Both the position numbers and the translations under genes were made by a program. From the IMG/VR virus record IMGVR_UViG_3300023180_000308, positions 1-28,162 of that record: a DNA stretch of 28,162 nucleotides. One strand, 5' to 3'. Positions within the stretch are counted from its first letter, which is position 1; each line of letters opens with the position of its first letter. The notes under the pieces were generated by a model that ran no database searches, was not told the origin of the DNA, and was given only the letters and a program-made list of their open reading frames with translations. Source of the stretch: a virus. Shown here one piece after another: positions 1 through 28,162 of this stretch.

Positions 1-1199
1 TATCAAAGCTCCGACCCCAAGGAGCAGAAAATGGAAAAGGTCTTGTTGCTTCTGGACCTGTATCGTTCGCACGAATCTACTCAACCCTAAATGAAACACT
101 CCGCAGAGGTGGTGTGTATAAGAATGGCGCTGTTGTGTGCCATCTTGACCTTAATCACCCTGACGTTTTGGAGTTTATCCAAGCTAACCGAGCTGAGCTC
201 CCCTGGGTCAAACGATGCGTCAACATCAACGACTATTGGTGGGAAGAAGCTACTGACAACGTAAAGCAAGCCCTGCTTCAGGGTATCCGCCAGGGTGACA
301 TCTGGCTTAACAAAACTAAAGTTGATGCTTATGGAAACCGAATCCGTGGTAACGTCTGCCTTGAGGTTTACTTGCCGTCACGAGGAACTTGCTTGTTGCA
401 GCATGTCAATCTCGCTGCCTGTGACATCGAAGACATCGCACCGGCTTTCGTTGCAGGTATGTCCGAGTTGTGCAGTCTCCATAGCCGGACAGGCGTTGGA
501 GAGTCTGGAGAGTACCTGCCACCCGAAACAGACCGACAAGTCGGACTGGGGATGCTCGGACTTGCCAACCTCCTTCGAAGGTACGGCGTAAGCTACAAAG
601 AGTTTGGTGAGGCTCTTGCCATTGTCAACAGTGGCGAACAGATTAAAGAATTCACCCCTGGCATCACCCTTGCCGTTGAATTTAAAAGTGGAATTGCACA
701 AGCTGCGTCGATTGCTCGATTTAACAACATGGATCGTGCCTTCGCTATTGCTCCTACTGCTTCATGCAGCTATCGGTACAAGGATCCCGATGGTTACACA
801 GCAACCCCTGAGATTGCACCGCCCATTGCCCGTCAAGTAGACCGTGATAGCGGTACCTTTGGCGTCCAGAGCTACGATTACGGTCAAGTTGAGATCGCAT
901 CGGAAGTTGGCTGGGATGCATATCTAAATGTGGCTAACGGCATTATGAAGATGCTGGATGGCACGGGACTTCTTCACGGTTATAGCTTCAATAGTTGGTC
1001 CGATGTGATCACCTATGATGAAGCGTTTATCGAAGAGTGGCTGGCATCTGACCAGACCTCCCTTTATTATTCGCTTCAGGTAATGGGTGACACGCAAGAC
1101 AAGACCAGTGCATACGCTGCATTGGATGAGTCAGAGGTCGATGATTACCTGGAGTCACTTCTTAATGACCCTGCTCCTGATTGTAATTGCGGCGAATGA
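1..1199 (+). CDS. nrdA: Ribonucleoside-diphosphate reductase class I, large (alpha) subunit, 5' end cut by window
   Basis: The alpha subunit reduces ribonucleotides to deoxyribonucleotides for phage DNA synthesis. The frame is open from base 3 with no start, so the gene begins upstream; an internal GTG at 114 is not the start. The active-site motif Asn-Val-Cys-Leu-Glu (NxCxE) lies at 351-365. A second cysteine at 390-392 is the likely redox partner. A QVGLGMLGLANLLRR stretch and an APTASCS phosphate-binding turn follow. A Tyr-Tyr pair at 1065-1070 matches the radical-transfer dyad of class I enzymes, and the C-terminus ends in a Cys-Asn-Cys redox tail. The dyad and the nrdB gene directly downstream (ATGA overlap) argue for class I. 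Related cyanophage enzymes were long labelled class II, so older database hits may mislead. The other conserved N-terminal cysteine lies outside the window. Confidence 0.93.
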   Translation, partial: SKLRPQGAENGKGLVASGPVSFARIYSTLNETLRRGGVYKNGAVVCHLDLNHPDVLEFIQANRAELPWVKRCVNINDYWWEEATDNVKQALLQGIRQGDIWLNKTKVDAYGNRIRGNVCLEVYLPSRGTCLLQHVNLAACDIEDIAPAFVAGMSELCSLHSRTGVGESGEYLPPETDRQVGLGMLGLANLLRRYGVSYKEFGEALAIVNSGEQIKEFTPGITLAVEFKSGIAQAASIARFNNMDRAFAIAPTASCSYRYKDPDGYTATPEIAPPIARQVDRDSGTFGVQSYDYGQVEIASEVGWDAYLNVANGIMKMLDGTGLLHGYSFNSWSDVITYDEAFIEEWLASDQTSLYYSLQVMGDTQDKTSAYAALDESEVDDYLESLLNDPAPDCNCGE

Positions 1200-1912
1200 A
1201 CCCTTACGAAAAACTTTTGGCGCGTAAGCGCACCTGGACTCCTGTCCAAACAACTGCTGGTAAACTGGCTGAAGGCGCGGAAGAGGCTATCTACCGTGCC
1301 TTGGCTATCCGCCACATGGAGTTGCCTGTAGGCGACTTTATCCACGACGCTCTCAAGAATGAAGTTCCATCGGCATCACGCGACTTACTTCTATCCAACA
1401 TTAAGGATGAAGAAAACCACGACCTTGCTTTGGGTTACATCGCCAACGCTATCGGCGTTGATCAAGAGGCTGAAAAGGAAGCGATCCGGCTGCGTGATGC
1501 ATGGATTGCACATCCTGATCACACGATCCTCAAAGCGTTGGTTGCCGAGCGCGCGGTCTTTTTCGTCTTGCTTCCCTTTTTCCGTTTCAATGGAGACGCT
1601 GGTCTTCGGACCGTAAGCGCTGATATTAGCCGAGATGAACAAGTCCACGTGGCTACAAATAGCCTGGTGTGTAGGGAGCTCGGTCTTGATTGGAGTCCTT
1701 CTCTTGACAAGCTCCGTAAAGCAACTATCAATTGGGTGATGCAGCCACTCAAAGCTAACAACCCCAATAAATATCTAAACAAAAAATTTTGGCTGGATTC
1801 CAGTGATCGCCTGATGTACGAAGGCAAAGCTCCTGAGCTTGCTGATACCAAGCGAGCACGTATGCCAGCTTTCTTTGAACATGCAAACCCCAACCTCCCA
1901 CAGTATGCCTAA
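1196..1912 (+). CDS. nrdB: Ribonucleoside-diphosphate reductase class I, small (beta) subunit
   Basis: This ferritin-like subunit (238 aa) houses the metal cofactor that starts the radical in NrdA. ATG 1196 overlaps the nrdA stop (ATGA) and is preferred over the in-frame TTG at 1187. Predicted metal ligands are Glu42, Glu72 and His75 (ExxH in KDEENHD), Glu118 (AERAVFF), and Glu148 and His151 (ExxH in SRDEQVH). This is the complete six-ligand set. The residue four after His75, where the stable tyrosyl radical sits in E. coli NrdB, is Leu79; the nearest tyrosine is Tyr81. The C-terminus ends PQYA, and this tyrosine could take the radical-transfer role of E. coli Tyr356. At 238 aa it is much shorter than E. 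coli NrdB (376 aa). The missing tyrosine suggests a tyrosine-independent cofactor, which is an inference. Confidence 0.9.
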   Translation: MNPYEKLLARKRTWTPVQTTAGKLAEGAEEAIYRALAIRHMELPVGDFIHDALKNEVPSASRDLLLSNIKDEENHDLALGYIANAIGVDQEAEKEAIRLRDAWIAHPDHTILKALVAERAVFFVLLPFFRFNGDAGLRTVSADISRDEQVHVATNSLVCRELGLDWSPSLDKLRKATINWVMQPLKANNPNKYLNKKFWLDSSDRLMYEGKAPELADTKRARMPAFFEHANPNLPQYA

Positions 1913-2069
1913 CTTTGGGCTTACCGTTAGGCGTCTTCTGGAAGAACTAGAAGATGTTTATCCACCAGTTAACCCCTCTCCTGACACACCGCTAAACCAG
2001 ATCATGTATCGAGCTGGTCAACGCAGTGTGCTGGAGTGGATTGAAAATCGACTTGATGAGGAATCTTAA
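1905..2069 (+). CDS. Small conserved cyanopodovirus protein (54 aa), function unknown
   Basis: ATG 1905 overlaps the end of nrdB by 8 bases, which suggests translational coupling. The frame stays open upstream to 1839, but that part lies inside nrdB and is unlikely to be used. The protein is acidic and helical, with a LTVRRLLEELEDVYP start and an IMYRAGQRSVLEWIENRL core. Similar 'MYRAGQRSV' proteins occur next to portal genes in marine T7-like phages, from memory of the family. No catalytic motif is visible. Its place between nrdB and the virion genes gives no firm clue to its job. Confidence 0.75.
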   Translation: MPNFGLTVRRLLEELEDVYPPVNPSPDTPLNQIMYRAGQRSVLEWIENRLDEES

Positions 2070-2071
2070 TC

Positions 2072-2407
2072 ATGGGCGCTGGACGCAGAGCCGAACACAA
2101 GGCTGAAGAAGCAAAACGGGCTGCTGGTATTGAAGCAACCCGTATGCGTATTGAAGAAGAAAATCGCCAACGTGCTTTCCAGGCACAACTTGAAGCACAA
2201 CGCCAAGCTATGCTTGAGCAAACAAAAGCAATGCGCAATGTTAAAGCACCTCAAGTTCTGCAAAGTACTGTTGGTGCAGAGAACGTCGGTATCCGCACCT
2301 CTCGTTCTCGTCGTCAAACCACTCGTGCAATGGGCAGCGGTGCTGCTGCTCTTCGTATCCCCCTTAACATCGGAGGCGGCTCCGGTGGTGGACTTAGTAT
2401 TGGTTAA
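2072..2407 (+). CDS. gp7.3-like virion/tail assembly protein (tentative)
   Basis: The protein has 111 aa. Residues 1 to about 60 are highly charged, Ala/Glu/Gln/Arg-rich and predicted helical (coiled-coil-like). The end is Arg/Ser-rich, then glycine-rich, finishing GGGSGGGLSIG. T7 gp7.3, a small virion protein needed for adsorption and encoded just before the portal gene, also has a basic Ala/Lys-rich body and a Gly-rich, Ile-ending tail (GGGINI). The gene ends 4 bases before the portal start, the matching position. The gp7.3 assignment rests on position and tail composition, not on aligned homology. A GAGGAA element upstream of ATG 2072 could serve as ribosome binding site. Confidence 0.55.
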   Translation: MGAGRRAEHKAEEAKRAAGIEATRMRIEEENRQRAFQAQLEAQRQAMLEQTKAMRNVKAPQVLQSTVGAENVGIRTSRSRRQTTRAMGSGAAALRIPLNIGGGSGGGLSIG

Positions 2408-2411
2408 GTAA

Positions 2412-3989
2412 ATGAACGCTAAAAGCAGGTACGATCATCTAACTAGCTACCGTTCACAGTTTCTTGACACAGCGGTTGAGTGCTCAAAGCTCACCATTCC
2501 TTACCTCATCCAACGTGATGAGACCCGCATTACACACCAAACTCTTAAGCAACCTTGGCAATCCGTAGGTGCTAAAGGTGTGGTAACGCTGGCATCTAAA
2601 CTGATGCTGTCGCTGCTACCTCCTCAAACTACCTTCTTTAAGCTACAGTTGCGTGATGATAAGTTGGGAGAAGAACTCCCGCCTGAAATCCGTTCTGAGC
2701 TTGACCTGAGCTTTGCTAAGATGGAGCGCATGGTGATGGAGTCGGTTGCTGCTTCCAGCGATCGTGTCATTGTTCACCAAGCTCTCAAGCATCTGGTGGT
2801 CGGTGGTAATGCACTGATCTATATGGGTAAGGAAGGGTTGAAACACTACCCACTTAATCGCTACGTTGTTGATAGAGACGGTAACGGTAACGTAATTGAG
2901 ATCGTAACCAAAGAACTAATTAACAAAAAACTTTTGCCTCAAGAGCTTCTTAAAGGACCGCCTTCGGTTACTGACGAAAGCTTCTCTTCCGAAAATGATG
3001 CAGAAGTTTATACTCATGTACGTCTAGACAACAACCGCTGGATTTGGTATCAGGAAGTCTATGGCAAAAAGATTCCAAACTCCGATAGTAAAGCTCCAAA
3101 GGATGCTAGTCCTTGGCTTGTACTGCGCTTCAATTCTGTCGATGGCGAAAACTATGGACGGGGTAGAGTTGAGGAATTCTTGGGAGATCTTAAGTCGCTT
3201 GATGCGCTCTCCCAGTCCCTTGTAGAAGGCTCTGCAGCAGCCGCTAAGGTCGTCTTCGTGGTATCACCCTCAAGCACGACTAAAGCACAGACGCTGGCGA
3301 AGGCAGGTAACGGAGCGATCGTTCAAGGTCGTCCCGATGACATCGGTGTTATCCAAGTGGGTAAGACTGCTGACTTCAACACTGCTATGACCCTCATGCA
3401 ACAGCTTGAGCGTCGTTTGTCTGAAGCATTCCTTATCCTCAGTGTCCGTCAATCTGAACGGACTACTGCTGAAGAGGTCCGCCTTACTCAGCTTGAACTT
3501 GAACAACAACTTGGTGGCTTGTTCTCCCTGTTGACTGTTGAGTTTCTGCTTCCTTACCTTAATCGTAAACTACTTGTACTGCAACGTAGTGGACAACTCC
3601 CACGTATTCCTAAAGATCTGGTCAATCCTACTATTGTTGCAGGTATCAATGCTCTTGGTCGTGGTCAAGATCGTGAGTCTCTCACTTCCTTCATCATGAC
3701 TATTGCTCAGACACTTGGTCCTGAGGCACTGATGCAATACATCAATGCTGACGAAGCTATCAAACGTCTGGCAGCTGCACAAGGTATTGACGTTCTGAAT
3801 CTTGTTAAGTCTATGGAACAGATTCAACAAGAACAAGCTGATGCAGCTCAACAGCAAGAGGATATGGCTCTTGTTGGACAAGCAGGTAGCCTTCTTAAAT
3901 CACCCCTGGCTGATCCATCCAAGAACCCAATGGCAGGTGAAACTGTCAACGCGGTAATGGGTGAAGAGGTCATTCCCCCAATGCAATAA
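2412..3989 (+). CDS. Portal (head-to-tail connector) protein, T7 gp8 family
   Basis: At 525 aa this is close to T7 gp8 (536 aa). It forms the dodecameric ring at one capsid vertex through which DNA is packaged and ejected. The N-terminal region has the typical helical start with a DHLTSYRSQFLDTAVECSKL-type segment and 'TIPYLI'. This is followed by a conserved SVGAKGVVTLASKLMLSLLP stretch (about residues 50-70), the family signature. The C-terminal third is helical and Gln-rich. The gene is followed by scaffold with a 2-base gap, matching the T7 8-9 order. ATG 2412 lies just after the gp7.3-like stop. Confidence 0.93.
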   Translation: MNAKSRYDHLTSYRSQFLDTAVECSKLTIPYLIQRDETRITHQTLKQPWQSVGAKGVVTLASKLMLSLLPPQTTFFKLQLRDDKLGEELPPEIRSELDLSFAKMERMVMESVAASSDRVIVHQALKHLVVGGNALIYMGKEGLKHYPLNRYVVDRDGNGNVIEIVTKELINKKLLPQELLKGPPSVTDESFSSENDAEVYTHVRLDNNRWIWYQEVYGKKIPNSDSKAPKDASPWLVLRFNSVDGENYGRGRVEEFLGDLKSLDALSQSLVEGSAAAAKVVFVVSPSSTTKAQTLAKAGNGAIVQGRPDDIGVIQVGKTADFNTAMTLMQQLERRLSEAFLILSVRQSERTTAEEVRLTQLELEQQLGGLFSLLTVEFLLPYLNRKLLVLQRSGQLPRIPKDLVNPTIVAGINALGRGQDRESLTSFIMTIAQTLGPEALMQYINADEAIKRLAAAQGIDVLNLVKSMEQIQQEQADAAQQQEDMALVGQAGSLLKSPLADPSKNPMAGETVNAVMGEEVIPPMQ

Positions 3990-3991
3990 TT

Positions 3992-4774
3992 ATGGCAGAA
4001 ATTCTATCTTACGACCCTAGCGGCGATCCTGAAGTTGTTGGTGCCATTGAATCCGACCAAGCAGAATCGCTTGCTATCGGTGAGGAGATGATCAACCAAG
4101 CTAATGCTCGGTTGGCTGGTAAATACAAAGATGCACAAGAGCTTGAGAAAGCTTACATCGAACTAGAAAAGAAACTGGGTTCACGTAATGAAGAAGAAAC
4201 GGCGGAACCAGAAACTGAAGATCAGCAAGAAACCTCTAACTATTCTACGCAAGTCGAAGCCATTAGTCGGGCTGCAGAAGAATTCAACTCGAAAGGTGAA
4301 CTGAGTCCAGAGACCTTGGCTGAGTTTGAGAAGATGTCCAGTAAGGAATTGATCCAAGCATACTTTGAGTATGAACAGGGTTTGCCTGCAATGGATGCAC
4401 CTCAATCAGTTGAGCTTTCTTCGGCTGATGTTAACACTATTCAAAACTCTGTAGGTGGTGAAGCTGCTTACCAACGACTTGTTGGTTGGGCAGCACAAAA
4501 CTTCTCAGAAGCTGAGATTCAAGCTTTCGATAACGTTGTTGATTCTGGTAACGTTGCTGCTATTAACTTGGCACTTGCTGGACTTCAGGCACGTTACACT
4601 GACGCAAACGGTTACGAAGGGCAAATGATTCAAGGTAAAGCTGCAGCTCCTGCTGACACATTCAAGAGTCAAGCAGAGGTAGTGCGGGCAATGTCCGACC
4701 CCAGGTACGATAAAGATCCTGGGTATCGTGACGACATCATGCAAAAGCTTGCCCGATCCAATCTCAAATTTTAA
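3992..4774 (+). CDS. Scaffold / capsid assembly protein, T7 gp9-like
   Basis: This 260-aa protein is strongly acidic, especially at residues 60-85 (Glu/Thr/Gln-rich), and predominantly helical. It has a KYKDAQELEKAYIELEKKLG segment at about residues 44-63 that is typical of phage capsid assembly proteins. Its C-terminus is mixed basic (MQKLARSNLKF), as expected for the capsid-binding end of a scaffold. It would act as an internal template for procapsid assembly and then leave. The position directly after the portal gene supports this. In T7 gp9 is followed by gp10, but here about 2.6 kb of cargo genes intervenes. The stop overlaps the hli start (TAATG). Confidence 0.88.
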   Translation: MAEILSYDPSGDPEVVGAIESDQAESLAIGEEMINQANARLAGKYKDAQELEKAYIELEKKLGSRNEEETAEPETEDQQETSNYSTQVEAISRAAEEFNSKGELSPETLAEFEKMSSKELIQAYFEYEQGLPAMDAPQSVELSSADVNTIQNSVGGEAAYQRLVGWAAQNFSEAEIQAFDNVVDSGNVAAINLALAGLQARYTDANGYEGQMIQGKAAAPADTFKSQAEVVRAMSDPRYDKDPGYRDDIMQKLARSNLKF

Positions 4775-4950
4775 TGAACGACACCAACATCTGGGCTAAA
4801 GAGCCACCCCTTATTATGTCTGATCATCCCTACGGTGTTCCACACAACGAACGTGCTGAGCAGCTCAATGGTCGCCTTGCTATGCTTGGCGTCATGGCTG
4901 CTCTTGGCGCTTACGCGCTGACTGGTCAAATTATTCCTGGTATCTGGTAA
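4774..4950 (+). CDS. hli: High-light-inducible protein (HLIP)
   Basis: This 58-aa single-helix protein of the chlorophyll a/b-binding superfamily protects photosystems by binding chlorophyll and carotenoid in the thylakoid membrane. The signature [16 protein letters not shown] spans residues 28-43; Glu29, Asn32 and Arg34 are the expected chlorophyll-binding residues. It is followed by a hydrophobic stretch ending TGQIIPGIW, the usual HLIP C-terminus. ATG overlaps the scaffold stop and the gene ends in another TAATG overlap, so it is co-transcribed with capsid genes. Cyanophages acquired such genes from hosts; with psbA it supports photosynthesis during infection. Confidence 0.95.
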
Positions 4951-5084
4951 TGCCTCTTAAGAAGGGTAAGTCTCAAAAGACAGTTTCATCTAACATTTCA
5001 AAACTGAAGATAGAGGGTTACCCTCAGAAGCAGGCAGTCGCCATTGCCCTGAGTAAAGCTGGTAAATCCCGCAAGAAAAAGTAA
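4950..5084 (+). CDS. Tiny basic conserved phage protein (44 aa, DUF6496-like)
   Basis: The gene starts at the TAATG overlap with hli and ends in a TAATG overlap with the next gene. The protein is Lys-rich at both ends, with a central [25 protein letters not shown] motif. The '[10 protein letters not shown]' core is typical of a small protein family (DUF6496) common in phages, from memory. No enzyme motif is present. The charge suggests nucleic-acid or protein binding, but the function is unknown. Confidence 0.8.
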
Positions 5085-5233
5085 TGGCTAAGCCCGGACT
5101 TTATGCAAACATCCACGCTAAACGTAAGCGTGGTGGAAAAATGAGAAAGCCTGGGGACAAAGGCGCACCCACGGCTCAAGATTTTAAAAACGCCGCCAAA
5201 ACTGCTAAACGTAATCTCAAAATTAAGAAATGA
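5084..5233 (+). CDS. Small basic conserved cyanophage protein (49 aa)
   Basis: It starts [18 protein letters not shown] and continues with a KMRKPGDKGAPTAQDFKNAAKTAKR segment. The '[13 protein letters not shown]' opening is recurrent in phage genomes, from memory, but has no assigned function. It is rich in Lys/Arg and has no hydrophobic segment, so it is probably cytoplasmic or packaged. It overlaps both neighbours by 4 or fewer bases (ATGA at its 3' end), so it belongs to the hli-psbA transcription unit. Confidence 0.8.
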   Translation: MAKPGLYANIHAKRKRGGKMRKPGDKGAPTAQDFKNAAKTAKRNLKIKK

Positions 5234-5580
5234 AAACTCTTGCTATCCTCCCCGCTATCACCCTGATGGCTGCACCTGCTTTCGCTGCTCCTTATGTTAA
5301 TGTTGAAGCGAACTCTGGGTTCACCGGCTCTGACTACACTGGCACCTCTACCGACTTCCATATCGGTGTTGACGGTGCTGCTGGTCAAGCCTCTTGGTAT
5401 GTCCAAGGTGGTCCCTCTATCGTCTCTCCTGACGGTGGTGAGTCCGAAACCAAAGTCACCGCTAAAGCTGGCGGTGGTGTCGGCGTGACCGAAGCTCTCT
5501 CCGTGTATGGTGAGATCTCTGCTGCGTTCGATGACGTGAACAGCTACGGCACCAAAGCCGGTCTGAAGTATCGCTTCTGA
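5230..5580 (+). CDS. Secreted small beta-barrel-like outer-membrane protein (116 aa)
   Basis: An N-terminal Sec signal peptide (MKTLAILPAITLMAAPAFA, probable cleavage after AFA at residue 19) is followed by about 95 residues of alternating polar/hydrophobic strands rich in Gly, Ser and Thr. The protein ends in a strand closing GLKYRF. A terminal Phe after alternating residues is the usual signal for beta-barrel insertion into the outer membrane. The mature length would allow only a few strands, so it is either a minimal barrel or an oligomer. It has no cysteines. A phage-encoded cell-surface protein made in the middle of the virion operon could alter the host envelope (for example, superinfection exclusion or lysis), but this is inference. 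I do not recognise a named family. Confidence 0.75.
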   Translation: MKTLAILPAITLMAAPAFAAPYVNVEANSGFTGSDYTGTSTDFHIGVDGAAGQASWYVQGGPSIVSPDGGESETKVTAKAGGGVGVTEALSVYGEISAAFDDVNSYGTKAGLKYRF

Positions 5581-5585
5581 TTATT

Positions 5586-6038
5586 ATGATTGAATGTCCC
5601 CAATGCACCCCGGCGCAACAGTACGTCCTAGAACAACTGCAAGTTAAAGCGGATATCACAGACCCTGTTGCCCTGGCGGTGATCTTGGGTAACATTCAAC
5701 AGGAAAGTAATTTCCGTCCTAACGTCTGCGAAGGTGGCAAGGTTGTCCCGTATGACCGCTGCCTTCGTGGAGGTTATGGTTTGATCCAATGGACATCGCC
5801 TAGACGTTATCATGGTCTAGGCAGATTCTGTAAAAGATACGGGTGTGATCCAAGTAGTTTGAAAGGTCAAACCCGTTACATGATAAACGAGTTACGCTTC
5901 CGTGCTGAACTCGCTGAATTTCAAACACCTTATCAACAACTCCCCTATTACATGAACTCAGCCTACTACTGGCTGGGCTGGGGGATTAAAGGTAATAGGG
6001 AGAGATATGCTTATTCTTTCCTAGACAAACTTAAATGA
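5586..6038 (+). CDS. Tail-lysozyme-type murein hydrolase, probable endolysin
   Basis: The protein has 150 aa. Residues 28-80 carry [19 protein letters not shown] followed by [20 protein letters not shown]. This pairing (catalytic Glu40 in the QQESNF helix, then a GYGLIQW segment) is typical of the Phage_lysozyme2 family, which cuts the glycan strands of peptidoglycan. There is no signal peptide, so a holin or virion delivery would be needed. A CxxC pair sits at the N-terminus (Cys4, Cys7). T7 uses an amidase (gp3.5) encoded elsewhere. Here the hydrolase is in the late operon, and its stop overlaps the psbA start (ATGA). It could be the lysis enzyme or a virion hydrolase replacing the activity T7 carries on gp16. 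Confidence 0.8.
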
Positions 6039-7111
6039 CTGCTTCAATTGCTATCCAGCAGAAGAATGCCTGGGACCAGTTTTGTAACTGGGTAACTTCT
6101 ACTAACAACCGTCTTTATGTTGGTTGGTTCGGCGTGCTCATGATACCATGTCTGCTCGCTGCTACCACCTGTTTCATCCTGGCGTTCATCGCCGCACCAC
6201 CTGTTGACATTGATGGAATCCGCGAACCTGTCGCAGGCTCCCTGTTGTATGGAAACAACATCATATCAGGAGCCGTCGTTCCGAGCAGCAATGCCATCGG
6301 ACTACACTTCTACCCAATTTGGGAAGCTAATTCACTTGATGAATGGCTGTACAACGGGGGTCCATTCCAACTCACCGTATTCCACTTCCTCATTGGTATC
6401 TATGCTTACATGGGACGTGAGTGGGAACTTAGCTATCGACTAGGGATGCGTCCCTGGATTTTTGTTGCTTACTCTGCTCCAGTCGCTGCAGCTACTGCAG
6501 TGTTCCTTATCTACCCCTTCGGTCAAGGATCTTTCTCTGATGCAATGCCACTCGGTATCTCCGGCACGTTTAATTACATGCTGGTCTTCCAAGCTGAACA
6601 CAATATTCTCATGCACCCGTTCCATATGTTGGGAGTTGCTGGTGTATTTGGGGGTAGCCTGTTTAGTGCTATGCACGGTAGCCTTGTCACGTCTTCTCTT
6701 GTTCGGGAAACGACTGAGGACATGTCTCAAAACTATGGCTATAAGTTTGGACAAGAAGAAGAAACGTATAACATTGTAGCGGCTCATGGCTACTTCGGAC
6801 GACTTATTTTCCAGTACGCATCCTTTAACAATAGCCGTAGCCTTCACTTTTTTCTGGCTGCTTGGCCTGTTGTCGGTATTTGGTTTGCTGCTCTGGGTGT
6901 GTCTACAATGGCTTTTAATCTTAACGGTTTCAATTTTAACCAGTCCCTACTGGATAGTCAGGGGCGTGTTGTGCGTACTTGGGCTGACATCCTTAACCAA
7001 GCTAACCTTGGATTTGAAGTCATGCACGAGCGTAATGCGCACAACTTTCCGCTAGACCTCGCTGCTGCAGACGTAACTCCTGTTGCTCTTACTGCACCTG
7101 CTGTAGGCTAA
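6035..7111 (+). CDS. psbA: Photosystem II reaction-centre protein D1
   Basis: The D1 protein (358 aa) binds P680, pheophytin, QB and the Mn cluster. It is full length, with no intron or frameshift. Numbering is one less than the standard scheme. TyrZ is Tyr160, the P680 ligand is His197, and the Mn ligands are Asp169, Glu188, His331, Glu332, His336, Asp341 and the Ala343 carboxylate freed by C-terminal processing (LDLA followed by a 15-residue tail). Residue 129 (standard 130, in [13 protein letters not shown]) is Glu, the form usual in high-light D1:2 copies. The start overlaps the hydrolase stop (ATGA). It replaces photodamaged host D1 so that light energy continues to feed phage replication. 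The stop codon lies inside the RNA structure described downstream. Confidence 0.98.
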
Positions 7112-7118
7112 TCTCCGT

Positions 7119-7186
7119 CCGTTCATCCCCTATAAAGGGACGCATGAAGCTTGATCATGGAACGGGGGTCAAGCACTTGGAGATTA
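7119..7186 (+). ncRNA. Candidate glutamine-II ('Downstream-peptide') riboswitch
   Basis: A three-helix junction is visible. P1 is 7119-7124 with 7160-7165 (CCGTTC/GAACGG). P2 is 7126-7129 with 7137-7140 (TCCC/GGGA, loop CTATAAA). P3 is 7143-7147 with 7155-7159 (CATGA/TCATG). The P3 loop bases 7149-7154 (GCTTGA) pair perfectly with 7169-7174 (TCAAGC), forming a 6-bp pseudoknot just before the GGAG (7179-7182) of the 20-codon ORF at 7190. The conserved words CGTTCATCC, GGGACG and GGAACG around the junction match my memory of the glnA/Downstream-peptide glutamine aptamers, found in cyanobacteria and cyanophages before very short ORFs. Ligand binding would stabilise the pseudoknot and limit ribosome access. 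Ligand and direction of control are inferred. Confidence 0.8.
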
Positions 7187-7189
7187 ACA

Positions 7190-7252
7190 ATGGCTATTAA
7201 AGTCACCTACAAGTATCGCGGCGTTTCTTACACTAAAATGGTAGTCCGTTAA
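7190..7252 (+). CDS. 20-aa riboswitch-controlled peptide (YRGVSY type)
   Basis: ATG at 7190 is preceded by GGAG at 7179-7182, 7 bases upstream, which is good spacing. The ORF encodes MAIKVTYKYRGVSYTKMVVR and a TAA stop. The TYKYRGVSY segment resembles the short 'TYRGVxY' proteins (DUF4278-like) common in cyanobacteria and their phages. Short ORFs directly downstream are the defining context of Downstream-peptide RNAs. The peptide is basic (five Lys/Arg, no acidic residue) and has no signal or membrane segment. Its function is unknown; it may be a regulatory peptide or a leader whose translation affects the downstream capsid message. Confidence 0.65.
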   Translation: MAIKVTYKYRGVSYTKMVVR

Positions 7253-7405
7253 AGCGGCATTGGGAGGTGCAAACCCTCCCTTACCTATTGGCATTGGCCT
7301 CTACGGAGATACCCTTTGCCGTCTAGACGGTGGGATAGACCACAAAAATAAAACAAAAAATTTCCAAACGTTTGGGAGCAAGTCTATTACTCTTACTCCT
7401 TAAAA
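7253..7405 (+). promoter_or_regulatory. Leader before the capsid gene with inverted repeats; possible late promoter
   Basis: No gene is visible here. It holds a 6-bp hairpin (7262-7267 with 7275-7280, loop TGCAAAC), a direct repeat GGCATTGG (7256-7263 and 7290-7297), and two perfect 12-bp palindromes: CCGTCTAGACGG (7319-7330) and CCAAACGTTTGG (7364-7375). An A-rich run separates the palindromes. In T7 the strongest phage-RNA-polymerase promoter lies just before gene 10, so a promoter or an RNA-processing site is expected, but I see no recognised consensus. There is no clear Shine-Dalgarno before the capsid ATG at 7406. Confidence 0.35.
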
Positions 7406-8560
7406 ATGGCACAACAGAATTCCAATGAGCCTCTTGCTGATCTTACGCAACTAGGCGCATCTAACTTTGGCTCGGACACCCGCGCCCTGTATCTCAAGCT
7501 TTTTAGCGGCGAGATGTTCAAAGGCTTCCAGCAGAACACGATCGCTCGTGATCTGGTTATGAAGCGGACTCTCCGTAATGGTAAGTCCATGCAGTTCATC
7601 TACACCGGTCGTACCAAGGCGGAATATCATACGCCTGGCAACAGCATCCTCGGTAACTCCGACGGTGCACCTCCGGTGGCTGAGAAGACCATCACCGTTG
7701 ACGACCTGCTGATCAGCTCGGCATTCGTCTACGAGCTGGATGAAGTTCTCGCTCATTACGACCTGCGTAGCGAAATCTCTCGCAAGATTGGTTATGCTCT
7801 CGCAGAAAAGTATGACCGTCTGATCTTCCGTGCGATCACCAACGGTGCTCGTAACGCTTCTCCTGTGTCTGCCTCTGGCTTCGTTGAGCCTGGCGGTACT
7901 CAGATCCGCGTCGGCTCTAACGCTGAGTTCTCTGACGCTTATGATGACGCTGCTCTGGTGGCTGCATTCTATGATGCTGCTGCTGCTCTTGATGAGAAGG
8001 GCGTGTCCCAAGATGGTCGTTGCGCTGTCCTGACCCCTCGTCAGTACTACGCTCTGCTTCAAGGTATCAACAGCAACATCCTGATCAACCGTGACGTTCA
8101 GGGTACCGCCCTGCAGTCCGGTAAGGGTCTGATGAGCATTGCTGGTATTGAAATCTTCAAGTCTACCAACATTCCTTTCTTCAGCAACTACGGTACCAAG
8201 TTCGGTACCTCCGGTGGTACTACCGATACCGGTGTTGCTTCTCCTGGTAACCTGGGTAGCTTCATTGATTCCGCTATGGAAGACGAAGCAGCCGTTGCCG
8301 CCGGTTCCATCGGTGCTCACAACGAGTACGGTGTTGGTACCGAGTTTGCTAACAGCTGTGGTCTGATCTTCCAGCGCGAAGCTGCTGGTTGTGTTGAGGC
8401 TATTGGTCCTCAAGTTCAAGTCACCAGCGGTGACACCTCCATTATCTACCAGGGTGATGTGATCGTCGGTAAGCTCGCCATGGGCGCTGATTACCTGAAC
8501 CCCGCTGCTTGCGTTGAACTGTTTGCTGGTACTGCTACCAAGCCTGCCGCATTCGCCTGA
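7406..8560 (+). CDS. Major capsid protein, T7 gp10 family
   Basis: The 384-aa protein builds the icosahedral shell (HK97 fold in this family). Features typical of podoviral gp10 include an N-terminal region with a long arm (LYLKLFSGEMFKGFQQNTIA), TLRNGKSMQFIYTGRTKAEYHTPG, the KTITVDDLLISSAFVYELDE segment, and YDLRSEISRKIGYALAEKYDRLIF, the spine-helix region. Its codon use, rich in C-ending and T-ending strong codons, suggests high expression. A long isolated leader stands upstream and an intrinsic terminator directly downstream, consistent with an abundant transcript. No frameshifted minor capsid extension (T7 10B) is evident before the terminator. Confidence 0.95.
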   Translation: MAQQNSNEPLADLTQLGASNFGSDTRALYLKLFSGEMFKGFQQNTIARDLVMKRTLRNGKSMQFIYTGRTKAEYHTPGNSILGNSDGAPPVAEKTITVDDLLISSAFVYELDEVLAHYDLRSEISRKIGYALAEKYDRLIFRAITNGARNASPVSASGFVEPGGTQIRVGSNAEFSDAYDDAALVAAFYDAAAALDEKGVSQDGRCAVLTPRQYYALLQGINSNILINRDVQGTALQSGKGLMSIAGIEIFKSTNIPFFSNYGTKFGTSGGTTDTGVASPGNLGSFIDSAMEDEAAVAAGSIGAHNEYGVGTEFANSCGLIFQREAAGCVEAIGPQVQVTSGDTSIIYQGDVIVGKLAMGADYLNPAACVELFAGTATKPAAFA

Positions 8561-8579
8561 TTTATTCTTGGTTATTACT

Positions 8580-8606
8580 GGGGGAGCTTCGGCTCCCCTT
8601 TTTTTT
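8580..8606 (+). terminator. Intrinsic terminator after the capsid gene
   Basis: A perfect stem GGGGAGC (8581-8587) / GCTCCCC (8592-8598) closes a TTCG tetraloop and is followed by eight T residues (8599-8606). It lies 20 bases after the capsid stop, the same place as T7 Tphi behind gene 10. Partial readthrough would set the high capsid-to-tail ratio. Confidence 0.95.
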
Positions 8607-8624
8607 ACTTTGTGATAGGTAACT

Positions 8625-9242
8625 ATGCCCTTTCCTACTTATGCTGCGTCCACCGAACTGGATGCTGTAAATCAAATACTTAGCTCAGTGGGACAGGCTC
8701 CTGTCACCACACTAGATCTCCAGAACCCTGAAGTATCTATTGTACTCAACACCCTCCGGGAAATCAATAAGCAGGTCCAAGCTGAAGGATGGATCTTTAA
8801 CACTGAACGTGAATATACCCTATCACCAAACAGTGAGACGAATGAGATTGCATATCCATTCAACATGCTTCAGATTGATACCAATCAACCTTATCACAAA
8901 AACAAGTATGATGTGGTGAGACGTGGTGCTAAACTGTATGATCGTTTGAACCATACCTTCACCTTCACAACTGACATCAAAGCAGATGTAGTGTGGTACT
9001 TTGATTTCACTGACGTTCCACCTGCAATTCAAGCTTATATTACTGCCCGAGCAGCTCGGATGTGTGCTACCAAAATGGTTGGCGACCGAGAGCTGAACGG
9101 TCTTCTTCAAGAACAAGAACTTCAAACACGAGCTGCTGCTATTGAATACGATTGTAATCAAGGCGACTATTCTATGTTTGGATTTAGTGATGGAAGAAAT
9201 TATTACAATAGCTATCAACCTTTCCAAGCATTGATGCGATGA
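8625..9242 (+). CDS. Tail tubular protein A (gatekeeper), T7 gp11 family
   Basis: At 205 aa it is close to T7 gp11 (196 aa). It forms the ring joining portal to the nozzle. The start reads LDAVNQILSSVGQAPVTTLD, a motif shared by podoviral gp11 proteins, followed by VSIVLNTLREINKQVQAEGWIFNTE. The later helix IQAYITARAARMCATKMVGD is also typical. The gene begins 18 bases after the terminator T-run with AGGTAACT upstream. Its stop overlaps the next start (ATGA), coupling A and B. Confidence 0.93.
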   Translation: MPFPTYAASTELDAVNQILSSVGQAPVTTLDLQNPEVSIVLNTLREINKQVQAEGWIFNTEREYTLSPNSETNEIAYPFNMLQIDTNQPYHKNKYDVVRRGAKLYDRLNHTFTFTTDIKADVVWYFDFTDVPPAIQAYITARAARMCATKMVGDRELNGLLQEQELQTRAAAIEYDCNQGDYSMFGFSDGRNYYNSYQPFQALMR

Positions 9243-12163
9243 GTACTGTAACCCAAAGGATTCCCAACTTCCTCTTAGGCATTTCACAACAACCTGATAA
9301 CCGTAAGTTTCCTGGACAACTGCGGGATTGTGTTAATGCTTTTCCAGACTATGCACTTGGTCTACTCAAGCGCCCAGGCGGACAATTCCAAGCTGATCTT
9401 GAAGGCGCTACTCCTGATGGTAAGTGGTTTTCAATCCTTAGGGATCCGCAGGAAAAATACGTCGCTCAATATGATGACAACGTATTCCGTGTGTGGGACC
9501 TGACTGATGGTTCCCCACGTGTTGTTGATATGGGAGATGATACAGGTGTTCCAGGTACCTGTAACCTGACTAATTATCAAACTGATCTGGATGCTTACAA
9601 CACTGCTGTTGATACGACTGCTACTCGGTTAGCTGAGCTTCATGCTGCTCAAGCTGATTACGCTGAGGTATTGGCAGGTCAAGATGCTACTCAACAGGCA
9701 TTGTTTGAAGTACAGTATGAGTATGATAATCCAGGTGAAATTGAACAGACTGTTAAATCAGGTATTCTTCTTCGAGCTACTGGCGTTTACATTGTAAAGA
9801 ACAACAATACTGTTGTTGGTACTGCTACGACTCTGCCTGCTAACTATGCTCTTGGCACTGAGTTTACTGATGAGTACCCTCTGATTGCTTCTCAAGGTTA
9901 TCGTGTCTACCAAGCTATTCTGACTGTAGCTGCTACCCATGATGCAACAGATCTGAGTAATGCTCAGACTGCCATGGACACGGCTCAGACCAACTACGAC
10001 AATGCTGTAACTGCAGAAGCCACTGCTCTAACTAACCTTAACGCGGAGATTAGTAACTGTGCTATTACTGCGATTCCTGCTGATGGTTATCTCAACGGTG
10101 CTACTGCTGATGACATTGAAGTTCTCACCCTGAACGATTACACCTTTGTTTTGAATAAAGCAAAGACTGTGGCAATGGAAACTACTACCACTGCTGCACG
10201 TCCTAACGAAGCTTTCTTTGTTACGAAGGTTATTGGTCAAGGTCATTACAAGATCTTTTTGGATGGGACTGAACGGGCTAGTGTCAATGGACCTAGTGAT
10301 GCTGATGCGCTGATAGCTGCGTTTGTAACTGCCATTGATGGTCAAACGTTTGGTACTACCACCTTCACTGCTACTGCAGTTGGTCCTGGTATGTACATCA
10401 CTGCTGATGCAGCATTTACTATTACTGCTGTAGGCGGTCCTGGTGAAGACTCTGTATTCACTTTTACTGAGTCAGTCTCTAACGTTGCTGATTTGCCTTT
10501 GCAATGTCACGACGGTTACAAGGTGAAGGTTGTCAACAGTGTTGATATTGACGCTGATGACATGTACGTTGAGTTTGTTGCTGATGATGGTGCAACCAAT
10601 GGTCCAGGTGTTTGGGAAGAATCAAATGCTTGGGGCATTACTTTTCAATTAGATCCTCTTACTCTTCCTCACCAGTTGGTACGCAACGCCGATGGTTCCT
10701 TTACCTTTGGTCCTATCACTTGGGAAGATCGTAACATTGGTGATCTTGAAACTAACCCTGATCCTAGTTTTGTTGGTACAACAATCAACAACCTGTTCTT
10801 CTATCGTAACCGCTTAGGATTTCTTTCTAACGAAGCAGTTATTCTTAGTAAAGCTGGTGATTACTTCAACTTCTTTGCTACTACTGCTTTGACTGTAAGC
10901 GATGATGATCCTATTGATGTCAACGCTTCATCGGTTAAACCAGTTAACCTGCGCTATGTGAGACCTAGCAGTGCTGGTCTTGTGCTGTTTAGTGATACTG
11001 AGCAGTTCCTGATTGCTGGTAACGATGACATCCTGAGTCCTAAAACTGTTAGGATTACTGAGTTGTCAAGTTATGAGTGTGACAAAGATGTAGAGGCAGT
11101 TACTCTTGGTACTAGCCTTGCGTTTATTTCTAAGACTCCGTTGTACAGTCGTCTGTACGAAATCGGTAACATCAGCATTAATAACCCACCAGCAATGGTT
11201 GAGCAGACACAATACGTGCCTGAGTTGATGCCTAGTACTATTGACAGTATGATCGCATCCCCTGCATTGTCCCTTGTTTCAATGGGCACTGTTGATAGTA
11301 GTACTATTTATCAGTACCGTTTTGTTCAGCAAGGCGATCAGCGTGGTGCTAATACTTGGTATAAATGGGATTTAACTGGTACGTTGTTGGATCAATTCTT
11401 TGACATTAGTACCTACTACGCTGTTGTTGCCAATGGTAACGATGTGTATGTTCAATCTTATGATCTTACTCAATCTAGTGAAGAAGGTTACCTGACTCTA
11501 CCTACTGGAGAAAAGACCGATGTTTGTCTCGATCTTTGGAACATTAACCCTTATCGAGAATATGACCCTGATGATGATGATTCAGACATCACTCGGGTTT
11601 ATTTACCGTACAATGAAGTCAGTGGTGGTACGCTCGCTGTAGTGCTCTTAGGACGCTACATAGGCGCTTCTGATGCCCTTACTAGTGCATCGGTAGGCGC
11701 AGTACTTTATCCCACCGTAGAGGGGACTGCAGGTGCCTATTACGCTGATATTAACGGCGACTATCGTGGTCGTGACATGATCATTGGTTATACCTACAAC
11801 ATGGAGGTTGATCTGCCTAAGTTCTTTGTAACTGAAGTTCAGACTCAATCTGCTATCACTGACTTTACCTCTGATCTTATTATTCATCGTATCAAAGTGT
11901 CTACCGGCTTAAGCGGTCCTGTTAAGTATCAAATCAACATAACTGGTCGTCCTGAATGGAGTAATACCATTGAAGCTGTCCAGCCTTATGTGTATGATCT
12001 GAACAACGTTAACTTGTCTGCTGAGGCGATACACACGGTACCAATTTATCAACGTAACGAAAACCTTTCTATCAAGATTATTGGGGACTCGCCTTTGCCG
12101 GTGACTCTTCTTAGTTTGAACTGGGAAGGACGGTACAAGACCGGTTTCTATAGACGCGCCTAA
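9239..12163 (+). CDS. Tail tubular protein B (nozzle), T7 gp12 family, with inserted coiled-coil arm
   Basis: This 974-aa protein forms the tail nozzle that carries the fibres. The start RIPNFLLGISQQPDNRKFPGQ...NAFPDYALGLLKRPGG is the classic gp12 opening, and later blocks (LNDYTFVLNKAKTVAM, FFYRNRLGFLSNEAVILSKAGDYFNFF) also fit. T7 gp12 has 794 aa. Most of the excess is explained by residues 111-275, two Ala/Gln/Asp-rich helices (about 111-162 and 235-272) flanking a small beta-like segment. They interrupt the family fold between VPGTC and CAITAIPADGYLNG. This looks like an antiparallel coiled-coil arm with a globular tip. The stop overlaps the next start (TAATG). Confidence 0.93.
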   Translation: MSTVTQRIPNFLLGISQQPDNRKFPGQLRDCVNAFPDYALGLLKRPGGQFQADLEGATPDGKWFSILRDPQEKYVAQYDDNVFRVWDLTDGSPRVVDMGDDTGVPGTCNLTNYQTDLDAYNTAVDTTATRLAELHAAQADYAEVLAGQDATQQALFEVQYEYDNPGEIEQTVKSGILLRATGVYIVKNNNTVVGTATTLPANYALGTEFTDEYPLIASQGYRVYQAILTVAATHDATDLSNAQTAMDTAQTNYDNAVTAEATALTNLNAEISNCAITAIPADGYLNGATADDIEVLTLNDYTFVLNKAKTVAMETTTTAARPNEAFFVTKVIGQGHYKIFLDGTERASVNGPSDADALIAAFVTAIDGQTFGTTTFTATAVGPGMYITADAAFTITAVGGPGEDSVFTFTESVSNVADLPLQCHDGYKVKVVNSVDIDADDMYVEFVADDGATNGPGVWEESNAWGITFQLDPLTLPHQLVRNADGSFTFGPITWEDRNIGDLETNPDPSFVGTTINNLFFYRNRLGFLSNEAVILSKAGDYFNFFATTALTVSDDDPIDVNASSVKPVNLRYVRPSSAGLVLFSDTEQFLIAGNDDILSPKTVRITELSSYECDKDVEAVTLGTSLAFISKTPLYSRLYEIGNISINNPPAMVEQTQYVPELMPSTIDSMIASPALSLVSMGTVDSSTIYQYRFVQQGDQRGANTWYKWDLTGTLLDQFFDISTYYAVVANGNDVYVQSYDLTQSSEEGYLTLPTGEKTDVCLDLWNINPYREYDPDDDDSDITRVYLPYNEVSGGTLAVVLLGRYIGASDALTSASVGAVLYPTVEGTAGAYYADINGDYRGRDMIIGYTYNMEVDLPKFFVTEVQTQSAITDFTSDLIIHRIKVSTGLSGPVKYQINITGRPEWSNTIEAVQPYVYDLNNVNLSAEAIHTVPIYQRNENLSIKIIGDSPLPVTLLSLNWEGRYKTGFYRRA

Positions 12164-12615
12164 TGACTACATCCACCCGTGGTTTTACCTTTAAACCAGC
12201 TACCATTAACGACGTATTAGAACTTACCAGTCAGATGCTGGATAGGGGACTGCAGGACTTTGAACGAGTTGGGCAGCACCCTATCTTGCATTTAGCGTTG
12301 TACATCCATGAAGATGACTCTTATCTGATCTACGGACCTGATGGGAGTCTATACGGAGCTTATGGTGTATCTGAAGACAACATGGTTTGGATACAGATGA
12401 CCAAACAAGTTCAAGCCAATCCACTGACAACAGTGCGATTTGGTAAAGCGTTAATGAAACACATTAACCGTCCTTATCTTTGGACTACTATTGATATAAA
12501 AAATACTGAACTAATTAACTTAGCTAGGTATTTAGGTTTTAAGGTACTACGGGTTTTCCCGGATGGACCTGACAATGTTTACTCTATAGAGATTGTACGA
12601 TTATGGGATCAGTAA
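12163..12615 (+). CDS. GNAT-like protein in the position of T7 gp13
   Basis: This 150-aa protein lies between the gp12 and gp14 genes, where T7 encodes gp13 (138 aa, needed for particle maturation and classed as acetyltransferase-like). The order is F-K-P-A-T-I-N-D-V at the start, a central beta-rich segment (SYLIYGPDGSLYGAYGV), and a C-terminal IKNTELINLARYLGFKVLRVFP block. The last resembles the 'N..A..LY...GF' segment of GNAT folds. The usual acetyl-CoA loop (Q/RxxGxG/A) is not obvious, with only RFGKAL in about the right place, so it may be non-enzymatic. It overlaps the next gene by 13 bases. Confidence 0.7.
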   Translation: MTTSTRGFTFKPATINDVLELTSQMLDRGLQDFERVGQHPILHLALYIHEDDSYLIYGPDGSLYGAYGVSEDNMVWIQMTKQVQANPLTTVRFGKALMKHINRPYLWTTIDIKNTELINLARYLGFKVLRVFPDGPDNVYSIEIVRLWDQ

Positions 12616-13391
12616 ACCCTACAAGCGCAGCAGATTATCTTCAACCGAAACCTCCTGGTGGCGGTAGTGCCGGTCTATTTGCTAACCCAATTGGTCTTGC
12701 TCTTGCTGGTGGTCAGCTTGCCTTTGGCATTGCTAACATGATTCAGCAGGGTAAAGTCCGTGAACAACAGGCTTACAACCAAGCTTACAACACAGAATTT
12801 ACCAACAAAATCAATCAGTTTAGAACTGAGCAACGCAACCAACAGATTGCAGCTGCTTTTAACGCTAAACTTGATTTCACTAAACAACAGATTGAGAATA
12901 ACTATTTAGCTGCTCGGGCGTCTTGGACATCTGAACAAATGCGGCTAAATGATGTTTATGCTCGTGCTGCGTACAAGAGTCAGGCTATGCAGAAAATGCT
13001 GACTGAAGCTATGGGTTCTGTGGCTGCACGTGAAGTCTACGGAAAAAGTGCTAAGCGTGGTGCTATGATCTCTACTCTTGGTGCTTATGGGCGTAGCCGT
13101 GCTCAGCTGGTTGATCAGTTGATGGGCGAAAACGTCGCTTCCCAAATGCGTAGAGAGCGAGTACAACAACAGATGCAAGCTCAAAACAAACTGGCTATTG
13201 CTCAAACGGCAGTTCTACCTGCTTCTGCTTCGTTTAGTCCTACTCCCCATGCCACACCAATGGGTCCAGGCGGGTTCCAAACTGCAGCAAACGTCTTGGG
13301 TATTGGTATGCAAGCATTTGGTACTGGTCTCAGTGTAACTCCTAAAGGAATGAACTTCCTAGGTGTCCCAGGTCAAGCTAACTACGGTTAA
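12603..13391 (+). CDS. Internal virion (core) protein B, T7 gp14-like
   Basis: The 262-aa protein has a hydrophobic segment near residues 24-47 (LFANPIGLALAGGQLAFGIA), then a long Gln/Ala/Arg-rich helical body with internal AxxxxQ spacing, and a Gly/Pro-rich C-terminus. In T7 gp14 (196 aa) is ejected first and forms a pore in the outer membrane; the N-terminal hydrophobic stretch fits membrane insertion. The gene order gp13-like, this, gp15, gp16 is the main support. ATG 12603 lies inside the preceding gene, indicating coupling. Confidence 0.82.
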   Translation: MGSVNPTSAADYLQPKPPGGGSAGLFANPIGLALAGGQLAFGIANMIQQGKVREQQAYNQAYNTEFTNKINQFRTEQRNQQIAAAFNAKLDFTKQQIENNYLAARASWTSEQMRLNDVYARAAYKSQAMQKMLTEAMGSVAAREVYGKSAKRGAMISTLGAYGRSRAQLVDQLMGENVASQMRRERVQQQMQAQNKLAIAQTAVLPASASFSPTPHATPMGPGGFQTAANVLGIGMQAFGTGLSVTPKGMNFLGVPGQANYG

Positions 13392-13398
13392 TTAAACA

Positions 13399-15933
13399 AT
13401 GGCTGAATTTCAAGAGGAGAACCTATTTACAGGTGCTGCGCAGAGCCAAGGCTTTTCGCCCGATCAAGCACCTGATCTTTCTCCGTTCCTACGGGAAAAC
13501 ATGGATCAATATGATCGTAACTACGCTCAACTTAAATCACAGCAACAAGCTCAAAATGAAGCTGCCTTAAAAAAGCAGATTCAAACATATGAAGGTTTAG
13601 GTGTATTCTCACCTAAATTTATGGAGCTTGCTAAAAACCTGAGCGAAGCTTACATCACTAATCAAGCAGTTGAAGCTAACGCTAAAACTAGAAGCCTAGG
13701 TTTAGCCGGTGTTGACCCTCAAAAACAAGCAAACTTTAATGCTGGTATTGAGGTTATCAAACAAGAGAATGCTCAAGCTACAGAAATTGCTGGAGACATG
13801 TACAAAAACGGTGCGCCACCGGCAGCACTGGAGTACATTAAAAGTCTTCCTCAATATCAACGTTATGTAGGTATGCGTAACTATCTGGCTAACCGCCAGA
13901 AAGGTTACCAAAACTATGTGACTAAATTTTTAACTAGTACTTCTGTTGAACTTAACGGTCCTAACGGTAAGTTTACGCCAGATCAAATTGATGACGACCC
14001 TGTTCTGCTAGGCATTGCTCTTGATGCTGCAGCACGGATGTATGACCTTGAGACTGGTGTAGATAGTTTCAGTAAAGAAGCTCTGGTAGGTTACAACGAT
14101 AACGTCATTAAAGTTCATGCAGACATTACTAATAAAGTAACAGAGCGTGGGCTTGTCAGACAGTCTGATGTTAGAGTTCAAACAGCAATTGATAGTTTTA
14201 GAGAAGACCTTGATATAAATGCCCTTGTTAGTGAAATTGCTTACACTTTAGGTCCTAAAGGTGTCCGCAGCTATGCAGATGCATTGGACATGGTTTATCA
14301 AGAGATTCTTCCGTCCTTGCGTAAATCTGGTGAGATTACTACTCAACAGTTCCGCTCTGCTATTGCACAGCCTGCAGCTAACGATCCTAAAGGTTCAGCT
14401 CATTCTAAATTCTATCGTAACCGTATCTTCGGTAAGAATGGTACGTGGGATAAAATCAATGACGTTGATAATGCGGAGTACACAGAAAAACAGAATGAGC
14501 GGAAACGTATCATTGCTGCTGATAAAGAAGACTTCTGGAATCAGGTTGCTGAACTAGATGCTCAAGGCATTACTCTTACCCAAGATCAGCTTGATGCACG
14601 CCGTAAAACTGTAATGCAATCGACGGGTATTAACGACCCATCTGCTTTTGCTTTTTACGATGACTACAAAACTCGTGAAGAGATTGATGTTGAACAAGCA
14701 AAAGAAAAGCTTGATTACATCCGTTCTGTAAACGGACGCGGTTATCTTATTGCAGAAGACTTGGAAGGTCTACCGCAAAGCGTTGTCACTACTTACGGTC
14801 AAGCAGTTCGTGACGATGCAGAGTACGCCAAGTTTGCTGGTGATTACGCTGTTCGTGGTAAAGCCCGTGTTACGTCACTGACTAACGATTTTTATAACAA
14901 TCAATCCGGTCGTGATGAGAAGACTACGGATTGGAACAAGCGTTATGACCGTGCTTATGCTGATTACCTTGTTGAACGTCAACGTCTGCTGAGAACTCTT
15001 GGTGTAGAAAATCATGCTGATGCCCATGAAGGTGCACTGGCTAAGGTTGAAAAGAACTACAAAGATGGTGTTTACAAGACGTTGCCTGCTGCACCTGACC
15101 ACAGTGCACGTGTTGAACAAATTGTCAACTATCGGACTCGTTTAAAGAAAGGTGAGAAGATCTTCCAACAACCTGATTTGTGGTCCGATCCTATCAAGAA
15201 AAACTTAGACGATTTTAACGCAGGGAGAGCGCAAAGCTATGATCCAATTTTTGATACCCTTGCTCTTAACCTCCCCGGTAAAACCGGTTGGGATCTTGCA
15301 AACGAACTCCACCGAACAATCAACGGAACTGACCTCAAAAAAACTGTAAAGCAGGAAGCTATCGAAGCACAAGGTCCGGCAGTTCAACGATTCATCCGTG
15401 GCTCTGGTGCTACACCTAATCGTATCCGCCGTGGACAGATTATGGATGATGCTCAAGGTAGTTTTAATCCACGCCCTGCTAAACCGATTGCAGAGTACGC
15501 TCCACAAGTAAGTTCTATTGTTATGGAAAGTGCTAGTGGACAGCCTGGTATGGATGTATACTTTGAAGACAAACAGTTCCCGGCAGTTCTAGGCGGTGTT
15601 GTTAAAGATGTCCGTTATCAAATCAATCCTGATGGATCTGGGTATGGTCATTTTGTTGTGGTTGAATCTAAAGACCCACAAACCGGGGAAACTGTAGACG
15701 TACTTTACTCACACTTTGATACTAAACCTAATTTTAGAGTTGGTCAACGGGTTGCCGCTGGTCAAGTTCTTGGTAAACAAGGTGGTAGCGGTAGCGTCCG
15801 TTCTGTAGATGGAACCATTGCTAGCATTGATTTCCTAGCACCTGCCCCTCGTGGTAGCAACAGTATGACCCCTTATCGTGGATTCAAAAATCTCCGTATG
15901 TACATTCAAAATCAACTTAAGGGAGGTAAATAA
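13399..15933 (+). CDS. Internal virion (core) protein C, T7 gp15-like, with degenerate M23-like C-terminal domain
   Basis: At 844 aa (T7 gp15 has 747) this is a largely helical core protein that would build the ejection conduit across the periplasm. Residues about 705-815 read like an M23 (lysostaphin/LytM) peptidase: GMDVYF (Asp719), a VVKDV..GYGHFVVVE strand pair, LYSHF (His772), VGQRVAAGQVLGKQG, then ASIDFL. The first His ligand (HxGxD) is Gln715 and the HxH motif is Ser809-Ile-Asp811, so the zinc site is probably lost. The domain may therefore bind rather than cut peptidoglycan. The gene is followed by gp16, whose ATG overlaps this stop (TAATG). Confidence 0.85.
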   Translation: MAEFQEENLFTGAAQSQGFSPDQAPDLSPFLRENMDQYDRNYAQLKSQQQAQNEAALKKQIQTYEGLGVFSPKFMELAKNLSEAYITNQAVEANAKTRSLGLAGVDPQKQANFNAGIEVIKQENAQATEIAGDMYKNGAPPAALEYIKSLPQYQRYVGMRNYLANRQKGYQNYVTKFLTSTSVELNGPNGKFTPDQIDDDPVLLGIALDAAARMYDLETGVDSFSKEALVGYNDNVIKVHADITNKVTERGLVRQSDVRVQTAIDSFREDLDINALVSEIAYTLGPKGVRSYADALDMVYQEILPSLRKSGEITTQQFRSAIAQPAANDPKGSAHSKFYRNRIFGKNGTWDKINDVDNAEYTEKQNERKRIIAADKEDFWNQVAELDAQGITLTQDQLDARRKTVMQSTGINDPSAFAFYDDYKTREEIDVEQAKEKLDYIRSVNGRGYLIAEDLEGLPQSVVTTYGQAVRDDAEYAKFAGDYAVRGKARVTSLTNDFYNNQSGRDEKTTDWNKRYDRAYADYLVERQRLLRTLGVENHADAHEGALAKVEKNYKDGVYKTLPAAPDHSARVEQIVNYRTRLKKGEKIFQQPDLWSDPIKKNLDDFNAGRAQSYDPIFDTLALNLPGKTGWDLANELHRTINGTDLKKTVKQEAIEAQGPAVQRFIRGSGATPNRIRRGQIMDDAQGSFNPRPAKPIAEYAPQVSSIVMESASGQPGMDVYFEDKQFPAVLGGVVKDVRYQINPDGSGYGHFVVVESKDPQTGETVDVLYSHFDTKPNFRVGQRVAAGQVLGKQGGSGSVRSVDGTIASIDFLAPAPRGSNSMTPYRGFKNLRMYIQNQLKGGK

Positions 15934-18900
15934 TGGATCCCAATCTTGATAACATTGATTCTGATATTCAATCTGGTATTGAGTATCTAGAAGAACAAAA
16001 ACGACTTAAGCAACAAGAACAAGTTGTTGATCCTGAAGCTGCCAAACCTGAAGCACCACAGCCTCAAAAGAAAGTTCCGTACAAACAATCTCAAGGCTAC
16101 CTGAACGCACTCAAAGGTATTGAACCGACTGAAGCTGATCTTGCGCCGTATGCCATGATGGAACGGGCAGATATCAACAGCACTTGGATGAAAAATGCCC
16201 GTAAAGCAAAAGATCCTAGTCAGTATGATCTTACGGATAACACCTATGAGATGTTTGACGCTGTTAAAAGTGGTGTTGCTAAAACTTGGTCGGGTGTTCT
16301 TACTTTCCCAGAACGTGTCGTTGACATGGCTTCGGGTGCCTATGAACGTGAAGTAAAAGAAAAAGGTAAGTACACTCCTGACTTTGATCCCCTCAGTCTG
16401 TCTGAGTACGATCCTAAGATGAAAACTTGGTGGGGACCAATGTTAGCTAGCGGTGTCCATTTCTATGGACTTGGTAGAATGGTTTCCCGTTCTCCTGCTG
16501 GTAAACTACTTCCATCTCCTACTACTGTAAAAGGGGACGTAGTTATTGGTGCTATTGGTAGCGCAATCTCTGCTGAATCTCAGGAAGCTAGTATGACTCA
16601 ACAGTTGTACGACAGTAAAATTACCCAAAAAATTCCGTGGGCTGGTGAGTTTCTGCAGGAACAAGTTGTTGGTAGGTTGCCGACTAGAACTACTCCTGAA
16701 GATCATCCTTTGATGAAGACGTTTAAAAACGTACTCGAAGGTATGGGATTTGATGCTGTTATTGGTCGAATCCTTGCTAGGTTTGATACTGCTGTAGAAA
16801 ACCGTGGAACTCGGCTTGACGAGATGCGTCGGGCTAACATTGAGAATCAGAAGTTTGAAGCAGCTAAAGCAGAAAACGATGCGATTGAAGCTAATCTACC
16901 GCAGCAAACTGCTGATCTGCAGCAAGCTACTGAAGCGTTGAACGGTTTGGAAGCTCAGGCAAAAGGTATGCCTGATGGTCCTCAAAAAGATCAAGCACTT
17001 GCAGAGATTGAGAACCTCAAAGCTGATCTTCAAACCGAAGCTGAGATGCTTCAAACTGGTAAGTTCAGTGCTTACTCTAACCCTGACATGGCTGATCCGT
17101 GGCAAGGTGCTCCTAACTCTATGGCTAAGTCGCTTACTGATCAAGCTGATCAAACTAAGCGTCTGCATGAATCTTATCCTATTGATGGTGCAGGTTCTAC
17201 TGACTCTATGTTTACGCCAGTTCAAGCCAATCGCATGGCAACTGAAGCTGGTATGCTAGAGAGTGAAATGATTGATCTCGCTAAACGGTATCTCAAAGAA
17301 AGTGACTTTGAAGCTATGACTGACTCTGCCCGAGCATTGGGTAAGAGTTTCAAAGAAGCTTATGGGTACTCATTTGAGCGACTGCAAACTGTTCTTGGTC
17401 GGGATAAAACTGCTGTTGATGCAGAAGACTTCTGGAAACCTTTCTTTGATGAAGCAGTTCAATATCCTAATGGCGCTAAGTCTTGGATGATTGAAAACGT
17501 TGTCATTGCTGATATGGTTAACGCTTCGCTGTTTAGTCAGCTGCGTGACCTTGGTCTGGCTAGCAAAGAACTTGCTGAGATTGCCGATCTTCGTGATGTT
17601 GATGGTCCATTTAAAACTATTGCTGATCGACTTGTTGTTGGTCTGACTAACGTTAAACGTTCACGACACATCTGGGGTACTCAAGGTCAAACTCTTCGTG
17701 GTAAATTGCTTGCCAATAAACCTGAAGGTAAAGCAGAACTAGCTGAAATTACCGAAGCTTTCCGTGCTGAATCAGAAGCTACCGTCAATATGATGATGAA
17801 GCTGGCTGAGAATGCCAAGGATATGGATACGGTTATGGCACTGGCTGATGTGTTTGCCAAATCCGACTCACCACAAAACTGGATGGACCTTGACGCATTT
17901 ATGCGTAATCGTTTGACCAGTGGTGGTCTGAACCAAGAATCTGGTTACCTTGTTAAAGAGCTTGCTTCTATGCAAGTTAACAGTATGCTGAGTAGTGTCA
18001 AAACTCCTCAACGTGCTATTTTTGGTACCTTTAGTTCTGGTTTCTTCCGTAACGTTGCTCACACTGTTGGTGGTGTTGCACGGCTTGACACCGACACTGC
18101 TCGGGCTAATGCCGCTGCACTGAACGCTTATTTCCAAGCTATTCCTGAGGCTTGGTCGGTGTTTAAGAATAACCTTGGTAGCTATTGGGCTGGTGACGTT
18201 AAGACAATTCAAAGCCGGTTCCAGCAGTCTCGCCGTGTTGCTGATGATGATTGGGAAGCTCAACGGGCTTGGACCATGACTCGTGGTAATATGGGTGATC
18301 AGATTGCATTTGGTCTTGCTGATTGGACTCGTACTCTTAACGATCCTAGAAACATTCTTGGTCGGATTGCTACTGCATCTTCTGCTTCGTTGAGTGCTGG
18401 TGATGATGCCTTTAGGGTTATTATGGGTCGTGCTCGTGCCCGTGAACGCGCTATGCGTCAAGCACTTGATGACACTAAAGTAGGTAAAGCTACTGAGGTT
18501 AACGATAAGCTACTTCGTCAGTATGAAGATAACTTCTACAAAGAGTATCTTGATGACAAGGGTAACCTGAACTTTGAAAGTGACGCTTATCTGCAAACTG
18601 CTTTTGAAGAAGCTACACTGACTAAAGACCTGAGCGGGTTTGGTGCTGCTATTCAAAGGATGATGGAGTCTACTCCTTATACTGAACCGTTCTTTAGGTT
18701 TGCCCGTACCGGTATCAACGGTATGATGGTTAGCTACAAGAACACCCCGTTGTTGGGTATGCTCCATAAGGAATCTATTGACATTTTGCGTGCTAATGCC
18801 GATAATCTTGATAGTGTCCGTAAATACGGCATCAACACTGTTGAAGATTTAGACAACGCTAAAGCTTTGATTGCTGGACGCCAAGCTGTTGGTGGTACTT

Positions 18901-19934
18901 TGGTTACCATGGGAGGTTTGCACTACCTTAATGGTGGTCTGACTGGTGATGGTCCGTTGGATCCTCAAATCCGTAAGATCTGGGAATCGACTGGCTGGCA
19001 ACCCCGTAGCATTAAAATTGGTAACGTTTGGATTAGTTACGAAAATTTTGAGCCTTTTAACAACATTCTTGCTGCTATTGCTAACACTGGTGACTCTATT
19101 CGCCTAATGGGACCGGAATGGGGAGCTAAGAGCTACGCTGAGATTGCTTTGGCTGTTGGTCAAGGTGCTATGAGTAAATCTTACCTGCAAGGTCTTGGTC
19201 AGTTTGCTGACCTGTTTACGACTGATTTCAGCCGTCAACAAAAAGTTCTTGCAAGTCTTGCTAATAACACTGTTCCGTTGGCTGGTCTGCGTGGTGATCT
19301 GGGTAAACTCATCAACCCTTACATGCGTGAGATCAATAACAGCTGGTGGGAGACTCTTCGTAACCGTAACCTGAGCAGTGAGCTGCTGTCTGGTGAGCCG
19401 CTGCCTATGAAGTTTGACGTGCTGAACGGTAAACCTGTTCGGGACTGGAACTTTATGGAGCGTATGTGGAACGCTACCAGTGCATTTAATGTTCGATTTG
19501 AGCAAAGCCCTGGACGTACTCTGCTGCACAACAGTAATTACGACATGGCTTTAGGTGTTACTCGGTCGTTTGATGGTCTAGACCTGTCTGACTATCCTCA
19601 GTTCCGTTCTTGGTTCCAAGAGGAAATGGGTAAACACCGTGTTAACGGTAAGAGCCTTGAAGATGAGCTGAACGAGCTGGCTGCACGTCCTGAAGTGCAG
19701 AACTCTGTTAAAATTATGTACAGAGACATTACTAATTTTGACAGATCTAAAGATCCTATGCAGGCTTACATGCACAACACTTTGATCAATGATCGTGTTG
19801 AAAGGTGGCGTGATGCTGCTTGGGCAGCTGTTCGCCGTAAGCATCCTGAAGTCGAAGTTCTGTATCAAACTCGTCAAGAGCGTGAACGTAATACTTATCA
19901 GACTTTCCAAGAAACTACCAAGTTTCTACGTTAA
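15933..19934 (+). CDS. Internal virion (core) protein D, T7 gp16-like
   Basis: At 1333 aa (T7 gp16 has 1318) this is the largest core protein, ejected into the cell to form a channel and motor for genome entry. A GGGAGGT ribosome binding site lies 6 bases before ATG 15933. The N-terminus is charged and Gln/Pro-rich (residues 1-55) rather than carrying the soluble lytic transglycosylase domain that T7 gp16 has. I see no conserved catalytic Glu context (ES.F..) there. The rest is helical, including a coiled-coil at about 300-375 and several amphipathic or hydrophobic helices such as FKTIADRLVVGLTNV. Assignment rests on size, helical make-up and position between gp15 and the tail fibre. Confidence 0.85.
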   Translation: MDPNLDNIDSDIQSGIEYLEEQKRLKQQEQVVDPEAAKPEAPQPQKKVPYKQSQGYLNALKGIEPTEADLAPYAMMERADINSTWMKNARKAKDPSQYDLTDNTYEMFDAVKSGVAKTWSGVLTFPERVVDMASGAYEREVKEKGKYTPDFDPLSLSEYDPKMKTWWGPMLASGVHFYGLGRMVSRSPAGKLLPSPTTVKGDVVIGAIGSAISAESQEASMTQQLYDSKITQKIPWAGEFLQEQVVGRLPTRTTPEDHPLMKTFKNVLEGMGFDAVIGRILARFDTAVENRGTRLDEMRRANIENQKFEAAKAENDAIEANLPQQTADLQQATEALNGLEAQAKGMPDGPQKDQALAEIENLKADLQTEAEMLQTGKFSAYSNPDMADPWQGAPNSMAKSLTDQADQTKRLHESYPIDGAGSTDSMFTPVQANRMATEAGMLESEMIDLAKRYLKESDFEAMTDSARALGKSFKEAYGYSFERLQTVLGRDKTAVDAEDFWKPFFDEAVQYPNGAKSWMIENVVIADMVNASLFSQLRDLGLASKELAEIADLRDVDGPFKTIADRLVVGLTNVKRSRHIWGTQGQTLRGKLLANKPEGKAELAEITEAFRAESEATVNMMMKLAENAKDMDTVMALADVFAKSDSPQNWMDLDAFMRNRLTSGGLNQESGYLVKELASMQVNSMLSSVKTPQRAIFGTFSSGFFRNVAHTVGGVARLDTDTARANAAALNAYFQAIPEAWSVFKNNLGSYWAGDVKTIQSRFQQSRRVADDDWEAQRAWTMTRGNMGDQIAFGLADWTRTLNDPRNILGRIATASSASLSAGDDAFRVIMGRARARERAMRQALDDTKVGKATEVNDKLLRQYEDNFYKEYLDDKGNLNFESDAYLQTAFEEATLTKDLSGFGAAIQRMMESTPYTEPFFRFARTGINGMMVSYKNTPLLGMLHKESIDILRANADNLDSVRKYGINTVEDLDNAKALIAGRQAVGGTLVTMGGLHYLNGGLTGDGPLDPQIRKIWESTGWQPRSIKIGNVWISYENFEPFNNILAAIANTGDSIRLMGPEWGAKSYAEIALAVGQGAMSKSYLQGLGQFADLFTTDFSRQQKVLASLANNTVPLAGLRGDLGKLINPYMREINNSWWETLRNRNLSSELLSGEPLPMKFDVLNGKPVRDWNFMERMWNATSAFNVRFEQSPGRTLLHNSNYDMALGVTRSFDGLDLSDYPQFRSWFQEEMGKHRVNGKSLEDELNELAARPEVQNSVKIMYRDITNFDRSKDPMQAYMHNTLINDRVERWRDAAWAAVRRKHPEVEVLYQTRQERERNTYQTFQETTKFLR

Positions 19935-19963
19935 TCCACCCATTCCCATAACTACTTAGCGTA

Positions 19964-22900
19964 ATGGCTGTAAATCCCGAAAATTACTTTACTGGGGATG
20001 GTTCTACAACCTCCTACAACCTTACATTTGAATACATTGATGAGACCGACGTTAAGGTAACACTTGATGGCGTCGTTACAACTGCATACTCCTTTGCCAA
20101 CGCTACAACGATTCTGTTCGACACTGCTCCTGGCAATGATGTTGAAATTAGAATCTATCGGGACACGAATGTTGATGAACTGAAGAGCACGTTCTTTGCG
20201 GGCTCTTCTATTCGTGCTCAAGATCTGAACAAGAACTTTGAGCAGAACAACTTTGCTGTTCAAGAAATCAAAGCATACACTTGGGACAACGAAACCGATA
20301 CCATCCATAGCGATGAAACGTGGGTAAGCTCTGATACTCAGATTGCTACCACCGCTGCTATGGATGCGCGGTTCCAAGACGAAGCTACGGAAACCATCAC
20401 TAGTGCGGAGACTTGGCCAGATAATGACGATACTATTGCCACGACTGCGGCAATTGATAACCGCATTGACACTGCTATTACTAATGATATTGGTACCGAT
20501 GGCACTGGTATCACCGTAACGGATGATGGTGACGGTACGATCACTCTTGGTCTTGCTGATAATTCTATTGATTTTAGCAAAATTAAAGATGCTGATATTA
20601 TCACCGAAACTGAGCAAGACGCTGGTTCTCCGTCTCCTGCTGATACCAATCTTTTCACTGCCTTAGGTGCCGCTCGCCGGTTTGACACCATTGTTTATCC
20701 AAGTGAAATATCCTCGTCTGAACCGTGGGAAATCGGTAAAACTTGGCTTCAAAATGACTCTGAAAAGACCGTTCGTATTTGGGACGGTTCTGCTTGGGTT
20801 GCTGTAGCTTCTGGTGGTGCTTTTACTACTCTTTCTAAAGTTGTCTACGTTGACTCTGTTAACGGTGATGATGACTTGGAAGGTCATCGTATTAGTAACC
20901 CTAAGCGTACTATTAAAGCTGCTATTGCGCAGATTAACGCTGAAACCGATGCAGATGGTGATGGCAGTGTTGTCATTGTTGCTCCTGGTGTTTATCAAGA
21001 AATTGCACCAATTGACATTCAAAAGAAGAATGTCTCTATTATTGGTCAAGCACTTCGTAGCTGTATTGTTCACCCCACTCCCGCTACCGAAGAAAACACT
21101 TTGTTCCGTTTGAACAGCGGTTCTTATATTGCTAACCTGACTCTTACTGGTGTTAAGGCTAGCGGTACCCGTGGTGGTAATAGTCTTGATACTGATTCTA
21201 CTTACGGTCTGCCTACTAACCAAGGTTGGAACTTTGCGTTCTATCCTGGTGCAACTATTGTCAAATCTCCGTACATTGCTAACTGTACTAACTTCTCCGA
21301 TAGTGAGATTGACAACAGTGATTTGGATGCCTTTAACCCTCGTGGTGGCATCGGTGGGGATGATGATTCTGCTCCTACTGGTGGTGGTATTCTTATTGAT
21401 GGTTCTGTTGTTAGCAGCAGCAGTCCGTTGCGTTCTATGGTGTGCGACAGTTACACCCACGTTGGTCTTGATGGTCCTGGTATCTTCGTTACTAACAACG
21501 GTTACTGCCAAGCTACCAGTAGCTATGCATTCTTTACTCACTACCACATCAAAACGCTTAATGGTGGACAAGCTAACCTTGCTGCATCTACCTCTGACTT
21601 TGGTCGGTATGGTCTGATTGCTTCTGGTAAGAGTTCTACTAACATCTTTACTGCTGCTGCTGCAGCTCCTATTGATGACGCTGATCCTTTGTTGGATCGT
21701 GGTATTGCAGGAGCAACTAAGTTTACTATTGGTGCACCATCAGCTCATAGCAGCTGGTACGGTACTGCTACTCGCCCTCAGTCGAACATGCTTGTTCAGA
21801 TTGGTGGTAATGCTAACGGTACTGGTGGAACTATTTATCCGATTATTAGTGCAACTGCTAATGGATCTGGATGGGATGTTGAAATCTCTAACCCTGATCC
21901 CGACAACTACAGCCGTAACCTTGGTTTAGCGAGTACTGTTACTAGTGGTACTACCATCCGCTTCTTCCTACGTTCCATGATCGCTTCTAGCGGTCACACG
22001 ATGGAGTACGTCGGCTCTGGTACTGATTATAGTGCATTGCCTGAGAACGGTGGTCTGCCTGTTGAAGCCAATGAAATCGTCGAATTGAATGACGGTAAGG
22101 TTTGGGCAGCTACTACTAACCATCAAGGTAAGTTTACTGTTGGACCTACCTTTAACGTTGATCAAGTTACTGGTTACGTTAACATTGAATCAGGTGCAAT
22201 CGGTATTGAGAAGCTGATTGAAGATCTTGATCTTAATAGCTACACGTTGTCGGATAGTACCGGTGATGTGACTATTGACGATCAGATGGACATGAACACC
22301 CATAAGATCGTTAACGTTGTTGATCCGACAAGTGCTCAAGACGCTGCTACCAAGAACTATGTAGATACCAGTTCTGCAAACACCAACTATGTTGCCGTTA
22401 CTGGTGACACCATGTCTGGTGATTTGAACATGGGTTCTAATACCGTTACTGGTCTTGGTACTCCAAGTGCTGCCTCTGATGCTGCTACTAAAGCTTATGT
22501 AGACGTTAAGCTTGATAAGGCTGGCGGTACGATGACTGGTGACATTACGATGAATGCCCAGTCTGACGTTAGGTTTGCAGATAGCGACAGTTCTAACTGG
22601 GTTGCTATTCAAGCTCCTGCAACAATTGGTACTAACTACACCCTGACTCTTCCCAATAGCACTGGTAATGCTGGTGAAGCATTGATTACTGATGCTAGTG
22701 GTAACTTGTCGTGGAGTTCTAATATTTCAACTGTTGTTGATCAACTTATCGAAGGTGATACTAAAGTTGAAGCTGTAGACACTGGCTCTAACGGTGAAAT
22801 TCAGTTTACGACTGATGGTGACCGTGCGATGACGATTGATAGTAGTCAGCGCGTCGGTATTGGCACGGCGAATCCAAGCGTTCCTCTTAATATCAGCTCC

Positions 22901-25186
22901 GCAGCTAACGGAACACCAGCCACTAGCGGAACAACGCAAACCCACGGCAGTTTTAGAATTGCTAGTTCTGGTACAACTGGCTGTATTGATTTTGGTCCGA
23001 ATTCATCAAACCCGTGGATTCAATCAACAGACCGAACAGACCTTAGTCAAAGCTACAACCTGCTTCTTAATCCGAATGGAGGCAACGTCGGTATTGGTAC
23101 GACGGGTCCTGCTTCTATATTACACGCAAGAGGCGGAAGTATTTCGACCCCATCTACAGCTAGCGCCTTTATTGCAAATGCAACGGCTAGATTAGTTGTT
23201 AATCATACCAATGAATATGGTGCGTATATCGGTTATGCAAATGGAACAACAGATGCTATTGCAATCCAATCAACTACCGCTGCTGGATCAGTAAGGCCGT
23301 TAGGGTTAAATCCCTACGGGGGCAACGTCGGGATTGGTACGACGAGTCAAGTTGCAGCTGACGTAAAACTTGAAGTTAAAGATGGCATCTTTGCTGTAAC
23401 TAACTCAAGTGGTGGTGACGCTCGGATTTTTCTTGGTTCAAGCACTTCACCGGGACATTCCAAAGGGCAGATCAGATATTCTCTTGCTGATGAATCGCTT
23501 GAGTTCTACTCAAATTCATCCGAGCAAATGCGCATCGACAGCTCGGGTAACGTCGGGATTGGTACGACGAGTCCTGCATCCGATGCACAGCTGACATTGG
23601 ATAACGGTGGCTCGGGAGATGTTGCAATCTCTCTTCGCAGAAGCGGCAGCGCTCAAGGTGATGTAGCCATTACAAACACAGGCAGCAACCTTACTTTTAA
23701 AACGGGATCATCCGACACAGTAGCTGGACTTACCGAACGCGTCCGAATAGACGGCTCTGGCAACGTCGGTATTGGTACGTCGAGTCCCAGTTCGAAGTTG
23801 CATAGCGTCGGAACAACCATTCTCGGTACTGGTACCTGGCCAACGTCCACCGTCGGCTTGAGTGGTGCGCGGACGGCAATCCTTTCCTCAACTGAAAATC
23901 AAATCCTCATTATTGGCAACACCAATGCCACTGTTGGAGCTGATAAGGGAGCTGAAATTTACCTTGGGGCCAAGGCTACTACAAGCACTGAAAATCTTGC
24001 ATTTGCGAAGATTGGAGGCTTCAAGTCAAATGCTACCTCTGGCAACAATGAGAGTTACCTTGCGTTTAGCACATCTAATTCAGTAGGAACATCTAGCGAA
24101 AAACTTCGCATCGACAGCTCGGGCAGAGTCGGTATTGGTACGATTAGTCCCATAGCCCCGCTAAATGTCAACTCTGGAGCCGTTGATCTAAATGCTGCTT
24201 TTGTTGGTACAGGTTCACCTTACATTCAAATTGACAACGGAACCAAAAAATACATCGCCCAAGTAATAGGCTCTGATTTCCGTATACAAGATCAATCGGC
24301 AAGCGCAGAACGTCTTCGCATCGACACCTCGGGTCGCCTCTTAGTTGGCACGTCTAGTGCGACTTATACAACAACGGCTGTCTTTGAAGGCAATAGCGCC
24401 AGTGGCACTGGGCAGGGTCAAATTTATTTAAACAAAGGCGATACCACTGTTGCGGCTGATACTTCGATAGGAATACTCAGATTTGGTGCGACAGGAGACC
24501 GTCGTGGTGCCGACATTAGAGGCATAGGGGATAGCACTTGGACCGCTGGTACTAGCCATCCAACTCGCCTTGCGTTTTATACCACTCCCGTCAGCTCGAC
24601 TTCTCCGACGGAGCGGATGAGGATTGCAAGCACCGGTGCAATCGGTTTAAGCGGTGCAAACTACGGCAATAGCGGTCAAGTCCTAACTTCTAATGGCTCC
24701 GGTTCTGCTCCAAGCTGGCAAGATAAGGCTACTGTTAGCTCTGCAGTCAACACTAATACCGGTAGTTCTGTTGAATTTACTGGTTTAACAAATGTCAGTA
24801 AAATTATTATTAACTTTAATGAGGTAAGTGCTACATCTGCATCAAGTATTAAAGTTAAACTGGGTAACAGCACTGCATATCTAAGTACTAATTATCTCAG
24901 TACTTCTGTATCAGCAGGTGGTGGTACAGCAGATAATGCTACAGACAGTTTTGTTATAGATAGTGGTGGTGCTGCTTCTAATATGTCCGGTCAGATGACA
25001 CTGTGTAAAATATACTCTTCTACAACATGGACTTCAACCCATTCGGTTCGTGTTAATAGCAGTAACACTAGAGACGGAGCTGGTATTGTTAATGTTACAA
25101 CGGCTAATCCTGTTGACAGAGTTAAAATAAGTATTGATAGTGGTACTTTTGATGCTGGCTCTGTTAACATTATTTATTGGACCTAA
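19964..25186 (+). CDS. Tail fibre, T7 gp17-like N-terminus with mosaic distal part
   Basis: The 1740-aa receptor-binding fibre has several parts. Residues 1-115 match the T7 tail-fibre anchor (YFTGDGSTTSYNLTFEYIDE, SIRAQDLNKNFEQNNFAVQE), which docks on the tail. Residues about 293-700 open with VVYVDSVNGDDDLEGHRISN...TIKAAIAQI, typical of a right-handed beta-helix that often binds or cuts polysaccharide. Residues about 775-860 hold 'KIVNVVDPTSAQDAATKNYVD' and its repeat. Residues about 960-1470 contain seven 'LRIDSSGxVGIGTTSP' repeats. Residues about 1566-1740 form a C-terminal head that may bind the receptor. Codon use shifts in the repeat module, indicating module exchange. Confidence 0.92.
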   Translation: MAVNPENYFTGDGSTTSYNLTFEYIDETDVKVTLDGVVTTAYSFANATTILFDTAPGNDVEIRIYRDTNVDELKSTFFAGSSIRAQDLNKNFEQNNFAVQEIKAYTWDNETDTIHSDETWVSSDTQIATTAAMDARFQDEATETITSAETWPDNDDTIATTAAIDNRIDTAITNDIGTDGTGITVTDDGDGTITLGLADNSIDFSKIKDADIITETEQDAGSPSPADTNLFTALGAARRFDTIVYPSEISSSEPWEIGKTWLQNDSEKTVRIWDGSAWVAVASGGAFTTLSKVVYVDSVNGDDDLEGHRISNPKRTIKAAIAQINAETDADGDGSVVIVAPGVYQEIAPIDIQKKNVSIIGQALRSCIVHPTPATEENTLFRLNSGSYIANLTLTGVKASGTRGGNSLDTDSTYGLPTNQGWNFAFYPGATIVKSPYIANCTNFSDSEIDNSDLDAFNPRGGIGGDDDSAPTGGGILIDGSVVSSSSPLRSMVCDSYTHVGLDGPGIFVTNNGYCQATSSYAFFTHYHIKTLNGGQANLAASTSDFGRYGLIASGKSSTNIFTAAAAAPIDDADPLLDRGIAGATKFTIGAPSAHSSWYGTATRPQSNMLVQIGGNANGTGGTIYPIISATANGSGWDVEISNPDPDNYSRNLGLASTVTSGTTIRFFLRSMIASSGHTMEYVGSGTDYSALPENGGLPVEANEIVELNDGKVWAATTNHQGKFTVGPTFNVDQVTGYVNIESGAIGIEKLIEDLDLNSYTLSDSTGDVTIDDQMDMNTHKIVNVVDPTSAQDAATKNYVDTSSANTNYVAVTGDTMSGDLNMGSNTVTGLGTPSAASDAATKAYVDVKLDKAGGTMTGDITMNAQSDVRFADSDSSNWVAIQAPATIGTNYTLTLPNSTGNAGEALITDASGNLSWSSNISTVVDQLIEGDTKVEAVDTGSNGEIQFTTDGDRAMTIDSSQRVGIGTANPSVPLNISSAANGTPATSGTTQTHGSFRIASSGTTGCIDFGPNSSNPWIQSTDRTDLSQSYNLLLNPNGGNVGIGTTGPASILHARGGSISTPSTASAFIANATARLVVNHTNEYGAYIGYANGTTDAIAIQSTTAAGSVRPLGLNPYGGNVGIGTTSQVAADVKLEVKDGIFAVTNSSGGDARIFLGSSTSPGHSKGQIRYSLADESLEFYSNSSEQMRIDSSGNVGIGTTSPASDAQLTLDNGGSGDVAISLRRSGSAQGDVAITNTGSNLTFKTGSSDTVAGLTERVRIDGSGNVGIGTSSPSSKLHSVGTTILGTGTWPTSTVGLSGARTAILSSTENQILIIGNTNATVGADKGAEIYLGAKATTSTENLAFAKIGGFKSNATSGNNESYLAFSTSNSVGTSSEKLRIDSSGRVGIGTISPIAPLNVNSGAVDLNAAFVGTGSPYIQIDNGTKKYIAQVIGSDFRIQDQSASAERLRIDTSGRLLVGTSSATYTTTAVFEGNSASGTGQGQIYLNKGDTTVAADTSIGILRFGATGDRRGADIRGIGDSTWTAGTSHPTRLAFYTTPVSSTSPTERMRIASTGAIGLSGANYGNSGQVLTSNGSGSAPSWQDKATVSSAVNTNTGSSVEFTGLTNVSKIIINFNEVSATSASSIKVKLGNSTAYLSTNYLSTSVSAGGGTADNATDSFVIDSGGAASNMSGQMTLCKIYSSTTWTSTHSVRVNSSNTRDGAGIVNVTTANPVDRVKISIDSGTFDAGSVNIIYWT
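22853..24361 (+). repeat. Seven imperfect repeats in the tail-fibre gene
   Basis: The core sequence GTCGGTATTGGTACGACGAG, encoding VGIGTTS, recurs near 22853, 23087, 23327, 23552, 23765, 24128 and, degenerate, 24337. Spacings are about 234, 240, 225, 213, 363 and 209 bases. Most copies follow a LRIDSSG-like codon block. DNA identity exceeds what the protein repeat requires, since rare ACG codons are retained. Confidence 0.9.
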
Positions 25187-25188
25187 TT

Positions 25189-25473
25189 ATGGATAAAATT
25201 GAAGTAAATGTTCAAACCGGAGAAATTATTGAAAGTGATTTTACTCCAGAAGAGCTTGCTGAACGTGAAGCTTACGCCAATAATGTGCTTCCTATTCGTC
25301 AGTTAGAACGCCTGCGTCAAGAACGTAATGTTCGTCTTGCAGAAACTGACTATCTTGCCCTTTCTGATGTAACTCTTACTGATGAAATGGCTGCGTATCG
25401 CCAAGCATTGCGCGATCTACCGGCAAACACTGCCGACCCTGCCAACCCTGTTTGGCCCGTTAAACCATCCTAA
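25189..25473 (+). CDS. Tail-fibre assembly chaperone-like protein
   Basis: The 94-aa protein begins at ATG 25189, three bases after the fibre stop; an in-frame TTG at 25177 lies inside the fibre gene and is unlikely. The C-terminal half reads RNVRLAETDYLALSDVTLTDEMAAYRQALRDLPANT...PVWPVKP. This is the pattern of phage tail assembly chaperones (PF16778 type: 'R...L..TD...L.D......YRQ.LRD.P...WP'). Placement directly after the receptor-binding fibre fits a role in folding or trimerising that fibre. Confidence 0.8.
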   Translation: MDKIEVNVQTGEIIESDFTPEELAEREAYANNVLPIRQLERLRQERNVRLAETDYLALSDVTLTDEMAAYRQALRDLPANTADPANPVWPVKPS

Positions 25474-25489
25474 TTTTATTTACTTAACA

Positions 25490-25789
25490 ATGGCTACTAC
25501 TTTTACTTGGAAAGTTGCAAACCTTGACCGCACCACTGCTGATGGCAAAGTGAACACTGTTCATTATACCGTTTCGGCTGAAGATGGTACCTATTCTTCG
25601 GGTGCCTACGGTTCTGCCGGTTTTGACGGTGAAGTGACTACCGCCTTTGCTGACCTGACTGAAGAAGTTGTGGTCGGTTGGGTCAAGGAACAATTCGGTG
25701 CTGAAAAGGTTGCCGAAATCGAAGCAGCACTTCAAGCTCAACTGGATGAGCAAGCTGCACCAACTAAGGCATCTGGTGTGCCTTGGTAG
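25490..25789 (+). CDS. Conserved cyanophage protein of unknown function (99 aa)
   Basis: ATG 25490 follows a 16-base gap; upstream extension of the frame to 25382 runs through the chaperone gene and is not credible. The protein opens MATTFTWKVANLDRTTADG and contains a beta-rich segment (VHYTVSAEDGTYSSGAYGS), then an acidic helical C-terminus ending SGVPW. Beta then helix content and location after the fibre suggest a small virion or accessory protein. No catalytic or export signal is visible. Confidence 0.75.
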   Translation: MATTFTWKVANLDRTTADGKVNTVHYTVSAEDGTYSSGAYGSAGFDGEVTTAFADLTEEVVVGWVKEQFGAEKVAEIEAALQAQLDEQAAPTKASGVPW

Positions 25790-25812
25790 TAAACCCTTAC
25801 TAACTTAGAACA

Positions 25813-25974
25813 ATGATTGCACTTATCCGTCCCGTTCTTATGTCGTTTCTTAATAGCGACAAAGTGAAGCGCCTTGTTGTGGATCTTCTCCGCAAGTTGG
25901 CTGAGCAATCTGATAACACTGTTGATGACCAAGCCGTTGACTTCATCGAGCGTGGTCTTTTTGGGGATAAATAG
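25813..25974 (+). CDS. Small conserved cyanophage protein (53 aa)
   Basis: The protein reads MIALIRPVLMSFLNSDKVKR...DDQAVDFIERGLFGDK. The first 15 residues are hydrophobic and amphipathic, so membrane association is possible, but no clear transmembrane helix is present. Similar 'MxALIxPxLMxF..SDxVK' proteins occur at this position in other cyanophages, from memory. Its TAG stop overlaps the GTG start of the next gene. Confidence 0.75.
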   Translation: MIALIRPVLMSFLNSDKVKRLVVDLLRKLAEQSDNTVDDQAVDFIERGLFGDK

Positions 25975-26429
25975 TGGACTTGGGAGCACCACCGGTACTG
26001 CCGGTTCTAAGGCTCCCTGAGCCCCCTGTTTTACCCCGTCCGGTACTGGAGGTACCACGAGCTACTTTACCCTCCTACAAACCGCTTGTAGTGCCTCCTA
26101 ACGACCTTCGACCGCCTCCGGGTGTGCAAGGTACGACACAATCGGATGAAGAACGGGAGGAGAAGCCAGCACCTAAGCCGGTAACTCCTCCTATTCCTAA
26201 GGTACCTGAAGTACCACAAATTCGTTACGTTGATATACCGGGTACAGATCTAACCGTACCTCTACCGAGTAACGAAATCTTAGCTACGGCTACAACGACA
26301 GCTACTGTCTCAGTTGCAGCCACCCTTACAGCTACTGCAGTCTTTAAAAAGACAGTTAGCGTTATTAAACCTATTATTAAGAAACTGCTAACAAAGAAAA
26401 ATGCACAAAACCAAGAGCTTCCTGAATGA
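25974..26429 (+). CDS. Proline-rich protein with C-terminal membrane segment (151 aa)
   Basis: The start is GTG at 25974, overlapping the previous stop; no ATG is nearby. Residues 1-90 are extraordinarily Pro-rich (LPEPPVLPRPVLEVP and similar), likely extended and able to span a gap. Residues about 100-122 (ILATATTTATVSVAATLTATAVF) are the only hydrophobic stretch and the tail is Lys-rich, so the C-terminus would be cytoplasmic and the Pro-rich part outside. Pro-rich envelope proteins occur in lysis cassettes, where Rz1 is Pro-rich, but this lacks a lipobox. It overlaps the holin candidate by 29 bases. Confidence 0.7.
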   Translation: MDLGAPPVLPVLRLPEPPVLPRPVLEVPRATLPSYKPLVVPPNDLRPPPGVQGTTQSDEEREEKPAPKPVTPPIPKVPEVPQIRYVDIPGTDLTVPLPSNEILATATTTATVSVAATLTATAVFKKTVSVIKPIIKKLLTKKNAQNQELPE

Positions 26430-26616
26430 GTTCTTTAGTGAAATCGTTAAGGCACTTGTACTTGTGTGGAGTGCTGGTGTGCTGACAGCTTCCTACATGG
26501 GAATGCTGCAGAAGATGGATCCCACTTTTGTGGCATCGTTGCTCAGCGGTACACTAGCTTCCTACGGGATTTCTCGTATGGATACAAAGAAATCTACTAC
26601 GGAACCACCTAAATGA
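26401..26616 (+). CDS. Holin candidate (71 aa, two membrane segments)
   Basis: The protein is short, with two hydrophobic segments (about residues 16-34, VKALVLVWSAGVLTASYMG; 43-58, FVASLLSGTLASYGIS) and a charged C-terminus (KKSTTEPPK). This fits a small class II-type holin, like T7 gp17.5 (67 aa), which lies between the tail fibre and small terminase as here. It would open the inner membrane to let the hydrolase encoded at 5586 reach the wall. No sequence motif proves it; size, topology and position are the evidence. Confidence 0.6.
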   Translation: MHKTKSFLNEFFSEIVKALVLVWSAGVLTASYMGMLQKMDPTFVASLLSGTLASYGISRMDTKKSTTEPPK

Positions 26617-26969
26617 AGAAACTACTTCTATTGGCAATGCTGTTTTCACCCGCAGTAGCAGCCGCACAGACTGTAACTCCTCAGTTTACTCAAGGTAGTA
26701 TGCAGTCCACCACAAATACTACTCAAACCATCACTGAAACTATTCGTACGGAAGTGTATGGTGGAGATTATAAATCATGGTCTGGAACCAACGTTACACC
26801 CAGCGGGGCAATTGCCGACCCAGCCACAACCTTTACAGTGACCAACGCCGGGGAACAGTTTCAACTGGAAACCGTAGTGAGGTCAGCAGGAATCATCGAG
26901 ACGATCGACACCGATCGAACCATCGACACAACTTCTGTTACTACCTCGCTGTCAGTCTTCTCTCAGTAG
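26613..26969 (+). CDS. Exported protein with signal peptide (118 aa)
   Basis: An N-terminal Sec signal peptide, MKKLLLLAMLFSPAVAAAQ, ends in a typical AAA|Q cleavage site. The mature part is Thr/Ser-rich and beta-like (TVTPQFTQGSMQSTTNTT, VYGGDYKSWSGTNVTPSG), with no cysteine. It ends TSLSVFSQ. The second half overlaps the 26777 ORF in another frame. The pair resembles a gene pair recurrent in cyanophages, from memory; function is unknown. It would act in the periplasm or outer membrane. ATG overlaps the holin stop (ATGA). Confidence 0.7.
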   Translation: MKKLLLLAMLFSPAVAAAQTVTPQFTQGSMQSTTNTTQTITETIRTEVYGGDYKSWSGTNVTPSGAIADPATTFTVTNAGEQFQLETVVRSAGIIETIDTDRTIDTTSVTTSLSVFSQ

Positions 26970-27427
26970 GACCGGCGTTCGCCAGTGAACCACAAGTTAA
27001 CAACACAGCTAACCCGATAGCAGCAGCTACAGGTAACGTAACGAACCAAGCTGTTCAATTTCAGAACAACGGTGCTCCGAGTAGACAACAGTTTACTGGG
27101 GGTAATTCGTGTAACGGTACAACAATGACAGTTTCTCCGTTTTACATGGGGAACGATACGTTGCCTCAAGGCTACACCCGTAATAACAACTACGGTATGC
27201 AGCTCAACTTCTCCGTTCCTTTAGATGGAGGAATGATTGAGCAGTGTAAAGCTATTGCTAAACGGCACGAAGAGAAACTACGACTTGATTATGAGTTAGT
27301 AAGAGCTTTGAAGTGTACAGAGATCATGAAAGCAGGTTTTACTTTTAGACCTGGATCTCGTGTAGAGGTGCTGTGTCACGACATCGTACCTATTGTGTCT
27401 TTAACAAATGAAGAAAAAGGCTACTGA
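26777..27427 (+). CDS. Exported cysteine-containing protein, start uncertain (216 aa as drawn)
   Basis: The only in-frame ATG is 26777, with GGTGGAG about 10 bases upstream, but this part lies fully inside the previous gene in the other frame. Residues 1-52 are His/Arg/Asn-rich and read like an out-of-frame shadow. Residues 53-69 (FCYYLAVSLLSVGPAFA, cleavage before SEPQ) look like a signal peptide core. From 70 onward the protein is clearly real: NNTANPIAAATGNVTNQAVQFQ, NSCNGTTMTV, PLDGGMIEQCKAIAKRHEEK, LKCTEIM, VLCHDIVP, with four cysteines that could form two disulfides in the periplasm. No in-frame ATG, GTG, TTG or CTG stands near the signal core. It overlaps small terminase by 20 bases. 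Confidence 0.7.
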   Translation: MVWNQRYTQRGNCRPSHNLYSDQRRGTVSTGNRSEVSRNHRDDRHRSNHRHNFCYYLAVSLLSVGPAFASEPQVNNTANPIAAATGNVTNQAVQFQNNGAPSRQQFTGGNSCNGTTMTVSPFYMGNDTLPQGYTRNNNYGMQLNFSVPLDGGMIEQCKAIAKRHEEKLRLDYELVRALKCTEIMKAGFTFRPGSRVEVLCHDIVPIVSLTNEEKGY

Positions 27428-27656
27428 GGATCAGTTTAACGAGCTTCACAATCTCGTGACTAAAGAGTTCCTCAATCGTATTAAATCCGGTGAAGCCACC
27501 ACACAAGACCTTAAGGCGGCGTGTGACTGGCTAGCCAAGAACGACATCAGCGGTGTTGCGTATGAAGGCAACCCGTTGGACAAACTAGCGACAGTCATGC
27601 CTAAGATCGACCCTGAAATGGTACAAAAGAGGCTATATGGCTCAAAAAACTTCTGA
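27408..27656 (+). CDS. Small terminase subunit (DNA maturase A), T7 gp18-like
   Basis: The 82-aa protein (T7 gp18 is 89 aa) would recognise concatemer ends and guide the large terminase. It is helical throughout with TEDQFNELHNLVTKEFLNRIKSGE, a TTQDLKAACDWLAKNDISGVAYEG core, and LDKLATVMPKIDPEMVQKRLYG at the end, a pattern common to small terminases of marine T7-like phages. The location between the holin region and the packaging cluster supports it; the large terminase presumably lies just beyond the window. It overlaps the gene before and the gene after by 20 bases each. Confidence 0.85.
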   Translation: MKKKATEDQFNELHNLVTKEFLNRIKSGEATTQDLKAACDWLAKNDISGVAYEGNPLDKLATVMPKIDPEMVQKRLYGSKNF

Positions 27657-27891
27657 TTACTACAAGTCAAACCCTGAGGCTGCTGCAAAGCGGCGGAAGC
27701 AACAGCGTAAGTACAACAAGACCAATAAAGGTTTAAAAATCCGTACTGCTGCTAACAAACTTAACAGAAAACTCGGTACTTATGGCAATAGTGACGGAAA
27801 AGATGCATCTCACACCGGTAAAAACACTGGTAAACTGGAGACACCTTCAAGCAACCGCCGTAGACCAAGAACTGGTAAGAAATACGCATGA
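27637..27891 (+). CDS. Basic conserved phage protein (84 aa)
   Basis: The protein is extremely Lys/Arg/Asn-rich: YYKSNPEAAAKRRKQQRKYNK, then KIRTAANKLNRKLGTYGNSDGKDASH, and a basic tail ending RRRPRTGKKYA. The 'N..NRK.GTYGNGDG.D.SH' core recurs in phage proteins next to terminase or HNH genes, from memory. It is probably a nucleic-acid-binding accessory protein, but no fold is recognised. Its stop overlaps the next start (ATGA). Confidence 0.75.
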   Translation: MAQKTSDYYKSNPEAAAKRRKQQRKYNKTNKGLKIRTAANKLNRKLGTYGNSDGKDASHTGKNTGKLETPSSNRRRPRTGKKYA

Positions 27892-28162
27892 CACCGCTGT
27901 TGCCAACCCCTGATCACTACATTTACAACCTCATAACCATGACGAGTCCTGAAGCCAAACGGATGTGGCGTAGAGCCATTAAGGAACACTTCAACTGTCA
28001 ATGCGTTTATTGTGGAGAACATTATGAATTACATGAACTTACTTTGGATCACGTTGTGCCTCGTTATTTTGGGGGACAAACAATCACGAGAAATTTGGTT
28101 CCATCCTGCCGGAAATGTAATCAAGAGAAGGGGACTAGCAACTGGTTATCCTGGATGCGAGC
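27888..28162 (+). CDS. HNH endonuclease, 3' end cut by window
   Basis: The frame from ATG 27888 stays open to the window end (91 codons). It contains CQCVYCG (zinc-binding CxxC), then LTLDHVVPRYFGGQ (the catalytic His region), NLVPSCRKCNQEKG (second CxxC and catalytic Asn/His-type segment), and NWLSWM. This order, CxxC...DH...GG...N...CxxC..KG, is the classic HNH nuclease with two structural zinc knuckles. HNH enzymes beside terminase genes often assist packaging cleavage in other phages. Others are free-standing homing nucleases, and the sequence alone does not decide. Confidence 0.88.
   Translation, partial: MTPLLPTPDHYIYNLITMTSPEAKRMWRRAIKEHFNCQCVYCGEHYELHELTLDHVVPRYFGGQTITRNLVPSCRKCNQEKGTSNWLSWMR

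Follow-up and report, generated by a model that had tools for sequence, protein, structure and literature searches.

A short structured RNA between the photosynthesis gene psbA and the major capsid gene of a cyanophage raises two questions: to which class it belongs, and which gene it regulates. We analyzed the whole of IMG/VR record IMGVR_UViG_3300023180_000308, positions 1 to 28,162 (28,162 nucleotides), referred to here as the window. The order of features in the window is psbA (6035-7111, with matches to Photo_RC and phrog_182), the RNA element, a 20-codon ORF (7190-7252), a conserved capsid leader and the major capsid gene (7406-8560, a Gp10A-like match). A preliminary description of this DNA had proposed a glutamine riboswitch of the Downstream-peptide type, built as three stems around a junction with a loop pseudoknot, that would tie psbA and late gene expression to host glutamine.

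Identity and distribution of the element

A scan of the whole window against Rfam gave a single match, Glutamine-II (RF01704), at 7117-7174 on the plus strand, with 56.5 bits and an E value of 2.3e-11. The curated cut-off of this family, formerly named Downstream-peptide, is 33 bits. When 6900-7400 was scanned at a loose threshold, the only other match was Glutamine-I/glnA (RF01739), whose 15.1 bits fall under its cut-off of 35. The covariance search thus bears out both the position and the class that had been proposed, Downstream-peptide and not glnA. We consider it quite probable that 7117-7174 is a genuine Glutamine-II riboswitch lying between phage late-operon genes and controlling translation of the micropeptide that follows. 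The element in the window has no ORF within it and is an ordinary member of its class. Glutamine binding by the phage copy is predicted from the aptamer match and the ligand-site residues.

Isolated phages were reached through DNA similarity to the window and scanned with Rfam. Ten T7-like isolates carry the element between psbA and the capsid gene, together with the micropeptide: P-SSP2, P-SSP3, P-SSP7, P-SSP10, 9515-10a, NATL2A-133, NATL1A-7, S-TIP37, KBS-P-1A and P-SCSP-R27W. S-CBP1 and S-CBP4 also carry the element, and it is absent from phage S-B28. A covariance model made from eight sequences, including the window, was then run over 80 capsid and 80 psbA loci of viral contigs. The element was present in 53 of the 61 metagenomic capsid loci having at least 500 nt upstream. 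Four of the eight loci without it have a psbA-capsid gap of only about 165 nt; the remaining four retain 510-647 nt of upstream sequence, in which psbA was not found on the stretch available. The preliminary description had drawn attention to the location of the element, with psbA on one side and gene 10 on the other; this location is correct and broadly conserved. Our literature search found no paper describing a Glutamine-II element in T7-like phages. From these comparisons the window copy is a sound example of a class already known, and its location is conserved and, as far as the literature searched shows, undescribed.

Divergent riboswitch-like elements (CGGGTACGCCTCGGGCTGGAACGCG) with an altered 3′ half were seen ahead of the same kind of micropeptide at L141:4431-4491 and L156:4207-4267. 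These may be decayed, or a variant with altered specificity.

Anatomy of the aptamer

In the crystal structure of a Glutamine-II RNA, 6QN3, the helices P1, PK and P2 stack coaxially, G18 contacts the ligand and C19 pairs over a long range with G41 (PMC6698751). We mapped the residue numbering of this structure (PMC6698751) onto the window (Table 1). The ligand contacts C1, G2, G18, C19, C39 and G40 fall on 7120, 7121, 7142, 7143, 7163 and 7164, with the required base at each, and the supporting residues A33, G35, A37, A38, G41 and G42 are likewise present.

Table 1. Positions of the riboswitch, its helices and neighboring features in the window, and of ORF-bearing aptamers in related loci
Feature	Position	Strand	Evidence
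P0 5′ strand TAATCTCC, including psbA stop codon TAA (7109-7111)	7109-7116	+	Perfect complement of 7179-7186, -8.9 kcal/mol
Glutamine-II riboswitch aptamer (RF01704)	7117-7174	+	cmscan 56.5 bits; orthologues in isolated cyanophages and metagenomic loci
PK 5′ strand CGUUC (C1-C5), pairs with 7160-7164	7120-7124	+	Invariant in 41-row alignment
P1 hairpin, 7126-7129 with 7137-7140, loop 7130-7136	7126-7140	+	ORF occupies the same position in sister phages
Linking strand C17-G18-C19	7141-7143	+	Invariant in 41-row alignment; roles from PMC6698751
P2 5′ strand, pairs with 7167-7174	7149-7156	+	Compensatory changes
A33 (7157), G35 (7159), PK 3′ strand GAACG (7160-7164), G41 (7165), G42 (7166)	7157-7166	+	Invariant except 7158, 41-row alignment
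P2 3′ strand	7167-7174	+	Compensatory changes, as for P2 5′ strand
P0 3′ strand GGAGATTA, including micropeptide Shine-Dalgarno GGAG (7179-7182)	7179-7186	+	Pairs with 7109-7116 in pseudoknot-free predicted fold
Micropeptide ORF MAIKVTYKYRGVSYTKMVVR, likely regulated gene	7190-7252	+	YRG micropeptide behind nearly every element; codon-position signature
ORF-bearing Glutamine-II aptamers	L004:2684-2848; L174-L253; L023, L044, L049, L059, L071, L075, L076, L109, L113, L118, L133, L137, L147, L162		

The fold was assessed in an alignment of 41 distinct relatives. PK, P1 and P2 together have 97.6% paired cells, and their covariation score was matched by 0 of 500 shuffles. Both sides have changed in all three scored pairs of P1 (99.2% paired) and in six of the eight pairs of P2 (95.1% paired). 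The PK helix and the long-range pair C19:G41, which is 7143:7165 in the window, are invariant in 41 of 41 and so carry no covariation; their support is this invariance together with the known structure. CGTTC and GAACG occur in 112 of 112 distinct elements, a collection for which both motifs were required.

These helices redraw the proposed junction. Its stem 7126-7129/7137-7140 is P1 of the crystal structure. The stem 7119-7124/7160-7165 holds the PK helix in 7120-7124/7160-7164, and its outer pair 7119:7165 is wrong, since G7165 is G41 and pairs with C7143 (C19). What had been called a loop pseudoknot, 7149-7154/7169-7174, is a real pairing under the wrong name: it supplies P2 with all but two of its eight pairs. 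The third stem, 7143-7147/7155-7159, does not hold up. It shows no covariation in the relatives, its score being reached by 273 of 500 shuffles, and we rejected it also because it would take up C19, A33 and G35, to which the crystal structure assigns different roles (PMC6698751). The stem is present in the predicted window fold computed without the pseudoknot and could at most be an alternative pairing, perhaps of the ligand-free state. A Glutamine-I-type third stem replacing P2 was rejected as well, as the proposed stem lacks covariation. That the element is a Glutamine-I (glnA) riboswitch, or the three-way junction as first drawn, is scarcely credible: pseudoknot-blind prediction does return the junction for the window, but the glnA model stays far under its cut-off, and it is P2, not the third stem, that is strongly supported.

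Another possible explanation is that the RNA is a fixed structural element, for processing or stability, left over from a host riboswitch and no longer sensing glutamine. Since the function of the phage copies is predicted from sequence, this reading has some room, yet we find it highly improbable. A mere stem would have no use for the ligand-site residues, but these do not vary among the 41 aligned relatives, and they are retained even where an ORF splits the aptamer halves (see below).

The likely regulated gene

The 20-codon ORF that had been noted downstream is present and encodes the motif YRG-x-x-Y, which is conserved in the relatives. In cyanobacteria, the Downstream-peptide motif precedes short ORFs of conserved amino-acid sequence (PMC2864571). 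Among 106 distinct ORFs, selected for containing YRG, the core of the micropeptide is [LY]-x-Y-R-G-[VIT]-x-Y-x-K, and the differences by codon position (1017/492/2723) are a coding signature. The window micropeptide has no Pfam match and one weak PHROGs match; its longer relatives touch DUF4278 under the cut-off of that family.

In nearly all loci tabulated, the start codon of the YRG ORF lies within about 20 nt of the element, usually 10-19 nt past the model match. The distance from the element to psbA ranges from 5 nt to more than 1 kb, and the distance to the capsid gene from 219 to 1446 nt, with up to four genes between (P-SSP10, 9515-10a). Because the micropeptide stays close behind the element while the other two distances vary freely, the comparison points to the YRG micropeptide, and neither psbA nor the capsid gene, as the likely regulated gene. 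Glutamine control of psbA or capsid expression, as the preliminary description had it, is not supported, as the element lies 3′ of psbA and can be separated from the capsid gene by other genes.

A broader version of that proposal would have the element govern everything downstream in the late segment, from the capsid gene onwards, or stabilize the 3′ end of psbA. Its location in the late operon, often directly behind psbA, would suit such a role. We nevertheless judge it quite improbable given the varying distances and intervening genes, the near-fixed spacing seen for the micropeptide only, and the fact that the capsid gene owns a conserved structured leader, also where the riboswitch is absent.

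The leader of the capsid gene

The capsid leader itself (window 7262-7345) looks like a second structured RNA, with no match in Rfam. It contains a GGGAGG/CCTCCC hairpin (7262-7280), a short stem with a UACG loop (7299-7308) in which three pairs have undergone compensatory change, a palindrome, CCGTCTAGACGG (7319-7330), and GTGG-GATAGA-CCAC, up to 7343. A structured leader is also seen in loci without the riboswitch (L031, L048). The GGGAGG hairpin resembles a tRNA T-arm. No tRNA was found in the capsid leader of the window; NATL1A-7 has a tRNA-Gly (TCC) in its capsid leader (L012:3422-3492), where other phages have the GGGAGG hairpin.

Expression platform and direction of the switch

Glutamine-II RNAs are reported to bind glutamine, with a Kd of 190 uM by calorimetry and in the mM range by probing, and the one upstream of gifB is an ON switch, probably at the level of translation (PMC6698751). 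In the phage, L-glutamine would stabilize PK and P2 and thereby change access to the micropeptide start region. In the window, the Shine-Dalgarno region can pair with 7109-7116. This 8-bp complement, P0, was overlooked in the preliminary description. Its 3′ strand spans the micropeptide Shine-Dalgarno and its 5′ strand the psbA stop codon, so that termination at psbA may also open P0. The 5′ flank pairs better with native than with foreign start regions in 22 of 27 leader groups (Wilcoxon p = 4e-4), with only 2 of the 27 individually reaching p < 0.05 for flank complementarity. We regard P0 pairing of the flank with the start region as suggestive. The largest group of relatives (37 distinct leaders and 13 of the sister type) has the start region GUACGAA, complementary to UUCGUAC, which includes C1. 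Since this pairing takes C1 of the ligand site, it competes with PK.

The switch logic is most likely ON with glutamine, a reading we hold with moderate confidence because a start-region pairing that competes with PK favors it and it agrees with the reported gifB switch. A nitrogen-replete infected cell would then be one in which the phage makes the YRG peptide. In a nested-fold thermodynamic model of 76 elements, start-region accessibility showed no net change with versus without the folded aptamer (0.425 vs 0.428), so the choice of ON rather than OFF rests mainly on the literature. An OFF switch would have glutamine fold PK and P2 and in this way keep P0 closed over the Shine-Dalgarno, and the peptide would be made only when glutamine is scarce. 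P0 encloses the aptamer, is on paper compatible with PK, P1 and P2, and is contained in the predicted window fold; modeled accessibility is also no higher upon binding. We nonetheless consider an OFF switch unlikely, as the experimentally studied Glutamine-II switch, that of gifB, is ON (PMC6698751), and the GUACGAA start region, by pairing with C1, would compete rather than cooperate with PK.

In P-SSP10-like leaders, an alternative pairing between the 3′ strand of P2 and the Shine-Dalgarno region can be picked out by eye; it was negligible in ensembles and was rejected. In about 50 distinct leaders (among them L004, L005, L042 and L075), the start region before the micropeptide, GUACGAAC, lacks a Shine-Dalgarno and shows complementarity to UUCGUAC on the 5′ side of the aptamer.

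ORF-bearing aptamers in sister phages

Some loci matched the model in the 3′ half only. Their 5′ half lies 160-190 nt upstream, with one ORF between the halves. This ORF has 53-60 codons and belongs to phrog_628. Its start codon is in the P1 5′ strand (TTCATCT-ATG), and its stop falls within the P1 3′ strand and conserved linker or immediately past them (CATAGACGCA-TGA). A protein-similarity search, blind to the RNA, returned 80 loci; both aptamer halves flanked 77 of the 79 ORFs examined, and the remaining two loci are cut by a contig end.

The P1 hairpin had an energy of -6.83 kcal/mol over 68 distinct ORF sequences, compared to -5.15 ± 0.21 with shuffled partners (0/200), and -4.35 compared to -2.19 ± 0.24 under synonymous strand recoding of 31 distinct cases (0/200). 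The Ile before Asp-Ala uses the pair-keeping codon ATA in 31 of 31 cases, compared to 20 of 250 for Ile at other sites. The ORF is coding, as its differences by codon position (10132/6514/28507) show. Related sequences are among those counted, and the cases are not independent of one another, but several distinct P1 sequences recur, namely UCUAUG/CAUAGA, UCCAUG/UAUGGA, UCCAAU/AUUGGA and UCUUCU/AGAAGA. On these comparisons, P1 pairing in the ORF-bearing form is maintained through codon choice.

Among isolates, S-SBP1 carries the ORF-bearing form, with the inner ORF deposited as SSBP1_gp32; its element scores 19.6 bits in Rfam, under the cut-off. In T4-like cyanophages, relatives of phrog_628 are free-standing genes, and the aptamer was absent from the three flanks checked. 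Among cellular genomes, the P1 ORF was found on three contigs only, in MAGs labeled non-cyanobacterial. One of these contigs, at 33,438 bases, has the same size as a viral contig carrying the P1 ORF.

The ORF-bearing architecture itself is well supported by sequence and appears to be a new variant of the Glutamine-II class, seen in relatives and not in the window. A literature search found no paper describing an ORF inside a riboswitch aptamer. We think it probable that this form is widespread, with a phrog_628 gene in the P1 loop and P1, PK and P2 kept, and that one aptamer could drive two opposite outputs. The folded aptamer would bury the start codon of the inner ORF, and ribosomes on that ORF would unfold the aptamer. 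The inner ORF would then probably be the second, opposite output: low glutamine would favor the inner ORF and high glutamine the YRG micropeptide. We infer both the continued sensing of glutamine by the split aptamer and this two-way control.

P1 also holds inserts without an ORF, of 44 nt (with a shared AGGACAAG core) or 65 nt (L056:1143-1236, L020:4481-4574, L061:805-919, L094:4242-4356). In the structured P1 insert of L056, Rfam gave no second known RNA, only Glutamine-II (43.3 bits) being above its cut-off. A group I intron (109.6 bits) lies downstream of an ORF-bearing riboswitch locus at L249:890-1120.

Comparison with known systems

The phage copy shares with cyanobacterial Glutamine-II RNAs (RF01704) the sequence, the PK-P1-P2 fold, the ligand-site residues and a short conserved ORF directly downstream, and its YRG peptide is like the downstream peptides of the hosts in size and position. 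It differs in being intercistronic in a T7-like late operon, directly behind psbA, and in the ORF that P1 carries in sister phages. P-SSP7, which carries the phage version, infects Prochlorococcus MED4. Yfr6 of Prochlorococcus is a 244-nt RNA with a 33-codon ORF behind a Downstream-peptide motif (PMC1242208, PMC2518516), and the RNA antisense to it, Yfr14, increases in the early phase of phage infection (PMC2518516). As in the phage, a tiny conserved peptide follows the motif in Yfr6 of MED4; the likeness drawn here is one of arrangement, and Yfr6 is a host gene with its own transcription start.

Melnitz, a phage of OM43, likewise encodes a glutamine riboswitch, but that one is described as glnA-like (Glutamine-I) and tmRNA-linked, in a myophage of a heterotroph (PMC9004378). 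The manA and wcaG RNAs are candidate riboswitches of cyanophages too, although they are other motifs and belong to T4-like phages (PMC2864571). Group I introns are known to carry ORFs in peripheral loops, and the ORF-bearing relatives likewise lodge a protein gene in an outer loop of a structured RNA. Here, in contrast, the RNA is a metabolite aptamer of about 58 nt, and the ORF begins inside a paired stem and ends within that stem or immediately beyond it.

Significance

Standard annotation misses the ORF-bearing form, as the S-SBP1 score illustrates. This form poses the question of how ribosome passage through the aptamer affects ligand sensing. With this element, abundant marine cyanophages would have a sensor of nitrogen status within their late operon. 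Its likely target is a tiny, mostly unannotated peptide, and control of the phage by the nitrogen state of the host would be testable in the isolates P-SSP7, S-TIP37 and S-SBP1.

Follow-up and report, generated by a model that had tools for sequence, protein, structure and literature searches.

The closest described counterparts of the gene pair considered here are found in T4-like cyanophages, where they belong to the clusters T4-GC 235 and T4-GC 236. T4-GC 235 has been named within a conserved cluster of hypothetical proteins, and the passages on T4-GC 235/236 do not discuss an overlap of the two genes (PMC3037559). Overlapped two-component spanins of the P2 type are likewise encoded by out-of-phase genes, and 20 of the 91 phages in which a survey could identify no spanins infect Prochlorococcus or Synechococcus (PMC6139136). 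Signal sequences with a long n-region have been described in autotransporters (PMC2805444).

The overlap itself is already annotated in some cyanophages, and no paper describing it was found in the open-access literature. An earlier note on the locus had pointed out that the second protein has a signal peptide with no nearby start codon, for which it offered four explanations: a long n-region, a -1 frameshift, an unusual start codon or a sequencing error.

Results

The gene pair and its neighbourhood

The window, i.e. the whole stretch of 28,162 nucleotides that was analysed, is classed by sequence as a T7-like cyanophage on the strength of KBS-P-1A and S-RIP2, the named phages closest to it, which are approximately 75% identical over the region. 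It encodes psbA, a major head protein, tail and internal virion proteins, ribonucleotide reductase genes, a T7-type terminase small subunit and an HNH endonuclease. Gene 1 (26613..26969, plus strand) encodes a predicted exported protein of 118 residues, which is DUF6322-like, belongs to phrog_650 and corresponds to T4-GC 236 of the T4-like cyanophages. Gene 2 (26777..27427, plus strand), in the -1 frame relative to gene 1, encodes a predicted exported protein of 216 residues (phrog_848/phrog_1755; T4-GC 235, gp165). In T7-like phages a small DUF6450 gene and the terminase small-subunit gene flank the pair, here at 26401..26616 and 27408..27656 (DNA_Packaging_2), respectively, both on the plus strand. 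The DUF6450 product resembles a membrane protein by eye and, from its position, would be a holin candidate. The lysis and packaging genes of T7 occupy the matching region.

The two genes overlap out of phase by 193 nt (26777..26969, plus strand). The -1 frame of gene 1 is uninterrupted from 26774 to 27427 and is closed by an in-frame TAA (26771..26773, plus strand) just 5' of the ATG (26777..26779, plus strand), which is made by the gene 1 codon pair TCA TGG (Ser-Trp). This is the only ATG, GTG or TTG in the gene 2 frame that would take in the signal core, the next one being well inside the mature protein. From 26933 onwards, across the gene 1 stop, the -1 frame reads FCYYLAVSLLSVGPAFA followed by SE, a hydrophobic core and then an AxA-type cleavage site. 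By composition and motif, the product has the features of a Sec signal of the SPase I type, namely a basic n-region, a hydrophobic core and an AxA-like site. The extended n-region of about 53 residues (26777..26935, plus strand) precedes the core and the AFA motif (26936..26983, plus strand), with cleavage predicted after 26983, and the mature part (26984..27424, plus strand) has four conserved cysteines. The n-regions of signal peptides are typically short, and one of 53 residues is unusually long. The AlphaFold2 model of the gene 2 protein was too poor for use (pLDDT 46.7).

The earlier note was correct that the only in-frame ATG, at 26777, is 156 bases 5' of 26933 within a gene in another frame, and that GGTGGAG (26760..26766, plus strand) stands ten bases before it. 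Its proposal that the protein starts near 26933 did not hold, as 26933 is the signal core, and GGTGGAG, which it had remarked on, is not a conserved ribosome-binding site in the relatives.

Start site of gene 2 in T7-like relatives

In the first 12 relatives, both T7-like and T4-like, the -1 frame carried a core and cleavage motif across the gene 1 stop in every case, and in most of them the core had no start codon nearby. Scans of IMG/VR then gave 129 distinct pairs of the T7-like type, of which 96 remained once the nucleotide identity at the gene 1 end was limited to less than 92%. Positions are counted from the gene 1 end, so that -193 corresponds to 26777 in the window. Stops in the gene 2 frame inside gene 1 were compared with a null of synonymous resampling of gene 1, which draws on pooled and not on position-specific codon usage. 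From -193 to the gene 1 end, the 96 relatives had 21 stops as against approximately 353 expected, counts that come from related sequences and are not independent events. The depletion begins exactly at the left end of the overlap, and 5' of -193 the stops numbered 367 compared with 209 expected. This excess over 26613-26776 may come from codon choice that depends on position, or from stops being selected for.

The gene 2 frame stayed open through -193 in 89 of the 96 relatives, compared with 1.4 expected. At less than 70% nucleotide identity it did so in 14 of 18 (0.3 expected), so the signal holds despite the relatedness of the sequences. The codon at -193 was ATG in 80/96 and TTG in 7/96, while codon usage predicts 26.9 ATGs among the 89 open sequences. 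In seven sequences the frame is closed below -193; six of these carry ATG or GTG at -112, while the seventh, DSL-LC02, has ATG at -64. One sequence (L150) has an open overlap with no ATG, GTG or TTG, the only one of the podovirus type to do so; about 200 nt 5' of its gene 1 end, the Ser-Trp of gene 1 is replaced by Tyr-Tyr, which removes the start.

A Shine-Dalgarno-like sequence ahead of the gene 2 start was rarer than in the null (26/89 as against 51.5 expected), and the start region showed no lack of structure relative to the null (mean z -0.22). The deficit (26755-26777 in the window) might reflect selection against such a sequence inside gene 1.

The peptide encoded by the overlap was compared with synonymous recodings of gene 1 that also avoid stops. 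It contains more Arg and Lys (11.4 compared with 9.05 in the null), its core is more hydrophobic (1.33 compared with 0.57, exceeding the median of the null in virtually all sequences) and the core has fewer charged residues (0.23 compared with 1.03). An AxA-like motif lies just past the gene 1 stop in 93 of the 96 relatives. On these measures of composition, the overlap is under selection for signal-peptide character. The alignment of phrog_848 begins at residue 17 of the full gene 2 protein and therefore spans the n-region as well.

Initiation at an unusual codon close to the hydrophobic core would give gene 2 a short n-region of the normal kind, and freshwater relatives do begin at -64. However, the window has no ATG, GTG or TTG near the core and no in-frame CTG, ATT, ATC, ATA or ACG closer than about 100 nt to the stop. 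The stop depletion, which extends back to -193, and the richness of the overlap peptide in basic residues also argue against a start near the core, and we consider this explanation very improbable. An indel error that splits one gene into two halves would likewise account for the missing nearby start, which is all that favours it. Contigs and sequenced isolates numbering well over 100, diverged relatives among them, show the same two frames, and an IMG/VR contig, possibly from the same sample, aligned to 2,577 bases of the window without a gap and with a single mismatch. A sequencing error is thus extremely unlikely.

The second frame is under coding constraint and is bounded by a start codon, as is proper to an independent overlapping gene. 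Comparison of the relatives shows the start and the translated frame of gene 2 and the selection for a predicted signal peptide. Gene 2 is very probably an independent gene that is translated from ATG 26777, within gene 1 and in the -1 frame, by internal initiation of the ordinary kind.

Start mobility and change of phase

In 24 of 27 non-redundant marine T4-like pairs the ATG of gene 2 is at -178 or -172, and in all 33 freshwater T4-like pairs it is at -64. Between the start and the gene 1 end no stops were found in either group, as against 87.0 (marine) and 56.8 (freshwater) expected, while the 60 nt upstream of the start contained 48 and 53 stops, respectively. The ATG is at -67 in P-SSP2 and P-SSP3, at -112 in SS120-1, at -208 in NATL1A-7, NATL2A-133 and 9515-10a, and at -166 in Syn33 and S-RIM8; phages of the DSL-LC type start at -64. 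The positions observed are therefore -193, -112, -67 and -208 in T7-like phages and -178, -172, -166 and -64 in T4-like phages.

At all nine start sites with codons inspected, the start was the NTG of a gene 1 Trp codon. An ATG in the -1 frame is possible only at NNA-TGN codon pairs of gene 1, and Cys occurs in mature gene 1 in just one of the 96 relatives, so Trp is nearly the sole option. Since such ATGs are in practice limited to Trp codons, the gene 2 start moved between Trp codons in evolution, and the length of the n-region would have drifted with it.

In P-SCSP2, gene 2 is in the +1 phase relative to gene 1 and has its own ATG at -56, followed by a canonical signal peptide, MTRSTLLALSLLCLSLVSNKARA followed by E. 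This +1 instead of -1 overlap in the same gene pair (contig L330, 631-1465) indicates that the phase changed or that the overlap arose twice.

These observations bear on a programmed -1 frameshift near the end of gene 1, which would yield a fusion of the two proteins. In its favour, nearly all relatives have the -1 phase, and most lack a start codon in the vicinity of the signal core. However, a late frameshift needs only a short open stretch, whereas here the open frame reaches as far as a start codon that is specific to each clade. Moreover, the earlier note had seen no X-XXY-YYZ slip site, and this proved right, since a heptamer in frame within the last 200 nt of gene 1 was present in only one of the 96 sequences. 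The fusion would also place a cleavable signal peptide in the middle of the protein, and in P-SCSP2, with its opposite phase and its own start, a -1 frameshift cannot account for gene 2. Frameshifting therefore has very little probability. Internal initiation with a long n-region suffices, and there is no need to invoke a frameshift, an odd start codon or a sequencing error.

Among the four explanations listed in the earlier note, the comparative evidence thus favours the long n-region from 26777 and goes against the other three. By the note's own account, homologues in which this point carries a clear ATG would refute its observation, and these exist in part: the DSL-LC-type phages (-64), P-SSP2 and P-SSP3 (-67) and, in the other phase, P-SCSP2 (-56).

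Gene 1

The N-terminus of gene 1 is a plain predicted cleavable signal peptide, MKKLLLLAMLFSPAVAAA followed by Q, and the products of both genes appear to be exported. Gene 1 matched the phrog_650 profile (2e-36) and, just below the Pfam cut-off, DUF6322 (2.4e-6), and all 30 aligned members matched DUF6322 / phrog_650. Its AlphaFold2 model is beta-rich and confident except in the signal peptide (pLDDT 82). No fold could be assigned to the model, which gave only weak matches to beta-hairpins of pore proteins and phage collars (best Foldseek E 1.2e-3, TM 0.27; VIA-align Z at most 3.4). Homology to the curli accessory protein CsgF was checked because curli genes occur in other marine phages (PMC9004378, PMC7029224), and the matches stayed at noise level: the profile E-value was about 0.1, the best segment had an i-Evalue of 3.5, and Pfam CsgF matched one of 30 members with E 0.19.

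In T4-like cyanophages the gene upstream of gene 1 (phrog_564; OMP1 in S-RIM8) is weakly similar to the gene 1 family, with E-values of 4e-4 to 1e-3 against phrog_650 and 0.03 against DUF6322. Genes of phrog_564 with this similarity lie at 129-581 in L332, 113-694 in L012 and 390-836 in L010. The resemblance suggests a tandem paralogue of gene 1.

Annotation of gene 2

Gene 2 is annotated from the conserved start in Syn33, S-RIM8, MED4-213, P-GSP1 and P-SSP3; Syn33_161 and S-RIM8 gp165 begin at the internal ATG at -166. However, among the 22 records examined in which the overlap has the -1 arrangement, 17 place the gene 2 start elsewhere or leave the gene out: 14 start it inside or next to the mature part, S45-C4 omits it, and 9515-10a and NATL1A-7 start it at -364. 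Consequently, the signal peptide is cut off, or gene 2 is absent, in 15/22 records, which hides the predicted export of its product. A T4-like query found the mature gene 2 protein in 441 phage records. The protein is thus widespread in cyanophages, yet mis-started in most of the records checked, and the stop-depletion test offers a simple means to correct such starts.

Discussion

Ribosomes would initiate at ATG 26777 within gene 1, in the -1 frame, to give the gene 2 product, so that the first 193 nt of gene 2 would serve two proteins. Read in the gene 1 frame, the overlap would supply the second half of a beta-rich protein that is exported. In the gene 2 frame it would supply, for a Sec signal peptide cleaved after AFA just past the gene 1 stop, the long and basic n-region together with the greater part of the hydrophobic core. 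We infer from the sequences that initiation, export and cleavage actually occur in this way. The overlap would then be a secretion signal written into the alternate frame of another gene, with a start codon that is mobile between Trp codons.

The pair might also act as a two-component, spanin-like system that disrupts the outer membrane of the host during lysis. Its long overlap resembles that of the overlapped spanin genes, and in a T7-like genome the two overlapping genes for predicted exported proteins have a holin candidate on one side and the terminase small subunit on the other. Moreover, gene 1 is beta-rich in its model and gene 2 retains four cysteines. Such a role is attractive because 20 phages that infect Prochlorococcus or Synechococcus had no identifiable spanins in the survey (PMC6139136). 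The overlap points to an exported pair in phages of this kind. However, a lipobox was present in none of the 96 sequences of gene 1 or of gene 2, both N-termini look like cleavable signals, with no evident inner-membrane anchor, and in T4-like cyanophages the pair sits elsewhere, e.g. near psbA or a high-light-inducible gene. On balance, a spanin-like function is unlikely. It is quite unlikely, too, that the pair is an envelope complex that replaces spanins, with the overlap tying the synthesis of the two proteins together and the drifted length of the n-region tuning the timing of export.

The pair can thus be set beside three known systems. It resembles the P2-type spanins (PMC6139136) in having two exported proteins encoded by overlapping, out-of-phase genes, the second of which is missed or mis-started by gene callers, but differs in having neither a lipobox nor an evident inner-membrane anchor, and any role in lysis is putative. 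Gene 2 shares with the autotransporters (PMC2805444) a long n-region before an otherwise ordinary Sec core, but its n-region is an alternate reading of gene 1, with little conserved sequence and variable length. The pair also resembles T4-GC 235/236 (gp165/gp166) of the T4-like cyanophages (Sullivan et al. 2010, PMC3037559), which have homologous proteins, the same gene order and a -1 overlap. In the T7-like phages, however, most starts are at -193 or -112, the overlap takes in the hydrophobic core itself, and the annotations mostly shorten or omit gene 2.
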